A program made the position numbers and the translations under genes. The notes beneath the pieces are model-generated. The model saw nothing but the letters and a program-made list of their open reading frames with translations, was not told the origin of the DNA and made no database searches. A stretch of DNA of 64,000 nucleotides. Source: Orenia metallireducens. GTDB lineage: Bacteria > Bacillota > Halanaerobiia > Halobacteroidales > Halobacteroidaceae. Positions 1 through 64,000 of the stretch are shown here, piece by piece. The first letter of the stretch is position 1; every line of letters starts with the position of its first letter. The stretch covers positions 431,753-495,752 of the forward strand of contig NZ_LWDV01000009.1 of assembly GCF_001693735.1 (NCBI RefSeq), read 5' to 3'.

Positions 1-2
1 TT

Positions 3-374
3 AAAAGTGGTGTGATTGGACAGTTTTCTTACTTCCCCAGTGGTCAAGAGGCTCAACGCCCACTGTTAGGAACAAGAATCTTTGGTACTGAAGGGATGAT
101 CTATTTAGAAGAGAGAAAGTCTGGTATAGTAAATGTCTTTTACAATAATGGTAGTTCAGAACAGATTCCTTTCAAGCCTAAACGAGGTTTTTATAATGAA
201 TTATTAAACTTCTACAAAGACTTCACTCTCCAAGAGAGTATTTCTGTAGCTCCAGAGGTGGAGTTTGGAGACCTTAAAACTGTATTAGCGATCTTAAAGT
301 CTATAGAAGAGAAGAAGGTAGTTAAGGTTGATGAGGTTGCTAAAGTCCAAAAACCTTCTATAACATTATCATAA
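3..374 (+). CDS. C-terminal part of a Gfo/Idh/MocA-family oxidoreductase (cut by the window edge)
   Basis: The reading frame is open to the left edge, so only the last 124 codons are present and the start lies outside the window. The visible part reads like the C-terminal alpha/beta domain of NAD(P)-dependent Gfo/Idh/MocA dehydrogenases: a GTRIFGTEGMIYLE stretch, then a strand-rich segment and the FYNELLNFYKDF helix. The nucleotide-binding N-terminus, which would carry the GxGxxG motif and the EKP lysine, is not visible, so substrate cannot be proposed. A second, complete member of the family lies at 52.5 kb. Family assignment rests on sequence resemblance only. Confidence 0.6.
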   Translation, partial: KSGVIGQFSYFPSGQEAQRPLLGTRIFGTEGMIYLEERKSGIVNVFYNNGSSEQIPFKPKRGFYNELLNFYKDFTLQESISVAPEVEFGDLKTVLAILKSIEEKKVVKVDEVAKVQKPSITLS

Positions 375-457
375 ATTAAAGAATAGAGAAGTTGTTTTAA
401 TAGACCAATAAATTTAAGCTAGATAGTTATTGAAAATTTAATTTAAAATATGTTAAT

Positions 458-486
458 AAGCCACAGAATTTATTCTGTGGCTTTTA
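458..486 (+). terminator. Rho-independent terminator
   Basis: A 12-bp perfect stem (AAGCCACAGAAT / ATTCTGTGGCTT) with a 2-base loop is followed by TTTA. It ends the oxidoreductase transcript. The rest of 375-847 is A+T-rich; I see no ORF or RNA in it apart from the ribosome-binding site GAGGAGG just before 848. Confidence 0.85.
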
Positions 487-847
487 TAATACTATAATTG
501 CTGCTAATATTTGTTAAGAAGTGATTGATAATAATATTCCAAATAAATCATAATATATTTTAGTAAGTAGATTAGTTTTTAGAACAATATAACTAATATT
601 AGTTATACATAATAGAAAAATAATCTTTATAGATAATGGGATATTAGTATAATTATATTTGGGGCTTAACATAGTAAGTATCTACTAATCAGATTAAAAA
701 GTGATTACATAGTAGAAGATTTAAAGCAGATGCTTCTGTAACAAGGAGAATTATTTTTATTATAGAAGGTATATTATAAGTATTTTAAGTAAATTAGATT
801 CTTAGATATTTATTAGATGGATATAATATAGTTGAGGAGGCGATAAG

Positions 848-2197
848 ATGAAAATAGTAATAATTGGTGGAGTTGCTGCAGGAACCAGTGCAGCAGCTAG
901 AGCCAAAAGAATCAATCCTGAAGCTGAGATTGTAATCTTTGAAAGAGATAGTGATATCTCTTATTCTGGTTGTGGACTCCCTTATTATATATCTAATATA
1001 GTTGAAGAAAGAGATGGTGTTATTATCTATACGCCAGAGAGGTTTGAAGCGAAAAAAGGAGCAGAGGTTAAGTCACAACACTCTGTTGAAGATATATTGG
1101 TAGATAGTAAAGAGGTAATAGTTAGGGATATTTTAAGAGATGAGATTAACAGAGTAAAGTATGATAAGTTATTAATTGCTACTGGAGCAAGCCCTATTGT
1201 TCCTGAGATTAAAGGGATAGACTTAGATAATATCTTTCCATTAAGAAATGTCCATAATGCTGATAGAATCATTGATCATATCCAATTAAATCAGCCTAAA
1301 AAAGCGGTAGTTATTGGTGGTGGGTATATTGGTTTAGAGTTGACTGAGAGCCTATTAGAGCATGATATAGAGGTAAGTGTAGTAGAAAAAGCTCACCAAG
1401 TTTTAACTAATCTTGATGATGATATGGCAGAGATAGTTGTTGAGCATCTACAAGATAAAGGGGTAGAGGTAATTTTAGGAGATGGAGTTATAGAATTTCA
1501 AGGTGATAAGAGTGTAGAGCGAGTTATTACAGAATCAGGTCAAGAGTTGGACTGTGATTTTGTGATTCTAGCTATTGGTGTAAGACCAAATACAGACTTA
1601 GCAAAAAGGGCAGGGATTGAACTTGGTCAGACAGGAGCAATCAAGGTTAACTCCAAGATGGAGACCAATATTGCTGATATCTATGCAGCAGGAGATTGTG
1701 TCGAGAGTACCAATTTAATTACTGGTCAGCCGATTTGGGTACCATTAGGTTCTACTGCCAATAAGCATGGTAGGGTAGCAGGGAGTAATTTATGTGGAGT
1801 AGAGGATGAATTTAAAGGAATTTTAGCAACTTCAATTACTAAAGTATGTGACTTAGCTGTTGCTTGTACTGGGCTTACAGTTAGAGAGGCCAAAGAGAAA
1901 GGTTATGATGTGGTCAGCTCTGTAATTAAAGCAGGTAATCATGCTGGATATTACCCTGATTATACTAAAATTACTATTAAGTTAGTTGTAGAGAAAGATA
2001 GTGGTAGAGTCTTAGGAGGACAGATAATTGGTAAGGATGGTGTAGATAAGAGAATAGATGTCTTAGCTACAGCTATTCATAATGAAATGAAGGCAGCTGA
2101 ATTGATTGATATTGATCTATCCTATGCACCACCTTTTTCTGTACCTAAGGATGGGCTGATGATAGCAGGTTTAGTGACTGATAAGAAAAGAAATTAA
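848..2197 (+). CDS. CoA-disulfide reductase / NADH oxidase-type flavoprotein
   Basis: This 449-residue FAD- and NAD(P)H-dependent pyridine nucleotide-disulfide oxidoreductase carries an N-terminal FAD Rossmann motif (GGVAAGTSAAAR, residues 7-18). Its single redox cysteine is C42 in SGCGLPYY, the signature of CoA-disulfide reductases and Nox/Npr enzymes. A second Rossmann motif (VVIGGGYIGLE) lies near residue 155, and the FAD-binding IYAAGDCVE near 275. The C-terminal dimerisation domain ends with YAPPFS, whose tyrosine is conserved in CoA-disulfide reductases. There is no rhodanese extension. Likely roles are keeping CoA reduced or reducing O2 or peroxide in a low-glutathione anaerobe; sequence alone does not separate them. 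RBS GAGGAGG precedes the ATG. Confidence 0.85.
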   Translation: MKIVIIGGVAAGTSAAARAKRINPEAEIVIFERDSDISYSGCGLPYYISNIVEERDGVIIYTPERFEAKKGAEVKSQHSVEDILVDSKEVIVRDILRDEINRVKYDKLLIATGASPIVPEIKGIDLDNIFPLRNVHNADRIIDHIQLNQPKKAVVIGGGYIGLELTESLLEHDIEVSVVEKAHQVLTNLDDDMAEIVVEHLQDKGVEVILGDGVIEFQGDKSVERVITESGQELDCDFVILAIGVRPNTDLAKRAGIELGQTGAIKVNSKMETNIADIYAAGDCVESTNLITGQPIWVPLGSTANKHGRVAGSNLCGVEDEFKGILATSITKVCDLAVACTGLTVREAKEKGYDVVSSVIKAGNHAGYYPDYTKITIKLVVEKDSGRVLGGQIIGKDGVDKRIDVLATAIHNEMKAAELIDIDLSYAPPFSVPKDGLMIAGLVTDKKRN

Positions 2198-2229
2198 GAA
2201 GAAGTGGAGGGTTCTCCACTTCTTCTTTT
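2196..2229. terminator. Bidirectional terminator between convergent genes
   Basis: Stem AAGAAGTGGAG / CTCCACTTCTT with a GGTT loop, followed by CTTTTT on the + strand and a T-rich run on the - strand. It serves both the flavoprotein at 848-2197 and the CO dehydrogenase gene running toward it. Confidence 0.85.
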
Positions 2230-2233
2230 TCAT

Positions 2234-4372
2234 TTATAATCCTAACTCTTTTCGTTTCTTTTCAATATGGTCGACATAGATTTGGACTGTCTTTTCAGCA
2301 TCCATCTCTACTACTACTTTTCCTAATCCAAGTGTTTCTGTAGTTTCGGTAAGGGTCTTAACTACTACATCACTACCAGTAATTGATGGTACTGGAGCAA
2401 CATGTACCAACCAACCTAGTGCAACAGCAGTACAAGCATCGGCAACTGCTTTTTGTTCTAAGTATTCTGGTGCTCCAATTACTAATGGTAATTTATTAGT
2501 ATCTACTTCTAAGGTGTCAGCAATCTCCTTAGCAGTTTGAGTCATTTTACCGATATCTACACAAGCACCATAGCTTAATACTGGAGGGATTCCTAATTGT
2601 TTACAGACGGCTTTTAGTCCCTCACCACATTCTTCGGCAGCTTTAGGGTTAGTTAATCCTGTGTATTCCATAACAGCAGAAGTACAACCACCAGAAAGAA
2701 CTAAGATATCATTTTCTATTAATCCTTTGGTAATCTTGAAGATGTTACTTCCACCTTGACCATAACGAGCAGTTGTACATCCAACGATAGTAGCTATACC
2801 TTTAATATTACCATTAGCAATTTGGTCAATCAGTGGCTTGAAGTCTCCTCCAAGAGCTTCTTTAACTGATTCTGTGCTGAACCCAACGGTACAATCAGAA
2901 GTATGTGGGGGGATATAGGTTTCTCTATTAGAACCTTTACGTTCTTTAAAGGATTCAATAGCTTTATTCAAGGCTTTTTCTGCTTGTTCTTTCATCTTCT
3001 CAGGAACAAAGTCTAAGGTTTCGGTTCCTTGTAATTTAATAACAGGATGAGTACTTAGTAGCTTAGTACCAAACTTTTTAGCGAAAAGTGGCATAGTTGG
3101 TACAGTACAGTTATAATCGAACATAAACATATCGACTACTCCTGTAGCTAATAAGTATTCTTGGCTCAACCATTCACCTTCCTGTCCACCATATCCTTTC
3201 TGATTATGGGTACCTTCATAATTCATTAATTGTTGTCCTTCACAGACATGACCAAGAATCTGGATACCCTTTGCACCTGCATCTTTGGCTTTCTGTTGCC
3301 ATTCATCACTAGAGGCAAGGTCGATTGCAACATGGGCAAGTAATGGCATATGACCATTAGTAACAACATTAATCATATTTTCATCTAAAAGACCCATATT
3401 CTGTTTCTTTTCAGTTATTTCTTGAGTTCCCATCAGGATTTCTTGAAGGATATCTAATAAGAATAATCCTTGATATTCATTAGCAACTCCTAAACGGACA
3501 GATCTTAATAAGAATTCAATTGGGTCAGAGTTGAAGTTGGTCATACATTGGGTTTGAGAATAAGCAACCTCACTATATCCACCACCTGGGAATAATCCAA
3601 GCTTTCTCCATAATTCTTTACGCTTAGCAGGAGCAAAGGCTTCAACGGCTTTAGATTCAATATGATAAGGACTATGAATATCATCTATAACCCAGTTAGC
3701 AAAATCAACTGCTACTTCTTCAATGGACTTACTTGAGTCTAGACCTGCCATCTCAGCATATTTCTTTAATTTTTCAGGGTCACGAATCTTCAATCCGCTC
3801 TCAGGATGTTTACCAGCAGCTTTTAAGGTTCTAGCAGCTTGTTGAGCGTGGAAGATATTGGCTGATGTACCGATAGTAACATGGCGGTACATAAAGTTTC
3901 TAGCAACCATAGTATGAGCATCAACACCACAGGTTCCACGCGGAGCTTTTGGATGAATACGACAAGGACCATTAGCACATAGTTGACAGGATAGTCCTTC
4001 TACACAGAATTTACATTGGATAGGCTGTTGTTCACTAAAGCGGTCAAAGACATTGGTCATCTCTGCCTTATTAACGACCTGATACATTTCTCTCATAGCA
4101 GGATCGATGATGACATTCATTGGGTAGCCATCTTTACCTTGATCATCCTTTTGAATATGCTCTCTCTGCCATTTATGTAGCTCTTCCATAGAAGGTGACT
4201 TTTCAAAATCATTATAATCTATCTTAAGGTCGTTATGAATATCACCATGGAGTTCAGGATCGTTATAATCTTTATTGGATAATTGAGAACCGATTGTTTT
4301 ATCAGCTTGGGATTTTCCTTGCATTCTTTTAGCACTTCGTTCATAAGAGTTTTTTACATCTTTATCTGACAT
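2234..4372 (-). CDS. cooS: Anaerobic Ni-Fe carbon monoxide dehydrogenase, catalytic subunit
   Basis: This enzyme interconverts CO + H2O and CO2 + 2H+ + 2e- at a Ni-4Fe-4S C-cluster. All expected C-cluster ligands are visible: H341 (NGHMPLL), C377 (GHVCEG), C422 (DYNCTVP), C532 (GCTT), C563 (GGCTSAVME) and C604 (GACVDIGK). B-cluster cysteines are C129, C132, C137 and C148. The D-cluster pair is C120-x2-C123, and residue 128, where the common CX7C form has its second cysteine, is serine. At 712 residues it is longer than usual (about 630-670) because of a hydrophilic N-terminal extension of about 80 residues. No cooC, cooF, acsB or hydrogenase gene is adjacent, so it is a solitary CODH. It is transcribed divergently from the hemerythrin gene. 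RBS AAAGGAGG. Confidence 0.97.
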   Translation of the reverse strand: MSDKDVKNSYERSAKRMQGKSQADKTIGSQLSNKDYNDPELHGDIHNDLKIDYNDFEKSPSMEELHKWQREHIQKDDQGKDGYPMNVIIDPAMREMYQVVNKAEMTNVFDRFSEQQPIQCKFCVEGLSCQLCANGPCRIHPKAPRGTCGVDAHTMVARNFMYRHVTIGTSANIFHAQQAARTLKAAGKHPESGLKIRDPEKLKKYAEMAGLDSSKSIEEVAVDFANWVIDDIHSPYHIESKAVEAFAPAKRKELWRKLGLFPGGGYSEVAYSQTQCMTNFNSDPIEFLLRSVRLGVANEYQGLFLLDILQEILMGTQEITEKKQNMGLLDENMINVVTNGHMPLLAHVAIDLASSDEWQQKAKDAGAKGIQILGHVCEGQQLMNYEGTHNQKGYGGQEGEWLSQEYLLATGVVDMFMFDYNCTVPTMPLFAKKFGTKLLSTHPVIKLQGTETLDFVPEKMKEQAEKALNKAIESFKERKGSNRETYIPPHTSDCTVGFSTESVKEALGGDFKPLIDQIANGNIKGIATIVGCTTARYGQGGSNIFKITKGLIENDILVLSGGCTSAVMEYTGLTNPKAAEECGEGLKAVCKQLGIPPVLSYGACVDIGKMTQTAKEIADTLEVDTNKLPLVIGAPEYLEQKAVADACTAVALGWLVHVAPVPSITGSDVVVKTLTETTETLGLGKVVVEMDAEKTVQIYVDHIEKKRKELGL

Positions 4373-4399
4373 TAAACTACCTCCTTTTATTTTGTAAAT

Positions 4400-4413
4400 T
4401 TGATTGAAATCAC
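4400..4413. promoter_or_regulatory. FNR-type operator upstream of the hemerythrin gene
   Basis: TTGATTGAAATCAC is close to the known FNR consensus TTGAT-N4-ATCAA. Its centre (4406.5) lies about 30 bases before a TATAAT at 4437-4442. That puts it near -41.5 from the expected start of the + strand transcript, the class II activator position. The same sequence with the same spacing occurs at 46388-46401. It could also affect cooS on the other strand. Confidence 0.7.
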
Positions 4414-4436
4414 ATACTGATAGTATTGATTAAAGT

Positions 4437-4442
4437 TATAAT
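4437..4442 (+). promoter_or_regulatory. -10 box for the hemerythrin gene
   Basis: TATAAT with no good -35 hexamer at the proper distance, as expected for an activator-dependent promoter. The FNR-type box occupies the -41.5 region. Confidence 0.6.
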
Positions 4443-4513
4443 GAATATACAAAGAAAAAGTTATTTAAAAAATAATTAATGTTAATAGGTAATTATTGAA
4501 AGGGGGTATAGAA

Positions 4514-5272
4514 GTGAAAATTAATAAAATAGAATTGAAGGAATTATTAAAAAAATTGAATTCAGGCGAGGATGTTAGTGGAGTTAAAGAAGAAGCTAGG
4601 GCATTATTAGAAAGAATCAGTCCTAAGGAGCTATCTGAGACTGAACAGGAGCTGATTAATGAAGGTTTGCCAGAAACTGAATTACGCCATTTATGTGAAG
4701 CCCATATTGAAGTGATGGCAGAAGAACTAAAAGCATTAAAGGCAGAAGTGGAGGAAGGTCATCCCTTACAGGTTTTAATTGTTGAACATGATGAGATATT
4801 AAAGGTCTTAGATAGATTAGAGCAAGCAAATAAAGTAATCCAAGAGATGAATAGTTATGATTGTAACAATGATGTGTTTAAAGAGTTAAAGGAGGTATCT
4901 TATCTATTACTAGAGACTGAGAACCATCATAAGCGAGAGGAAGAAGCTTTATTTCCAGAGGTAGATTATACAGGAGTAACAGGACCAACGAGAATTATGA
5001 AGATGGAGCATGAAGATTTGTGGCCTAGAAAAGAGAAGATTGATTATTTAACTGAGCATATTGAAAAGATAGAATTTGATGATTTTAAAGAAGAGTTGAA
5101 AGATAATACGGAATATTTAATTTTAATATTAAGAGATCATATTTTTAAAGAGAATCATATTTTATATCCAACAGCTAAAGAGGTAATACCAGAAGGTAGA
5201 TGGGAAGAGATTAAAAAGAATAGTGATAAGATTGGATATTGTTCTTTTACACCTAAGGACAATAAGAAGTAA
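4514..5272 (+). CDS. DUF438 / hemerythrin HHE di-iron protein
   Basis: The N-terminal 75 residues match the DUF438 type (helical, with KELLKKLNSGEDVSGVKEEA and LSETEQELINEGLP). A hemerythrin HHE four-helix bundle follows from about residue 85. Its likely metal ligands lie in VEHDEIL, ENHHKREEEALFP, MEHEDLW, and RDHIFKENHILYP. Such proteins bind a di-iron centre and are tied to O2, NO or iron-sulfur repair responses; the ligand here is not known. The GTG at 4514 fits the GGGGG ribosome-binding site at 4502-4506 better than the TTG at 4496. An FNR-type box sits upstream, and flavodoxin follows on the same strand. Confidence 0.85.
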   Translation: MKINKIELKELLKKLNSGEDVSGVKEEARALLERISPKELSETEQELINEGLPETELRHLCEAHIEVMAEELKALKAEVEEGHPLQVLIVEHDEILKVLDRLEQANKVIQEMNSYDCNNDVFKELKEVSYLLLETENHHKREEEALFPEVDYTGVTGPTRIMKMEHEDLWPRKEKIDYLTEHIEKIEFDDFKEELKDNTEYLILILRDHIFKENHILYPTAKEVIPEGRWEEIKKNSDKIGYCSFTPKDNKK

Positions 5273-5354
5273 AAAGTAATGTTGTTAATCTTTTAACTAC
5301 TTACTAATCATTTCTCAGTACTCACTAATTACTGAAGTCAAGGAGGAGATACAT

Positions 5355-5780
5355 ATGGAAAAAGCAATTATTGTTTATGGTTCAACTATGGGAAATACTG
5401 AGGAATTGTCAGAGATATTAGAAGGAGTTTTAACAGAGAAGTATAATGTAAAACGAATTAATGTACTTAAGGCAGATGTAGATATGCTAAAAGATTTTGA
5501 CTTAATTCTGTTAGGTTCATCAACTTGGGGGTCAGGAGAGTTGCAAGAAGATTTTTATGATTTTTATGATAATTTAGATAATATTGATTTATCATCTAAA
5601 AATGGAGTAGCCTTTGGAACTGGTGATGAATCTTTTCCAGAATTTTGTGGAGCTGTAGATTTATTAGAAGATAAATTAGTAGATTTAGGAGTTAAAGTCT
5701 TAGCTAAAGGGTTTAAATGGGATGGTGATTTAAGTCCTGAAGTTAATGATGAAGTTAAGGATTGGGTTGCAAACTTTTAG
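5355..5780 (+). CDS. Flavodoxin
   Basis: A 141-residue short-chain flavodoxin, a soluble FMN electron carrier. The FMN phosphate loop is STMGNTEE at residues 10-17; the aromatic loop around SSTWGSGELQEDFYDF (near residue 56) and the FGTGDESFPEFCGA segment (near 88) bind the isoalloxazine ring. It is very acidic, as is typical. RBS AAGGAGGAG lies just upstream of ATATG. The position between the hemerythrin protein and an NADH-dependent flavoenzyme suggests electron delivery to stress or CO-linked enzymes, but partners cannot be read from sequence. Confidence 0.93.
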   Translation: MEKAIIVYGSTMGNTEELSEILEGVLTEKYNVKRINVLKADVDMLKDFDLILLGSSTWGSGELQEDFYDFYDNLDNIDLSSKNGVAFGTGDESFPEFCGAVDLLEDKLVDLGVKVLAKGFKWDGDLSPEVNDEVKDWVANF

Positions 5781-5954
5781 TAATAAGTGTTTTTGAATTA
5801 TAGGGTATAGTATAAAATTAAAATTAGTGATTTGAAAAATAAATAATTTATTCTTCAAATCGCCTTTAAGTTTATTATTTGTTTGATTATAAATTCAGTT
5901 AAGCTTAGATTAAATAATAATAAAATTTTACTTTGAGGTTATATAATTAAAAGC

Positions 5955-6187
5955 GGTTCAACAACGAACTTTGTGATTAATGCCTATTTTATATAAGTTG
6001 AACTAATAATTTTTATAAAAGATATAAATCAAAATCTTTTTTGACGCAGACTAAAATCTGACTAAGATCTGATTTAAAACCTTTTATTATTTCATTTCTT
6101 ATTTTTTAGTCCGCTTTTGTCTGCGTAAATCTGCGTCTAATAATTCTTTTGATTTTAAATTATTTTCACAAAAGTCGTGGAAGAACC
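5955..6187 (+). mobile_element. 233-bp MITE, copy 1
   Basis: This segment is identical, base for base, to the reverse complement of 61412-61644. Its ends form imperfect 21-bp terminal inverted repeats: GGTTCAACAACGAACTTTGTG at the left, and the right end read inward as GGTTCTTCCACGACTTTTGTG (16 of 21 match). The flanking 8-mers TTAAAAGC and AAAAAAGC match at 6 of 8 positions, consistent with an older 8-bp target duplication. There is no ORF inside. Internal inverted repeats (GACGCAGAC at 6043, GTCTGCGT at 6119) would fold into a hairpin. Ends starting GG.TC and an 8-bp duplication fit the ISL3 family. The rest of 5781-6279 holds no gene. Confidence 0.9.
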
Positions 6188-6279
6188 AAAAAAGCTATTT
6201 TTAAGGAATTTAATTATAATAAAAATAATAAAGTATAGAATAATAGATAGTTAGTGCTTAATGACTGGAGGGAATAACT

Positions 6280-7494
6280 GTGGAAAAGATAGTAATCGTA
6301 GGTAATGGTATATCAGCAATTAATGCAATTAAGGCAATTAGAGAAATTGATAAAAAAAGTTCTATTGAACTCTTTGGTGAAGAGAAGTTCTATCCTTATA
6401 ATAGAATTCGACTTTCAAAGGGGCTGTTAAGTAGCTTAGAAGAAGATAAGATATTGTTACAGAAGAAAAATTGGTATGATGAAAATAATATAGAACTTTA
6501 CATAGACAAAAAAGTTAAGAGTATTCTTCCAAATGATAATAAAATTGAATTAGAGGATGGTACTAAAATTGAGTATAGTAAATTATTATTAGCACAGGGT
6601 GCTTCTAATCTTGTTCCACCTATTAAAGGTATAGATAAAAAATCAGTATTTACTTTAAGAGGTTTAAAGGATGCTTGGAATATAAGGGATGCAACTAAGA
6701 GTAGTAGTAAAGTTTTAATTATTGGTGGAGGAATTCAAGGGTTAGAGATAGCTTGGATTTTATCAAAACAAGGGAAGGATGTAACTATTGCTGAAATTTC
6801 ATCTAATCTTATGCCTAGAGAATTAGATAAGAAAGCTGCTAAGATATTGGAAGAGGCAATGAAAGAAGCAGATATTGAGGTTTTATTAGATACTGAAGTA
6901 AAAGAAATTATTGGGGAAAATCAAGTAAAAGGGTTTTTGACTAAGAAAGGTAAAAAACAAGATTGTGATATGGTAATTTATTCTACAGGAATAAACCCCA
7001 ATTTAAATGTTCTAACAGATACAGGTATTGAAAGCAATAGAGGAGTTCTTGTTAATGATAAGATGGAAACTAATATTGCCAATATATATGCTAGTGGTGA
7101 TGTAGTAGAGTTTAATAATAGAATTTATGGTTTGTGGAATATGGCTATTGAGCAAGGAAAGACAGCAGGTTATAATATTGTAGGGAAAGAGGAGACTTAT
7201 CAACATCTTGTTCCTGTTATTACCTTACGAGCTTTTGGGATTTCTTTATTTTCTATGGGAATTATAGATGAAGATAAAGCTAGCAATATCATAATAGAAG
7301 AAAAACATGAGGATAAATCTTATACTAAAATTTTACTTAAAGATAAACAAGTAATAGGTGCTATTGTAATTGGTGATATTAGAAAATCTCCAACTTTAAA
7401 AAAAGCTATTGAAGAAAAAATCAAATTAAAGAATGTTAATTTTAATAGTGTATCAATTGAAGAAATAATCCAAATAATAAGAAGAAATAGATAG
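6280..7494 (+). CDS. NADH-dependent FAD oxidoreductase (NADH:rubredoxin reductase type)
   Basis: A 404-residue two-dinucleotide-binding flavoprotein. FAD motif VIVGNGISAINAI is at residues 5-17, NAD motif IIGGGIQGLEIAW near 147, and the second FAD motif IYASGDVVEF near 267. It lacks the SGCG redox cysteine of CoA reductases and instead resembles NADH:rubredoxin oxidoreductases and the small reductase half of nitrite reductases. The likely role is passing electrons from NADH to rubredoxin, flavodoxin or a flavodiiron protein for O2 or NO reduction. It starts with GTG after GGAGGG at 6267-6272. A MITE lies directly upstream. The exact electron acceptor is inferred. Confidence 0.8.
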   Translation: MEKIVIVGNGISAINAIKAIREIDKKSSIELFGEEKFYPYNRIRLSKGLLSSLEEDKILLQKKNWYDENNIELYIDKKVKSILPNDNKIELEDGTKIEYSKLLLAQGASNLVPPIKGIDKKSVFTLRGLKDAWNIRDATKSSSKVLIIGGGIQGLEIAWILSKQGKDVTIAEISSNLMPRELDKKAAKILEEAMKEADIEVLLDTEVKEIIGENQVKGFLTKKGKKQDCDMVIYSTGINPNLNVLTDTGIESNRGVLVNDKMETNIANIYASGDVVEFNNRIYGLWNMAIEQGKTAGYNIVGKEETYQHLVPVITLRAFGISLFSMGIIDEDKASNIIIEEKHEDKSYTKILLKDKQVIGAIVIGDIRKSPTLKKAIEEKIKLKNVNFNSVSIEEIIQIIRRNR

Positions 7495-7544
7495 TTAATT
7501 ATTATTTTCAATTTTTTGTATTAATAAATTCGGAGGTGAGGTTA

Positions 7545-7763
7545 ATGTCAGAAATAAGTTTTTGTGAAAATAATTTTGCTTATGGAACAGAAGAATTGGC
7601 AAATAAGCTTGAAAATGAATTAGATGGTGTCAGTGTAGAGGTAGAAGCTTGTTTAGGATATTGTGGTGATTGTGCTTTGGGACCTTTTGCTTTAGTAGAC
7701 GGTGAATTAATTCAAGCAGATAGTGTAGAAGAACTATATGAAATGATTAAGGAAGAATTATAA
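7545..7763 (+). CDS. DUF1450 (YuzB-like) small Cys protein
   Basis: A 72-residue acidic protein with a CxxxxxxxC-type N-terminus (ISFCENNFAYG) and a cysteine cluster, EACLGYCGDCALGPFALVDG. It fits the DUF1450/YuzB family, which has a thioredoxin-like 2Fe-2S ferredoxin look but no settled function. GGAGGTGA at 7532-7539 selects ATG 7545 over the upstream in-frame GTG, which lies inside the ribosome-binding site. It lies 50 bases after the NADH-dependent flavoenzyme, probably in one transcript, and may be part of the same redox chain. Confidence 0.75.
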   Translation: MSEISFCENNFAYGTEELANKLENELDGVSVEVEACLGYCGDCALGPFALVDGELIQADSVEELYEMIKEEL

Positions 7764-7789
7764 TACCTTAATTAGAGATGGTTATAGTT

Positions 7790-7826
7790 AAAAAATTAGC
7801 TATATTAATATAGCTAATTTTTTAAT
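7790..7826 (+). terminator. Rho-independent terminator
   Basis: Stem AAAAAATTAGCTATA / TATAGCTAATTTTTT with loop TTAA, 30 bases after the DUF1450 gene. Confidence 0.8.
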
Positions 7827-7989
7827 GTATATATTAATAGTAAAAGGATAAATACCACAAATAACCAAAAGGAGTTTATTTGATTATGGGGAATTATACA
7901 TAACATAAATATTTATGTTGGTTATAGTTTTAATTTAATACTAAATCTTTAATAAATATAAACTTAAATTAAAGAGAGTGAGGAATATT

Positions 7990-9591
7990 ATGAAAATATT
8001 TAGAAATATGCAAAATATTAAATTTAAGTTGCTCTGTTCTATATTAACAATAGTATTATTGGTTATAGTCGGTATTTCTGTAACTAGCTATTCTTTTATG
8101 AAGGATAGATTATATGAAGAAAAAAGATATAAATTAAAGAATCTTGTAGAGTCTAATCTAGGAACATTAAATTACTACCATAAGTTAGAAAAGCAAGGGT
8201 TTTTAAGTCAAAAAGAGGCTCAAGCTAGGGCTAAGGATTTAATTAAGAATACCACTTATGGGAGAGAAGGGCAGGATTATTTTTGGATAAATGACTTACA
8301 AAGCAGAATGATTATGCACCCTACAAGTCCTAAACTTAATGGTCAAGATGTATCTAACATTAAAGATTCTAATGGAGTACAGATATTTGTGGAGATGGTC
8401 GATATAGTTAAAGAAGAAGGAAATGGGTTTTTAGAGTATAGGTGGCAGTACTATGATGAAAAAGGGAGGATTGAACCTAAGTTATCCTATGTAGCAGGGT
8501 TTGAGCCTTGGGGATGGGTGTTAGGAACAGGCATATATATAGATGATATTAAAGCCAATCTAGCCAGTTTAATAAGAGTGATTAGTCTAGTAGCTACCAT
8601 TACTTTCATATTGGTGACAGTAATAGTGTATTATTTAGCTAACTATTTTGCTAGACCAATTATTGAACTAACTTCTAAGGTTAATAAGTTTGCTCAAGGT
8701 GATTTAACTGTGGAAATTATAGTTGACCGAGAAGATGAGATTGGACAACTAGGAGAAAATCTAGAAATGATGCGTAATAATTTAAATAAATTGATTGCTG
8801 ATATATTTGAAATAATAGAAAACTTATCAGCATATAGTGAAGAATTATCTGCTTCAGCACAAGAGGGTAATGCGACAATAGAATCGACTAATAGTTTAGT
8901 AGAGAATATGTCAGCAAATATTCAACAGATTGCAGCTAGTTCACAAGAAGTAACTAGTTTTTCTCAAAACGCAACTTCTCAAACTGAACAAGGGTTTATT
9001 AATATTCAAGAGACAATAGATAGTAATAAAGAAATCAATCGTGTTGTAGATAAGACCTTAGCAATGATAAGAAATTTGGAAGCCAATTCTAAAGAGATAG
9101 GAAAGGTTGTTGAATTTATTACTAATATTGCTGAACAGACTAATCTACTGGCATTAAATGCTGCCATTGAGTCTGCTAGAGCTGGAGAGTATGGGCGAGG
9201 TTTTGCAGTGGTAGCTGATGAAATTAGAGAGTTGGCTAAGGAGACCAATAGTGCTACTGATAATATTAGTAGTTTGATTAAAGAGATACAAAACTTATCT
9301 ACTGGTGGATTAACAGCTATTAACCATGTCAAGGATAAGGTTAAAGAGGGAGAGGTTATTGCAGAGAAGGCAGGTCAAAGTTTTGAAAATATTAAAAAAT
9401 ATAGTATAGAAACTTCTACTCAAATTGAGCAAACAACACTATCTGCTCAAAGCTTGGCAGGAAGTAGTGAGCAATTAATGGGTTCTTCTCAAGATATAGT
9501 AAATATGTCTAGTGAAGTAGCTAATTCTGCTCAGGAATTGACTAAAATGGCTCAAAACTTACAAGAATTAATTCATAGCTTTAAGATTTAA
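7990..9591 (+). CDS. Methyl-accepting chemotaxis protein with a periplasmic Cache domain
   Basis: A 533-residue transmembrane chemoreceptor. TM1 is about residues 12-36, and TM2 about 192-216. Between them lies a single-Cache type 2 domain, seen in [18 protein letters not shown] and [23 protein letters not shown] linker (about 218-270) leads to the MCP signalling domain, whose hairpin tip is [19 protein letters not shown]. sCache_2 domains usually bind small organic acids such as pyruvate or lactate; the ligand is not readable here. ATG 7990 is preferred over the in-frame GTG 12 bases upstream because GTGAGGA then acts as ribosome-binding site. Confidence 0.93.
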
Positions 9592-9637
9592 GAATTAATA
9601 AATTAAGTGGGTATCTAATTTTATAAGAAATTATCTT

Positions 9638-9676
9638 AAAAGACCTAGTTAAAGGATCCTTTAACTAGGTCTTTTA
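9638..9676 (+). terminator. Rho-independent terminator
   Basis: A perfect 19-bp palindrome arm (AAAAGACCTAGTTAAAGGA and its complement, meeting at GGATCC) runs into TTTTAG. It separates the two chemoreceptor genes. Confidence 0.8.
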
Positions 9677-9814
9677 GTAAGTGAGATAAAGTATTAAATA
9701 AAAAAGTGAGCTAAATAATAGAGGCTTTGCAGGAGTTTAGTTATAATTAGGTTAATATTATAGATGAATCTTAATTTATTATGAGATAAAATTCAAACTA
9801 AAGGGTGGGATGGT

Positions 9815-11413
9815 ATGTATCTTATGAATTTGAAAATCAAACATAAAATCTTATTAAGCATAACTCTGGGGTTGATCGTTGCATTGTTAAGTGTTGGAAT
9901 AGTGGTTAATTTACAATTCAATAATTTTGTAGAGAAGCAAAATGTCAATTTAGAAGATCTTAAAATTGAGATATTAACTGCTATAGGGGTTACTTTTATC
10001 ATTATATCTCTTCTAATTACCTTTATTATGCTAAGGTTATCTAATTACATAAGCAAAGGCTTGGCTAAGATTACATATGGGATGAAGCAGTTAGCTACAG
10101 GAGATTTAACTATCAGATTAGAGGTTAATAAGCAGGATGAATTTGGACAGCTTTATCAGTCTTTTAATGAGAGTGTTAAAGAGCAGAGTATTTTAGTCAA
10201 TAAGATATTAGAAGATGCAGAGAGTTTATTATTATATAGTGAGATATTATCTGCCAGTACTGAGGAAGGTAATGCAGCTATCGAGACAACTAATCAATTG
10301 ATTGAAAGTATGTCTGCTAATATTCAAGAGATATCTGCTAGTGGTGAAGAGGTAACCAGTTTTGCAGAAGAGTCTACAGCTCAGACCCAATCAGGTAAAG
10401 AGAATATGGTAGAGACAGTAAGTAGGATGGAAGAGATTAATCAGAAAGTCAAAGTTACTGTTGATTTAATCAAAGAGTTAAATAGCAATAGTGAAGAGAT
10501 AGGTGGTATTATAGAGCTAATTACTAATGTTGCTGACCAAACAAATCTATTAGCATTAAATGCGGCAATAGAAGCTGCTAGAGCAGGAGAGCATGGTCAA
10601 GGCTTTACAGTAGTTGCAGAAGAGATTAGAGAGTTAGCTGAAGAGACCACTAAAGCTACTGTTAACGTTAAGAGGTTGATTGAGAATACTAGAATAAACT
10701 CTCAAAATGTGATTAAGGCTATTAAAGAGGTAGAAGAGAAGACTCTAGAAGGCCAAACTATTACAGAGAGTACTAATCAAATATTTGCTCAGATAGAAGA
10801 AGCCAGCGAAGAGACTACAGCACAGATTGAACAGATAGCTTATGGTGCTCAAGATTTAGCTAATGATAGTGAAGCATTGGTTTTAGCAGCCAAGGATATA
10901 GATAATATGTCCCAAGAGATTAATAATTCATCTAATGAATTAAAGGATAAAGCTAATGATTTAAAATCTCTAGTGGCTAAATTTGTCTTAGAAGATAAGG
11001 TAGCTGTGACCAAATGGAATGATAAGTATAAGGTTGGAGTAGAGAAGATTGATGAACAGCATAAGGGAATATTTGAAAGGGCAAATTACTTATTAGATGC
11101 CCACAAGAATCAAAGTAGTGAAAAGGATATTGAAGAAGTAATGGATTTCTTGGCAAATTATATCGATAAGCATTTTAGGGAAGAAGAAGAGATACAACGA
11201 AAGTATGAGTATCCAGATTATGAAAATCATAAGAAGATACATCACAATTTTGAAAGTAAGGTTAAGGAGGTTATAGCAGATTATAAAAATTCTACGGTAA
11301 AGGTCACTTCATTGATGAAGTTAAATAAGATGGTAACAGGTTGGTTAATAGAGCATATTAAAAGGGAAGATCAGAAGTTAGCTGAGTATATCAATAATAG
11401 TCAGATATCATAG
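9815..11413 (+). CDS. Chemoreceptor with C-terminal bacteriohemerythrin (O2 sensor)
   Basis: A 532-residue membrane chemoreceptor. TM1 (about 11-30) and TM2 (about 48-70) are separated by a loop too short to hold a sensor domain. HAMP, then an MCP signalling domain with tip [20 protein letters not shown] follow. From about residue 392 there is a bacteriohemerythrin domain with the ligand motifs [28 protein letters not shown] and IEHIKREDQ. Sensing is therefore cytoplasmic: the di-iron site at the C-terminus is expected to bind O2, as known for DcrH-type receptors. It probably steers the cell away from oxygen. Context with hemerythrin, flavodoxin and flavodiiron genes supports this. Confidence 0.95.
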
Positions 11414-11446
11414 TTAAAAGATACTCATCTGATTAATATTTAATTC

Positions 11447-11476
11447 AAGCCCACCTTATTAAGGTGGGCTTCTCTG
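11447..11476 (+). terminator. Rho-independent terminator
   Basis: Stem AAGCCCACCTT / AAGGTGGGCTT with loop ATT follows the hemerythrin chemoreceptor. Confidence 0.85.
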
Positions 11477-11480
11477 TATT

Positions 11481-11997
11481 ATTTGGCGTAAAGAGCCAAA
11501 TAAAATAATTGAAAAGTATTTGGAATGGGTAGAGGGAAAAACAAAGGAAAAAGCAATTATTGTCTATGAAACCATGTGGGGATAGTACAGAGTTAATGGC
11601 GAAAAAGATTGCGGATGGTTTGATAGATGAAGGGATAGAAGTTCATTTTTATCGTAAGTCTAAGTCTGATAAGAATAATATTGTTAAAGAGTTTCTTGAT
11701 GCTAAGGTAATTATCATTTGATCTTCTACTATTAATAATGTGATAATTCCTGAGCTAGTACCTTTATTAGAAGAATTGGAAGGATTGAGGTTTAAAAATA
11801 AGATAGGAGCAGCCTTTGGTTCATATGGTTGGCGAGGAGGTGCAACTAGAAGGATTGCTAAGAGATTAGAAAGAGCTAAGATTGAGTTGATTGGTGATCC
11901 TCTAGAGGTTGTATATGTTCCTGATAAAGAGCAATTAAGAAGTTGTTACGAATTTGGTGTAGAGCTTGCTAAAAGAATAAGAGAATCTATTAATTGA
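11481..11997 (+). pseudogene. Remnant of a flavodiiron protein (flavodoxin domain only)
   Basis: Conceptual translation starts IWRKEPNKIIEKYLEW, the linker that follows the last di-iron ligand in FprA-type proteins, and continues into a flavodoxin domain (KAIIVYETMWG). An extra T after GGA near 11582 shifts the frame; restoring it gives STELMAKKIADGLIDEG. A TGA near 11720 then replaces the glycine codon of VIII-G-SSTINN. The remaining frame is open to 11997 (FKNKIGAAFGSYGWRGGAT). The whole di-iron (metallo-beta-lactamase) domain, about 240 codons, is missing; the break falls just after the preceding terminator. An intact paralogue is at 46492. The final 86-codon frame is probably not translated. 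Confidence 0.85.
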
Positions 11998-12024
11998 AGA
12001 TATTTATAAATATATGCTAACTTT

Positions 12025-12056
12025 AAAAAGGCAAGGATTGCTCCCTGCCTTTTTCT
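12025..12056. terminator. Terminator (probably bidirectional)
   Basis: Stem AAAAAGGCA / TGCCTTTTT after the flavodiiron remnant; the reverse strand end (AAAAAGGC) also gives a T-run for the small gene at 12089-12226. Confidence 0.75.
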
Positions 12057-12088
12057 TACTTGAAAGAAGGCATTACATTTTAAAGAAA

Positions 12089-12226
12089 CTACTTTTTAGT
12101 TAGTCTACCTATCACAAATGCTCCAGTAGCTAAAGCTACTATCTTAGAATAGAATAACTGTGGATCCTTGTCTAATAGCATTTGGTCAAACCTTTTCTTC
12201 ACTTTGAAGATAGATTTGAAATTCAT
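12089..12226 (-). CDS. Small basic protein with one hydrophobic segment
   Basis: A 45-codon ORF: MNFKSIFKVKKRFDQMLLDK, then a hydrophobic stretch YSKIVALATGAFVIGRL near the C-terminus, ending in TKK. Ribosome-binding site AAAGGGGG lies 5 bases before the ATG, and a terminator follows the stop. I do not recognise a family. The good RBS and terminator argue that it is real. It is probably membrane associated. Confidence 0.55.
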   Translation of the reverse strand: MNFKSIFKVKKRFDQMLLDKDPQLFYSKIVALATGAFVIGRLTKK

Positions 12227-12583
12227 AATATCCCCCTTTCGAGTTACTATTATAATTGCCATTATTTAAAGATAATATTCTAATTATTATAAATATAACT
12301 TTGAACTTCAATGCAAGAATCATCAGTTAATAGCTATATTGAGATATTTTATAATCTACAATATACAGTTTACAATTGATACGAAAGTGTGGCAATACTT
12401 CTCTATTGTATTAACGGTTTGTTAGTAAAAGAGATTATCGCTCTTGTTAGAATAAAAAGTATAATATTTACAATTGTTTTATGTTAAACTAATTTTGATT
12501 AGCCTTATCTGATACAATAACTGATATACTAGTTTAACTATAATAAACCAGTTAGAAAATAATATCAAAATGGAGTGATGGTT
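12227..12583. other. Intergenic region, no gene seen
   Basis: About 350 A+T-rich bases between divergent genes. It must hold the promoter of the small - strand gene and that of the lipoprotein gene, but no pair of hexamers stands out. I see no RNA structure or repeat. Confidence 0.5.
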
Positions 12584-12931
12584 TTGAAGAATCTTTTCAA
12601 ATTAGGTTTAATCCTTATAACCTTGTTATCTATTGCAGCTTGTGCTAAGGAGGAGTCTACTACAATTGAAGGTATAATAATGGAGGTAGAGGAGAATAGA
12701 GTCCTAGTTAGCCAAAGGGAGGATATTACAGTGGCTGATTTAAATAAGAGCCATGAGGAACTAGTTGCAGAGGGAGGATATGATTTAATTTGGATTAATA
12801 CTGAAAAGTTAGATCAACAATTTGAGAAAGGATTAGGGGTCAATATTTGGATTAGCGGTAATATAATAGAGTCTTATCCTGCTCAAGCTACAGCAGAGAG
12901 AGTAGAGGTTTATGAGAGAGGTTTTTATTAA
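12584..12931 (+). CDS. DUF3221-like (YobA-like) lipoprotein
   Basis: A 115-residue secreted lipoprotein. The signal peptide is followed by lipobox LSIAAC, with the lipidated cysteine at residue 20 when the TTG at 12584 is used. That start is 8 bases from GGAG at 12572; the ATG at 12578 is too close to it. The mature part (EGIIMEVEENRVLVSQRED, then VNIWISGNIIESYPAQATAERVEV) looks like a small beta-barrel of the DUF3221/YobA type, in which a protein of unknown function is anchored outside the membrane. It stands alone between terminators. Confidence 0.7.
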   Translation: MKNLFKLGLILITLLSIAACAKEESTTIEGIIMEVEENRVLVSQREDITVADLNKSHEELVAEGGYDLIWINTEKLDQQFEKGLGVNIWISGNIIESYPAQATAERVEVYERGFY

Positions 12932-12948
12932 AGACACTTAGAGATACT

Positions 12949-12991
12949 TAAAAAATCCATTTCAATCACTATATTGAAATGGATTTTTTAA
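12949..12991. terminator. Bidirectional terminator between convergent genes
   Basis: Stem AAAAAATCCATTTCAAT / ATTGAAATGGATTTTTT with a short loop lies between the lipoprotein and HD-hydrolase genes. Confidence 0.85.
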
Positions 12992-13003
12992 AGTAAACTA
13001 TAT

Positions 13004-13510
13004 TTAAGAAAATGATTTAATAAATAGACTTTTAGCTAAACTCTTAGCAACATCACTTAAATAAATTTTATCTATGACTTCTGCTAAAGGTTTCTTTTGA
13101 TTTTCTAAACCATACTCTTCAGGTAAATTGACCAACCAATCAGCATCATAGAGTAGTTTGAAGTTGGTAGTCTTAATAGTTCCAGGAGAATGATGGTGCC
13201 CAATTATCTGACAGATTTCTTCTATTAGTTCTTTATTAATATCAAAGCTTGTAAGTATCTCTTTAGCGATAGGTGGACCTTCTATCTCCTGGTATTTACC
13301 AGCTGGGCTATTATATTTCTTTTCAGCCTGATGAATACCGATATCATGTAAGATAGCAGAATAGATGATTACCTCTGGATTGATATCATCACCTTGATAT
13401 AGTTTGATTAATCTCTCAGCATAATTGGTTACTTGCAAGGCATGTTCTATTCTTCGCTGGTCATCTCCAAAATAGTTCTTCATTTCCTTAATTAATTCTT
13501 CTTTGAACAT
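13004..13510 (-). CDS. HD-domain phosphohydrolase
   Basis: A 168-residue soluble metal-dependent HD hydrolase. Metal-ligand candidates are H23 (RRIEHALQV), the H55-D56 doublet (SAILHDIG), the GHHHSPG histidines and the aspartate of LLYDADWL. This is the usual H...HD...H...D order of the superfamily. Substrate is unknown; members cleave nucleotides, cyclic dinucleotides or other phosphoesters. ATG 13510 is chosen because the upstream in-frame GTG falls inside the ribosome-binding site AAGGAGGTGG. Monocistronic, facing the lipoprotein gene. Confidence 0.85.
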   Translation of the reverse strand: MFKEELIKEMKNYFGDDQRRIEHALQVTNYAERLIKLYQGDDINPEVIIYSAILHDIGIHQAEKKYNSPAGKYQEIEGPPIAKEILTSFDINKELIEEICQIIGHHHSPGTIKTTNFKLLYDADWLVNLPEEYGLENQKKPLAEVIDKIYLSDVAKSLAKSLFIKSFS

Positions 13511-13853
13511 TAATTCCACCTCCTTGGTTTAAGATGTGTTTTGGAATGGATAGTTATATTAATTATAACTGAGATTATTGGTAATATCTATGCTATATTT
13601 CACATATAGATAAATAATCTCTATTTATTAGAGTTTTTTAGGAAGGAGAGACAATAAAAATTAGAATTTTACTCCCTAAACCATTACTTTAGTTAAATTG
13701 TAAAAATTGACAGCTATTATTCTTATCTACTAAATTACCTAAAATAATGATAAGTATCTTGACAGTAAGTCTCTTTTTTTATAGAATAAAACCAAGTAAA
13801 CAACTCAGAATTATATAAATTTATAAGTTTATAAGACAAAGGAGATGGCTAAG
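13511..13853. other. Divergent intergenic region
   Basis: It holds the promoter of the chemoreceptor-like gene (annotated separately) and, presumably, that of the HD-hydrolase gene. No ORF with a ribosome-binding site or structured RNA is visible. Confidence 0.5.
13759..13787 (+). promoter_or_regulatory. SigA-type promoter
   Basis: TTGACA at 13759-13764 and TAGAAT at 13782-13787, separated by exactly 17 bases, about 65 bases before the start of the soluble chemoreceptor-like gene. Confidence 0.75.
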
Positions 13854-14627
13854 ATGCTAGGAAGGGGTAAATTAAAAGCAGAAATCAGAAGATTAGAATC
13901 AGAAAAATTAACTTTAAGGTCTGAGTTAGATGCTAAAGATAAGGAGCTTGAGCTTCTAAAAGATAAGTTAGTTCAAAAGGAGAATATTCAAAATAAGCTT
14001 GATGATTATAAGGATAATCTTAAAAATCAAGTAGAAAAGATGAAAGAGGAGGATAGATGGATAATTGGTGTGGTCAATCAGATCAATAATAAAGCAACTC
14101 TAGTGTTAGAGGAGAATAGGGTGGAAGAAGAGATTATAAAGAGTATGAAAGATGATTTAAAGGGTTCGATGCTGAGGTTAGATGACTTTCATAAGGTGTT
14201 TAATCAGTTACATGGTGAGATTAACAATATCTCTAAATTTGTAGAGCAGATTAAAAAGATTGCTGATCAGACCAATATGTTAGCCTTAAATGCTGCTATC
14301 GAAGCTGTTCGAGCAGAGCAATCAGGAGCAGGTTTTTCAGTTGTAGCAGAAGAGGTTAAGGACTTATCCTTAAGAACAGGTGATTTGTTGAAAGAGATTA
14401 TTGATAGTACTAGAGAGATATATAAACAATTAGCTGAAGCTAAAGGTGGAATCAAGGAACTTGATTTACATATGGATAAGAACCAGAGGGTAGCTTGGCA
14501 GCTAGAGAGCCATTTTAATAATGTAGTTGAATTGATAGATGGTATCTTTATGATGGTGGGTAGAATTAATGAGGCTGGAGAAGAGCATTTGGATTTAGGA
14601 AATAATATTATAAAACTGTTAAATTGA
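13854..14627 (+). CDS. Soluble chemoreceptor-like signalling protein
   Basis: A 257-residue protein without membrane segments. Residues 1-70 form a charged coiled coil. A chemoreceptor hairpin tip lies at about 137-170: [20 protein letters not shown], then [13 protein letters not shown]. Only the tip region that contacts CheA and CheW is kept; the long methylation helices are short or absent. It may therefore act as a cytoplasmic receptor or a regulator of the chemotaxis array. AAAGGAG at 13838-13844 selects ATG 13854; the in-frame ATG at 13845 abuts the site. A consensus SigA promoter lies upstream. Confidence 0.85.
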
Positions 14628-14658
14628 AAAAATGGATTCGATTTCGAATCTATTTTTA
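14627..14658 (+). terminator. Rho-independent terminator
   Basis: Stem GATTCGA / TCGAATC extended by A-T pairs, followed by TATTTTTATTTT. The rest of 14659-14932 has one further hairpin (GGTAGTTGGC / CCAACTACC region, about 14756-14792) of unknown role and no gene. Confidence 0.75.
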
Positions 14659-14932
14659 TTTTTATAATCTCTTAAAGTGACCTTAATCACAGTAAATACT
14701 TTCTTTATCTGTTATTATTAACTTAAAGTTGAGGGATAGTAAAGAGTGATAAGTAGGTAGGTGGTTGGTTAGGTTAAAGCCAACTACCTATCAAAGATCA
14801 AAAAAAGTCCGATAAGATTTCTATATTATTAAATTAATTTTGCTATTAATACAGTACATAATTGATAAAAAAGTAATTTAATACTTAAAATAGTTATTAA
14901 CAGCTAAAAATAAAATATAGAGAGGTGTTAAG

Positions 14933-15655
14933 ATGAAGTTTTATGAAGAGTTTAGTCTTTACTATGATTATATCTTCCCTTTAAAAGAGAAGAAATTAAA
15001 GTTTCTAATGGATAATCTCCAAGATAATGGAAAGGCCTTAGACTTGGCTACAGGAACAGGAAATTATGCTATAGCCTTGGCTAAGGAAGGCTATCAAGTG
15101 TCAGCTCTGGATTTGAGTGAAGAGATGATAAATTTAGCTAAAGAGAAGGCTTATGAAGAGCAGGCAGAGGTTGATTTTAGAGTAGATGATATGCTCAATC
15201 TAGATAAATTATACCAACCAGCAAGTTTTGATTTGATAAATTGTATAGGTAACTCATTGGTACATCTAGATAATCAAGAAGAGATAAGAGAATTGATAAA
15301 TAAAAGCTATGACTTGTTAAAAAAGAAAGGTAAATTAGTCCTACAGATTGTTAATTATGACAGGATCTTAGCTAAAGAGATTAAGAGTCTACCTACTATA
15401 ACAGGACCTAATTCTATTGTAGAATTGGTTAGAGACTATGAGTTTAGAGAGGGAAAGGTAGATTTTAAGACTCGCTTGACTACTCCTAGGGGAGAATTTA
15501 AGAATTCGGTCTTATTATATCCTTTAGAGTCTGATCTGTTAAAGGAGTTATTGTTAGAAGCAGGCTTTAATGAAGTCAAATTTTATGGTGATTTTAATTA
15601 TAGTCAATATCAGAAGTTAGATTCATTTCCACTGGTAGTAGTGGCAGATAAATAA
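14933..15655 (+). CDS. Class I SAM-dependent methyltransferase
   Basis: A 240-residue soluble methyltransferase. SAM motif I is ALDLATGTGNYAIALA (about 36-51), motif II is SALDLSEEMINLAKEK (about 60-75), and FRVDDMLNL and DLINCIGNSLVHL give the later motifs. A central region (FKTRLTTPRGEFKNS) would shape the acceptor site. The acceptor is not predictable. RBS GAGAGGTG precedes the ATG. It has its own terminator and stands alone. Confidence 0.88.
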   Translation: MKFYEEFSLYYDYIFPLKEKKLKFLMDNLQDNGKALDLATGTGNYAIALAKEGYQVSALDLSEEMINLAKEKAYEEQAEVDFRVDDMLNLDKLYQPASFDLINCIGNSLVHLDNQEEIRELINKSYDLLKKKGKLVLQIVNYDRILAKEIKSLPTITGPNSIVELVRDYEFREGKVDFKTRLTTPRGEFKNSVLLYPLESDLLKELLLEAGFNEVKFYGDFNYSQYQKLDSFPLVVVADK

Positions 15656-15685
15656 AGAAAAAGGGGATAATCCCCCTTTTTCTTT
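15654..15685 (+). terminator. Rho-independent terminator
   Basis: Stem AAAGAAAAAGGGG / CCCCTTTTTCTTT directly after the methyltransferase stop codon. Confidence 0.85.
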
Positions 15686-15764
15686 GAATAAATCTTAATT
15701 TTGATTAAGTCCAAGATTAAAGTTAAGTTCTATTAATACTTCAATTTAAACTTAGACTCAATCT

Positions 15765-17111
15765 TTAAATAGGATAATGAAGACTACTATAAGCTAAATC
15801 AATTCTTAAACTCTCATTACCAGTAATATTGTGTTCTAATTTGAATCTGTTCAACATTTCTTTCCATTCTTCATCAGAGACATTCTGATATTCTCCCTTT
15901 AGCCTTTTTAACCTCAGCTCCCTCAAGTTTGGATATTTTCTTTCTAAATTCTTACTCATTAGATAACCTCCTTCATCTAATTTGAACTTTAGATTATGAT
16001 TAATCTCTATTAATGAAGCAGCTTGTGATATAATCCACAGTTTAGCTAAATCGATTTCTGGATTGATAATTATCTCTTCTTCTATAATATGAATCTCTTT
16101 AGAATTTTGTGTCAATCGATTATTAAATAAGTTCCAACAAAAAGGAGTCAAACTTAGATTATTACCCCTTATGTTAAATATATTCAATAAATTAAATATT
16201 TTTCCTCTTTTTCTAATATCAAAATTTAATTCTTCTATAATAAAGTCTATAGGAATCTCTTTATTTAAAGGATAATGAATTAAGACTGCAATTATTTCTC
16301 TTATCTTTCTAACATTATGGGGAAAGAAGATATCTAAGAAATCTAGAATCTTTTCTGAATACTCTGTGTTTAACCATCTATTAAAGTTATTCCTTAATTT
16401 GAGGTTATTTAAATAGATTAATCTCCGTTTATGGCTATAATCTAAAATGTAATTTAATAATTCTTCAGTATTAAAATCAGTGAAGTTGATTTTACTAAGG
16501 TAAGATAATAGTTTATCTTTTATATCTTGGTTGCTTAATCTACTATTTTTAGATAGTTTATTGGCATAACCTAATACCAAGACTGAATACATAAAGAAGT
16601 TAATATCAGGCTTCTTTTCTACTGAGATTGCCTGATTTAATAATTCAGGAACCTTTATTTTAAGCTCTTTTTTGATTGGCTTTTTCGCATTTCCACTAAT
16701 AATATCATCATTAATATCCTCTTGTTTAACAGATCTATTATTTATATTTAAGGGAGTCTTCTTTACTTTAAAATTCTCCTCTATAATATCCTTTAAATCC
16801 TTTGGTAAGTAATAGAAGTTATTCTCTTCATAGAGAAATCCCAAGTTATTTAATTGTTGATATATATTAGATTCAAGTACTTTCTTATTTATTGATTCTG
16901 TAGAGGTTAAACTCTTTAAAACCCTAGTTGCTTGTGGTGATAATTCTGTATTTACTATCTTTTGAAAGTAAGTAGAATTAGATAATTTATCTTTTAATTG
17001 ATTGCTCAACCAGTTTTTTGAGAAGGTTGGGGTATAGTAGATATTATGTTTTTTGGCAATTTGATCTAATAATTTGGGAGAACTCTTCTTTAAGTACTCT
17101 ATTAATTTCAT
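15765..17111 (-). CDS. Protein of unknown function, possibly with a helicase-associated N-terminal fold
   Basis: A 448-residue soluble, Lys/Asn/Ile-rich protein. The first 110 residues contain a SAP-like helical repeat and winged-helix-like segment (LLDQIAKKHNI, WLSNQLKDKL, LSPQATRVLKSL, LNNLGFLYEENNFYYLP). This order is similar to the N-terminal region of proteins with an XPB/Ssl2-like helicase-associated domain, but no helicase motors are present. The C-terminal third has no recognised motif. AAAGGAGGT selects ATG 17111 over an ATG eight codons upstream. No operon partner. The fold guess is weak; DNA binding is only a possibility. Confidence 0.6.
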   Translation of the reverse strand: MKLIEYLKKSSPKLLDQIAKKHNIYYTPTFSKNWLSNQLKDKLSNSTYFQKIVNTELSPQATRVLKSLTSTESINKKVLESNIYQQLNNLGFLYEENNFYYLPKDLKDIIEENFKVKKTPLNINNRSVKQEDINDDIISGNAKKPIKKELKIKVPELLNQAISVEKKPDINFFMYSVLVLGYANKLSKNSRLSNQDIKDKLLSYLSKINFTDFNTEELLNYILDYSHKRRLIYLNNLKLRNNFNRWLNTEYSEKILDFLDIFFPHNVRKIREIIAVLIHYPLNKEIPIDFIIEELNFDIRKRGKIFNLLNIFNIRGNNLSLTPFCWNLFNNRLTQNSKEIHIIEEEIIINPEIDLAKLWIISQAASLIEINHNLKFKLDEGGYLMSKNLERKYPNLRELRLKRLKGEYQNVSDEEWKEMLNRFKLEHNITGNESLRIDLAYSSLHYPI

Positions 17112-17243
17112 ATAATGACCTCCTTTACTATTCATCAGTAGGTGAAGTTATGATATATATTTATGCATAGCTATTTTAATATATTCTATTTTTCATCACA
17201 GGAATCGAATCCTTGAATATTATGGAGTAATGGAGGTGATTGA

Positions 17244-18023
17244 ATGGTTGAATCTTTATCAACTTATAATATTCTGACTTTAGGTATCTTGGCAAGTTTA
17301 GCTGCTGGATTAGCCACAGGTGTTGGAGCTCTACCAATCTTTTTTACTAGTAATATCCCTAAGAAGGTCTTGGATACCTCTTTAGGCTTTGCAGCAGGGG
17401 TAATGTTAGCAGCAACTTCTTTTAGTTTAATTATTCCAGCTATTGAGAGTGCTGGGGGAAGTATTAAAGGGGCTACTATAACCTTATTAGGTATCCTAGC
17501 AGGAGGAGGTTTTCTAGATTTAGTAGATAAGTTCTTTCCAGATACCAATCTGTTAGCTAGCTCTACTGATGAAAATTCCAATTTGAGAAGGGTTTGGCTC
17601 TTTGCATTAGCGATCACTATACATAACTTTCCAGAAGGATTGGCAGTAGGGGTTGGCTTTGGTGATGGTAATATAGCCAATGGTCTAGGTTTAGCAATTG
17701 CTATTGGATTACAGAATATTCCTGAAGGTTTAGCGGTGGCTATCCCTTTTGTAAGAGAGAAGGTAGAAATTTGGAAGGCTTTTCTTATAGCATTATTAAG
17801 TGGATTGGTAGAGCCCCTTGGAGGGTTATTAGGTGTAGGGTTGGTACAGGTATCTAAATCATTATTACCTTTTGCTTTGGCTTTTGCAGCAGGAGCGATG
17901 TTATTTGTTATCAGTAATGAGATTATACCAGAAAGTCAAAAAGATGCTACATCAAATATATCTACCCATGCTATCTTGATTGGTTTTGTAATTATGATGT
18001 TCTTAGATAATGTCTTAGGATAA
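17244..18023 (+). CDS. ZIP-family divalent metal transporter
   Basis: A 259-residue membrane protein with about eight TM helices. The metal-site motifs are HNFPEGLAVGVG in TM4 and QNIPEGLAVAIP in TM5, both diagnostic for ZIP transporters of the GufA/ZupT kind. It carries zinc, or possibly iron or manganese, into the cytoplasm. A hydrophilic loop near residues 108-120 separates TM3 and TM4. Start ATG follows GGAGGTGATTGA. No metal-responsive operator is recognisable upstream. Confidence 0.92.
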   Translation: MVESLSTYNILTLGILASLAAGLATGVGALPIFFTSNIPKKVLDTSLGFAAGVMLAATSFSLIIPAIESAGGSIKGATITLLGILAGGGFLDLVDKFFPDTNLLASSTDENSNLRRVWLFALAITIHNFPEGLAVGVGFGDGNIANGLGLAIAIGLQNIPEGLAVAIPFVREKVEIWKAFLIALLSGLVEPLGGLLGVGLVQVSKSLLPFALAFAAGAMLFVISNEIIPESQKDATSNISTHAILIGFVIMMFLDNVLG

Positions 18024-18060
18024 AATAAGAACCTCCATTTCTGGAGGTTCTTATTTTATC
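18020..18060. terminator. Bidirectional terminator between convergent genes
   Basis: A 19-bp perfect stem (GATAAAATAAGAACCTCCA and complement) with a TTT loop serves the ZIP gene and the Mrr-like gene. Confidence 0.9.
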
Positions 18061-18062
18061 CT

Positions 18063-19259
18063 TTAATCTAGTTCATGTAAGTAGATAGGTGTATACTTTA
18101 GTGCTTCCTTTAACCTTTTTCTATCCCATAACTCTATATTGTTAGATTTAGCCAGTTCTTTAGCGGATAGGGTAAAGGAGCTATTGGTGACAACTATCAT
18201 CCTTTTACAATTATAGAATCCTTTGGCAGCAACTACTCCTTGAATAGCTGTATTATTTAGAGTATTTTTATATTTTTTTGCCTGAACTACAGTCTTGACG
18301 TTGAATTTTTTTAAGATAAGATCAGCTCCTTGGTTTCCGCTCCCTCCAATATGTTTAACATTATAGCCTCTTTTTTCAAAGAGGAGCTTAAGAAATCTTT
18401 CGAACTCTTTACTTGACATCTTATCAACATCACCAATCTCTAGTAAGGAAAAGGAGATCTTTTGTGATGCCATAGCTTGATAGACCTTTATAGCATTGCG
18501 CTTGATTGTTATCTTTTCTATCTCACTTTCAATTTGAGCTTCTAATTCCTTATTTTTTAAGGGGGTATTCTTACTAAATGCTAATTTTTCTAGAAAGTTA
18601 ATATATTTAGTATTATTTTCAAAGGTATCTACATATGCTTTACTCCACTCCTGAACTGTAGGGTTATCAGCTAAGCTTGGATTATTCTCTAAAAAGAAAT
18701 TATTAAAATCTTCCTCTCTTCTTTTTAAATAAGCAACTTTAGCCTTTTTATATAATTCTCTTTTATTAACTTTTATCTGCAATTTATCAAATATATAATG
18801 AAGGCTGTTAATCTTCTCTTCAGGTATATCTGCTATGCTTGATCTAAAAGAGTAATCTAAATTGCTTTCAATAAAGCGCAATATTAGTTTTTCAAAAAGC
18901 AGTGGTAGTAATAGATCTTTTTTTAGCTTGATATTCTTCTTTTTCAATAAATATTGTAGACTACTTATACTTTTAGAAAAAGGATGTGTCTCATTAATGT
19001 GCATAGAATTAATCTTAAAATAATTATCAATAAAATTATCTATATATGGATCTGCTTTTTCAATTAGTTCTGTTTTTTGAGAACTCTTGTATCTTAGCCC
19101 AATCATAGAGAGAATAAGGCTTAATAAAAGTAATGAAGGTATTGGATAAATAACTAGGGAAAATCCTATCATCACAGCAATTAGCGAGGTTAAGATTAAT
19201 AATACAAACCTAGCTAGATTATTAATGTTAAAATTTAGGTTAAATGGTCTGTTGATCAT
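18063..19259 (-). CDS. Membrane-anchored Mrr-like restriction endonuclease
   Basis: A 398-residue protein. Residues 17-57 form two adjacent TM helices. A long charged helical region follows, then an Mrr_cat nuclease domain from about 265. The PD-(D/E)xK core is visible as EFERFLKLLFEKRGYNVKHI, GGSGNQGADLIL and VVQAKKYKNT, followed by VVAAKGFYNCKRMIVVTN. Such proteins cleave modified or foreign DNA; membrane tethering suggests action at the envelope, perhaps on incoming DNA. AAGGAG 10 bases upstream supports the ATG at 19259. No methyltransferase is adjacent, so it is a solitary nuclease. Confidence 0.85.
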   Translation of the reverse strand: MINRPFNLNFNINNLARFVLLILTSLIAVMIGFSLVIYPIPSLLLLSLILSMIGLRYKSSQKTELIEKADPYIDNFIDNYFKINSMHINETHPFSKSISSLQYLLKKKNIKLKKDLLLPLLFEKLILRFIESNLDYSFRSSIADIPEEKINSLHYIFDKLQIKVNKRELYKKAKVAYLKRREEDFNNFFLENNPSLADNPTVQEWSKAYVDTFENNTKYINFLEKLAFSKNTPLKNKELEAQIESEIEKITIKRNAIKVYQAMASQKISFSLLEIGDVDKMSSKEFERFLKLLFEKRGYNVKHIGGSGNQGADLILKKFNVKTVVQAKKYKNTLNNTAIQGVVAAKGFYNCKRMIVVTNSSFTLSAKELAKSNNIELWDRKRLKEALKYTPIYLHELD

Positions 19260-19866
19260 AATATACCAACTCCTTAATAAAATCATCATATAATAATTCT
19301 GTACGAAAAGATATTAATTATACACCATTAATTAAAGTTAGTCACTTATAGATTCTAAAAATAAGAGGTTAACTTTAATCTAATCTAAAGTTAGATCTTT
19401 ATTAACATATAGATTGTAGTATAAATTTAAGTCAAATTATTTGACTATGTAGCAATTTATATATGAAAAATTTTCTTTATAATCCCAAAGAAATTGATTT
19501 AAAAATATTAGTGCTAAGATAGTTTATTTACATTTTATGGAAATAAACAGAAAAATTCACTCTTATACTGGATTATTAATTTAATGTTTAAAATAAAATG
19601 AAGGATAATTGAATTGTTCGTACAATATATAAAAAGTAGAAATTAATGGAATAATGTCCATTAAGCAATAGATTATAGTAAAATTAAGCTATTTCGTAGA
19701 GAAAAAATAAAGAATATATATAGTGTTTTTATAATCTTTTAGATATATTTATGGTTTAGTTGTATTTTTGGAAGGTCTTCAGAGAGTAATGACTCAATGA
19801 TATTTTATGGTTTGCTTGGCTAATAATAGGACTTATGAGATTTTAAAATCAGTGGGAGGAAGTGAA
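19260..19866. other. Long divergent intergenic region
   Basis: About 600 bases, very A+T-rich, between the Mrr-like and histidine-kinase genes. A short element TTAGTCACTTATAG near 19338 resembles three others in the window (see findings). The in-frame ATG at 19807 lacks a ribosome-binding site. Nothing else is seen. Confidence 0.5.
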
Positions 19867-21345
19867 ATGGAAGAAGTTTTAATTTTTTTAATTAATAATT
19901 TTCCTGGATTAGCTATAATTCTTGATGATGAATACAGAATTCAAAGAGGAAATAAACAATCTTATGACCTATATAAAAAAGTAAAAGGAGAGACAGTGGA
20001 TCCTCATCAATTAAGGAATCAAGATTTGAGTAATTTTCATCCATTAGGTAAAGTAATAGGCTTAAAGGCATTATCTACAGGTAAACCTAATTATGGTTAC
20101 ATAGAGTATAATTGGGGGAATATGCAGAAGAATATCTTGTATTGTGATATTCCAGCAAAATTAAAGGATGGTTCTCAAGGGGTAGTGGTCTTAAATTTTG
20201 ACTTTCCTAAGCCAATTAAAGATTTAAAAGGTATAGTTGATGCTTTTTATCAGAACTATGATATCTATTTTAGTCAGTTAGAGATAAGTTTATTTGATAC
20301 AAAGGGTAAAGTTTTATATGTTAATAAAGCAGTTTTAGATAATGCAGGGTTGGAAAATGATGATGAATTATTAGGAGAGAATTTATTTAAAAGCGAAAAA
20401 AGTTATATCTCTAAAGAGAATGGAAATAGTATTTTGGGTGATTTTATCTCAAAGGGAGATTTTTTACATACTAAATTATATATTAGTAAAGAGAGTAAGA
20501 TAAATAATGGTTGTCAATCTAGGGTGCTTGAAGTTATTTGCTTTCCTATTGAGATAGAGAGTCATCTTTTAGGATCAATCTGTATTGGTATGAACTTAGG
20601 ACAGATTAGCAAATATTCAAATCAAGTTAAACAATTTGAGCGACTTGAAAATATTAGAGAGATGGCTTTTCGGGTTATTCATGAAATCAGAAATCCTCTA
20701 CAGGAGATATTGGCTGTAGCAGAGCTTGGTAAAATAAAATCGAATCAGGATGAAATTGAGTCTTATTTTGAGCATATTAAATCTGGAATAAGCTGGATTA
20801 ATGACTTATTAAATGACATTGTCCAAATATCAGATCCTAGTTCTTTGAGTTTAGAAGAGGTAGAACTGGATATAGTTTGTCAAGAGATATTAGATGATAT
20901 TTCCAAAAATTATAAGGACATCTGCTGGGAATTTTCAATTGAAAGTATGAAAACAGTCTTAGATAAAGATTTGTTTAAAGAGATTATAATACATTTAGTG
21001 GATAATGCTATAGATGCTTTAGCTAATAAAGCTGAAGAGAAGAAGATTACAATAAATTCCTCATTGCAAGGAGGAGATATTCTATTTAGTATCTATAATT
21101 CTGGAAATAAAATTCCAGAGAGGATTCAAGATAGTATCTTTGATCCCTTTACTTCAACTAAAGGGAATAATGGGACAGGCTTAGGACTAACAGTAGTTTA
21201 TTATATTATCACTAAAGTATATCAAGGGGATATTTGGTTTGAAAGTAATGATGATGGGACCACCTTCTTCTTTAAAATAAAAAGATATACAGAAAAAGTA
21301 AAGGTTCCTTCTATAAATAATACCGATTATAAAGGAATTAAATAA
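19867..21345 (+). CDS. Soluble PAS-type sensor histidine kinase
   Basis: A 492-residue kinase without TM helices. Two PAS-like segments occupy about 1-115 and 130-250. The HisKA phosphoacceptor is H272 in VIHEIRNPLQE. The HATPase part has an N-box (HLVDNAIDAL), and a G-box, FDPFTSTKGNNGTGLGLTVV. It autophosphorylates and would pass phosphate to a response regulator, but none is encoded nearby, so it is an orphan kinase. The architecture resembles cytoplasmic sporulation-type kinases. GGGAGGAAG places the start at ATG 19867. Confidence 0.88.
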   Translation: MEEVLIFLINNFPGLAIILDDEYRIQRGNKQSYDLYKKVKGETVDPHQLRNQDLSNFHPLGKVIGLKALSTGKPNYGYIEYNWGNMQKNILYCDIPAKLKDGSQGVVVLNFDFPKPIKDLKGIVDAFYQNYDIYFSQLEISLFDTKGKVLYVNKAVLDNAGLENDDELLGENLFKSEKSYISKENGNSILGDFISKGDFLHTKLYISKESKINNGCQSRVLEVICFPIEIESHLLGSICIGMNLGQISKYSNQVKQFERLENIREMAFRVIHEIRNPLQEILAVAELGKIKSNQDEIESYFEHIKSGISWINDLLNDIVQISDPSSLSLEEVELDIVCQEILDDISKNYKDICWEFSIESMKTVLDKDLFKEIIIHLVDNAIDALANKAEEKKITINSSLQGGDILFSIYNSGNKIPERIQDSIFDPFTSTKGNNGTGLGLTVVYYIITKVYQGDIWFESNDDGTTFFFKIKRYTEKVKVPSINNTDYKGIK

Positions 21346-21572
21346 TTATTTAAGACTTTCTATTCCTAAATTATGAGTTAGATATAATCCATTTTCTGTT
21401 AAGAAGAAGTAAAAAGGTGAGATTTTAGGCTAAAATAAGTAAAGCTATTAGTGAAAGCCTCTTGGGGTCATTAATGGTTTTTTTAATTCTAGTTATTTTT
21501 AAATTTGATATATCTAGCATCTTTTAATATAATTAACGTAATATTAAATTTAATTTCAGGAGGAATAGAATA

Positions 21573-22532
21573 ATGGCTTATAGATGTGAGGAGCAGTTAA
21601 AAGTTAAAGCTAATCAATTTCTTAAAAAGCTAAAAGAAGAGGGAATAGAAGGCGAGATTAAGCAGATTCGTGACTATTTGATTAAGTTAGCTATTATAGT
21701 TGAAGATGAGGCATGTGGGTATTTAAACCTCTATTATAGCCCTAAAAAGGATAAATATACCCTAAAGACTAATGAGTTAAAGCAAAAAGAAGTTAAAAAA
21801 AAGGTATTAATAACATGGAATTGTGGCAACCTTAGCTCTAAACTAGCAACTGAAGAAGAGTATAAAATATATGTTGATGGCTCTTATTTAGATGGAAAGA
21901 TAGGTTATGGATTAGTAGTTTTGAAAGATGATAAGGTTATTGATGAATTATCAGGCTATGTTAGTGACCCTGATGCTCAAGATTCTAGGCAAGTAGGTGG
22001 TGAATTAGTAGCAACTAAAGAAGCAATTAGGTGGTGTCAGAGTAGAGGTATTAAGAGAGTTGCTATTTACTATGACTTAGATAATATTAAGAAATGGGCT
22101 ACTGGAGAGTATAAAACTCGTAAGCCTTTAACTCAAAATTTTAAAGAGTTTATAGATAGTACCAACATTAAAATTAGCTGGCATAAGGTTAAGGCTCATA
22201 CAGGAGTGAAGTGGAATGAGCGAGCCGATGAATTGGCTAAAGCAGGAGCAAATAGTCAAGGTGCTACAAAGAAGAATGGTTTAGTAGATGATTTGGAGGA
22301 GAAAGCTAAGAAGTTTAGTGATTACTTACAAAGAAGAGGATATTCTGTAAATTATAAAGGTATTTATAATTCACAAGCAGCTAAGTTAAGTTTAGATGAT
22401 GGCTTTCAGGATATAGGTCATTTGAATATTTATAATACTAAAAAGCTTCATTTAGTGCCAAAATATCATGAGTTAAGGGATAAATCTAAGCAAAGTGAAT
22501 TAGAGGAATTGTGGCAGGAGTTTTTGGGTTGA
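21573..22532 (+). CDS. RNase HI with a duplicated flanking domain
   Basis: A 319-residue protein. The RNase HI core (about 96-227) degrades RNA in RNA-DNA hybrids. Its active-site set looks complete: D102 (YVDGSYL), E144 (GGELVAT), D168 (IYYDLDN), H209 (VKAHTG) and D219 (ERADELA). Segments before (6-75) and after (238-312) resemble each other: each has an A..F...L helix, a G.LN+Y strand and a YHEL or TNEL end. The core is thus sandwiched between two copies of an unrecognised small domain, possibly for hybrid binding. RBS AGGAGG. Monocistronic. Confidence 0.88.
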   Translation: MAYRCEEQLKVKANQFLKKLKEEGIEGEIKQIRDYLIKLAIIVEDEACGYLNLYYSPKKDKYTLKTNELKQKEVKKKVLITWNCGNLSSKLATEEEYKIYVDGSYLDGKIGYGLVVLKDDKVIDELSGYVSDPDAQDSRQVGGELVATKEAIRWCQSRGIKRVAIYYDLDNIKKWATGEYKTRKPLTQNFKEFIDSTNIKISWHKVKAHTGVKWNERADELAKAGANSQGATKKNGLVDDLEEKAKKFSDYLQRRGYSVNYKGIYNSQAAKLSLDDGFQDIGHLNIYNTKKLHLVPKYHELRDKSKQSELEELWQEFLG

Positions 22533-22715
22533 AAATAAGCTCCTGTTTGATAGAACTTGTTAGTTATTAGCAGGTGTTATTTTTATATTTATAGCTTCTA
22601 TTTATAATAAAAATCTATTGATGATTATTTTATTTATGATAAAATAAGAACAAATTAGATAATAATAGGTTTTATGGTAATGATCTAGGCTGAATGCTAA
22701 TAAGGAGGTATAGTT

Positions 22716-22784
22716 ATGGGAGATGAGGTAATGTCTCAAGAAGAGATTGATGCATTAATCGAACAAATGAAGAATAAAGACTAA
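22716..22784 (+). CDS. 22-residue peptide resembling the CheY-binding end of FliM
   Basis: ATG at 22716 follows AAGGAGG (22702-22708) at ideal spacing. The peptide begins MGDEVMSQEEIDALIEQM and ends KNKD. The flagellar switch protein FliM starts with a conserved LSQxEIDALL segment that docks phospho-CheY, and this peptide matches it, down to the MGD start known from enterobacterial FliM. It ends there, with no switch domain after it. A terminator at 22803 closes the unit, so it is an independent gene. Function is unknown; competition for CheY is an inference. Confidence 0.65.
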   Translation: MGDEVMSQEEIDALIEQMKNKD

Positions 22785-22802
22785 TCCATCTTTTGATTTT
22801 TT

Positions 22803-22836
22803 AAACTGTACCTTAAAACAGGTATAGTTTTTTTTA
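22803..22836 (+). terminator. Rho-independent terminator of the micro-gene
   Basis: Stem AAACTGTACC / GGTATAGTTT (one G-T pair) with an 8-base loop and a long T-run, 19 bases after the 22-codon gene. Confidence 0.8.
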
Positions 22837-22962
22837 AAAGATATAGTTACTTTATGATTGGTCACTTATGACTAATTATAAAAAAAGGAGAAAGATAACT
22901 TTCATCTAAATATATAATATAAAATTAAGTAAAGAATAAAAAAGAAGATGGAGGAGTAGAGT

Positions 22963-24219
22963 ATGAAGTTAAAGTATGGAGAAGAAAAAGTAGCTTTAAA
23001 TCTAGATTTGCTAGGAAAAGAGGTAGAAACATTATTGCCTAATGAGAAGGAGGGTGTAACAGATCCTTTAGCAGCTGTTAAAGCTAGTTTAGCTAACCCT
23101 ATCAAATCTTTGCCCTTAGATAAATTAGTAAAGGAGAAGTGTCCTAAAAAGGTAGTCATAGTAGTCAATGATGTTAGCAGATTAACACCTTATGATTATA
23201 TGTTACCACCTTTATTAGAGAAGTTAGAGAAGGGTGGAGTAAAGAGAGAAGCTATTACCTTTATTATCGCTACAGGTATCCATGAACCTAATACTGAAGA
23301 GCAGAATAGAAGAATCTTTGGTGATGAGATAGTTAATAATTATCGCTTAATCTCCCATGATCCTGATAATAATCTAGTCAATTTAGGAGAGCTAAGTTCT
23401 GGGAATACTTTATTGCTCAATAAAGAGGTTGTAGAGGCAGACTTTTTAATTACTACTGGAGTAATAACAGCCCATTATTTTGCAGGGTTTTCAGGAGGGC
23501 GTAAATCTATCTTACCAGGGGTAGCAGGAAGGGAGAGTATCCAAAGAAACCATGCCCATATGGTTAATCTACTTGGCAATCTGCCTACGATAGAAGATAA
23601 TCCTGTCAGCCTAGAGATGATTGAAGCAGCTAATAAAGTGGGAGTAGATTTTATTTTGAATGTGGTTACAAATAGTAAAAAAGAGATAGTAGAGGTAGTA
23701 GCAGGTGATTTAGAAGCAGCTTGGTATCAAGGGGTAAAGACTTCTGCTCAGATGTATCATGTTCCAATTAAAGAGAAAGTAGATGTAGCAATAGTCAGTG
23801 CAGGGGGATATCCAAAGGATATTAATATCTATCAGGCTCAAAAGGCTTTAGATAATGCAGATTATGCTGTTAAAGATGGTGGAACGATAGTACTTTTAGC
23901 AGAATGTCGAGCAGGTTTAGGAGAGGATGTTTTTGAGGAGTGGTTAAATACTGCTAAAAAACCTGAAGATAATATAGAAAGAATTAAAGAACGCTTTGTA
24001 ATTGGTGGTCATAAGGCCTTTGCTATTAGTAAGGTGGCTTTGAGTAAGGAGTTTATTTTAATCTCTGAATTCAATCAAGAGATAACAGAGTTGATGTTTG
24101 CTAAGAAGATGAATAATTTAGATGAGGCATTATCTTATTTAGATAAAAAATACAATAATAAATATAGTGCTATTATTATGCCCCAAGGAGGATTAACAGT
24201 ACCAGTTATTAAAAGCTAA
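22963..24219 (+). CDS. LarA-family nickel-pincer-type racemase/epimerase (DUF2088)
   Basis: A 418-residue member of the lactate racemase family. The catalytic and cofactor-bearing residues known from LarA have counterparts here: H107 in ATGIHEPN, H171 and K181 in HYFAGFSGGRKSILPG, and H197 or H199 in QRNHAHM. The lysine carries the nickel-pincer nucleotide in LarA. Substrate may be lactate or another 2-hydroxyacid. No larB, larC or larE cofactor genes are adjacent, so they must be elsewhere if the enzyme uses the pincer. RBS GGAGGAG. Expressed alone or with the following membrane-protein gene. Confidence 0.85.
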   Translation: MKLKYGEEKVALNLDLLGKEVETLLPNEKEGVTDPLAAVKASLANPIKSLPLDKLVKEKCPKKVVIVVNDVSRLTPYDYMLPPLLEKLEKGGVKREAITFIIATGIHEPNTEEQNRRIFGDEIVNNYRLISHDPDNNLVNLGELSSGNTLLLNKEVVEADFLITTGVITAHYFAGFSGGRKSILPGVAGRESIQRNHAHMVNLLGNLPTIEDNPVSLEMIEAANKVGVDFILNVVTNSKKEIVEVVAGDLEAAWYQGVKTSAQMYHVPIKEKVDVAIVSAGGYPKDINIYQAQKALDNADYAVKDGGTIVLLAECRAGLGEDVFEEWLNTAKKPEDNIERIKERFVIGGHKAFAISKVALSKEFILISEFNQEITELMFAKKMNNLDEALSYLDKKYNNKYSAIIMPQGGLTVPVIKS

Positions 24220-24284
24220 TCTCTTTTGATATCTAATTTAGTTAGATAGATTATATGTTGGTGAAAATCGGAAGGAGGAGTAAG

Positions 24285-24851
24285 ATGATTGAGTTAAAGA
24301 AGGTAGATGCTTTTTCTGCAGCAAAGGTCTATTTATTAACAATATTACCTTTATTGTTATTTGGGTTTTTATTGAATTTGGCTGTAATGTTAGTAGAAGG
24401 TGGAATAAATTTAGCAGAAATATTAATGACCATTGGTCAGATTATCTTCGCTTTTATAGGTACTTTTATTTCTGCTAAAATTTACAACTTTATTGCAGAT
24501 AGATTTGGTGGCTTAAAGGCTGAAGTAATTAGTTTAGACTCAAAACTATCTAGGGGGAGGAAGACTAGGATGATAGAGGTTAAAAGACTTGATATTAAAT
24601 CAATTATAAAGGTATATGGGATTATAGCAGCAGCTATATCATTGATATTTGGGTTATTTACTTTGCTTGCTGGTCTGTTAGCTAATGATGTGGCCTTGGT
24701 GGGGCTTGGTGTAGTTAGCCCAATCATTTATATTGTTTTTGGAGTAATATTCAGTGCTATTGTGGGCTGGCTTTATAATTTTATTGCTGTTAAGTTCGGT
24801 GGAGTTAAAGTAGAGTTGGAAGGAAAGATTGAGGAGGATTCTATTGTTTAG
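24285..24851 (+). CDS. Membrane protein made of two tandem, fused copies
   Basis: A 188-residue protein built as two similar halves. Residues 1-80 run from MIELKKVDAFSAAKVY to IYNFIADRFGGLKAEV, and 98-180 run from MIEVKRLDIKSIIKVYG to LYNFIAVKFGGVKVEL. Each half has two TM helices, so four in total. It resembles short DUF3566-like membrane proteins. The linker SRGRKTR is encoded by GGGGGAGGAAG, which looks like an old ribosome-binding site in front of the second ATG (24570). GGAAGGAGGAG selects ATG 24285. Function unknown. Confidence 0.75.
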   Translation: MIELKKVDAFSAAKVYLLTILPLLLFGFLLNLAVMLVEGGINLAEILMTIGQIIFAFIGTFISAKIYNFIADRFGGLKAEVISLDSKLSRGRKTRMIEVKRLDIKSIIKVYGIIAAAISLIFGLFTLLAGLLANDVALVGLGVVSPIIYIVFGVIFSAIVGWLYNFIAVKFGGVKVELEGKIEEDSIV

Positions 24852-24864
24852 ATTAATTAAAAGG

Positions 24865-25086
24865 CTGATTGGATTTCCATTACGGTAGTGATTTTAGTAA
24901 TAGGTATTTTTGTTTATAGCTTGTATCAAAGTGAAGAAAAGGTAATAGTGATAAGGTTGAGGTCTTAAGGAAGGTAGGAGAAGAGTTATTGAGGGAGAAA
25001 CCCATTATGATAAGATCCTTGAAGAGTTAAATAAGCTAGAAATTGATAGCTCTAAAAAGGACTTGATGAAGCTAAAGAGAGAATAA
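24865..25086 (+). pseudogene. Decayed small membrane-protein gene
   Basis: No intact ORF. One frame gives a TM-like helix (ISITVVILVIGIFVYSLYQ), and after a shift another gives a charged helical tail (GETHYDKILEELNKLEIDSS) ending at TAA 25084-25086, just before a terminator. The two parts read as one small membrane protein broken by at least one frameshift. I do not recognise it. Confidence 0.35.
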
Positions 25087-25090
25087 TAAA

Positions 25091-25121
25091 AAGGGTATGG
25101 GATTGTTCCATACCCTTAATT
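25091..25121 (+). terminator. Rho-independent terminator
   Basis: Stem AAGGGTATGG / CCATACCCTT followed by AATTTT. Confidence 0.8.
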
Positions 25122-25149
25122 TTAAAGAGAAGGATGATGTAGTGAAGTC

Positions 25150-26058
25150 ATGAAAAAGATATTGATCTCAGGATTGACCAATATTGAAACTACTTTGCAG
25201 ATTAAAGGTTTTCCATTAGATTATAACCCTATTAATTACCCCTTCTTTGGGGTTAATAGTAGGGTTTCAGGTGTAGGGTATAACTTGGCTAAGGCTTTAA
25301 AGAAATTAGGAAGTGAGATTGATTATATCTCCTTAATAGGAGCTGATTTGGCAGGGAAGTCTGTCAAAATGACCTTTGAAGAGGAAGGCTTATCTACAGA
25401 TTATATTATTGATAGCTTAGAGGCTACCCCACAATCGGTAATCCTTTATGATAAAGAAGGAAGACGGCAGATACATACTGATTTAAAGGATATTCAAGAT
25501 AGAGTATATCCTGAAGAGATATTTGATAAACTTGTTAAAAAAGCTTCTATTCTCTGTCTAACCAATATTAATTTTTCTCGCCCTTTTTTGAAGAAGGGTT
25601 GTGAATTGAACAAGGTGATTGCTACAGATGTCCATACTATTGAGGATTTAAATGATGAATATAATCGAGATTTTATGGAGTATGCAGACATTCTTTTTAT
25701 GAGTGATGAGTTATTACCTATGCCACCTAAACAGTGGGTTCAGAAGTTATGGGATGAATTTGGAACAGAGATTATAGTAATTGGTTTGGGCTCTAAAGGA
25801 GCCTTACTTGCAATCAAAGAGGATGATTTTATAGAAGTGATTCCAGCAGTCAAGACTAGAGGGGTTGTTAATACTGTAGGAGCAGGAGATTCATTGTTTT
25901 CTTGTTTTGTCCACTGTTATAATAAAGAAGCTAATCCTTATAAGGCTATTAAGAAAGCTATAGTATTTGCCTCGTATAAAATTGGTGCTACATCAGCTTC
26001 AGAAGGGTTTTTGGCTGAAGAAGAATTAAATCAACTTTATAAAAAGTTAAATAAATAA
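25150..26058 (+). CDS. PfkB-family sugar or nucleoside kinase
   Basis: A 302-residue ribokinase-fold kinase. The N-terminal glycine-rich motif is in SRVSGVGYNLAKALKKLG; the C-terminal signature is NTVGAGDSLFSCFVH, with the GAGD anion hole and catalytic aspartate. It transfers phosphate from ATP to a sugar-like substrate; the specificity loop (FPLDYNPINYPFFGV) gives no clear clue. The substrate-closing lid is short. A weak ribosome-binding site (GAAGGATG) precedes the ATG. Monocistronic. Confidence 0.88.
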   Translation: MKKILISGLTNIETTLQIKGFPLDYNPINYPFFGVNSRVSGVGYNLAKALKKLGSEIDYISLIGADLAGKSVKMTFEEEGLSTDYIIDSLEATPQSVILYDKEGRRQIHTDLKDIQDRVYPEEIFDKLVKKASILCLTNINFSRPFLKKGCELNKVIATDVHTIEDLNDEYNRDFMEYADILFMSDELLPMPPKQWVQKLWDEFGTEIIVIGLGSKGALLAIKEDDFIEVIPAVKTRGVVNTVGAGDSLFSCFVHCYNKEANPYKAIKKAIVFASYKIGATSASEGFLAEEELNQLYKKLNK

Positions 26059-26069
26059 AAATAAATTTT

Positions 26070-26124
26070 ATGAAATTGACCATAGTAGCAGGAGTTTGCT
26101 TATATTATGGTCAATTTTATTTAT
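26070..26124 (+). terminator. Rho-independent terminator
   Basis: Stem AAATTGACCATA / TATGGTCAATTT with a long loop, followed by TATTTAT. Confidence 0.7.
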
Positions 26125-26338
26125 GCTAAAAAGTAAAAAAGATAAATTACTGCTTATTCATCATTTTTATAGTCTCCAAGTCTAAAGTGAGATTTTTAAT
26201 ACTATCTATTATTGATTACTGTCATTATCATTTACTGAATTTGGTTAGAAATCTTGTATAAAGAGCCTCTTTAAAATAAGTATATTATTTTTGGAAGGTT
26301 TAATTATCAAAAGTACCATTAAAAAGGGGAATAGGTAA

Positions 26339-26785
26339 ATGGAAGAAATTATAGGCTGTTGTGGTCACAAATGTAATCTTTGCTTAGCTTACAGAGAAAA
26401 CATTGCCAGTAAAAGTGATCAAAGAAGGCTTAGTGAAGGATGGTTAAAGTATTTTGGTATAGATATTCCTGCTGATGAGGTCTATTGTTATGGTTGTTCT
26501 ATTTATAATGAAGGTACAAAGAGAATTGATAAAGATTGTAAAGTTCGTAGTTGTACAATGGAGAAGGGATTAGAGAACTGTGCTAGCTGTAATCAATATC
26601 CATGTACTCAATTATTAGTGAAGATGCTCGAGTATAAAGTTATATTAGATGAGTCCAGTGCCAAAATTCCCTTGGAAGATTATCAAGATTTTATCAAGCC
26701 ATATCAGGGTAAGAAGGTGTTAGATGGTTTAAGGGATAACTCACCAAGCAAAGCAAAAAAGAGGCTGGTTAATGGGATGAGATAG
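26339..26785 (+). CDS. DUF3795 cysteine-rich protein
   Basis: A 148-residue soluble protein with the DUF3795 pattern: IGCCGHKCNLCLAYREN at the start, then CYGCSIY, CKVRSCTMEKGLENCASC and YPCTQLL. The eleven or so cysteines are likely to bind zinc or an iron-sulfur cluster. Function of the family is unknown, though it is common in anaerobes. RBS AAAAGGGGA. Monocistronic. Confidence 0.85.
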   Translation: MEEIIGCCGHKCNLCLAYRENIASKSDQRRLSEGWLKYFGIDIPADEVYCYGCSIYNEGTKRIDKDCKVRSCTMEKGLENCASCNQYPCTQLLVKMLEYKVILDESSAKIPLEDYQDFIKPYQGKKVLDGLRDNSPSKAKKRLVNGMR

Positions 26786-26935
26786 TTTCATTTCCTAATC
26801 AGTTCATTAGATAAAAAGAATCTAAAAGAGGGATTTATATAAGTATGTAGTATTGTATATGTTAGAAGAGGCAGTGATTGAAATAGAAATTAAGCTCTAT
26901 TAGGTGATAGATGATTAATTTAGCAAGGGGTGAGG

Positions 26936-28156
26936 GTGATAGATAAGGTATTTAATTACAGAGTTAGAGATGATAGTAGCAAGGTATTATCAGGTCATCT
27001 TAGAGCCCAGAATAGAAAAGTAGCTATTAGATATTTGAGAAATCAAGGTTATTATGTAATTGAGATAGAGGAGAAGAAAAGCTTATTTAATCTTAGTTGG
27101 TACTATATCTTTAATAGATTCAAGAAGGTAGATTTAAGGGAGTTGGCAATCTTTTTAAGACAATTTGCTACTATGGTAGAGTCAGGGATACCTTTAATTG
27201 CTGCTTTAAAATTATTATCTGAAGAGATGGAGCATTCCAAGATGAAAGCTACTCTGATTAATCTTAGAAAGAATGTGGAGCAAGGGATGTATTTGGCTGA
27301 TGCTTTAGAAAAGGAGAAGCACGTTTTTCCTGAAATATTGATTAAAATGGTAGCAACAGGGGAACAGATTGGAGTTTTGGCTTATGTTTTAAATGAGATG
27401 AGTGAATATTTTATAAGAGAACGGAAGTTTAAAAGAGAATTGCTCTCTATTATCTCTTATCCTGCTATTATCTTGGTGATGACAATAGTATTAGGTCTGT
27501 TTATTGTGACTAATATCTTACCTAAGTTTGTTAATCTCTTTGCCAAAATGAGATTAGAGCCACCTTTACTTACTAAGATATTACTAGCAACGGGTACTTT
27601 TATAGTAGAGTATTGGTATCTATTGATATTGCTTTTTAATCTGTTAGTTTTAGCTCTAAATTGGTATTATCGACAGGATCAAGGTAGGTATAGAATAGAT
27701 AGTTTACTTTTAAAGCTACCTATTGTTGGAACTTTGATTAAGAAGATAGAGATTACTCGCTTTACTAAGAGCCTTAGCCTATTATCTAAGAGTGGTCTTC
27801 CTATTATTCAGTCTTTGGATACCTTAAGTGGCATTGCCTACAACTCAGTTCTCGCCAAGACAATTAGAGAGGCTAAGAGGGATATCCAAGGTGGTATGAG
27901 TTTGACAGCTACTTTAAAGGACAACCCTTTCTTTTCAGAAATTGTAATTAAAATGATAAAAACAGGAGAAGAGACTGGAAGGCTAGAGGAGATGTTACTT
28001 AGGATATCTGAGCTTTATGAAGAAGAACTAAGGGAGAAATTGGATGGGATTATGTCTATACTAGAGCCTGCTTTGATGCTTCTGTTAGGGCTTATTATTA
28101 TATTTATTATTTTCTCTACAATGATGCCTATGTATCAAATGATTAATCAGGTTTAA
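26936..28156 (+). CDS. pilC: Type IV pilus / type II secretion inner-membrane platform protein PilC
   Basis: A 406-residue PilC/GspF protein. Two homologous cytoplasmic helical domains appear: LAIFLRQFATMVESGIPL (about 70) and FTKSLSLLSKSGLPI (about 277). Three TM helices lie near 168-192, 220-240 and 375-400. The N-terminal segment (YRVRDDSSKVLSGHLRAQNR) is typical of PilC. It organises the pilus motor in the inner membrane. It opens an operon of pilin-like and pilMNO genes, but the ATPase (PilB/PilT) genes that normally precede it are absent. GTG 26936 is chosen; GTG 26930 lies within AAGGGGTGAGG. Confidence 0.95.
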   Translation: MIDKVFNYRVRDDSSKVLSGHLRAQNRKVAIRYLRNQGYYVIEIEEKKSLFNLSWYYIFNRFKKVDLRELAIFLRQFATMVESGIPLIAALKLLSEEMEHSKMKATLINLRKNVEQGMYLADALEKEKHVFPEILIKMVATGEQIGVLAYVLNEMSEYFIRERKFKRELLSIISYPAIILVMTIVLGLFIVTNILPKFVNLFAKMRLEPPLLTKILLATGTFIVEYWYLLILLFNLLVLALNWYYRQDQGRYRIDSLLLKLPIVGTLIKKIEITRFTKSLSLLSKSGLPIIQSLDTLSGIAYNSVLAKTIREAKRDIQGGMSLTATLKDNPFFSEIVIKMIKTGEETGRLEEMLLRISELYEEELREKLDGIMSILEPALMLLLGLIIIFIIFSTMMPMYQMINQV

Positions 28157-28437
28157 GGTGACGGTAGATTAAAGTTAGTAATTATTAATTTGATTTTTAT
28201 AGAGATAATTTGTTCTGTAATTTTAATATAAATTATAATGATTAGTTGAAGTATTGCACACTTTGACTTTAAAGAGTAATCAAAAATTATTAAAATATCT
28301 TTCGGAAAGACCTATCATTTTAATTCTCAATTCCTAATCTGTCAGAATAGCTCTTAAATGTAGCAGTTCTTCTACTAGCACAAGGTTTAATTAGTCTTAT
28401 AAAAATAGAAATAATTATGGAATCAAGGAGGAATTAG

Positions 28438-28773
28438 ATGCTTAAAGATGAGACTGTGGTTAAGCATCATTTGAATCTCTTGGAGAATTTTAATCAAGCA
28501 TTAAAGGGGGAATATGGTAGATATCCTAATGGAGTAAATAGTAAAGCTATTCCTGATGTTCTCAAAGATTATGCTCCAGTAGATAATAACTATAAGTATA
28601 TTTCTAAGAATTTAGATGATAAGAACTTCAATAATGATCCTACTGATGATTCTTTCAATTCTATTACTTATATAATCTATTACGATTTAAAGATTGGCGG
28701 GCAATATTACTATGTAGATAGTTTGGATCAAAGAGTGAAAAGAAGTAAGGAGATACCAACTTTACCTAATTAA
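28438..28773 (+). CDS. Headless pilin-like protein (globular part only)
   Basis: A 111-residue protein. It aligns with the C-terminal globular part of the next gene: LNLLENFNQALKGEYGRYP matches LKTLKSFNEMLKIEYKNYP, DNNYKY is shared, and GGQYYYVDS matches GGRYYYIDS. The prepilin signal and hydrophobic first helix are missing. The ATG sits exactly where that helix would end, 7 bases after AAGGAGGA, so it looks designed as a soluble form, not simply broken. Nothing in the 280 bases upstream reads as a lost N-terminus. It could be a cytoplasmic decoy, or a decayed duplicate. Confidence 0.75.
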   Translation: MLKDETVVKHHLNLLENFNQALKGEYGRYPNGVNSKAIPDVLKDYAPVDNNYKYISKNLDDKNFNNDPTDDSFNSITYIIYYDLKIGGQYYYVDSLDQRVKRSKEIPTLPN

Positions 28774-28823
28774 GTTAGGCAGTATAATAATTAATTTACT
28801 ATTTACTATAAAAGGAGTTTGTT

Positions 28824-29294
28824 ATGTTCAATCAATTCCAGAATGAAGATGGGTTTACATTAATAGAGATTATGATAGTAATTTCAGTTATTGCTATTTT
28901 ATTAGGAATGGTTATTCCTAATGGTACAAAAGTTCAAGAGAAGTCTGAGCTTACTGTGATTAAGAAGCAGTTGAAGACTTTAAAGAGCTTTAATGAGATG
29001 TTAAAAATAGAATATAAGAATTATCCTAGTTACGGTAATAGTAACTATCTGCTACCAGATGCTTTACAAGAGTATGTACCTTTGGAGGATAATAATTATA
29101 AATATTTATCTGATGGAAGTAAGGATATAAATAATTGTGATGGAATTTTCAATGAATTTGGAGAGAGAGCTGATGTCTTTGGAGCAACCAAATATATTAT
29201 TTGGTATGATAATAAGGTTGGTGGCAGGTACTATTATATAGATAGTTCTAGCTATGAGATTGAAAGTAGTTTAGGGAAGCCAAGCTTACCTTAA
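28824..29294 (+). CDS. Type IV pilin / pseudopilin (major-type)
   Basis: A 156-residue prepilin. The leader ends in G, followed by FTLIEIMIVISVIAILLGMV: cleavage before F with the conserved glutamate at +5 and a hydrophobic helix that packs in the pilus core. The globular part contains a GspG-like segment (NEMLKIEYKNYP, LLPDALQEYVP). The mature protein would be about 146 residues. RBS AAAGGAG. It lies in the pilC-pilMNO operon. Confidence 0.93.
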   Translation: MFNQFQNEDGFTLIEIMIVISVIAILLGMVIPNGTKVQEKSELTVIKKQLKTLKSFNEMLKIEYKNYPSYGNSNYLLPDALQEYVPLEDNNYKYLSDGSKDINNCDGIFNEFGERADVFGATKYIIWYDNKVGGRYYYIDSSSYEIESSLGKPSLP

Positions 29295-29314
29295 GTGGAT
29301 ATAGGTATTAAATC

Positions 29315-29345
29315 TTTACCCAGCATAGTGCTGGGTAAATTACTT
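29315..29345 (+). terminator. Hairpin inside the pilin operon
   Basis: Stem ATTTACCCAGCA / TGCTGGGTAAAT with a 3-base loop, followed by TACTTTATT. It may partly terminate or stabilise the upstream pilin mRNA, raising the pilin level relative to downstream minor pilins. Confidence 0.65.
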
Positions 29346-29363
29346 TATTATTAGAGGTGGATT

Positions 29364-29777
29364 ATGTTTAAATCTCAAGAGGGATTTAGTCTAATAGAGG
29401 TTTTAATTGCCTTAGTGGTAGTGAGTATAATGGTCAGTGGGCTGTTGGATTTTTGGACAATCAATGATAGGTTAATTGATAGGACAGGTATTAGGTTGCA
29501 GGCATTAAGGCTGGCTAAGATGAGTATTGAGAGATTTAAAGCCGAATTGCTAAAAGGTGATAAGAGTAAAGCTTTTATCGAAAGGCTTAAAGAGATAAGG
29601 ATTAAAGAGGAAGAAGAAGAGAGGTATTTTAAAAACTGGTATCCAGAAGTTTCTTTTGAGAGGGAGATAAGCTTTGAACAAAAGAATTTCAACAATTCTA
29701 ATAGTTATTGGGTTGTGGTTAAAGTCAGTTGGGATAATAAGAGCTTAGAGCTTAGGCGATTATTTGCTGACCATTAA
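29364..29777 (+). CDS. Minor pilin (PilV/GspI-like)
   Basis: A 137-residue prepilin. The leader MFKSQEG is followed by FSLIEVLIALVVVSIMVSGL, with glutamate at +5. The IEVLIALVVVS wording is typical of PilV/GspI minor pilins. The short globular part has a charged helix and a strand-rich end (SYWVVVKVSWDNKSLELRRL). It probably primes pilus assembly with the next two genes. Confidence 0.88.
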   Translation: MFKSQEGFSLIEVLIALVVVSIMVSGLLDFWTINDRLIDRTGIRLQALRLAKMSIERFKAELLKGDKSKAFIERLKEIRIKEEEEERYFKNWYPEVSFEREISFEQKNFNNSNSYWVVVKVSWDNKSLELRRLFADH

Positions 29778-29805
29778 GTCTCTGCTAAGGAGGTAATAAA
29801 GTAGA

Positions 29806-30243
29806 ATGTTTAGTAAAGAAGGTGCTTTTAGTCTAGTAGAGATATTGATCATAATTACAGTAATAGGAGTCATTCTATCTCTGCTTTACAATTTACAGCT
29901 GGTAGGAAGTAATCTTTGGGCAAGAGATGCTAATAGGTTAGAGTTGCAACTGAATTCTATACTTTTTCTTAAGCGAATTAACCGAGATTTAAGAGAGTCT
30001 GTGGATATTAGTTTATTTGCTGACAATTCAATTTTGACAATATATCTAGATGGTGGAGAGTCAATCAAATATTTTTTTAGACAGACTGCTATCTACCGAA
30101 ATGAAGAGAAGATAATTACTTGTGTTGAATCAACTCCCTTTCGATTAGAGAATAATAATGGCTTATTGATTATAAATTTAAGTTTAAAGAAGGATACGGA
30201 AAGTTATCGATTGATAGATAAAGTTTCTATAAGAGATCTTTAA
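29806..30243 (+). CDS. Minor pilin (PilW/GspJ-like)
   Basis: A 145-residue prepilin. The leader MFSKEG precedes AFSLVEILIIITVIGVILSL, so residue +1 is alanine, a known but less common variant, and glutamate remains at +5. The remainder (LELQLNSILFLKRINRDLRES, then IKYFFRQTAIYRNEEKI) matches the RDLR pattern of PilW/GspJ. RBS AAGGAGG. Confidence 0.88.
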   Translation: MFSKEGAFSLVEILIIITVIGVILSLLYNLQLVGSNLWARDANRLELQLNSILFLKRINRDLRESVDISLFADNSILTIYLDGGESIKYFFRQTAIYRNEEKIITCVESTPFRLENNNGLLIINLSLKKDTESYRLIDKVSIRDL

Positions 30244-30255
30244 GAGGGGATTAAG

Positions 30256-30606
30256 ATGCTAAAGCAGGAAGATGGTGCTATTACTATATTTGTTCTATCT
30301 ATATTTTTGGCCTTAATAATTCTAGTGGGAGGAGTTATTGAACTGATTACCAGTCAATTTATTTTACTAGAGAAGGAAGAAGATAGCTTGCAGGCACTTT
30401 ATTTGGCTGAGTCTGGGTTAGAGCAGGCAATTGTGAAAGTTGAAGCAGGAGAATTCAATGGTTTTACAACAGAAGAAATTACAGTTGATGAAGAGTATAG
30501 TGGTACTTATCAGGTGATTATCACTATTAAAGATGGTGAATGTCAGGTGATTTCTACTGGAAGATTTAAAGGTAAGCAGCATGTATTAAAGATAACAATT
30601 GATTGA
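30256..30606 (+). CDS. PilX-like pilus assembly protein
   Basis: A 116-residue protein with an N-terminal TM helix (AITIFVLSIFLALIILVGGV) and the ALYLAESGLEQAI motif typical of the PilX N-terminal family. There is no glutamate five residues after the glycine, so it may not be processed as a standard prepilin. The rest forms a small strand-rich domain. It lies between the PilW-like gene and pilM. Confidence 0.8.
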   Translation: MLKQEDGAITIFVLSIFLALIILVGGVIELITSQFILLEKEEDSLQALYLAESGLEQAIVKVEAGEFNGFTTEEITVDEEYSGTYQVIITIKDGECQVISTGRFKGKQHVLKITID

Positions 30607-30635
30607 GCTAAAGTTAATTAAAGGGGGTTAATAAG

Positions 30636-31598
30636 TTGTTTAGTAGAATAAAGAGTTTATTTGACCCCAAGGTGCTGGGGATAGATTTTGGTGATAAGTT
30701 GATTAAGTTGGTTGAAATAGAGAGGACTACTAAGGCTATTAAATTTAAGAAATTAGCGCTCATAAAGAATAATGGTATGATCGTTCATGGAGAGATTCAA
30801 GACTTTCCTAAATTAAAGAAGAAGCTAAAGGATGTAATTGCTGAGAAGGGGATTAGAGCAAAAAAGGTTGTAACTGCAATCAGTAGTGAGATGATAACTA
30901 AGACGATTATTGAAGTTCCAATTATGCCCCAAGTTGATTTAGATAAGGTGCTACCCTTAGAGTATGAGTATTATGCTACCTTGCCTTTAAAGCAGATATC
31001 CTTCCAATACGAAATCTTATCGGAGAGTAATGGTAAGTATAAGGCTTTAATCATGGGGGTAAAAAGGAGTATAATATATGATTACTTAAATTTATTTGAC
31101 AAATTGGAGTTAAAGCCTCTAGCTATCGAGGCAGAGTTTATGGCATTGGCTCGCTTTATTAAGAGCTTATCTAGTGCTGAACAGCAGAACTGTTGTATTA
31201 TAGATCTAGGAAGTAATACTACTGACGTCTCTATTATTCATCAAGGCAAGGTTATCTTTAATCGTACTGTAGAATCTGGAGAGGATGATTTTAATTCTAT
31301 TGAGCAACTATCGACCTTTAGAAAATTGGCTACTAAGGTTTATCGTTGTTTGGATTACTTTGAGATTAAGTATAGAGATTATCAGATTAATAAGGTGCTG
31401 TTGATCGGTGCTAAGAAGGAATATACAGGTTTTATTGAAGAGCTATCAAATGTTTTAGGTATTGAGATAGATGAGATCTCTTGGGGAAGTAGATTAGAGA
31501 TAGATTTAAACTCAGAAGATATGAGGCTTTATCAAGAGAATAAGGATATATTTACAGTAAGTATCGGGTTAGCGTTAAGGGGTGAGGGAGATGGTTGA
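30636..31598 (+). CDS. pilM: Type IV pilus assembly ATPase-fold protein PilM
   Basis: A 320-residue actin-like cytoplasmic protein. LGIDFGDKLIKLVEIE at the start is the first phosphate loop; CCIIDLGSNTTDVSIIHQGK near residue 187 is the second; VLLIGAKKEYTGFIEELS is the adenosine motif. PilM binds ATP and the N-terminus of PilN, linking the motor to the alignment complex. It starts with TTG after AAAGGGGG. The 3' end overlaps pilN by 8 bases. Confidence 0.93.
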   Translation: MFSRIKSLFDPKVLGIDFGDKLIKLVEIERTTKAIKFKKLALIKNNGMIVHGEIQDFPKLKKKLKDVIAEKGIRAKKVVTAISSEMITKTIIEVPIMPQVDLDKVLPLEYEYYATLPLKQISFQYEILSESNGKYKALIMGVKRSIIYDYLNLFDKLELKPLAIEAEFMALARFIKSLSSAEQQNCCIIDLGSNTTDVSIIHQGKVIFNRTVESGEDDFNSIEQLSTFRKLATKVYRCLDYFEIKYRDYQINKVLLIGAKKEYTGFIEELSNVLGIEIDEISWGSRLEIDLNSEDMRLYQENKDIFTVSIGLALRGEGDG

Positions 31599-32094
31599 TT
31601 TTATACCAATAGATTATAAAAGAAGGAGAGTAGGAGGGCCTAAAGTTTTTGAGATTTCTGCTCTATTCTTAATTATAATTATATTCTTCTTAGATATCTT
31701 TCTATACTTCAACCTTTATAGAGAGAAACAGAGAGTAGCCGATAAGCTGGAGCTTGCTAGTGCTAGATTAGAGATAGTAGACAGGCGACTTGATGCTCTT
31801 GATTTTCAAAAAAGAGTCAGCTTTAAGGTTAATTGGGCTTTAATTATGGAGAAATTAAAAGAAATAATTCCTCAGAATCTAGTTATAGAGAGCTTTAGCG
31901 TTAAGGAGGATAATTCTTTTGAACTTAAAGGTTATCTAACTGAGAGTGATGAATTTCTTCTATTTATAGATAAGATAAGTAGCTTTGAGTATTTTCAAAA
32001 GGTGATTATTGAGCACAGTCTGGAGAGTAGAGAAGCCAAGATGAATTTGATTGAGTTCAAAATTAGAGGTGAAATAATTCAAGTAGGAAGGTGA
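31591..32094 (+). CDS. pilN: Type IV pilus assembly protein PilN
   Basis: A 167-residue bitopic inner-membrane protein. The cytoplasmic start VDFIPIDYKRRRV resembles the PilM-binding INLLP motif region. One TM helix (about 19-42) and a periplasmic coiled coil plus ferredoxin-like domain follow (EIIPQNLVIESFSVKEDNSFELKG). The ATG at 31591 is inside the end of pilM, behind GGGTGAGGGAG. Confidence 0.9.
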   Translation: MVDFIPIDYKRRRVGGPKVFEISALFLIIIIFFLDIFLYFNLYREKQRVADKLELASARLEIVDRRLDALDFQKRVSFKVNWALIMEKLKEIIPQNLVIESFSVKEDNSFELKGYLTESDEFLLFIDKISSFEYFQKVIIEHSLESREAKMNLIEFKIRGEIIQVGR

Positions 32095-32096
32095 AG

Positions 32097-32609
32097 ATGA
32101 TGAAGTTTGAGCTAAGTAGGAGAGTAGAGACTAATAGAAGAATTAAGGTAATTATCATGATTATTATCTTTATCTTATTTAATTCTCTTTATTATATTAG
32201 ATTTTATCAACCTTCCAGAGGTTTTTTATTACAAAGTAGCAAAAGATTAGTAGAGCTTCAAGAGGAAATTGTAAATAGAAATGTAAAGCTTGCTAAAGAA
32301 AGTAAGAATAAAGAAGATAAAATAGTACTTTTAGAAGAGGATAAATTAAATTCTTTTATAGTTAAATTAAATAAATCAAGCTTTGGTCTTAAAAAGGACT
32401 TCTTTAGTTTAGAGATAGGAGAGCTTAAAGAGAATAAACTGATAATTAATGTTAAGCTACAGAGTGATTATAATAATTTTCTAAGTTATTTAGAAGGATT
32501 AGAAGAATTTCGATATTTAGAGATAAAGACAATTGATATTAAGGGTGATGAAATTTCTCGGGATAGCTTAGATATAGAAATGAAGATGATGGTAACTATA
32601 GCTAATTAG
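32097..32609 (+). CDS. pilO: Type IV pilus assembly protein PilO
   Basis: A 170-residue bitopic protein. One TM helix (about 20-40), a coiled coil (about 45-85) and a ferredoxin-like domain (LQSDYNNFLSYLEGLEEFRYLEIKTIDIK) match PilO. It pairs with PilN in the periplasm. The start is ATG 32097 or 32100; the ribosome-binding site AGGAAGGTGA overlaps the pilN stop, and 32100 is equally possible. Confidence 0.88.
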   Translation: MMKFELSRRVETNRRIKVIIMIIIFILFNSLYYIRFYQPSRGFLLQSSKRLVELQEEIVNRNVKLAKESKNKEDKIVLLEEDKLNSFIVKLNKSSFGLKKDFFSLEIGELKENKLIINVKLQSDYNNFLSYLEGLEEFRYLEIKTIDIKGDEISRDSLDIEMKMMVTIAN

Positions 32610-32642
32610 TAATAGGTAATTAAAGAATAGAGGTGGATTTGG

Positions 32643-33164
32643 ATGAAGGGGAAGAAGATGGTTAAAGGTATACTATTATTAGCATTAGGGGTTATAGTAT
32701 CTTATCTATTTAAGCTATGGGGCTTTGCTATTAATATATATCTTCCAATTGAGATAACAGTCTTATTAGCAGGGGTTCTCTTAGGTCCAATCTATGGACT
32801 GATTTTAGGAGCTTTAGATCCACTATTGATTTCTCTATGTATTGAAAGTCTAAGACTCTCTTTGATATTGTTGATGATAACTAAGCTGGGGGTTTATGGG
32901 TTGTTGAGTGGATTGGTATATCGAGAATTTAATATATTGACTAGTTTAATTAGTGCAATTATTGGAGGCAAGATTATCTTTTGGGTAGGATTTTGGACAG
33001 CCATCAGGTTATTTAAGGTAGAGCAATTGATTAGTTTAATCAGTAAGGAAAGTTTATTAGTTGGATTTTATAGTATTATGATTCAAATAATATTAATACC
33101 AGTTATTATAACAGTAATTAATAAGAAGTCTAGCCCTAAGGTAGATTATAAATTAAGGGTTTAG
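32643..33164 (+). CDS. ECF-transporter S-component-like membrane protein
   Basis: A 173-residue protein with about five TM helices. The segment LPIEITVLLAGVLLGPIYGLILGALDPLL is close to the substrate-binding subunits (S components) of energy-coupling-factor transporters. The substrate is not predictable and no EcfA/EcfT genes are adjacent, so it would share a common module. Its place 33 bases after pilO in a pilus operon is odd; a pilus-related role is possible. RBS AGAGGTGG. Confidence 0.65.
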   Translation: MKGKKMVKGILLLALGVIVSYLFKLWGFAINIYLPIEITVLLAGVLLGPIYGLILGALDPLLISLCIESLRLSLILLMITKLGVYGLLSGLVYREFNILTSLISAIIGGKIIFWVGFWTAIRLFKVEQLISLISKESLLVGFYSIMIQIILIPVIITVINKKSSPKVDYKLRV

Positions 33165-33190
33165 AGATATTTAGATTAAGTTTCAATTTT

Positions 33191-33219
33191 AGGCACCTTA
33201 AGCTGAGGTGCTCTTTTTA
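33191..33219 (+). terminator. Rho-independent terminator
   Basis: Stem GCACCTTA / TGAGGTGC (one G-T pair) with an AGC loop, then CTTTTTAT. It ends the pilC-to-ECF-S unit. Confidence 0.8.
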
Positions 33220-33327
33220 TTATAAAGAAATTAAAAATTATCTTTTGGCTGCTAATGGTTAAAAATCTTCTAAATACAGATAATAAGTAACAGTTAAACT
33301 GATATCTGAATTTGGAGGTGTAGTAAT

Positions 33328-34134
33328 ATCTTATCTAAACTAGATGATCACAAATACATATTAGGACTATTATTTATACTTATTGTCATTTTGATCTGGA
33401 CAACACTAATACTAATTGATAGTTATAGTCCTGTAGTAAAAGATAAACAAGAGTCTTTCAGTAATAGGGTAAGAAATGAGAAGTATAATTATCAAGAGAT
33501 TCAAACTTATCTTGAAAATAATTCCTGGAATAAAAGAGAGAAGAGGATGATTAACAAGAGTGCTATGTTGAACAAAATTAGAACGGCACTTTTATTATAT
33601 TTAGAAGATAATCATCAGCTACCTCAAAACCTTAATGAGTTATTAGGAGAATATTTAATTGAAGTTCCAGTTGATAGAGATATTCTAAGCTATACTAATA
33701 GTAGGATCAATCTACTGAAGGATATTACTAAGATCTTAAAGGAGAGTAATTTGAATCAGAATAAACTTTCAGCTTTTAAGCCCTACAGTCTGCTAGTAGA
33801 TAGTTTAGCTAAGAGAATTTATCTGATGCAAGGAGAGAATATAGTTAAAGGTTATCCAATTGGAGTGGGTGGAGTAGAGAGTCCTACTCCAAAGGGTGAA
33901 TTTAGAATTAAGAATAAATTGAAGTTATCAGGGAAAGAGCAGAAAGTTTATGGTGATTATTGGATAGGAATTGATCTTTGGACTAAGGGTGGTGGTTATG
34001 GAATTCATGGAAGTACTGATCAAGAAGTTCCAGTTAGTAAACAGAACTCTCGAGGGTGTATTAGAATGAGAGCAGCGGATTTACAGGAATTATATCAATT
34101 AATTCCACTTAGAACAAAGATAATTATTAAATAA
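33328..34134 (+). CDS. Membrane-anchored L,D-transpeptidase with a pseudopilin-like segment; non-standard start
   Basis: GGAGGTG at 33314-33320 is followed 7 bases later by ATC, the only plausible initiation codon in the open frame; there is no ATG, GTG or TTG before TTG 33391, which would cut a TM helix in half and has no ribosome-binding site. From ATC the protein is 268 residues: a short cytoplasmic start, one TM helix (YILGLLFILIVILIW), a segment like the core of GspG pseudopilins (LLLYLEDNHQLPQNLNELLG), then a YkuD domain with the catalytic motif YGIHGS and SRGCIRM. YkuD enzymes form 3-3 peptidoglycan cross-links. It follows the pilus operon after a terminator. Confidence 0.75.
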   Translation: MLSKLDDHKYILGLLFILIVILIWTTLILIDSYSPVVKDKQESFSNRVRNEKYNYQEIQTYLENNSWNKREKRMINKSAMLNKIRTALLLYLEDNHQLPQNLNELLGEYLIEVPVDRDILSYTNSRINLLKDITKILKESNLNQNKLSAFKPYSLLVDSLAKRIYLMQGENIVKGYPIGVGGVESPTPKGEFRIKNKLKLSGKEQKVYGDYWIGIDLWTKGGGYGIHGSTDQEVPVSKQNSRGCIRMRAADLQELYQLIPLRTKIIIK

Positions 34135-34317
34135 AGGATAAATTTCAATGGGATTATAAGGTGATGAATAACGGGTGAATGTAACTGGAAAAAGAGTTAT
34201 ATTAGCTACTCGTTATTCACTTTATCTCTCCTTTATTAAATAATCTAAAATAGACTAGCAGATGAAGAATACAGATGTAAGTGGTATTATAATTATAATT
34301 GTTTGCAGTTTAATAAT

Positions 34318-34518
34318 TTATAGATTGATATTGGTAAATGACCCGAAACTATTCAATCTATAGAGCTGATTGAAATTAAAAATGGTATTTAGGGAATGCT
34401 TAGGTGTAGTAAAAGAATGGCAAACTAAATAGATAGAAGTAAATAAGAAGAGAACAAGTAATAGATAGATTAATCCTTTAATTGTCGATGAAACTAATTT
34501 ATCTAATAAGTTAACCAT
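34318..34518 (-). CDS. Small single-TM protein of unknown function
   Basis: A 66-codon ORF with a good ribosome-binding site (AAAGGAG, 8 bases before ATG). The product has one TM helix (IYLLLVLFLFTSIYLVCHSF) and a polar C-terminus. I recognise no family. The 34140-34225 stretch beyond it carries an imperfect inverted repeat and no gene. Confidence 0.45.
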   Translation of the reverse strand: MVNLLDKLVSSTIKGLIYLLLVLFLFTSIYLVCHSFTTPKHSLNTIFNFNQLYRLNSFGSFTNINL

Positions 34519-34626
34519 ATAAATAACTCCTTTTTTCCTTGATTAGGAACTTTTAAAATAGTTTTTGTTAAATAAATAGTTTTTATACTGTTAATTTTTA
34601 CCAATAAATTAAGTTTATATTAAAAT

Positions 34627-34655
34627 AGGAGAGAGTAGATTCACTCTCTCCTACA
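34627..34655 (-). terminator. Rho-independent terminator
   Basis: Stem AGGAGAGAGT / ACTCTCTCCT with a short loop, followed on the - strand by ATTTTA. It ends the DUF1657 gene. Confidence 0.8.
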
Positions 34656-34676
34656 TTAATTTAGAAATTTATATGA

Positions 34677-34907
34677 TTATTGCTGTGGATTTTGTTCATT
34701 TTGCCCAGTTTTAAATTGTGGCTCTTGGCTCTCTACATAATTAACTCTGTTGCGTAACTCATTTACAACATTAGCAACCTGCTGAGCATGTTTATTATAC
34801 ATATCTTGTGCTATCTTATCTTGAGTATCTTGAGCAAATCCCTCTAAAGTAACTCTAGCAGTTTCTAAACCATTTAGAGCTTTGTGCAAATCTTGTCCGA
34901 CTGTCAT
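34677..34907 (-). CDS. DUF1657 spore-associated small protein
   Basis: A 76-residue, mostly helical, hydrophilic protein. MTVGQDLHKALNGLETARVT and the central TLEGFAQDTQDKIAQDMYNK match the DUF1657 pattern seen in spore formers, often near spoVA genes. No spoVA genes are here. The C-terminal tail is rich in Gln and Asn. RBS AGGAGGTGA. Likely expressed in the forespore, which is an inference. Confidence 0.85.
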   Translation of the reverse strand: MTVGQDLHKALNGLETARVTLEGFAQDTQDKIAQDMYNKHAQQVANVVNELRNRVNYVESQEPQFKTGQNEQNPQQ

Positions 34908-35101
34908 TTATCTATCACCTCCTTTTTACACTAATATGATAACCTTTTAATAAGAAAATATAAGATGTAGATTAAGTGAGGAGAGAAAAGATATACCATA
35001 AATTAAAGAGGAGTAGATAAAGGTATTTTAGTAATTATAAAGAATGGCATTAAGTGATAAGATAAATGAAAGGTACTATAATAGAAAGGAGAGAAAATTC
35101 A

Positions 35102-35650
35102 ATGACTAAAGTATTAATTCCTTTAGCTGAGGGCTTTGAAGAGATTGAAGCTATTACTAATATTGATATTTTACGGAGAGCAGGCTTGGAGGTTGAAACT
35201 GCCTCCTTAGGAGGTTTAGCTGTAACTGGTGGTCATGATATTATAATCAAGGCTGATAAGAGAATAGATGAGGTTAACAGTGAAGATTTGGTAGGAATTG
35301 TCCTGCCAGGAGGAATGCCTGGAGCAGCCAATCTAAGGGATGATAGTAGGGTTATTAGTTTAATTCAAGAGTTAGCTGGAAAAGAAGCCTTAATTGCTGC
35401 TATCTGTGCTGCCCCTATAGTGTTAGAGGGGGCAGGAGTAATCAATAATAGAGTAGCGACCAGTTATCCAGGCTTTGAGCAGGAACTGGAATCTTGCAAC
35501 TATCTACAAGATAGAGTGGTAGTTGATGGTAATATTATTACAGGTCGTGGTCCTGGAGTAGCTGTAGAATTTGCCCTGAAGTTAGTAGATTACTTAGTAG
35601 GTAGTAAGAAGGTAGAAGAGCTAAAAGCTACAATGCTGACAAATTTTTAG
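35102..35650 (+). CDS. DJ-1/PfpI-family protein (YajL-like)
   Basis: A 182-residue protein of the DJ-1 superfamily. Conserved glutamate in EGFEEIEA, the nucleophile-elbow cysteine in AAICAAPIVL and the GRGPGVAVEFAL motif are present. Members act as glyoxalases, protein-repair factors or chaperones; the YajL/ThiJ type is the closest here. GAAAGGAGAG places the start at ATG 35102, not the upstream ATG at 35066. Monocistronic. Confidence 0.9.
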   Translation: MTKVLIPLAEGFEEIEAITNIDILRRAGLEVETASLGGLAVTGGHDIIIKADKRIDEVNSEDLVGIVLPGGMPGAANLRDDSRVISLIQELAGKEALIAAICAAPIVLEGAGVINNRVATSYPGFEQELESCNYLQDRVVVDGNIITGRGPGVAVEFALKLVDYLVGSKKVEELKATMLTNF

Positions 35651-35803
35651 TTTAATAATCATGATGGTAATAAGCAAGCAGAAATTCTTTGTTTCTTATT
35701 ACCATTTTTATTTATCTATTTTAATGATTTTAATTATTAATTATATCTTTTCTTATTACATATATTTATAATATATCTTTAGTTTTAAGAAAGGAGAGGT
35801 AGG

Positions 35804-37391
35804 ATGATTGACTTTAAAGAAGAGCAAGTTAGAGTAGAGTATCTTATTGGAGAAGATACAGTTAGAGAATCTATTACTAATGAGGTCTCCATACCAGTTG
35901 CAGCTAAGCCAGATATTGAGGAAATTCTGAAAGTAAAGGCTGACTTAATGGGAGTTGTGGCTACTGTAGAAGATGGTGGAGTAACCATTGATGGGATGAT
36001 TGAGGTGGGTGTAATGTATGTAGCCGATACCCCAGAGGGTGATCAGCCAGTTCACTTTTTTGAAGGAGAACTTACCTTCACTAACTTTGTAGAAATTCCT
36101 GAAGCTGAAGAGTATATGGATACTTATGTCGATGTTGATATCCTAAAGGTAAATTATAACTTTGTTGATAATAGAACTGTAGAGGTTTCTGTCATACTTA
36201 GAAAGTTTGTCAAGGTCTTTGATTATCGTCAAATTACTGTTATCAGTGAGATAGAGGGTATTAGAGAAGAGTTAGTAGAGAAGGAATTGCTTAGAATAGA
36301 GCATGTTGTTGGAGAAAATACTTATCAAACAGTTATAGAAGGGATAATTGATGTTCCAACCCAAAAGCCTGATATTGAAAGAATATTAAAGGTTAATGGT
36401 GCTTTAATAGAGGATGAGATAGCAGAGGTTATAGATGATGCTATAATTGTTGGAGGTGTATTTAGAACTGATATTACTTATGTAGGAGATACTCCCAGAA
36501 GGTGATCAACCTGTTCATGCTTTTGAAGGTGAAGTAGGACTTAGCCAAGTTATTGAGGTTGCAGGTGCTAAAGCAGGGATGAATGCTTATGCTGATATAA
36601 CTATTAAGCGCTGGAACTATAATATTGTTAATGGAGACCAGCTTGAGGTAAGAGTTTTAGTAGACATCTTTGTTAAGGTAACTGAAAGTAAGCAGATAGA
36701 GATTGTAACAGCTATTAATAGTGATGAAGTAGAGGTTGAAGAAGAGTTATTACGAGTAGAAGAGGTAATTGGTGAGGATACAGTAACTGAAACCATCACT
36801 GTAGAGATTAGTCCTCCTGATGTTAAGCCTAATATTGAACGAATATTACAGGCTGATGGTCAATTATTCTTACCAGTATGTACAGTAGAAGAAGGTGGTG
36901 TCTTGGTACAAGGACTTATTGTAGCAGGAGTGCTTTATGTAGCAGATACCCCAGAAGGTGATCAACCTGTTCATTTCTTTGAAGATGTCGATGAGTTTGA
37001 AAACTTTGTGAGTATTCCTGGGGCAGAAGAGGGGATGTTCTGTTATGGGAATATAGATATTAAGGAGGTTCGGTCTAGCCTAGTAGATAATAGAACTGTA
37101 GAACTCTCTGTTATCTTGACAAAGTTTGTTAAGGTAACTAACTTTAAACAGCTTACTATAGTAACTGATATAATTGGAGTTACTCCTAGAGATGATCGTG
37201 ATAAGTCTGAAGATACCTCCAAAAGAGAATATACTGTTAAAGCAGGAGATACCTTATATAAGATAGCTCAAAGGTTTGGAACTACCATAGATGCAATTAT
37301 AGAAGAGAATAATATAGTAAATCCTGATTATCTTGAAGTTGGTCAAAGATTGATAATTCCAAAATCTATGATTGATAATCCTAGAGGATAA
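35804..37391 (+). pseudogene. SPOCS (DUF3794) / LysM protein gene with a frameshift
   Basis: Repeated SPOCS-type units (about 110 residues, each with a GDTPEGDQPVHFFEG-like motif) are followed by a C-terminal LysM (YTVKAGDTLYKIAQRFGTTI). Such proteins belong to the spore coat or cortex (SafA/SpoVID-like). In the third unit, an extra C in CCC at 36494-36496 changes GDTPEGDQ into GDTPRR-stop at 36505; removing one C restores a 528-residue protein. The downstream frame stays open to 37391, so the lesion is recent, a sequencing error or a slippage site. RBS AAAGGAGAGG. Confidence 0.8.
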
Positions 37392-37399
37392 TAGAAGAT

Positions 37400-37446
37400 A
37401 AAAAATAAGTGAAGCTCTTAAATTAAGAGCTTCACTTATTTTTTAT
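37400..37446 (+). terminator. Rho-independent terminator
   Basis: Stem AATAAGTGAAGCTCTTA and its complement with an AAT loop, then TTTTTTAT. Confidence 0.9.
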
Positions 37447-37644
37447 TTTCTTTATAAAAGGTTTTATTAATAGATGTAGAGAAAAATAATTCATAGAATA
37501 ACAAATAAATGTATTTAATCTATAGAAATTTCTATCAAAAATAATTTATAATATTAACAAAGTAACAGAGGATAAGTAAGCACTGACTAGAAAAGCCTGT
37601 TCCCATTTAATCATTACTTGTCAATAACAAAGGAGGTCTGTCAA

Positions 37645-38382
37645 ATGATAAAGATAGCCCATCGAGGATATATAAATGATGACCATCCTGAAAATTCGCT
37701 ATCTGCCCTAGGAAAAGCAATTGAATTGGGTTATGATATGATAGAGATAGATATTAGAGAGACTAAGGATAAGGAAATAATCTTAAATCATGATGAGGAT
37801 TTGATGAGGTTATTTAAAATTCAAGCAAAGGTTAAAGATCTAGTTTTAAATGAATTAAAAAAATTTAAGTTTAGTAATCTTATAGATAAGATATTGAGTT
37901 TTGAAGATTGTTTGAAGCTATGTCAGGATAAAGTAAGACTATTAATTGAGGTTAAAGATAAGGTATATTCTGAATCTTATTTAAAAAATATCTATCAGGC
38001 TTTAGTAAAGTGGAAGATGGTCGAACAAGTAATTATCTATCCTCCTAGAGGTGATTTGATAGATTTTTATTTAGGTAAGGTAAGGGTTGGACTTAACTAT
38101 GAACAGTTTTTTAAAATAAAAGGTGAAGAGGGTTTAGTAGATAAAGTAGTTGTTTTGGAAATGCCAGATAGATGGGATAAGAATACTATTGAGGATATAC
38201 ATAGGCAGAATTCAATTACCTTAACTACTGTAAAACAGACTTATTTTGATAGAAAGTTTAGTACTGGAGATCATTTAAAGTTGGCTTGGCAGACTATAGA
38301 TGAATTAAAAAAACTTGGCATAGATGGAATCAATATTGATTCCATCTATCATGATTTCTTATTTGAAACTAAAAGTAGCTAG
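37645..38382 (+). CDS. Glycerophosphodiester phosphodiesterase
   Basis: A 245-residue TIM-barrel GDPD. The signature AHRGYINDDHPENSLSAL (residues 5-22), EIDIRETKD and LNHDEDLMRLF hold the general acid/base histidines and metal ligands (E, D). It hydrolyses deacylated phospholipids to glycerol-3-phosphate and an alcohol. No signal peptide, so it acts in the cytoplasm. AAAGGAGGTCTG selects ATG 37645. The downstream acetyltransferase fragment follows closely. Confidence 0.92.
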   Translation: MIKIAHRGYINDDHPENSLSALGKAIELGYDMIEIDIRETKDKEIILNHDEDLMRLFKIQAKVKDLVLNELKKFKFSNLIDKILSFEDCLKLCQDKVRLLIEVKDKVYSESYLKNIYQALVKWKMVEQVIIYPPRGDLIDFYLGKVRVGLNYEQFFKIKGEEGLVDKVVVLEMPDRWDKNTIEDIHRQNSITLTTVKQTYFDRKFSTGDHLKLAWQTIDELKKLGIDGINIDSIYHDFLFETKSS

Positions 38383-38405
38383 ATAGATTTAGTGGGAGGG
38401 TAGAG

Positions 38406-38576
38406 ATGAAATATTTTAAAAAAGTGGTTGGAGAAAGAGTTTATTTATCACCGATTAATCCAAGTGATATAGAGAAATATATTGAATGGATTAACAACCC
38501 TGAAGTTGTAATTAATACAGGACACATATCTATTCGTAATATATTAATAAAGTTTGATTTTATATATGGAGGGTGA
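38406..38576 (+). pseudogene. N-terminal fragment of a GNAT acetyltransferase
   Basis: A 56-codon ORF with ribosome-binding site GGGAGGG. It reads KKVVGERVYLSPINPSDIEK and YIEWINNPEVVINTG, the usual first 45 residues of a RimJ/RimL-type acetyltransferase, and then changes into unrelated sequence and stops. The acetyl-CoA-binding part is missing. Its stop overlaps the ribosome-binding site of the next gene, so it could still be translated in coupling. Probably a deletion remnant. Confidence 0.7.
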
Positions 38577-38578
38577 TT

Positions 38579-39268
38579 ATGGTGAATAATCCTATAACTT
38601 CTGTTTCTATGGGGAAATCAAATTCTTATCTAATTCAAGGTACTAAAGGATTAATTTTAGTGGATGCTGGAGTAAAAAATAAAAGTAAAAATCTTATTAG
38701 AGCTTTAGATAAATTAAATGCTGATATCTCAGAGATTAAATTAATTATTATTACTCATGTTCATTATGATCATGTAGGTAGTTTAAATGATATTCAAAAG
38801 AAATCTCAGGCACCTGTTTTAGTACATAAAAGCGAAGAGAAGTTATTAGCTCTAGGAGCTACAGAGTTTCCAAAAGGAACAGCTGTCTTCTCTAAAGCTA
38901 TCTCTAAATTTGCTAATAGATTTCTAAGATCACAAGGAGAGTTTAGAAATGTAAAAGCTGATATTATTATAGAAGATAGCTTTAAGTTAAGTGATTATGG
39001 GGTTGAGGGAGAGATAATTCATACCCCAGGACATACCGAAGGTTCTTTATCTATAATTATTGACAATAAGTATTGTATTGTGGGTGATAGTCTATTTAAT
39101 CTATTTCCTAATAACCTTTATCCACCTTTTGCTAATGATGAAGAAGAGTTACTGAAGAGTTGGAGGAGAATAAAAGAATATCAATGTCAGACTTATTATC
39201 CTGGTCATGGAAGATCTTTTACTAGAGAGGAATTTGAAAGTAGCTTTATCAAAGTTACTAATAGGTAG
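38579..39268 (+). CDS. Metallo-beta-lactamase-fold hydrolase
   Basis: A 229-residue MBL-fold enzyme. The metal motif is THVHYDHVG (HxHxDH), with further ligands in HTPGHTEGSL, VGDSLFN and YYPGHG. This is the glyoxalase II-like branch. The natural substrate is unknown. ATG 38579 follows GGAGGGTG; a GTG one codon later is possible. It lies immediately after the acetyltransferase fragment. Confidence 0.9.
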   Translation: MVNNPITSVSMGKSNSYLIQGTKGLILVDAGVKNKSKNLIRALDKLNADISEIKLIIITHVHYDHVGSLNDIQKKSQAPVLVHKSEEKLLALGATEFPKGTAVFSKAISKFANRFLRSQGEFRNVKADIIIEDSFKLSDYGVEGEIIHTPGHTEGSLSIIIDNKYCIVGDSLFNLFPNNLYPPFANDEEELLKSWRRIKEYQCQTYYPGHGRSFTREEFESSFIKVTNR

Positions 39269-39611
39269 TTTTTTTAAATTATTAAAATTAATTTATCAGA
39301 ATAATACTATTTTGGATATATATTAGCTTAAGTAGTCTATAATAATTTAGTCAAAAATAATGAAGACAGTGGTTACATTTACATAGTAGAAATGATAAAA
39401 GATTTTGATAGGTAGAATTTTCAGATACAAATCATATAAAATTGAGCTATTTATGGGGAGGTTTAGCCTCTTATTTCCACAAATATTCTAGTATTAAGAA
39501 AATCTTTACTTAATTATAGAATAGTAAAAAGGTTATGGGAGTATAAATCAAGAATGTTATAAGAAGAGAGGGTTAGTAAACAATATATTAATTAAATAAA
39601 GGAGTACAGTT
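39269..39611. other. Intergenic region, no gene seen
   Basis: About 340 A+T-rich bases. No ORF with a ribosome-binding site, hairpin with T-run, or recognisable RNA. Confidence 0.5.
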
Positions 39612-40247
39612 ATGACTAAATACATAGCTTTTGATTTTGATGGAACTTTAGTTGATTCACAGAATATTGCTATATCAGTTGTCAATCAACTTGCTAAAAA
39701 GCATAATTTTAAAAGTATAGAAAAGGAGAATATTGATTATTTAAAAAGTTTATCGGTTCTTGAAAGGTGTAAATTTCTTAATGTACCTGTATATAAGTTG
39801 CCCTTTTGGGCACCAGAATTTTATAGAATTTATAAGGATTCAATAAAACATCTTTGTTTCTTTGATGGAATTAGTGATTTATTGAATCAGTTAGCAGATT
39901 TAGATTATAAACTTGCTATTATATCATCTAATTCAGAAAATATTATCAGAGATTTTTTAAAGAGGAAGCAGATAGAGAATGTTGATCAAATTTTCTGTTC
40001 AAGTAACCTTTTTGGCAAGAATAAGGTTATAAAGAAATTTCTAAAGAAAAATAAACTTAAAAATTCTGAATTAATCTATGTTGGAGATGAATCTAGAGAT
40101 ATTATTGCCTGTAAGGAGGTTGGAGTAGAGATTATTTGGGTAAGTTGGGGATATGATTCTATAGATACTATAAAAGAAGAGTCTCCAGATTATATTGCTA
40201 AAGAACCTCAGGATATCTTATCTATAGTAAAGTCTCTATCAGATTAG
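39612..40247 (+). CDS. HAD-superfamily phosphatase
   Basis: A 211-residue HAD hydrolase. Motif I is FDFDGTLVDS (nucleophile D8, acid D10), motif II IISSNS, motif III lysine in FGKNKVIKKFL, and motif IV YVGDESRDI. An inserted helical cap lies between motifs I and II, as in phosphoglycolate-phosphatase-type enzymes. Substrate is not predictable. RBS AAAGGAG. Confidence 0.9.
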   Translation: MTKYIAFDFDGTLVDSQNIAISVVNQLAKKHNFKSIEKENIDYLKSLSVLERCKFLNVPVYKLPFWAPEFYRIYKDSIKHLCFFDGISDLLNQLADLDYKLAIISSNSENIIRDFLKRKQIENVDQIFCSSNLFGKNKVIKKFLKKNKLKNSELIYVGDESRDIIACKEVGVEIIWVSWGYDSIDTIKEESPDYIAKEPQDILSIVKSLSD

Positions 40248-40297
40248 TTTAATATTGAAAATAGACAACCTAAAAACTTTATAAGGAGGATTTAATA

Positions 40298-41197
40298 GTG
40301 GAATTAAAGCAGTTGACAGAGCAGGTATATTATCTAGATGCTCCCACAAATATTGGATTGATTAAAGATGGTAATGATGCAATCTTAATCGATAGTGGCT
40401 TAGATGATAGTGTAGCAAAGAAGATACTAAGAATATTAAAAGAGAATAATCTAACTTTAAAAGCAATTATTAATACCCATTTTCATGCAGACCATTGTGG
40501 TGCCAACAATTACTTACAGCAAGAGACTGGAGTAGAAATTTATGCATATAAGATTGAATCAGCTATAATTAATTATCCTTATCTTGAGCCCTTAGCCTTC
40601 TTTTCAGGAGCCAATCCAATCAAGGATTTAAAGAATAAATTCTTAATGGCAAAGGAATCTCAGGTAAATCATGTACTAGAAGATACTAATATAAAGTTAA
40701 AGTTTGATAGTCTTGAAGTAGAAATAATACCTTTACAAGGCCATTCAGTAAATCAGATTGGGGTTGTGGCAGATGGGGTTTTATTCTGTGGTGATTCAAT
40801 CTTTTCACAGAAGGTAATTGATAAGCACAAATTACTTTTTTATACAGACATTGAAAAACAGAAGGCTACTTTAGAATTTCTAGCAGAGACCAACTATGAT
40901 TGGTATCTGCCTTCACATACTAAAGCTACTGATGATATTAGAGAGCTGGCTAAAGGGAATTTAGACTGTATCAATGAGATAGAAGAGGTGATCTTAAAGA
41001 TAGTAGAATCTGTTAAAAGTACTGAACAGATATTAAAAGAGACCTTAGATTATTATAAAGCTAAAGTTAAGAGCTTGCAACAGTATCACCTGATGAAGAC
41101 GCTTATCATGGCATATCTTTCTTCACTCTATAATAATGATAGAACAGAACTAGAGTTAAGGGACAATTGTTTGTACTGGAAGAAGGCTAATCAGTAG
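40298..41197 (+). CDS. Metallo-beta-lactamase-fold hydrolase
   Basis: A 299-residue MBL-fold enzyme. Motif THFHADHCG, then QGHSVNQIG, FCGDSIF and PSHTKA supply the two-metal site. A helical C-terminal extension (about 215-299) includes EQILKETLDYYKA, typical of hydrolases with an added substrate-gating domain. It shares only the fold with the enzyme at 38579. GTG start after AAGGAGG. Confidence 0.9.
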   Translation: MELKQLTEQVYYLDAPTNIGLIKDGNDAILIDSGLDDSVAKKILRILKENNLTLKAIINTHFHADHCGANNYLQQETGVEIYAYKIESAIINYPYLEPLAFFSGANPIKDLKNKFLMAKESQVNHVLEDTNIKLKFDSLEVEIIPLQGHSVNQIGVVADGVLFCGDSIFSQKVIDKHKLLFYTDIEKQKATLEFLAETNYDWYLPSHTKATDDIRELAKGNLDCINEIEEVILKIVESVKSTEQILKETLDYYKAKVKSLQQYHLMKTLIMAYLSSLYNNDRTELELRDNCLYWKKANQ

Positions 41198-41242
41198 TTA
41201 ATAGAGAAGAAGATGAAAGATAAGTAAAAATCAGTATATCAG

Positions 41243-41284
41243 AAATAAAAATCCTAAAATAATATTATTGTAGGATTTTTATTT
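41243..41284 (+). terminator. Rho-independent terminator
   Basis: Stem AAATAAAAATCCTA / TAGGATTTTTATTT with an A+T loop after the hydrolase gene. Confidence 0.8.
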
Positions 41285-41524
41285 CTGCAGCAACTTTCAT
41301 TCTGTAGTAAAGAAGACTGAATAAAGAGAAGGAGATTAATGATAAATATTAAAAAATATAAATAATAAAGGTGAAGTTTATGAAAAATAATTATTAGATT
41401 TATAGTGAAAATTAATTATAGAGTAGAGGAGTAACTTTGAGGTATTATATCTAACTTTTCAAACGGAATCGAGAAAAAATGTTTTTTTATCCAATAATTA
41501 GTAATATATATTATAATAATTGAA

Positions 41525-41695
41525 TAAAAAATATAGTAGCCGTAGGTTGTTAAATTTAAATCAATCTCAAAAGATTATATTTTCTAAATTTTTATTGTTT
41601 TATGAAGGGGTTAAATGTAAAAAAGTAGAATTAACTTTAACAAAGTAATTTTTATTGAAGAATTAGTGGGTTTAACAACCTTCACCATATTTTTA
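41525..41695. repeat. Inverted-repeat-bounded segment, possible MITE remnant
   Basis: GGTTGTTAAA at 41545-41554 faces TTTAACAACC at 41671-41680. The similarity extends outward to AAAAATAT on both sides, with a short gap. The inside is A+T-rich and noncoding. No target duplication can be seen. This is the only structure in the 520-base gap before glgB. Confidence 0.4.
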
Positions 41696-41808
41696 CAGTT
41701 AGATTTTTCGTTTAAATAAGGTAAAAGGCTTATTGATGATAAAACCTACTAATCGAAGATTGATTATTAACTCAGAAGAGAAATTAATAAAGATATGGAG
41801 GTTTAGTT

Positions 41809-44004
41809 ATGGCAACTTTAAATGAACATGAGATGAACCCAATATTAAATGCTCAAATAAAGGATCCTGCTTATTTATTAGGTATGCACCAGTTAGGCGA
41901 AGAGAAGGTAGTAATAAGAGCCTTTGAACCATATGCAGAAAAAGTCTTTCTAATATCAGACCAGTTAGAAGAGGAAGTTGAATTGGAATTAATTCATGGA
42001 GATGGCCTATTTGAGAGAGTTATTGAAACTGAAGAATTTTTCGATTATGAGTTAAAGTATCGAGGATATCATGGTGGAGAATGGCAGAGAAAAGACCCAT
42101 ACTCCTTTCAACCATACTTATCTGACTATGATTTATATCTATTTAGTGAAGGAAATCATCATAGAGTTTATGAAAAGATGGGAGCTCATGTGGTAACTCA
42201 TCAAGGTGTAAAAGGAACTGTTTTTACAGTCTGGGCACCAGAAGCAGAGAGAGTAAGTGTAATCGGTAATTTCAACAGTTGGGATGGTAGAGTCCATCAA
42301 ATGAAATTATTAGGTCATTCAGGGGTCTGGGAACTCTTTATTCCTGGAATAGGCGAGGGTGAGGTCTACCGTTTTGAAATCCTAAGTAAAGAAGGATATA
42401 CTTTAATCAAATCTGATCCTTATGCATTTTATAGTGAAGTTCGTCCAGCCAATGCTTCAGTTGTCTATGATTATAATGGAAAATATGAATGGCAAGATGA
42501 TCACTGGATGGAGAAAAGAGCTAAGACTAACTGGCTAGAAAGACCTATGTCTATATATGAAGTGAATTTAGGATCTTGGGCTAGAGTACCAGAAGAAGAG
42601 AATAGATTTTTAAGCTATAGAGAATTGGCTGATAAGCTGGTTGACTATGTAAAAGAGCATAATTACACTCATGTAGAGTTGATGCCAGTTGCTGAGCATC
42701 CTCTTGATGAATCTTGGGGTTATCAGGTGACAGGTTATTTTGCTGTAACAAGTAGATTTGGCAAACCAGAGGATTTGATGTATTTAATCGATGAGTTCCA
42801 TAAGAATGATATCGGGGTAATCTTAGATTGGGTACCAGGTCACTTTCCTAAAGATGCTCATGGCTTAGGTCGTTTTGATGGTTCAGCAGTCTATGAACAT
42901 TTAGACCCAAGGCTAGGGGAGCATCAAGATTGGGGAACATATATCTTTAATTATGGGAGAAATGAGGTTAAAAATTTCTTGATCTCTAATGCTCTTTATT
43001 GGCTAGACAAATTCCATATTGATGGCTTAAGGGTAGATGCTGTAGCTTCTATGCTCTATCTAGATTACAGTAGGGAAGGAGATCAATGGGTTCCAAATAA
43101 GTATGGTGGTAGAGAGAATTTAGAGGCGATTGAGTTCTTGCAATATTTTAACTCTATCAGCCATGAATATTATCCAGGAATTTTAACAATAGCAGAAGAG
43201 TCTACTGCTTTTGAAGGTGTTTCAAAACCAACTTATCTTGGTGGGTTAGGATTTTCTATGAAATGGAATATGGGATGGATGAATGATGCTTTAGAGTATA
43301 TTGAAAAGGATCCTATTTATAGAAAGTACCATCATAATAATTTAACTTTCCCATTTGTATATGCGTTTAATGAAAACTTTATCTTAGTATTATCCCATGA
43401 TGAAGTAGTTCATATGAAAGGATCAATGATTAATAAGATGCCAGGAGACTATTGGCAGAAGTTTGCTAACTTACGTGCCTTTTATTCATATATGTATGCC
43501 CATCCAGGAAAGAATCTAACCTTTATGGGCGGAGAATTTGGTCAATGGAAAGAGTGGAATGCTACCCAAAGTTTAGATTGGAATTTATTAGATTTTGAAG
43601 CCCATCAAAAGTTATTAGATTTTGTGACAGATTTGAATGGTATATATCAAGAGGAAGCAGCTTTATGGGAGATAGATTTTAGTTATGATGGTTTTGAATG
43701 GATAGATTGCCATGATGCTGATAATAGCATTATCTCTTTTATGAGAAAGGCCAAAAATCCTGATGAATTTATCATTGCTGTATTTAACTTTACTCCAATT
43801 GAACGAAGCAATTATAGAGTAGGTGTTCCTAGAGAAGGATATTATGAAGAGATCTTAAATAGTAATGCAGAAAAGTACTGGGGAAGCAATTCTGGAAATA
43901 TGGGTGGAGTCTGGTCTGAAGATCACCCATGGCAGAATAGAGAATGTTCAATTAATATTACATTACCTCCGTTAAGTGGGCTATATTTCAAATTTAAGAG
44001 ATAA
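41809..44004 (+). CDS. glgB: 1,4-alpha-glucan branching enzyme
   Basis: A 731-residue GH13 enzyme that makes alpha-1,6 branches in glycogen. Two N-terminal beta-sandwich (CBM48-like) modules span about 1-110 and 120-220. The barrel follows, with nucleophile D410 (GLRVDAVASM), acid/base E463 (TIAEES) and transition-state stabiliser D531 (LSHDEVV). MGGEFGQWKEWN marks the branching-enzyme type. C-terminal beta domain ends near LPPLSGLYFKF. No other glycogen genes adjoin it; it is a single-gene unit with its own strong terminator. RBS GGAGG. Confidence 0.97.
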   Translation: MATLNEHEMNPILNAQIKDPAYLLGMHQLGEEKVVIRAFEPYAEKVFLISDQLEEEVELELIHGDGLFERVIETEEFFDYELKYRGYHGGEWQRKDPYSFQPYLSDYDLYLFSEGNHHRVYEKMGAHVVTHQGVKGTVFTVWAPEAERVSVIGNFNSWDGRVHQMKLLGHSGVWELFIPGIGEGEVYRFEILSKEGYTLIKSDPYAFYSEVRPANASVVYDYNGKYEWQDDHWMEKRAKTNWLERPMSIYEVNLGSWARVPEEENRFLSYRELADKLVDYVKEHNYTHVELMPVAEHPLDESWGYQVTGYFAVTSRFGKPEDLMYLIDEFHKNDIGVILDWVPGHFPKDAHGLGRFDGSAVYEHLDPRLGEHQDWGTYIFNYGRNEVKNFLISNALYWLDKFHIDGLRVDAVASMLYLDYSREGDQWVPNKYGGRENLEAIEFLQYFNSISHEYYPGILTIAEESTAFEGVSKPTYLGGLGFSMKWNMGWMNDALEYIEKDPIYRKYHHNNLTFPFVYAFNENFILVLSHDEVVHMKGSMINKMPGDYWQKFANLRAFYSYMYAHPGKNLTFMGGEFGQWKEWNATQSLDWNLLDFEAHQKLLDFVTDLNGIYQEEAALWEIDFSYDGFEWIDCHDADNSIISFMRKAKNPDEFIIAVFNFTPIERSNYRVGVPREGYYEEILNSNAEKYWGSNSGNMGGVWSEDHPWQNRECSINITLPPLSGLYFKFKR

Positions 44005-44011
44005 GACTAAT

Positions 44012-44052
44012 AAAAAATACCCTGCGAGATCGATCTCGCAGGGTATTTTTTA
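44012..44052 (+). terminator. Rho-independent terminator
   Basis: A long perfect palindrome (AAAAAATACCCTGCGAGATC and complement, meeting at GATC) with a T-run; the strongest terminator in the window. Confidence 0.95.
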
Positions 44053-44120
44053 TTAAGGGTTAAAGTTAAATAAATCAGGATAATATCCTGACTTATTTTT
44101 GAAAATAGTTTAATTATACT

Positions 44121-44136
44121 TAGTCATTTATGACTA
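44121..44136. repeat. Short palindrome TAGTCATTTATGACTA
   Basis: A 7-2-7 perfect inverted repeat 90 bases before the broken acetyltransferase start. Close relatives occur near 19338, at 22860-22874 and at 45343-45357. It may be an operator. Confidence 0.4.
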
Positions 44137-44225
44137 TAAAATTTAATAAAGAAAAATTATAATAAATATGAAGGAAATTAAAAATAAAACTAGAAAAATA
44201 AAAACTTATAAAGGGAGTGATAGTT

Positions 44226-44754
44226 ATGAAGCTAATTGATACTAAGTTAAAAGATTTTAAATTAAGGTTTGCCAAGGAGAAAGATACTAGTCTAATATTA
44301 GAGTTTATTAAAAGCTTAGCTGAGTATGAAGAATTATCCCATGAAGTAGTAGCCACTGAAAAGATTTTGCGGCAATCCTTATTTGAACGTAAAGTAGCAG
44401 AGGTAATTATAGGAGAATATCGAGGTAATTATAGGAGAATATCAAGGTAAAGCAGTTAGCTTTGCTCTGTTTTTTCATAATTTTTCTACATTTTTAGGTC
44501 AACCTGGAATATATCTAGAAGATCTATTTGTAAAGCCTGCATATCGTGGGAAGGGGATTGGAACAATTATGCTTTCGTATCTGGCTAAATTGGCTAAAGA
44601 AAGAGGTTGTGGTAGGTTTGAATGGTCTTGTCTTGATTGGAACCAACCATCTATTCAATTCTATAAGTCAATGGGTGCAGTAGCAATGGAAGAGTGGAGC
44701 GTTTATCGAGTAACAGGTGATGCTTTAGATCAATTAGCAGCTAAAGCAGAATAA
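44226..44754 (+). pseudogene. GNAT acetyltransferase gene disrupted by a 22-bp tandem duplication
   Basis: The unit AGGTAATTATAGGAGAATATC plus one base occurs twice in a row (44401-44422 and 44423-44444, one mismatch). The extra 22 bases shift the frame and cause a stop at 44450. Removing one copy gives VIIGEYQGKAVSFALFF and an intact 169-residue acetyltransferase with the acetyl-CoA motif LFVKPAYRGKGIGTIML and end FYKSMGAVAMEEWSVYR. The rest of the frame is undamaged, so the event is recent, and recombination between the repeats could reverse it. ATG 44226 follows AAAGGGAG. Confidence 0.85.
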
Positions 44755-44795
44755 ATGACCAATAATTTGCAATAAATATATGAAGGAGTAGGTAG

Positions 44796-45281
44796 ATGAA
44801 GATTAGAAGGGCTGAAATAAAGGATTTAGGGAGAATAACTGAGATTTATAATGATGCAATTTTAAATACTACAGCAACCTTCGATATAGAGATTAAGACT
44901 GTAGATTCTAGAAGAGAATGGTTTGATTGTCATAACGAGAAGTTACCTATCTATGTCGCTGAAAAGGATGAAGTAATGGGCTGGGTATCTTTATCTAAAC
45001 TTTTTAATAAAGGAGCTTATGCTGCAACAGTAGAGATATCTATCTATGTAGATAAGAAGTATAGGAATAGGGGAGTAGCTAATGCTTTGATGAAAAAGAT
45101 AGTATCACATGCCATAGAGAATGAAGAGATACATACTGTTATTGCTAGAATTACTGGAGAGAATAAGACCAGTATTCATCTCCATCAGAAATTTGGTTTT
45201 GAATTTGCAGGGACTTTAAAGGAGGTAGGCTATAAATTTGATAGATATATAGATGTTCACTTATATCAACTATTAGTATAA
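44796..45281 (+). CDS. GNAT N-acetyltransferase (phosphinothricin-acetyltransferase type)
   Basis: A 161-residue acetyltransferase. IRRAEIKDLGRITEIYNDAI, ATFDIE and VDKKYRNRGVANALMKKIV (acetyl-CoA loop R/GxxGxA) followed by NKTSIHLHQKFGFEFAGTL match the Pat/MddA/MnaT group, which acetylates amino groups of toxic amino acids such as methionine sulfone or phosphinothricin. The real substrate is unknown. RBS AAGGAG. It lies 41 bases after the disrupted acetyltransferase, probably in the same transcript. Confidence 0.9.
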   Translation: MKIRRAEIKDLGRITEIYNDAILNTTATFDIEIKTVDSRREWFDCHNEKLPIYVAEKDEVMGWVSLSKLFNKGAYAATVEISIYVDKKYRNRGVANALMKKIVSHAIENEEIHTVIARITGENKTSIHLHQKFGFEFAGTLKEVGYKFDRYIDVHLYQLLV

Positions 45282-45289
45282 TAAAATAG

Positions 45290-45316
45290 GGTCAGATAGA
45301 TTATCTGACTTTTTTC
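45290..45316 (+). terminator. Rho-independent terminator
   Basis: Stem GTCAGATA / TATCTGAC with a GAT loop and TTTTTT. Confidence 0.85.
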
Positions 45317-45568
45317 TTGAAATTAATGGTAACTTTAGATATGGTCATTTATGAATATATAAAAACTAACAACAATTAAATTTAAAACTAATCAAATTCT
45401 ATGTTAAAATATACATAGTAATAATTATTTTATAAGTTATTATTAATTAAAAAAATATAATATATTAATTTTAATAAACCAAATGAACTATGATGAAAGG
45501 AACAATTAATTCATAATATTCAATAATATAATTATTTGAATAAGTAGTTTACGGACGGAGGGATAATA

Positions 45569-46270
45569 ATGGTTAAATGTTGTAATCGTTGCAAGAATAA
45601 ACTATGTGCTAGCAAAGTTCCTATATTCTCTAATTTAGCTGAGGCTGAGTTAATAGATATCATTAAAATGACTGGACATGAAGAATTTGAAAAAGGGGAC
45701 ACTATCTGTTTTGAAGGCTTGGAAGCCAATACTCTATATATAATTAATGAAGGTGAAATTAAATTATTTAAATGTACTAAAGATGGTAAGGAGCAGATTC
45801 TTCATATTCTTACAGCAGGTGACTTTTTTGGAGAGTTAAACCTCTTAAAAGGAGGTCAATATAGTTTTAGTGCAGAAGCAATTACTTCCACCAAATTATG
45901 TACCTTAACCAAAGATAAGATGAAGAGTATTATCTTAGATAAGCCAGAGATTGCTTTAAAGATAATGGAAACATTAGCAGATAGGGTTAATAGTTTAGAA
46001 ACTTTGGCTCAAAATCTAGCTACAAATGAAGTTGAGGTGAGGTTAGCATATATGCTATTAAAATTAAAAAAGGAATATGGTGTAGAAACTCCTCAAGGTA
46101 TAGAGATGAAGATACCTATTACTAGAGAAGATATGTCAAATTATACTGGTGTAGCTCGTGAGACAGTAAGTAGGAAGTTGAAAAGCTTTGAAGAAGAGGG
46201 GATTATTAAACTGGTAGGTAATAAAAAAATAATTATTTTAGATGAAGAGAGATTGAGATTAATGCAGTAA
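45569..46270 (+). CDS. FNR/CRP-family transcription regulator with N-terminal cysteines
   Basis: A 233-residue regulator. N-terminal cysteines C4, C5, C8 and C13 (CCNRCKNKLC) may hold an iron-sulfur cluster, as in FNR. A cyclic-nucleotide-binding-like beta-roll spans about 25-140, a long dimer helix follows, and the HTH (about 185-220) has recognition helix ARETVSRKLKSFEEEG. Its E-T-V-S-R matches the FNR pattern E..SR that reads TTGAT half-sites. TTGATTnnAATCAC boxes occur upstream of the next operon and at 4400, so it probably controls both. It is likely an O2 or NO sensor. RBS CGGAGGG. Confidence 0.9.
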   Translation: MVKCCNRCKNKLCASKVPIFSNLAEAELIDIIKMTGHEEFEKGDTICFEGLEANTLYIINEGEIKLFKCTKDGKEQILHILTAGDFFGELNLLKGGQYSFSAEAITSTKLCTLTKDKMKSIILDKPEIALKIMETLADRVNSLETLAQNLATNEVEVRLAYMLLKLKKEYGVETPQGIEMKIPITREDMSNYTGVARETVSRKLKSFEEEGIIKLVGNKKIIILDEERLRLMQ

Positions 46271-46315
46271 TTAGTGATTACTAAAGAATAAGAAGTAAAT
46301 AATCAACATCATTCT

Positions 46316-46350
46316 AACCTCAAGACATTTTAATGTTTTGAGGTTTTTTA
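46316..46350 (+). terminator. Rho-independent terminator
   Basis: Stem AACCTCAAGACAT / ATGTTTTGAGGTT with a TTTA loop and a T-run after the regulator gene. Confidence 0.85.
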
Positions 46351-46387
46351 TATTTAAAGCAAACAATAATTTAACTTTTTTTTAAAT

Positions 46388-46401
46388 TTGATTCCAATCA
46401 C
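46388..46401 (+). promoter_or_regulatory. FNR-type operator of the flavodiiron operon
   Basis: TTGATTCCAATCAC, within a 20-base context (AAATTTGATTccAATCACAT) that matches the site at 4400 outside the two central bases. Its centre is about 29.5 bases before TATAAT, so near -41.5. Confidence 0.75.
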
Positions 46402-46423
46402 ATCTTTATTCTCCTACCTATCC

Positions 46424-46429
46424 TATAAT
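46424..46429 (+). promoter_or_regulatory. -10 box of the flavodiiron operon
   Basis: TATAAT without a recognisable -35; the FNR-type box occupies the activator position. Confidence 0.65.
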
Positions 46430-46491
46430 TAAGTTGAGCTTAAGGAAAAGAGATAACTAAAACTTAATTATAGATTAGGAGGAGATAGATT

Positions 46492-47721
46492 ATGAATAAA
46501 GAGGTTAAAGTTGCTGACAATGCTTATTGGGTAGGTTATGTTGATGATAGAAAGGTTCCTTTTCACCGTTTGACTTTAGAGAAAGGTACAACTTATAATA
46601 GTTATTTATTAAAGACAGAGAAAGCAACTGTGATTGATACTGTTGATATCAGCTTTGGAAAGGTATTTATAGATAAGCTAAGTGAATATATTGATCCAAC
46701 AGAGATTAAATATATAGTAATTAATCATGTGGAACCAGACCATTCAGGGGGACTACCTGCATTAGCAAATAAAGCTAAAGATGCCGTGATTGTAACTACT
46801 GAATTAGGGGCTAAAGAGTTGAAAGAGATGTATCGTTTACATGATAGAGAGTTCCTAATCATCAAGGATGGAGATAAATTAGATATTGGAGGAAAGCAGT
46901 TAATCTTCTTTGAAACTCCATATCTACACACAGAAGAGACAATGATTACCTACTGTATAGAGGATAAAACCTTATATCCTTGTGATATCTTCAGTAGTCA
47001 TGTAGCTACTTATGAACTGTTCAATGATTTAGCAACAGAGGATATTACAGAAGATTTTGAGGTTTATTATCAATTGATTATGCATCCTCATCGCCCTTAT
47101 GTTCAAGATATGATTGAAAAGATTACTAATCTAGAGATAGAGATTATTGCTCCATCCCATGGATATATCTTAAGGGATAATCCTCAAAAGTATATTGATA
47201 TCTATGATAGGATGAGTAAACCTGCCACTGAAGAAAAGAGAGCATTGATTCTCTACTCAACAATGACTGGAAATACAAGAAATATTGCTAAAGAATTACG
47301 TAAGGGGTTAGAGGAAAAAGCGATAGATACTAAGGTGATTAATATTAAGAAAAATGTTGATATTGATGAAATTAAACAGGAGATTGAGAATTCAGATGCC
47401 ATCTTCTTTGGTAGCTCAACTAGATATGCCGATATGGTCGGTGGGCTTGAAGAGGTATTAAAAGAGTTAGCAAGGATGGACTTATCGGATAAGCTTGGTA
47501 TTGCTTTTGGTTCTTATGGGTGGAGTGGTGAAGCTGTAGAGGTAATCAATGATTATCTAAAGGATAGTAACCTTAAAGTAGTAGATAGCTCACTGATTAT
47601 CAAGAGTACTGGAATGGATGATTTGAAATTCCCAATTAGAATTAAATTCTCTCCAGGAGAAGCTGAAAGTCAAGATTTGAAAGAATCAGCTTATGTAGTG
47701 GGAGACTTATTGTTAGCTTAA
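46492..47721 (+). CDS. fprA: Flavodiiron protein (A-type flavoprotein, O2/NO reductase)
   Basis: A 409-residue enzyme. The N-terminal metallo-beta-lactamase-type domain carries the di-iron ligands H79, E81, D83, H84 (NHVEPDHSGG), H146 (TPYLHTEE), D165 (YPCDIFSSH) and H223 (PSHGYI). The C-terminal flavodoxin domain (about 250-409) has the FMN loop YSTMTGNTRN. It reduces O2 to water or NO to N2O in the cytoplasm, using electrons from rubredoxin or a similar donor. RBS GGAGGAG. It forms an operon with the RIC gene 36 bases downstream, under the FNR-type box. Confidence 0.97.
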   Translation: MNKEVKVADNAYWVGYVDDRKVPFHRLTLEKGTTYNSYLLKTEKATVIDTVDISFGKVFIDKLSEYIDPTEIKYIVINHVEPDHSGGLPALANKAKDAVIVTTELGAKELKEMYRLHDREFLIIKDGDKLDIGGKQLIFFETPYLHTEETMITYCIEDKTLYPCDIFSSHVATYELFNDLATEDITEDFEVYYQLIMHPHRPYVQDMIEKITNLEIEIIAPSHGYILRDNPQKYIDIYDRMSKPATEEKRALILYSTMTGNTRNIAKELRKGLEEKAIDTKVINIKKNVDIDEIKQEIENSDAIFFGSSTRYADMVGGLEEVLKELARMDLSDKLGIAFGSYGWSGEAVEVINDYLKDSNLKVVDSSLIIKSTGMDDLKFPIRIKFSPGEAESQDLKESAYVVGDLLLA

Positions 47722-47757
47722 TTTATAGTTTACTGAACTTAAAAAGGAGGAGATATC

Positions 47758-48471
47758 ATGAAAAAGAATAAATTTACTATAGATGATAGAATAGGTGCTA
47801 TTGTAGCAGAGTTTCCTAAAGCAGTTGAAACCTTTATGAAGTATAATATAGATTTTTGCTGTGGTGGGAATAGACCACTTAAAGCAGCTATTAAAGAAGG
47901 AGAATTACCAGAAGATAAGATTATTGAAGAATTAAATCAGGCTTATTATGAGTTTAACCGTAAAGATGAGGATATCGATTGGCGACAAGAGAGTATGATT
48001 GATTTAATTGATTATGTTGTTAATACTCATCATCAATTTATGAGAGAAGGGTTACCTGTATTAAATGAACTATTGAATAAAATCTTAAATGCCCATTACC
48101 TTAAAGAAAGAGAATTATTAGGAAGGATTCATAAGCTATTCTATCAACTAAGAGGAGAGATAGAAGAACACTTAATCAAAGAGGAGAAGTTACTCTTCCC
48201 AGCAATTAAAGAGTATGAAGCTAAAGAAACAAAAGAGAAATTACAAGAAGCTTTGCAAGTAATGGCAGAAACTGAAGATGAACATGACTATGCAGGAGAT
48301 ATCTTAAAAGAGATAAGGAGACTAACAAATAACTATCAATTACCTGAGGGTGTTTGTAGGACCTTTGCTCTAACCTATGATAAGTTTGAAGAGATAGAGC
48401 AGGACTTATTCCAGCACATCCATTTAGAGAATAATATATTATTTGAAAGATTAAAAAATATTAATTCTTAA
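47758..48471 (+). CDS. ric: Iron-sulfur cluster repair di-iron protein RIC (ScdA/YtfE)
   Basis: A 237-residue protein. The N-terminal ScdA_N (DUF542) part has C34-C35 in IDFCCGGNRPL. A hemerythrin-like bundle follows, with ligands in NTHHQFMREGL, EEHLIKEEKLLFP, EDEHDYAG and HIHLENNILF. RIC proteins restore iron-sulfur clusters damaged by NO or oxidants. The pairing with a flavodiiron protein fits combined detoxification and repair. RBS AAAGGAGGAG. Confidence 0.95.
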   Translation: MKKNKFTIDDRIGAIVAEFPKAVETFMKYNIDFCCGGNRPLKAAIKEGELPEDKIIEELNQAYYEFNRKDEDIDWRQESMIDLIDYVVNTHHQFMREGLPVLNELLNKILNAHYLKERELLGRIHKLFYQLRGEIEEHLIKEEKLLFPAIKEYEAKETKEKLQEALQVMAETEDEHDYAGDILKEIRRLTNNYQLPEGVCRTFALTYDKFEEIEQDLFQHIHLENNILFERLKNINS

Positions 48472-48472
48472 A

Positions 48473-48516
48473 TAATAAAAGGTGGTATCATAATTATGAT
48501 ACTACCTTTTATTATT
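48473..48516 (+). terminator. Rho-independent terminator
   Basis: Stem AAAAGGTGGTATCATA / ATGATACTACCTTTT followed by ATTATT closes the flavodiiron operon. Confidence 0.85.
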
Positions 48517-48630
48517 ATGTAAATATTGGCGTTTAAAAGATAGAGTTAAATGTTATAGAATAAAAAAGTTTAGAGAGTTTATTATTAACAATCGATTATG
48601 TAGAGTCATCATTTACATCAGGAGGTACTT

Positions 48631-48795
48631 ATGAAAGAAGAAAAGATTATTCTAAAGTTGAATAATCTTAATGAACTCTTTATTCCAAGAGAGACAAACC
48701 CTTTAGAACAAGAAGACTTATTTGAAAGTGGAATGAAGAAGATTTTAAAAATGAAAGACAATTTTTATTGCTATAAGATAACTGTAATTTTATAA
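48631..48795 (+). CDS. Small ORF of unknown function (possibly truncated)
   Basis: A 54-codon ORF with a strong ribosome-binding site (CAGGAGGTAC, ATG 5 bases later). It encodes KLNNLNELFIPRETNPLEQE, followed by a DLFESGMKKILKMK helix, then a short hydrophobic end. The abrupt end suggests the N-terminal part of a longer protein, but no continuation is seen in other frames. I do not recognise it. Confidence 0.45.
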   Translation: MKEEKIILKLNNLNELFIPRETNPLEQEDLFESGMKKILKMKDNFYCYKITVIL

Positions 48796-48888
48796 AGGAA
48801 TTAAACAAGGGATAAAGAATATGTTAAATAGGAATCTTTATCAATAATAAATATAGTTATCTTTAATGGTAATAAAGGAGGAACTTGG

Positions 48889-49653
48889 ATGAAGATATAT
48901 TCTTGGAATGTCAATGGCATTAGAGCAGTGTATAAGAAAGGTTTTTTAGATTGGGTGGAGGAAGAGAATCCTGATATTCTCTGTTTACAAGAGATTAGAG
49001 TACAAAAAGACCAGTTAATTGATAAGTTAAAGAAGATAGACGGCTATAATTCTTACTTTAATTATGGTGAGAGAAAAGGCTATAGTGGAGTAGCTATTTA
49101 TAGTAAAAAGGAGCCTTTAGCTGTTCATAATGGTATCGGAATTGAGCGATTTGATGAAGAGGGTAGAGTAATTATAGCAGAATATACTGAATTTACACTT
49201 GTTAACATCTACTTCCCAAATGGTCGTAGTAGTAAGAAGAGGCTCCAATATAAGCTTGATTTCCACGAAGCTATTCTTAAATATTGTGAAGAGCTAAAGA
49301 AAGATGGTAAGAGATTAGTTATTTGTGGTGACTATAATATCGCCCATACTGAGATAGATTTAAAGAATCCAGAGGATAATAAGGATAAGTCTGGATTTTT
49401 GCCTGTTGAAAGGGCTTGGATAGATAAAATTATAGAGCATGGATATGTAGATACATATAGAGAGTTTTATCCTGATGAGGTTAAGTACTCTTGGTGGAGT
49501 TATAGGACTAAAGCTAGAGAGAGGGATGCAGGCTGGAGAATAGATTATCATTTTGTTAGTAAAGATTTGCTAAATGAAGTAAGTGATGCTGAGATATTAA
49601 CTGAGGTAATGGGTTCAGACCATTGTCCAGTAATGGTAGAGTTGAATATTTAG
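48889..49653 (+). CDS. xth: Exodeoxyribonuclease III
   Basis: A 254-residue AP endonuclease/3' exonuclease of the ExoA/Xth family. Motifs in order: SWNVNGIRAV (N7), LCLQEIRVQ (catalytic Mg ligand E), VNIYFPNGR, ICGDYNIAHTEIDLKNP (D and N), SWWSYRTKAR and GSDHCPVMVEL (final H). It nicks DNA at abasic sites and trims 3' ends in base excision repair. RBS AAAGGAGGA. Own terminator. Confidence 0.97.
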   Translation: MKIYSWNVNGIRAVYKKGFLDWVEEENPDILCLQEIRVQKDQLIDKLKKIDGYNSYFNYGERKGYSGVAIYSKKEPLAVHNGIGIERFDEEGRVIIAEYTEFTLVNIYFPNGRSSKKRLQYKLDFHEAILKYCEELKKDGKRLVICGDYNIAHTEIDLKNPEDNKDKSGFLPVERAWIDKIIEHGYVDTYREFYPDEVKYSWWSYRTKARERDAGWRIDYHFVSKDLLNEVSDAEILTEVMGSDHCPVMVELNI

Positions 49654-49659
49654 GCTGGA

Positions 49660-49700
49660 TAAAACACCTTATAGAAAAATCTACAAGGTGTTTTATTTTT
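49660..49700 (+). terminator. Rho-independent terminator
   Basis: Stem AAAACACCTT / AAGGTGTTTT with internal pairing ATAGA / TCTA, followed by ATTTTT. Confidence 0.8.
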
Positions 49701-49793
49701 ATGAAAACAACCAAATAAGAACATATATATAAAGGTAACTATAAATCATTGTATAAAGATATATACTTATTGCTAAGAGTTAAGGAGGATAAC

Positions 49794-50588
49794 ATGAAGA
49801 AGCTTAGAATAGCATCATTATTTTTAATAATTCTCTTAAGCTATTATTTATTATTAGCCCCTATAAAGGTTATATGTAAAGAAGAACAGAGTAAATTAAG
49901 TTTATTTGAAGAGGCAATTTCCACAGCTAATAAAGGGAATACTAATATTGAGAATGATGAAGAAGATGATAATAATAGATTTTGGGATTTATTCTGTGGT
50001 ATCTTTGATTTTATAGATTTTTCTATTAGTATCTTTGATGAAGATGAATATAAGAATAGCTATTATAATAATAAGACTGTTAGTAATTTAAACCAGAAAA
50101 ACTTTAATGATACATCTTTAAAAATGTCTCTAGCAACCCATCTTGTTTCTGAGGATATTACAGGGTTACGGTTAAATTCAAAGTTGGGATTAGATAGATT
50201 TGGTTTAGAATTTAACTTCAGTGATTACATAGAAGAGTTGAAAGAAAGGGACAATCATCTTTATTTTAGTGAAGGGTTACTTACTGTTGATTTCTCCTCG
50301 ACTCAGAATTGGGAGCTTATTGGTGGGGCAGGTTTTCATAATATTTCTGGAGATGAAGATAACCTTGGATTAAAGTTTGCATATAAAGTCAGTTATTCTA
50401 AAGCTCCTATCACTTTATATCTTGATCTAGGAACTTCCTTTTTTAAAAATAGTAACTTGCTAGAATTCACACCAGGTATTTCTTATGGTAAAGGGGATTT
50501 TGAATGCAGAGGTGGTTACAGAGTACTTAAGGTCTCTAATCAGAATTTAAAGGGTCCAGAATTTGAAATTATATATCATTTTGATTAG
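49794..50588 (+). CDS. Exported protein, possible outer-membrane beta-barrel
   Basis: A 264-residue protein with a signal peptide (LRIASLFLIILLSYYLLLA). An acidic, Asn-rich linker follows (about 30-75). From about residue 95 on, alternating strands such as LRLNSKLGLDRFGLEFNFSD, LLTVDFSSTQNWELIGGAGF and APITLYLDLGTSFF suggest eight or so beta strands, as in small outer-membrane barrels. It ends FEIIYHFD; the last residue is not the usual aromatic. No family recognised. AAGGAGG selects ATG 49794. Confidence 0.6.
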   Translation: MKKLRIASLFLIILLSYYLLLAPIKVICKEEQSKLSLFEEAISTANKGNTNIENDEEDDNNRFWDLFCGIFDFIDFSISIFDEDEYKNSYYNNKTVSNLNQKNFNDTSLKMSLATHLVSEDITGLRLNSKLGLDRFGLEFNFSDYIEELKERDNHLYFSEGLLTVDFSSTQNWELIGGAGFHNISGDEDNLGLKFAYKVSYSKAPITLYLDLGTSFFKNSNLLEFTPGISYGKGDFECRGGYRVLKVSNQNLKGPEFEIIYHFD

Positions 50589-50645
50589 AAGTACTATAGT
50601 CATTTGATTCACAATATAATTTAAATCATAAAAAGTGGTGATAAA

Positions 50646-51317
50646 ATGAGTAATCTAAGTATTTTTGATATAATTGGTCCAGTAATGGTTGGACCTTCAA
50701 GCTCCCATACTGCTGGAGCTGTTAGAATAGGAAATCTCACAAGGGAGATAATTGGAGAAGAGTTTAATGATGTAAAAGTATACTTACATGGCTCCTTTAA
50801 AGAGACTTATCAAGGGCATGGTACTGACAAAGCCATAATTGGTGGATTATTAGGTCTAAAGACTGATAACCCAATGATTAAAGAAGCCTTTACTTTAGCT
50901 AGAGCAAGGGGGTTAAAGTATGAATTTCTTCCTATAGATTTAGATAATGCTCATCCAAACACTATCAAGTTAGTGGTTAGTAGTATTAATGGTAAAGTTA
51001 TTAATATTATCGCTTCATCTATTGGAGGAGGAAGTGTAATAATAAATGAAATTGATGGAATCAAGGTTGGTGTTACAGGAGAGTTGGCTACATTACTTAC
51101 TATTCATCAAGATAAACCAGGAATAATAGCTAAAATCTCTAAGATTTTGGAAGATTACAAACTGAATATTGCCTATATGAAGGTACTAAGGGAGTATAAA
51201 GGCTCTTTGGCAACAGCAGTTATTGAAGTTGATGAAGAGATTAAGGAAGATATTCTAGATAAGATTGAAGAGATATCAGAGATCGAAGAGATTAAATTGA
51301 TAGGACCTATTAATTAG
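50646..51317 (+). CDS. sdaAB: L-serine dehydratase, beta subunit
   Basis: A 223-residue subunit. The conserved IGPVMVGPSSSHTAGAVRIG (residues 10-29) forms part of the active site, and a C-terminal ACT domain (about 150-222, HQDKPGIIAKISKILEDYKL) is regulatory. With the alpha subunit it deaminates L-serine to pyruvate and ammonia. RBS AAAGTGGTG is weak. It is 12 bases upstream of sdaAA. Confidence 0.96.
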   Translation: MSNLSIFDIIGPVMVGPSSSHTAGAVRIGNLTREIIGEEFNDVKVYLHGSFKETYQGHGTDKAIIGGLLGLKTDNPMIKEAFTLARARGLKYEFLPIDLDNAHPNTIKLVVSSINGKVINIIASSIGGGSVIINEIDGIKVGVTGELATLLTIHQDKPGIIAKISKILEDYKLNIAYMKVLREYKGSLATAVIEVDEEIKEDILDKIEEISEIEEIKLIGPIN

Positions 51318-51329
51318 GGAGGAGTAGGT

Positions 51330-52208
51330 ATGTATAATTTCAAAACATTATCAGAGTTAGTAGAATTAGCTAAAAAAGAGAATTTATCTATAGTAGATAT
51401 AATTATTGAGCGAGAGAAAGGATTGACCAATAAATCAGAGGATGAAATTAGAGCTAAGATGGGTAAGGCTTTAGAAGTAATGAGAGAAGCAATTGATACA
51501 GGCTTAACTGAAAATATTAAGTCTACTAGTGGCTTAAGTGGTGGTGATGCTAAATTACTAGTCGATGCTCAGAGAAAGGGTAATACTGTAACCGGCATGG
51601 TATTAAGTTCAGCAATTTCTAAAGCAATAGCAGTAGCAGAGGTAAATGCTGCTATGGGTCGAATAGTTGCAGTTCCTACTGCAGGCTCTTGTGGAATATT
51701 ACCTGGAGCATTATTAGCAGTAGCAGAAGCTAAAGACCTCACTGATGAAGTTATTATCGATGGATTATTTGTTGCTTCTGGGATAGGATTGATTATAGAT
51801 AAACAAGCAACAGTATCTGGAGCAGAAGGTGGTTGTCAGGCTGAATGTGGTTCTGCAGCAGCTATGGCAGCAGGGGCAATTGTCTATATGTTAGGAGGTA
51901 ATGAAGAGCAAGTACTTGATGCAGTGGCAATTGCTTTAAAGAATATCTTAGGTCTAATCTGTGATCCAGTAGGTGGATTAGTAGAAGTTCCTTGTATTAA
52001 AAGAAATGCCGGGGGAGCCAGCAATGCTTTAACAGCAGCAGAGCTAGCTTTGGCAGGAATAAAGAGCCACATCCCTGCTGATGAAGTGATTATAGCAATG
52101 AAGAAGGTTGGCGAATTTCTCCCACCACAACTTAAGGAGACCTCATTAGGAGGATTAGCTGTTACACCAACGGGTTGCAAGATTAAAGAGGAGCTATTGA
52201 GTAAATAA
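51330..52208 (+). CDS. sdaAA: L-serine dehydratase, alpha subunit (4Fe-4S)
   Basis: A 292-residue iron-sulfur subunit. Cysteines for the catalytic 4Fe-4S cluster lie in PTAGSCGILPG, GGCQAECGSAAAMAAG and ICDPVGGLVEVPCIKRN. KSTSGLSGGDAK near residue 64 is also conserved. The exposed cluster is destroyed by O2, matching the strict anaerobe picture. RBS GGGAGGAG. Operon with sdaAB. Confidence 0.97.
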   Translation: MYNFKTLSELVELAKKENLSIVDIIIEREKGLTNKSEDEIRAKMGKALEVMREAIDTGLTENIKSTSGLSGGDAKLLVDAQRKGNTVTGMVLSSAISKAIAVAEVNAAMGRIVAVPTAGSCGILPGALLAVAEAKDLTDEVIIDGLFVASGIGLIIDKQATVSGAEGGCQAECGSAAAMAAGAIVYMLGGNEEQVLDAVAIALKNILGLICDPVGGLVEVPCIKRNAGGASNALTAAELALAGIKSHIPADEVIIAMKKVGEFLPPQLKETSLGGLAVTPTGCKIKEELLSK

Positions 52209-52376
52209 TTGGCTTTAGTTCATTGTTGAATCTATAAGTTTTATAGAGAAAGTTTTTGAATAATTATACATCTCTCTGTATGCAACCCCCGATAATTCCG
52301 AGAGAATATTAGTTGTGCTGTATTTTCATACGAAATGGTAGCTGTAAATACGATAAAAGTAGTCAAAATTATCATT

Positions 52377-52405
52377 AAGGGATGCAATTATAGTGCATCC
52401 TTTTT
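52377..52405 (+). terminator. Rho-independent terminator
   Basis: Stem GGATGCA / TGCATCC with an A+T loop and TTTTTAC, 170 bases after sdaAA. The 52260-52360 stretch between has slightly higher G+C but no gene or RNA I recognise. Confidence 0.75.
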
Positions 52406-52533
52406 ACTTTGATATAATTTCTAATATTTCAGTTTCTAAAAGTCGCTTCCTTTAAAATATATCTAAAATTAGATATAATAACCTTAAGAAGAAATTCAAT
52501 AATATTTTAATTCATCAGAAGGGAATGATATAG

Positions 52534-53448
52534 ATGAAAATTGGAGTAATTGGTTTGGGAAGTATTGCAGAGAAGGCTTATTTACCAGTAATTACTGCTA
52601 AAGAGGAGCTAGAGCTCTTTTTTGTTACTCGCAACCAAGAGAAGTTAGAAGCTCTAGCAAGTAAGTATCGAGTAGCCAATAAGAGCACCAACCTTGATGA
52701 TTTAATAGATTTTGGAGTTGAAGCTGCTTTTGTTCATACATCTACTCCAGCCCATGTCTCTATTATAGAGAAGTTATTAGATAATGGTATCCATGTCTAT
52801 GTAGATAAACCCATTTCTTATTCCTTAGAAGAATCTAAGCGGATGGTAAAGTTGGTAAAAGAGAATAATCTAAAGTTGATGGTCGGCTTTAATCGTAGAT
52901 TTGTGCCAATGTACCAACAATTAAAGAAGGACTTTAAAGCTGAAACTATTTTGTTGGAGAAGAATAGATTAAATAATCCCCAAAATTTCAAAATAGCTAT
53001 TTATGATGATTTTATTCATATAGTTGATACTATCCGGTTTTTAGCAGAAGGACAGCTAGAAGATTTAGTGGTAGATGCAATTCTAGATGGAAAGTTGTTA
53101 AAACAGATAGTTATTAAGTTAAAAGGAGAGCAGTTGACTGCTATTGGGATTATGAATAGAGCTAGTGGTATCAATCAAGAGATAGTCCAAGTAATTGGAA
53201 AACAGAGAAAGGTTGTAATCAGAAATTTGGTAGAACGAACTGATTATCAAGGAGGAGAAGAGAGAGTAAGTAGAAGTGGTGATTGGAATCCAACTCTATA
53301 TAATAGAGGGTTTGTTAATATAATCGATGAATTTATTAGGATAGTACAAGAAGATGTAGCAATTGAAGAACTTCTTGATGATGCATTACTTACCCATCAG
53401 CTCTGTGAAAAGATTATACAGAAAATCGAGCAAGAGATTAGTGAGTAG
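52534..53448 (+). CDS. Gfo/Idh/MocA-family oxidoreductase
   Basis: A 304-residue NAD(P)-dependent dehydrogenase. Rossmann motif IGVIGLGSIAEKAYLPV (3-19) and the catalytic lysine in VYVDKPISYSLEES (near 92) are clear. The C-terminal domain contains FNRRFVPMYQQLK and DDFIHIVDTIRF, with an H-x-x-D pair placed as in other members. The sugar or cyclitol substrate is unknown. The N-terminus of a paralogue is lost off the left edge of the window. RBS AGAAGGGAATG. Confidence 0.85.
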   Translation: MKIGVIGLGSIAEKAYLPVITAKEELELFFVTRNQEKLEALASKYRVANKSTNLDDLIDFGVEAAFVHTSTPAHVSIIEKLLDNGIHVYVDKPISYSLEESKRMVKLVKENNLKLMVGFNRRFVPMYQQLKKDFKAETILLEKNRLNNPQNFKIAIYDDFIHIVDTIRFLAEGQLEDLVVDAILDGKLLKQIVIKLKGEQLTAIGIMNRASGINQEIVQVIGKQRKVVIRNLVERTDYQGGEERVSRSGDWNPTLYNRGFVNIIDEFIRIVQEDVAIEELLDDALLTHQLCEKIIQKIEQEISE

Positions 53449-53519
53449 TAATAAGTTAAACAGAATAAAATTATACATATTAACCCAAATGATAAATCTG
53501 GATAAAGGGATGTGATAGG

Positions 53520-54223
53520 ATGAAGGATGTTTTAGTTATGGGAGGAACAGAGTTTGTCAGTAGAGCAATAGCTAAATATTTAATCTCTTTAGGGTATAAA
53601 GTAGATATCTTTACCCGTGGCAGAAGAGATTTAGACTATGAAGGGGTCAGATATCACTTGAGAGGGGATAGGCATTTAACAGATGATTTACAAAGAGAGT
53701 TGGGAGATAAGTCCTACAATTATATCTTTGATATTACTGCTTACACTAAAGAAGATGTAGCTAAATTAGTTAAAGTGATTAAAAGAGATAATCTAAAAAG
53801 ATATGTTTTCTGTAGTTCAGGGGCTGTTTATTTGCCCAATAAAGGGGTTAGTTCTGAAGATTTTCCAAGGGGAAGGAATCCTCATTGGGGAAGTTATGGC
53901 TTAGATAAGGCACTAGCAGAAGATTACTTATTTAATTTATATCAAGAGGAAGGTTTCCCAATTACCATCTTTAGGCCGACCTATATCTATGGTGAAGGTA
54001 ATAACCTGTATCGTGAGGCTTATTTCTTTGATAGGATTAGAGAAGGTTTAGCAGTACCTATCTATTAAGCATAAATAGGTTGGAAGAGGATAATTTATCT
54101 GTTCCTGAAACTGATTTAAAAGAGGGATTAACTAGAGCTTACCAATGGTACTTAAAGGAGAATAATAGTGATTTTAATCATTCTATAGATAAGGTTGGTT
54201 TTATTTTAAGTAAACTCAAGTAA
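53520..54223 (+). pseudogene. NAD-dependent epimerase/dehydratase gene with an internal deletion
   Basis: The first 182 codons look normal: VLVMGGTEFVSRAIAKYLIS (NAD site), the catalytic-type SSGAVYLPN and YGLDKALAEDYL (YxxxK), then FRPTYIYGEGNNLYREAYFF. The frame stops at 54068. From 54077 another frame encodes the expected C-terminal end (VPETDLKEGLTRAYQWYLKE) to TAA 54223. About 100 residues between the two parts, which in relatives hold the HVDDLA segment, are missing. The deletion removed the middle and shifted the frame. Confidence 0.8.
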
Positions 54224-54337
54224 GTCATCTAATCAAAAATCATTCAAGAGAAGACTAGTGGGAATAATTGTTTTAGGTTTCTCTTTCTTTTTGTGGTATG
54301 ATTAAATTAAAGCTTAAGAATAAGGAGAAAAAAGCTT

Positions 54338-55273
54338 ATGTCTAGAAAAGTATCTGTAATATCTATAATATTTTTAATGCTGCTTTCTAACAATCTATTA
54401 GCAGCTGAACATCAAGGTTATTCCAATCAAAAATTTTGGCGAGAATTCTATACTAAAGAAAGGAGTGTTGATTATCCCCTTATTTTTGTCCATGGGATAG
54501 GTGCCAATATAGATTTTTGGAAGCAGAGTATGGAGGTTATTACCCCTGATTATTATGAGATGAGGTTTATATCAAGAGATAAAATTTACCATAATTATGA
54601 TGGTAAGAAGAAAGATTATACTCTGTGGGGGATATCATATTATACTCTAAATCCTATGGAGGAAGCTCTTGGTGGTGATTTAAACTTATATGCTTTAAGG
54701 GTTGAAAAAATGATCAATCTAATCAAAGAGTTAACTGGGAAAGATAAGGTGATTATCGTTGCCCATAGTATGGGAGGTCTTGTTTCTAGAAGGTATATGA
54801 CCTTAAATCAAGATAATTGGGATTCGGTTCATAAGATATTAACAGTAGGAACTCCTAATGAAGGTGTAGATACTTCAGTAGAGCTTGTAGGACAATTGAT
54901 AGATTTAAAGAAAGGTAGTTCATTTTTAAATAATCTCAATAAATCTTGGCAGAGGTTAAATCTAGCTAGCTCTAATAAGAAGTGGGGAGTTGTAGGAGGG
55001 ATAGATAAGAGTATGCCCTTTAACTTAGAAACAGACCCTGATGCTACAGATTCAGCAGGAGCTGGTTTTGTGAGTATATCCTCCTCGATACCTTATGGCG
55101 AATGGAAAGATTCTATAGGTGATAACTTCAATGTTAGCTATTTTAATACTCCTAATTTCGGTTTTAGATTAGCAGTTAATGCTACTCATATGGAATTGTT
55201 GTTCCACCAAGGAACCTTTAGAGGTATAGAATGGGTCTTATCTGGCTTTACAGTAAATAAAAATGAAGAATAA
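54338..55273 (+). CDS. Secreted alpha/beta hydrolase (lipase-like)
   Basis: A 311-residue exported protein. Signal peptide KVSVISIIFLMLLSNNLLAA with cleavage near residue 23. The oxyanion loop is LIFVHGIGANIDFW, the nucleophile elbow AHSMGGLVSRRY (serine near 149), and the catalytic histidine is probably in NATHMELLF. This is the order of triacylglycerol lipases and PGAP1-like esterases. It acts outside the cytoplasm. RBS AAGGAGA. Confidence 0.85.
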   Translation: MSRKVSVISIIFLMLLSNNLLAAEHQGYSNQKFWREFYTKERSVDYPLIFVHGIGANIDFWKQSMEVITPDYYEMRFISRDKIYHNYDGKKKDYTLWGISYYTLNPMEEALGGDLNLYALRVEKMINLIKELTGKDKVIIVAHSMGGLVSRRYMTLNQDNWDSVHKILTVGTPNEGVDTSVELVGQLIDLKKGSSFLNNLNKSWQRLNLASSNKKWGVVGGIDKSMPFNLETDPDATDSAGAGFVSISSSIPYGEWKDSIGDNFNVSYFNTPNFGFRLAVNATHMELLFHQGTFRGIEWVLSGFTVNKNEE

Positions 55274-55506
55274 GAAAGAATCTTTGCTATTAAATTTACA
55301 AAGATTTACCTTTGCAAATCACTTTAAAATAAGAGAAAATATAAGTGCAAGTTATGAAATTAATTAATCTTATATAAAAACTTATATAAGTATAAAATAT
55401 ATAATTACTATTAATTTGCGTTTATTCCTCATAGGTTATTAATCTAATATTAACTCTAGTAAATAGAACCTAAAATAAAATCAGATACTTAGAAAGGGTT
55501 AGAGCC

Positions 55507-56193
55507 ATGCAGAAAAGAAAAAAATATAACAATTTAATTATATATATACTCATATTTACTTTAATCTTCCCAATGCTATCAGGGTTTGTCCTGATTAGTC
55601 CTGTTTTTGCTGCTGAAGGAGGATTGGCAGGATTAACAGGTAATAAGGGAATTATGTCTGTTTTTAAAGGATTACTAATGTTATTCTTCTTCTCCTTCTT
55701 ATCAAATAAGGGTGATTCTTCAGAGATTTTAAATGATTCATACCAGTCTGCTGTTCAGGAAGAACCCAATATCCAAAATGGCTCTTCTTCAGCCCAACGC
55801 TTGGATGTAACACCAGAGGAATTTGATTGGTTGGCTAAAGGGGTTTATTCTGAATCTAGAGGGGAACCTTTTGAAGGACAAGTTGCAGTAGCTTCTGTCA
55901 TAATCAATAGAGTCTTAAGTCCTGAATTTCCTAATACAGTTAAAGGTGTTATTATGGAAAGACCAGATGGGAAGGCTTATGCTTTCTCTGCTGTATTAGA
56001 TGGACAGATTCATTTGACCCCTGATAAGACAGCATATCAAGCAGTAGATTATGCTCTTAAAGGATGGGATCCTACTGGTGGAGCTTTATACTATTATAAT
56101 CCTGTTAAAGCTACTGCTAGTTGGATTTTTGAGAATACAACTCCTAAGATTACAATTGGAAATCATATCTTTGCTGATTTAAAAAAGAAGTAA
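55507..56193 (+). CDS. SleB-type cell-wall hydrolase
   Basis: A 228-residue exported protein. A TM or signal segment occupies about 8-35 and another hydrophobic stretch 50-66. From about 100, the Hydrolase_2 domain appears: LAKGVYSESRGEPFEGQVAV (catalytic glutamate in YSESRGE), ASVIINRVLSPEFPNTV and GALYYYNP. In SleB and CwlJ this domain cuts spore-cortex peptidoglycan during germination. No peptidoglycan-binding repeat or YpeB gene is present, so it may act on vegetative wall instead. Weak RBS AAAGGG. Confidence 0.87.
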   Translation: MQKRKKYNNLIIYILIFTLIFPMLSGFVLISPVFAAEGGLAGLTGNKGIMSVFKGLLMLFFFSFLSNKGDSSEILNDSYQSAVQEEPNIQNGSSSAQRLDVTPEEFDWLAKGVYSESRGEPFEGQVAVASVIINRVLSPEFPNTVKGVIMERPDGKAYAFSAVLDGQIHLTPDKTAYQAVDYALKGWDPTGGALYYYNPVKATASWIFENTTPKITIGNHIFADLKKK

Positions 56194-56205
56194 ATATTCT
56201 CTGAG

Positions 56206-56235
56206 AAAAGGGCATCCTAAAGGATGTCCTTTTAT
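56206..56235 (+). terminator. Rho-independent terminator
   Basis: Stem AAAAGGGCATCCT / AGGATGTCCTTTT (one G-T pair) with an AA loop. Confidence 0.85.
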
Positions 56236-56287
56236 AATCTATTTATAATTTAATAAAAAATTCATACTAAAGAGGTATGGTTATTTT

Positions 56288-56323
56288 ATTATTATAATAA
56301 TTAATATTAATTATTATAATAAT
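56288..56323. repeat. 36-bp perfect A+T palindrome
   Basis: ATTATTATAATAATTAAT joined directly to its own reverse complement, with no loop. It contains no G or C. It lies 120 bases before the ECF-S gene. Confidence 0.8.
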
Positions 56324-56443
56324 CCCTCAAAAGAGGAGAATAAGCCTTATTCAAGAATAATAAGATAAGTGAATTCCTTAATTTAAGGTATTATCATTTA
56401 TTAAGTTTAATTCTCAAAGCTCTTTAGAAGGGAGGTTGTTAAG

Positions 56444-56929
56444 ATGAAATACACAAAATGGTTGACTAGAACTGCAATCTTATTAGCCTTGACTTTGGTA
56501 GTCCAGGCTTTAGGGTTTCCTGCTTATATAACAGGTCCTTTGGTAAATATGATGTTACTATTGGCTACAATCTTGGTTGGGTTAGAAAGTGGTCTATTAA
56601 TTGGGGCTCTAACCCCTTGGATAGCTTTAGTTAGAGGTATATTACCACCACCTTTAGCAGTAATGATTCCATTTATTATTATTAGTAATCTACTATGGGT
56701 CTTAATCTATCATTTCCTAGCAAAGAAGAATAAATACTTAGGGATTGGTCTAGCTGCATTAAGTAAGTATGGTATATTAGCTTCAGCTGTTAATTTCTTG
56801 GTAAATGTACCACCTAAGATAGCCACTTTAATGCAGGTACCTCAATTACTTACAGCTTTGGCAGGAGGATTATTGGCATTATCTATAGTTAAAGCTATTA
56901 ACCTTAGTGATGTTTTGGAGGAAAAGTAG
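56444..56929 (+). CDS. ECF-transporter S component (substrate unknown)
   Basis: A 161-residue membrane protein with five or six TM helices. The start TRTAILLALTLVVQALGFP and LLLATILVGLESGLLIGALTPWIALVRG are the usual wording of energy-coupling-factor S components; the LTPxxA... helix lines the substrate site. No riboswitch is visible upstream to reveal the vitamin. EcfA/EcfT would be shared from elsewhere. RBS AAGGGAGG. Confidence 0.8.
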   Translation: MKYTKWLTRTAILLALTLVVQALGFPAYITGPLVNMMLLLATILVGLESGLLIGALTPWIALVRGILPPPLAVMIPFIIISNLLWVLIYHFLAKKNKYLGIGLAALSKYGILASAVNFLVNVPPKIATLMQVPQLLTALAGGLLALSIVKAINLSDVLEEK

Positions 56930-56949
56930 TTCTAAATGTTTAATTTTTC

Positions 56950-56980
56950 AGCTACAGGCTTTAACCTGTAGCCTTATTAA
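56950..56980 (+). terminator. Rho-independent terminator
   Basis: Stem GCTACAGG / CCTGTAGC with a CTTTAA loop and a weak T-run (CTTATT). Confidence 0.65.
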
Positions 56981-57033
56981 TATCTAATTTAGTTATTTAT
57001 TAGATTGGATTGATTATAGAGAGGAAGAGTACT

Positions 57034-58503
57034 ATGGAAAATTATTTGTTAGCTATCTTTGCCGGACTATTATTAGGAATTCCCTTTAAATTTCCTAGTT
57101 TAGCATTACTAGCTTGGGTGGGATTAATTCCACTCTTATTTGCTTTAGAGAGGAGTGAGAGTAAATCTTCTTTTAAATTAGGCTGGACAACTGGGATGAC
57201 CTTCTTAGCTATTAGTAGCTATTGGCTATTGATTTCTGTAGCTAATTTTAGTAAATACCCTTTGATAGTATCAATATTAATATTTGTTATTGCAATATCG
57301 ATTATCAGTCTATACTTTGGCTTATTTGCTGTGGTCTGGAATAATTTAAGAGGGAAGGTATCTATACTAATCATAACACCTCTAGTCTGGACTGGAGTAG
57401 AGTTTTTAAGAACTATCTTCTCCTTCCAGTTCTTGTTTGCCTTCCTTGGTTATTCACAAGCTTTTATTCCACAGCTGATTCAGTTGGCTCAGTATGGTGG
57501 AGTATATTTAGTTACTTTTATTATAATACTTGTTAACACTTTACTCTATGTTTCTTTGAAAAAGAGAGAGGTTAAATATTTAATTATAGGGGTTTTAATC
57601 TTTGCCTTATTATTTACTTATGGTAATGCTTTATTAAAAGAAGAGGTAGTTGCTAAAAAAGAGTTTGCAGTAGGTATTATGCAACCTAATATACCTCAAG
57701 AGATGAAGTTAAGTAGAGATAAACAAGGTGAAGTTATCAGTAAAATATTAAATTTAACCTCAGAAGAGTTAGCTAAAGGTAATCCTGATTTGATGATTTG
57801 GCCTGAAACTGCTATCTTGAGGGGGTATTATGAGAATAGAAAGTTTCCTTATGTCTTTTATAGGGATAACCCCTTATTTATCGGTGGACATATTAAGGAG
57901 AATGGTAATTATTTAAACAGTGCTTTTCTAGTCAATAAAAGTAGGGATATAGTCCAGCGCTACAGTAAGGTTAAACTTGTTCCTTGGGGGGAATATGTTC
58001 CTTTCCCTAAATTGATACCAGATATCATTGAAACAACCTTGAATCATATCACTCCAGGTAATAAGCTAGTTGCCTTTAATTTAAAAGGGGTTACTTGGGT
58101 TAGTCCTATCTGCTCAGAGATATTAAATCCCTTTTATATTAAAAAGCTATATCAGCAGAATGATTTTATGGTTAATATCTCTAATGAAGCTTGGTTTGGT
58201 AAGAGTCATGCTCCATTACAGGTCTTACAAGCAGCTATCTTTAGAGCAGTTGAGAATAGGACACCTGTCGTTAAGGTTGGTAATATAGGGATTAGCGGGG
58301 TAGTAAATCATCGTGGTGAAATCTTGGTAAGAACAGAGATATTTAAGACCAACACCTTTACCTTTAATCTTCCTATCCCAGAGCGTAAAGAAACCTTTTA
58401 TTATAAATTCGGAAATTTTTTTGGATGGTTAAACTTAATCATAATAGTCTTATTATTAATTATAATTAATAATAAGAGAATTAATTTCTTTAAAGATAAT
58501 TAA
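57034..58503 (+). CDS. lnt: Apolipoprotein N-acyltransferase
   Basis: A 489-residue inner-membrane enzyme. The N-terminal half has about seven TM helices; the nitrilase-type domain then supplies the E-K-C triad: E in MIWPETAI, K in YSKVKLVPWGEYVPF and C in VSPICSEILNP. NISNEAWFGKSHAP follows, and a last TM helix ends the protein. It adds the third acyl chain to lipoproteins, a step tied to outer-membrane sorting, which supports a diderm envelope. ATG 57034 follows AGAGGAAG. Confidence 0.95.
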   Translation: MENYLLAIFAGLLLGIPFKFPSLALLAWVGLIPLLFALERSESKSSFKLGWTTGMTFLAISSYWLLISVANFSKYPLIVSILIFVIAISIISLYFGLFAVVWNNLRGKVSILIITPLVWTGVEFLRTIFSFQFLFAFLGYSQAFIPQLIQLAQYGGVYLVTFIIILVNTLLYVSLKKREVKYLIIGVLIFALLFTYGNALLKEEVVAKKEFAVGIMQPNIPQEMKLSRDKQGEVISKILNLTSEELAKGNPDLMIWPETAILRGYYENRKFPYVFYRDNPLFIGGHIKENGNYLNSAFLVNKSRDIVQRYSKVKLVPWGEYVPFPKLIPDIIETTLNHITPGNKLVAFNLKGVTWVSPICSEILNPFYIKKLYQQNDFMVNISNEAWFGKSHAPLQVLQAAIFRAVENRTPVVKVGNIGISGVVNHRGEILVRTEIFKTNTFTFNLPIPERKETFYYKFGNFFGWLNLIIIVLLLIIINNKRINFFKDN

Positions 58504-58532
58504 AGAGTAGCGATAATCGCTACTCTTTTTCT
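58500..58532. terminator. Bidirectional terminator between convergent genes
   Basis: Stem AAAGAGTAGCGAT / ATCGCTACTCTTT with an A loop, then TTCTTT. Confidence 0.85.
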
Positions 58533-58537
58533 TTAGC

Positions 58538-58924
58538 TTAAATCTTTCTAGCTTTATTTTGGTCAATCATATCAATAAAGATACTATCTTCCTTCTTCTT
58601 AGATACCTTTGTAAAGAGATTTTTGATGACAGCTAAGATAATAGCTAAATCAATAACTAACATAATTAAGATAGTTACTTGTCCTAAAGTAAGGCTCTGT
58701 AAATTAGTAAAATTAATGCTTGTTAATTCCTGTGGGTTCTTAGAGGTCGTAAAGATTAATAGAGCTACAACATATAAAGAACTATTAGAGATAAATCTAA
58801 AGAATAAATTCAGCACTTCTTGTGAATCTCTTTTGTTATTAGGTTTTGAATTCTTCAACAATATTATTCCTTGTGCTAAAACCATTAGAACAAAAGAAAT
58901 ACCTATTACTAACTCTATGTTCAT
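58538..58924 (-). CDS. Membrane protein of unknown function
   Basis: A 128-residue protein with three predicted TM helices (about 4-22, 45-60, 80-103) and a charged C-terminus (KVSKKKEDSIFIDMIDQNKA). AAGGAGGG 7 bases before the ATG and a shared terminator support it as a real gene. No family recognised. Confidence 0.65.
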   Translation of the reverse strand: MNIELVIGISFVLMVLAQGIILLKNSKPNNKRDSQEVLNLFFRFISNSSLYVVALLIFTTSKNPQELTSINFTNLQSLTLGQVTILIMLVIDLAIILAVIKNLFTKVSKKKEDSIFIDMIDQNKARKI

Positions 58925-59157
58925 TAATATCCCTCCTTAATCTAATTTTAATCCAAAACAGATATGATATCTAACCTCTTATCAAGGACTATACTAATAT
59001 TTTAACATATTACAGATACTTTTCAATATAAATAAGATAACAGTTCTAATTTGACCATTCAACTTACTAACTATGAAGGTGATTTTATTGCAGTTTTCTC
59101 TATAATCTGTTATAATTATCTTTGGCTTGATGATGTGTTAATAAAATCAAATAGAAA

Positions 59158-59236
59158 CACTAGGGGTGCCTATAGGCTGAGAAGAGTACTACTCTAACCC
59201 TTAACCTGATTGGGATAATGCCTGCGTAGGGAAGTG
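59158..59236 (+). ncRNA. TPP riboswitch (THI element)
   Basis: The conserved parts are in order: GGGGTGCC, GGCTGAGA, ACCCTTAACCTGAT, GGATAATGCCTGCGTAGGGA. The closing helix pairs CACT with AGTG. It binds thiamine pyrophosphate and controls the thiT-thiN operon 87 bases downstream. Confidence 0.97.
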
Positions 59237-59255
59237 GAAGACTAAGATGCTATTG

Positions 59256-59288
59256 TAACCACTCTCTTAAAGGGAGTGGTTTTTTTAT
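59256..59288 (+). terminator. Riboswitch-controlled terminator
   Basis: Stem AACCACTCTC / GGGAGTGGTT followed by TTTTTT, 20 bases after the TPP aptamer and before thiT. It is the expected OFF switch when thiamine pyrophosphate is bound. Confidence 0.9.
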
Positions 59289-59322
59289 AGATAATTTCAC
59301 TTAATATAGAAAGGATGATATC

Positions 59323-59895
59323 ATGAAAAATATGCAGATTAGAAAGTTAACAGAGTTGGGTGTTGCCTTGGCTTTAGCTACTATCTTAAATTTTTTAAAA
59401 CTTTATGAAATGCCACAAGGTGGTTCTGTAACCTTAGAGATGATTCCAATTATATTTATTGCTTTACGCTGGGGGTGGAAAGAGGGAGCTTTTTTAGGTA
59501 GTACATATGGACTATTACAGCTATTATTGGGAGCTAGTATCTATTATCCTCTGCAGGCAGTTCTTGATTACCCTTTAGCTTATGGGTTGGTAGGTCTTGC
59601 TGGGTTGGTCTCTAACCTATTTTCTAAGGGTTCTTTTAAAGTTAGGTCTATCTTAATAGCTATGGCTACGGTATTAGGAGCTAGCTTTAGATTTTTAGCT
59701 CATGTGATTTCAGGGGTAGTCTTCTTTGGCGAGTATGCTCCTGAAGGTATAGATGTTTGGGTCTATTCTTTAGGATATAATGCAACCTATATGATTCCTC
59801 AAATCATAATAACGATAATAGCTATGGCATTGTTGAGTAAAGGGTTAGAAAATACCTCCTTGGCTACTATAAATAAGATTCAAGAAGTAGAATAA
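59323..59895 (+). CDS. thiT: Thiamine ECF-transporter S component ThiT
   Basis: A 190-residue protein with about six TM helices. ELGVALALATILNFLKLYEM, then GGSVTLEMIPIIFIALRWGW and YYPLQAVLDYPLAYGLVGL match ThiT (YuaJ), the high-affinity thiamine-binding subunit. The TPP riboswitch upstream and thiamine pyrophosphokinase overlapping at the 3' end confirm the role. It would use a shared EcfAAT module. Confidence 0.95.
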   Translation: MKNMQIRKLTELGVALALATILNFLKLYEMPQGGSVTLEMIPIIFIALRWGWKEGAFLGSTYGLLQLLLGASIYYPLQAVLDYPLAYGLVGLAGLVSNLFSKGSFKVRSILIAMATVLGASFRFLAHVISGVVFFGEYAPEGIDVWVYSLGYNATYMIPQIIITIIAMALLSKGLENTSLATINKIQEVE

Positions 59896-60533
59896 TGGAA
59901 CGAGTAATCCTATTTATTAATGGAGAGTTGATTGGTGAGGATGACTTTTATTTAAATTACATTAAGAAAACTGATAAGGTGGTCTGTGCCGATGGAGGTG
60001 CAAATCATGCTTATAGATTAGGGATTCTTCCTAATTTGATTTTAGGTGATTTAGATTCAATCTCTTCTGAAGCTTTAGAGCATTATCAAAATCAGCAGGT
60101 CGAATTTGATAAATATCCTATAGCTAAAGATAAGACCGATACTCAACTTATTTTGGAACAATTAGTTACATTGGGTGCTAAAGAGATTATTATCTTTGCA
60201 GGACTTGGTGGACGTTTAGACCATACTTTAGCCAATCTTTATCTATTGGAATTTTTTGCTGAGTTTGATACTAAAATTAGATTCGTCAGTCCTAAAGAAA
60301 GAATAGAGTTGGTATGTAAAGAGAAAATTCTGATAAATGAAGTAAATAAGACTCTCTCCTTATTACCTTTAAGTAATGAGGTAACAGGGGTTTATTTAGA
60401 AGGTTTTAAGTATGGATTAGAGAATGCCACCTTTAAACAAGGGGATACTTTAGGTTTAAGTAATATTGTTATAGCAAGTCCGGCTAGAATAAAACTAGCG
60501 AGTGGTAAATTATTAATGATAATTAATGATTAA
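59895..60533 (+). CDS. thiN: Thiamine pyrophosphokinase
   Basis: A 212-residue enzyme that converts imported thiamine to thiamine pyrophosphate with ATP. VVCADGGANHAYRLGILPNLI, LGDLDSIS and YPIAKDKTDTQL carry the catalytic aspartates, and FAGLGGRLDHTLANL the thiamine site. Its ATG overlaps the thiT stop (TAATG), so translation is coupled. Import, phosphorylation and TPP sensing thus form one closed loop. Confidence 0.97.
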   Translation: MERVILFINGELIGEDDFYLNYIKKTDKVVCADGGANHAYRLGILPNLILGDLDSISSEALEHYQNQQVEFDKYPIAKDKTDTQLILEQLVTLGAKEIIIFAGLGGRLDHTLANLYLLEFFAEFDTKIRFVSPKERIELVCKEKILINEVNKTLSLLPLSNEVTGVYLEGFKYGLENATFKQGDTLGLSNIVIASPARIKLASGKLLMIIND

Positions 60534-60545
60534 ATATTATCTGTT

Positions 60546-60575
60546 GGGCTAATCTATAATGGATTAGCCTTTTTC
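60546..60575 (+). terminator. Rho-independent terminator
   Basis: Stem GGCTAATC / GGATTAGCC with a TATAAT loop and TTTTTC. Confidence 0.85.
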
Positions 60576-60684
60576 ATTAATGATTGTAGAAAATGGCCCG
60601 ATTTCTTCTTTAAATCAATTCACATATTTAGCCTTTCTTTAATATATTAGTATAATAACTGCATTTACCAAACAGGGGGTCAAA

Positions 60685-60960
60685 ATGACAGATTATTATA
60701 CAGGAAGAATGAAAAGTGGGGAGGAGTATACTTTAACTTATATTTCAGAGGTCAACTGGGATAAATGTATCGGCTGTGCTGCTTGCGTTAAAGCTTGTGG
60801 TCAAGAAATACTGATGATGGTTAACACTCCTTCTGGTTATAAGGCTAAATTGTTAGTTCCTGCTAAATGTTTAGGCGAAGGACATTGTATACAGAGATGT
60901 CCTACAAAAGCTCTTCAATCAAAGCTTATAGAAGTTAAAGATAATGGAGATAATAGCTGA
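60685..60960 (+). CDS. Ferredoxin-like protein with one complete and one altered cluster site
   Basis: A 91-residue protein. CIGCAACVKACG is C-x2-C-x2-C-x3-C. The second site, CLGEGHCIQRCP, has glutamate where the second cysteine of C-x2-C-x2-C-x3-C belongs. It could hold a 3Fe-4S or a Glu-ligated 4Fe-4S cluster. The spacing between motifs (about 20 residues) is longer than in clostridial ferredoxin and closer to nif-type ferredoxin III. It is a cytoplasmic electron carrier. RBS AGGGGGT. Followed by a Cys-rich micro-protein gene. Confidence 0.85.
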   Translation: MTDYYTGRMKSGEEYTLTYISEVNWDKCIGCAACVKACGQEILMMVNTPSGYKAKLLVPAKCLGEGHCIQRCPTKALQSKLIEVKDNGDNS

Positions 60961-61049
60961 GGATAGAAAAATATAAAGTCTACTTTATTTCTTATCTGCT
61001 ATATGTTAAACTAGAGATTATAATAGTAGACTAAACAGGAGGTACTTAA

Positions 61050-61220
61050 ATGTCAGTGGAAGAGTGTGTTTTGGAGAATAAAATTTGCAATGATTGTGGT
61101 GAGTGCTTGATCTGTAATTTAGATAGAAGTAAAGAGTGTAATAACTGTATGGACTGCATAGATATCGAAGCAGATTTTAGTGCAATTGAGATAGATGATA
61201 TCATTTATGATGAGGAGTAA
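61050..61220 (+). CDS. 56-residue cysteine-rich acidic protein
   Basis: It has nine cysteines, eight of them in CxxC-like pairs: ICNDCGECLIC and ECNNCMDC, separated by NLDRSK. The C-terminal third is acidic (ADFSAIEIDDIIYDEE). Strong ribosome-binding site AGGAGG 7 bases before ATG, and a hairpin after the stop. The arrangement suggests zinc or iron-sulfur binding. It follows the ferredoxin by 90 bases. No family recognised. Confidence 0.7.
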   Translation: MSVEECVLENKICNDCGECLICNLDRSKECNNCMDCIDIEADFSAIEIDDIIYDEE

Positions 61221-61228
61221 GTAAGATA

Positions 61229-61268
61229 GAACTAAGAGGCTCTTGCCAATTTTGGTGAGAGCTTTGAT
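61229..61268 (+). terminator. Rho-independent terminator
   Basis: Stem GCTCTTGCCAA / TTGGTGAGAGC (two G-T pairs) followed by TTTGATTTT. Confidence 0.75.
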
Positions 61269-61411
61269 TTTATGATATTGAACTATTGGAGGTAAAGGAG
61301 ATGAAATCTGGATTGTCATATGTAGAATTGGCTTTAATCTCTTTCATAAAATAAAATAGCAAAAATAGTGCTGGGAGCGACTTTTGATCCTATTGAATTA
61401 TTATTTTATTT

Positions 61412-61644
61412 GGTTCTTCCACGACTTTTGTGAAAATAATTTAAAATCAAAAGAATTATTAGACGCAGATTTACGCAGACAAAAGCGGACTAAAAAATAA
61501 GAAATGAAATAATAAAAGGTTTTAAATCAGATCTTAGTCAGATTTTAGTCTGCGTCAAAAAAGATTTTGATTTATATCTTTTATAAAAATTATTAGTTCA
61601 ACTTATATAAAATAGGCATTAATCACAAAGTTCGTTGTTGAACC
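61412..61644 (-). mobile_element. 233-bp MITE, copy 2, with perfect target duplication
   Basis: Identical to the reverse complement of 5955-6187. Directly flanked on both sides by TTTTATTT (61404-61411 and 61645-61652), an exact 8-bp target-site duplication, so the element arrived by transposition. Terminal inverted repeats begin GGTTCTTCCACGACTTTTGTG and GGTTCAACAACGAACTTTGTG. No ORF; it needs a transposase from elsewhere, probably of the ISL3 family. Confidence 0.93.
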
Positions 61645-61859
61645 TTTTATTTTTTAGGTGGGGTTATTGTTTATTCTGTAGATGTGAAGTTGGTTGATTA
61701 CAAGTAAAGGAGATTATTAAGCAAATGATTATAATTATCGATTTTAGAGGTCTGCACTTTAGTGTGTTAAAGAATAGATTTTTTCAATAAAGTTTTTGAT
61801 TAGCAGAGTTAAATTGTAGAGAAGGATATGTGTGATTAGGGAAAGGGCAGTATTATACA

Positions 61860-61903
61860 CTATCATTATTTCGCAAAATGTGAATTTTACGAAATAATGA
61901 TAG
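61860..61903. other. 44-bp palindrome with a dif-like 11-6-11 core
   Basis: The arms pair over 20 positions with one mismatch. The centre, 61868-61895, reads ATTTCGCAAAA, TGTGAA, TTTTACGAAAT: two 11-base half-sites and a 6-base spacer, the layout of Xer dif sites. About 100 bases upstream of a Xer-type recombinase gene. The remainder of 61653-62001 has no gene. Confidence 0.5.
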
Positions 61904-62001
61904 AAAACACTATTGATAACGTGATAATTTGAATTATATCTCTAAAAATATTATAATTTAAATATACAAAGCAATCTAATTAACTTGGAGGTGCAAAAAC
62001 T

Positions 62002-62937
62002 TTGCAACAAAACTTAAAATATAAACAAGCTGTTAAGAGTTTTATCAAATATTTGATAGCTGAACGTGGTTATTCAGAATTAACCATCAAAGAATATCAA
62101 TCAGACTTAAATCTATTTGCTAGATACCTTAAAAATGAATTCGATTACAATATTGATAAATTAACTATAGATGAAATCAACCAATTCCAATTAGCGGAAT
62201 TTTTAAGTGATATTATCTTAATCAACGACAATTCAGCTGCTACTCGTAATCGAAAATTATATAGTTTACGCTCCTTCTTTAATTTTCTGGTTAAAAGAAA
62301 TCTATTAACCTACAATCCCAGCCTATCAATAGATGCTACTAAAGTAAATTTGAAATCTGAACCAGTTTATTTAAAAGGAACTGATATTCAAGATTATCTA
62401 AAAGCCATAGAAAATTATAAATCTAAAGCCCAAAGTCGTGATTTAGCCATTAATAAGATGTTTCTATACTGTGGATTACGTATCTCTGAATTGGTAAACT
62501 TAAACCTTGATGACATCAACTATGAAGATAAATCTATTAAGTTTTATGGTAAAGGTAATAAAGAGCGTTATGTTCCGTTGCACCAAGAAGTTATCTCAGC
62601 TATAAAAAATTACTTGCCAGATAGAGCTCAAATCGAAACCAATAATCAAGATGCCATACAAGCCTTATTCTTATCTAACCGTGGGAATAGAATCAATGTA
62701 CGGACAGTTCAGATGATGGTTAAGAAATATGCTAAACTTGCTGGAGTTAAAAACGCCGATGATGTAACTCCTCATAAGCTGCGTCATACTTTCGCTTCTA
62801 TGCTCTATAAACAGACAAAAGATTTGAGGATTTTACAAGAATTATTGGGTCATAGCAGTATCTCTACAACCCAAATCTATACCCATACCGATAAAGAAGA
62901 ACGTAAACGTGCTGTTGAACAACTACCAGAGCTATAA
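62002..62937 (+). CDS. XerC/XerD-type tyrosine recombinase
   Basis: A 311-residue recombinase. The N-terminal SAM-like DNA-binding domain (about 8-105) and the catalytic domain are complete: R in YCGLRISELVNL, K in GKGNKERYVPL, H-x-x-R in PHKLRHTFASML, then H in LGHSSISTTQIYTH with the nucleophilic tyrosine of IYTH. It could resolve chromosome dimers or act as a mobile-element integrase. TTG start after TTGGAGGTG. A dif-like palindrome and a MITE lie upstream. Confidence 0.92.
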   Translation: MQQNLKYKQAVKSFIKYLIAERGYSELTIKEYQSDLNLFARYLKNEFDYNIDKLTIDEINQFQLAEFLSDIILINDNSAATRNRKLYSLRSFFNFLVKRNLLTYNPSLSIDATKVNLKSEPVYLKGTDIQDYLKAIENYKSKAQSRDLAINKMFLYCGLRISELVNLNLDDINYEDKSIKFYGKGNKERYVPLHQEVISAIKNYLPDRAQIETNNQDAIQALFLSNRGNRINVRTVQMMVKKYAKLAGVKNADDVTPHKLRHTFASMLYKQTKDLRILQELLGHSSISTTQIYTHTDKEERKRAVEQLPEL

Positions 62938-62938
62938 A

Positions 62939-63391
62939 TCACATCTTATGAAAAGCATCCTTTAGAGTATTTTCATAATCTCGAAGATTATAAGTTGCTA
63001 TCATTACTATAGTTTCCATTGTATCTACTAAGAAGTCTTCATCAACATCGTTATAATTTTCACTAACTGTCATGATATCTTCTAAAATAATCTCTAGATT
63101 CTTAATCTCTTCCTCTATCTTATAGATAGGATTTAATTGATAGTTCTGATACTGCTCTATAATAAACTTAACCTCTTCCTCATCTGGAAAGTTATTGATT
63201 AATTCGATATTTAGTTTATTAACCTCTATCATCTTATTTAATAGTTTACTCCCTGTCTGTAACAGTTGTAAATCTTGATATTCTTGATAAATTACGTAGT
63301 CAGATAGGTTTATCATATCTTGTAATAAATTAAATTGTTGATCCATTAATTTTTCATAATCATCTATAATGTTTTCAAAGTCTGTGTCCAT
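62939..63391 (-). CDS. Helical acidic protein of unknown function
   Basis: A 150-residue soluble protein rich in Asp, Glu, Asn and Leu, without cysteine or TM segments. Long amphipathic helices (LLQDMINLSDYVIYQEYQDL, IIEQYQNYQLNPIYKIEEEI) suggest a helical bundle. AGAGGTGAT precedes the ATG. Its stop lies next to the recombinase stop. No family recognised. Confidence 0.65.
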   Translation of the reverse strand: MDTDFENIIDDYEKLMDQQFNLLQDMINLSDYVIYQEYQDLQLLQTGSKLLNKMIEVNKLNIELINNFPDEEEVKFIIEQYQNYQLNPIYKIEEEIKNLEIILEDIMTVSENYNDVDEDFLVDTMETIVMIATYNLRDYENTLKDAFHKM

Positions 63392-63516
63392 ACTATCACC
63401 TCTATTGTATTTTATTACTACTACTCTTATTTTAGATTACCCTTTATCTTAAGAGCAAATACATTTCCAGTATAAAAAGCTAGTAATTGAACATCATAAT
63501 ATTAGGAGGTGATTTT

Positions 63517-63735
63517 ATGGCAACTATGAAATGTATCGAAGTAGCTTGTAATGTAAGTAATTGCCATTATTACGGAGAGGGAGATATCTGTACAGCAGAC
63601 AGAATTCAAGTAAGTAATACTGAATTTGGAACTAAAATGGAAGATATGGAGGCTGGTAGACTTGATAAGCCTGCTCCATCCTCTAATTCCCACTCTACTC
63701 AATGTGTAACTTTTAAACCTAAACAAAAAAAATAA
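63517..63735 (+). CDS. DUF1540 cysteine-containing small protein
   Basis: A 72-residue protein. CIEVACNVSNCHYYGEGDIC and the later HSTQCVTF fit DUF1540, which is frequent in spore-forming Firmicutes and has four to eight metal-binding cysteines. GGAGGTGATTTT selects ATG 63517. Expression during sporulation is plausible but not shown. Terminator follows directly. Confidence 0.85.
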   Translation: MATMKCIEVACNVSNCHYYGEGDICTADRIQVSNTEFGTKMEDMEAGRLDKPAPSSNSHSTQCVTFKPKQKK

Positions 63736-63744
63736 TTTATCATT

Positions 63745-63783
63745 AAAAGAGACGGAGTTATTCAACTCTGTCTCTCTCTTTAT
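63745..63783. terminator. Bidirectional terminator
   Basis: Stem AGAGACGGAGTT / AACTCTGTCTCT with an ATTC loop, followed by CTCTTT; it serves DUF1540 on + and overlaps the end of the small gene on -. Confidence 0.75.
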
Positions 63784-63913
63784 CTTTAACTATTAATAAT
63801 TTATATATCTCTTTGAGTTCAGCTTCTTCAAAAGCTGTTATTTGATTCTTATCCCGTTTAGCCTTTAAATTTTTAGCAACTCTAATTATATGTTCTATTT
63901 CGCTTTCTTTCAT
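63758..63913 (-). CDS. Small helical charged protein
   Basis: A 51-codon ORF: MKESEIEHIIRVAKNLKAKR, then ITAFEEAELKEIYKLL and a charged tail. Very strong ribosome-binding site GGGGGAGGAGG right upstream of the ATG (63913), and a terminator at the 3' end. A two-helix protein; no family recognised. Confidence 0.6.
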   Translation of the reverse strand: MKESEIEHIIRVAKNLKAKRDKNQITAFEEAELKEIYKLLIVKDKERDRVE

Positions 63914-64000
63914 ACCTCCTCCCCCTTAATAAATACTACTTAATCCAATATATTTGAGAGAAAGTAATTTCGTTACTATTATCAACTGTTAATAATGGCT

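What the first reader, a model, noticed from the sequence alone, without database searches (positions are those of the whole stretch)
22716..22784. A 22-residue stand-alone gene that mimics the CheY-docking end of FliM
The peptide MGDEVMSQEEIDALIEQM... carries the FliM motif LSQxEIDALL and nothing else. It has its own strong ribosome-binding site and terminator. A free peptide of this kind could bind phospho-CheY and compete with the flagellar motor, or act as an adaptor. The window has three chemoreceptor-like genes but no flagellar operon, so this is not a truncated fliM beside its neighbours. I know of no described gene like this.
Basis: partly seen in the sequence, partly recalled or inferred. 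Interest (0 to 1): 0.75.

Follow-up and report, generated by a model that had tools for sequence, protein, structure and literature searches.

The report
Free-standing FliM-tip peptide gene
A family of salt-loving bacteria carries a conserved 22-residue gene that encodes only the CheY-docking tip of the flagellar switch proteins FliM and FliY, so these cells probably make a free peptide that competes with their own flagellar motor for the chemotaxis signal.

Summary
Window 22716-22784 (+) is a 22-codon ORF (MGDEVMSQEEIDALIEQMKNKD) with a strong RBS, a promoter-like site and an intrinsic terminator. The ORF is conserved as a stand-alone gene in six of eight genomes of its family (Halobacteroidaceae, judged from named relatives) and in none of 51 other genomes of its class. 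It shows purifying selection, and nothing downstream resembles fliM or fliY. It occupies three settings: the same RNase H-larA interval in Orenia and Halonatronum; another orphan locus in G005; and, in two Natroniella-type genomes, the flagellar operon between fliL and fliM. The host also has full-length FliM and FliY, each with its own docking motif. Its only sequence relative in the PDB is a 20-residue FliM chain (4IGA chain B), from memory a CheY complex. Best explanation: a cytosolic microprotein that docks on phospho-CheY and competes with FliM and FliY. Expression, binding and effect on swimming are inferred, not shown. I found no described stand-alone gene of this kind in the open-licence papers searched.

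The parts
22618..22645 (+). candidate sigma-A promoter, TTGATG-16 bp-TAAAAT with extended -10 TG
   Evidence: the same sequence is in the orthologous locus of G001 and the -10 region ATTTATGATAAAATA is also kept in G004. The number of such sites in the region is no more than chance, so the conservation is the evidence
22702..22708 (+). ribosome-binding site (AAGGAGG)
   Evidence: direct reading; RBS in G001, G004, G005, G006, G007 too
22716..22784 (+). 22-aa gene MGDEVMSQEEIDALIEQMKNKD, the FliM/FliY CheY-docking motif alone
22803..22830 (+). intrinsic terminator, 11-bp stem plus T-run
   Evidence: 0.0 expected; hairpins with changed sequence at the same place in G001 and G004, read by eye
21573..22532 (+). 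upstream neighbour, RNase H-domain protein; marks the conserved locus
   Evidence: Pfam PF00075; syntenic in G001, G002, G004
22963..24219 (+). downstream neighbour, lactate racemase (LarA)-like protein; marks the conserved locus
   Evidence: Pfam PF09861 and PF21113; syntenic

Best explanation
The ORF is a real, translated microprotein gene. The peptide stays in the cytosol, is unstructured when free, and folds on the alpha4-beta5-alpha5 face of CheY-P as the N-terminus of FliM does. Because it has no C-ring-binding part, CheY-P held by it cannot signal to the motor. It therefore buffers or competes for CheY-P against the docking tips of FliM and FliY, raising the CheY-P threshold for switching and probably shielding CheY-P from FliY, the motor-located phosphatase. 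Orphan copies (Orenia, Halonatronum, G005) have their own promoter-like site and can be expressed independently of the flagellar operon; the Natroniella-type copies would be co-expressed with fliM. Shown: gene structure, conservation, motif identity, operon link in two genomes, presence of intact FliM and FliY. Inferred: translation, CheY-P binding, competition.
For: Stand-alone orthologues in 6 of 8 family genomes with ten invariant residues including S-Q-x-E-I-D-x-L. Purifying selection: G000/G001 have 9 nucleotide differences but 2 residue changes (P=0.002), G001/G004 have 12 and 3 (0 of 3000 random placements as low), G006/G007 have 5, all synonymous (P=0.004). In G006 and G007 the gene sits between fliL and fliM with its own RBS. 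The only PDB sequence match is 4IGA chain B, a 20-residue FliM chain, DVLSQEEINQLIEAL against EVMSQEEIDALIEQM. The motif LSQxEIDALL is the CheY-P site of FliM and FliY (PMC6700473, PMC7595845). The host has full-length FliM and FliY with motifs, CheC-type repeats in FliY and in separate 211-aa and about 160-180-aa proteins, and no CheZ.
Against: No expression, binding or phenotype data. The PDB match is weak statistically (E=0.31) because the query is short. The gene is missing in G002 and G003, which keep fliM and fliY, so it is not essential for the motor. A 22-aa peptide could be unstable or too scarce to titrate CheY-P; micromolar FliM-peptide affinity (general knowledge) would need a high copy number to compete.
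Confidence: 0.6

Rival explanations
1. The peptide binds CheY but its main role is positive: it stabilises the active conformation, promoting phosphorylation or slowing dephosphorylation, so it primes rather than sequesters CheY.
For: FliM N-peptide shifts a constitutively active CheY mutant into the active conformation (PMC4838244, PMC7355467), and bound FliM-N influences the phosphorylation site (PMC7355467). The same docking surface would be used.
Against: Nothing in the sequence separates this from competition; both follow from one binding event.
Confidence: 0.15
2. The peptide docks on another partner (a different CheY-like receiver protein, or C-ring subunits) as an adaptor, not on the chemotaxis CheY.
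For: Orphan loci with their own promoter-like site outside the flagellar operon. FliM tips are known to bind CheY-like proteins other than CheY (Cle proteins, PMC5677366).
Against: The residues conserved are those of the CheY-P docking consensus, and two genomes keep the gene in the flagellar operon.
Confidence: 0.12
3. A regulatory upstream or leader ORF, or small RNA, whose peptide is not the functional product.
For: In Natroniella-type genomes it immediately precedes fliM; in the window a terminator follows it.
Against: Residue-level purifying selection with free synonymous change; the same peptide in three different contexts; in the window the ORF ends in its own terminator about 130 bp before the next gene; no Rfam family.
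Confidence: 0.06
4. A degraded fliM or fliY copy, or a chance ORF.
For: The sequence resembles the tip of FliM/FliY; its score splits between the FliM and FliY profiles.
Against: No fliM/fliY similarity beyond the 22 codons, short form held in six genomes, purifying selection, 0 of 100 shuffles with the motif.
Confidence: 0.02

Closest known systems
N-terminal CheY-binding region of FliM (FliM-N; e.g. the 20-residue FliM chain 4IGA_B)
   Same: Same motif, same length as the excised peptides used in crystallography, same distance of the motif from the initiator Met
   Different: Here it is a complete gene product with no FliG- or FliN-binding domains, beside an intact fliM elsewhere in the genome
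N-terminal CheY-P-binding region of FliY (B. subtilis type)
   Same: FliY of the family starts the same way (G006 FliY: MSDEVLSQDEISALL), and the window peptide scores closer to FliY than to FliM
   Different: No CheC-type phosphatase or FliN-like domain
C-terminal CheY-binding peptide of CheZ (from memory)
   Same: A short SQxxxDxLL-type helix docking on the same face of CheY
   Different: Tethered to a phosphatase; no CheZ in this order
CheF of archaea and Cle proteins of Caulobacter
   Same: Extra proteins acting at the CheY-motor interface (PMC9126983, PMC5677366)
   Different: CheF is an adaptor with its own domains and Cle proteins are CheY-like receivers; neither is a free FliM-tip peptide

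Membership tests
FliM (PF02154) | N-terminal LSQxEIDALL-type CheY-P site | tested here: met
   motif MSQEEIDALI
FliM (PF02154) | FliM middle domain and FliN-like C-terminal domain | tested here: not met
   22 aa only; no FliM Pfam match; no residual similarity downstream
FliY (CheC-type phosphatase of the C ring) | CheC repeats plus FliN-like C-terminus | tested here: not met
   22 aa only; the genome's real FliY is at C8:310837
CheZ | PF04344 phosphatase domain with C-terminal CheY peptide | tested here: not met
   no CheZ in 13 genomes of the order; the ORF has no room for it
CheY-P-binding peptide (functional class) | physical binding to CheY-P | not testable with these tools
   needs ITC, NMR or pull-down
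Genuine protein-coding gene | conserved frame, RBS and synonymous-biased change across relatives | tested here: met

The most novel reading that the evidence does not exclude
Halobacteroidaceae carry a dedicated microprotein, ancestral to the family, that acts as a genetically encoded soluble decoy for CheY-P: a layer of chemotaxis control between kinase and motor that uses the motor's own docking tip as a free ligand and can be expressed independently of the flagellum.
Probability: 0.5. Interest if true: 0.82.

Novelty: new variant of a known kind. Interest (0 to 1): 0.72.

Why it matters
CheY-P control is described through kinases, phosphatases, sinks and the motor itself. A conserved gene that encodes only the motor's docking peptide would be a natural competitive ligand for CheY-P, one of the smallest chemotaxis regulators known, and directly testable with synthetic 22-mers. 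It also shows how a short linear motif can become a gene of its own, one that standard gene callers may miss because of its size.

Tried and rejected
Chance ORF: rejected. Degraded fliM/fliY: rejected. Known RNA element: only sub-threshold Rfam noise. Phage or plasmid origin: no match in phages or plasmids. The strict gene pattern gave 0 in viral contigs. Wider distribution: the strict gene pattern over the genome collection returned only Orenia metallireducens, Natroniella acetigena and Halonatronum saccharophilum. Profile scans of 299 and 398 phylum genomes listed no other free-standing copy; weaker rows were not all listed. The short frames listed outside the family were one at a contig edge (G248), a broken fliY just after fliM (G127) and a split FliY (G026). 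Trying to decide whether the peptide derives from fliM or fliY gave no clear answer: window, G001 and G004 lean to FliY, G005 to FliM, G006/G007 undecided.

Full report
What is there. The ORF at 22716-22784 (+) reads MGDEVMSQEEIDALIEQMKNKD, with AAGGAGG ending 7 bases before the ATG. A promoter-like site TTGATG-16-TAAAAT is at 22618-22645; such sites are no commoner here than in shuffles, but this one is identical in the orthologous locus of G001. An 11-bp terminator hairpin with a T-run is at 22803-22830, with 0.0 expected in shuffles. Hairpins with changed sequences stand at the same place in G001 and G004 (read by eye, the consensus scan does not list them). The gene lies between an RNase H-domain gene and a larA-like gene. 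Pfam finds no FliM match for the peptide; from general knowledge the Pfam FliM model starts after the tip. The docking-motif pattern occurs once in 64 kb and in none of 100 shuffles.

Conservation. A protein search of relatives found near-identical 22-codon ORFs in G001 (same genus; its contig matches a named Orenia metallireducens record in length) and G004 (likewise Halonatronum saccharophilum), both between the same two neighbours, and more distant ones in G005, G006 and G007. The G005, G006 and G007 forms are MSDDEVLSQDEIDDLVNDLVDDD, MSDEVLSQEEIDELIKAKTEEE and MSDEVLSQEEIDELIKAKTEE. Ten columns are invariant among the six: M1 D3 E4 V5 S7 Q8 E10 I11 D12 L14. A profile from them searched 13 genomes of the order and 59 of the class: six free-standing genes, all in family f1, with open frames of 22-43 codons; nearly all other strong matches are full-length FliM (about 330 aa) and FliY (about 370-450 aa). 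I read f1 as Halobacteroidaceae because the three named relatives belong there. Scans of 299 and 398 phylum genomes listed no other free-standing copy.

Selection. G000 against G001: 9 nucleotide differences, 2 residue changes, P=0.002 under random placement. G001 against G004: 12 and 3, 0 of 3000 placements as low. G006 against G007: 5 differences, all synonymous, P=0.004. This is the pattern of a translated gene. The test treats sequences pairwise and ignores codon bias, so the P values are rough.

History. In a FliM tree, f1 splits into (G003, G005), (G006, G007) and (G004,(G002,(G000,G001))), and the gene is present in all three parts, absent only in G003 and G002. One gain at the base of the family and two losses, with moves between loci, is the simplest reading; independent gains are not excluded. 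In G002 the RNase H-larA interval is intact but the gene is missing from it. In G006 and G007 the gene is in the flagellar operon, 13 bp after fliL and about 65 bp before fliM. Most other members of the family have an untranslated AT-rich gap of about 75-120 bp between fliL and fliM, possibly a remnant of that position; this is only a suggestion.

Relation to fliM/fliY. The genome has intact fliM (MSSNRVLSQNEIDSLLEAL...) and fliY (MNDALSQEEINALLNGG...) in a complete flagellar operon on another contig. Similarity between the locus and FliM/FliY ends with the 22 codons. Profile scores place the window, G001 and G004 peptides nearer FliY, G005 nearer FliM, G006/G007 undecided.

Function. LSQxEIDALL is the CheY-P-binding site of FliM and FliY; the FliM tip is disordered until CheY-P binds, and B. 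subtilis CheY-P binds both tips (PMC6700473, PMC7595845). The only PDB sequence match is the 20-residue FliM chain 4IGA_B; that it is a Thermotoga peptide in complex with CheY is from memory. The host has FliY with two CheC-type repeats, separate proteins with CheC repeats (CheC-like, 211 aa; probably CheX, 157-184 aa) and no CheZ. A free peptide with this motif is therefore expected to occupy CheY-P and to compete with FliM and FliY. Whether the outcome is mainly sequestration, shielding from FliY phosphatase or allosteric priming cannot be told from sequence. I put 0.6 on competition, 0.15 on priming, 0.12 on another partner, 0.06 on a non-peptide role, 0.02 on artefact, the rest on things not thought of.

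Novelty. Eight literature searches of the open-licence library turned up FliM peptides only as laboratory reagents. Subscription journals are mostly absent from that library, so this is not proof that nothing has been described. By function it would be a new chemotaxis component built from a known binding motif, so I file it as a new variant of a known kind. It is not a member of FliM or FliY: their defining domains were tested and are absent.

Noticed in passing
L008:1483-1551 and L010:1486-1551 (G006, G007): The same microprotein gene lies between fliL and fliM in the flagellar operon of two Natroniella-type genomes.
   Followed up: yes
L001:1266-1383; L040:1364-1485; L043, L049, L051 upstream of fliM: Several family members have an untranslated AT-rich gap of about 75-120 bp between fliL and fliM where Natroniella-type genomes have the gene; it may be a relic of the ancestral position.
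   Followed up: partly
window 9815-11413: Chemoreceptor with HAMP and MCP-signal domains and a C-terminal hemerythrin domain; a hemerythrin/DUF438 gene (4496-5272) and a Prismane/CO dehydrogenase family gene (2234-4372) are nearby, suggesting an oxygen or nitrosative-stress sensing neighbourhood.
   Followed up: no
window 19807-21345: Orphan PAS histidine kinase upstream of the RNase H gene; a similar open frame precedes the RNase H gene in G002 (L068:362-1324, partial).
   Followed up: no
L030:1501-1548 (G001:C42:20321): G001 has an additional SQxEID-type match in an open frame of 430 codons besides its FliM and FliY; not identified.
   Followed up: no
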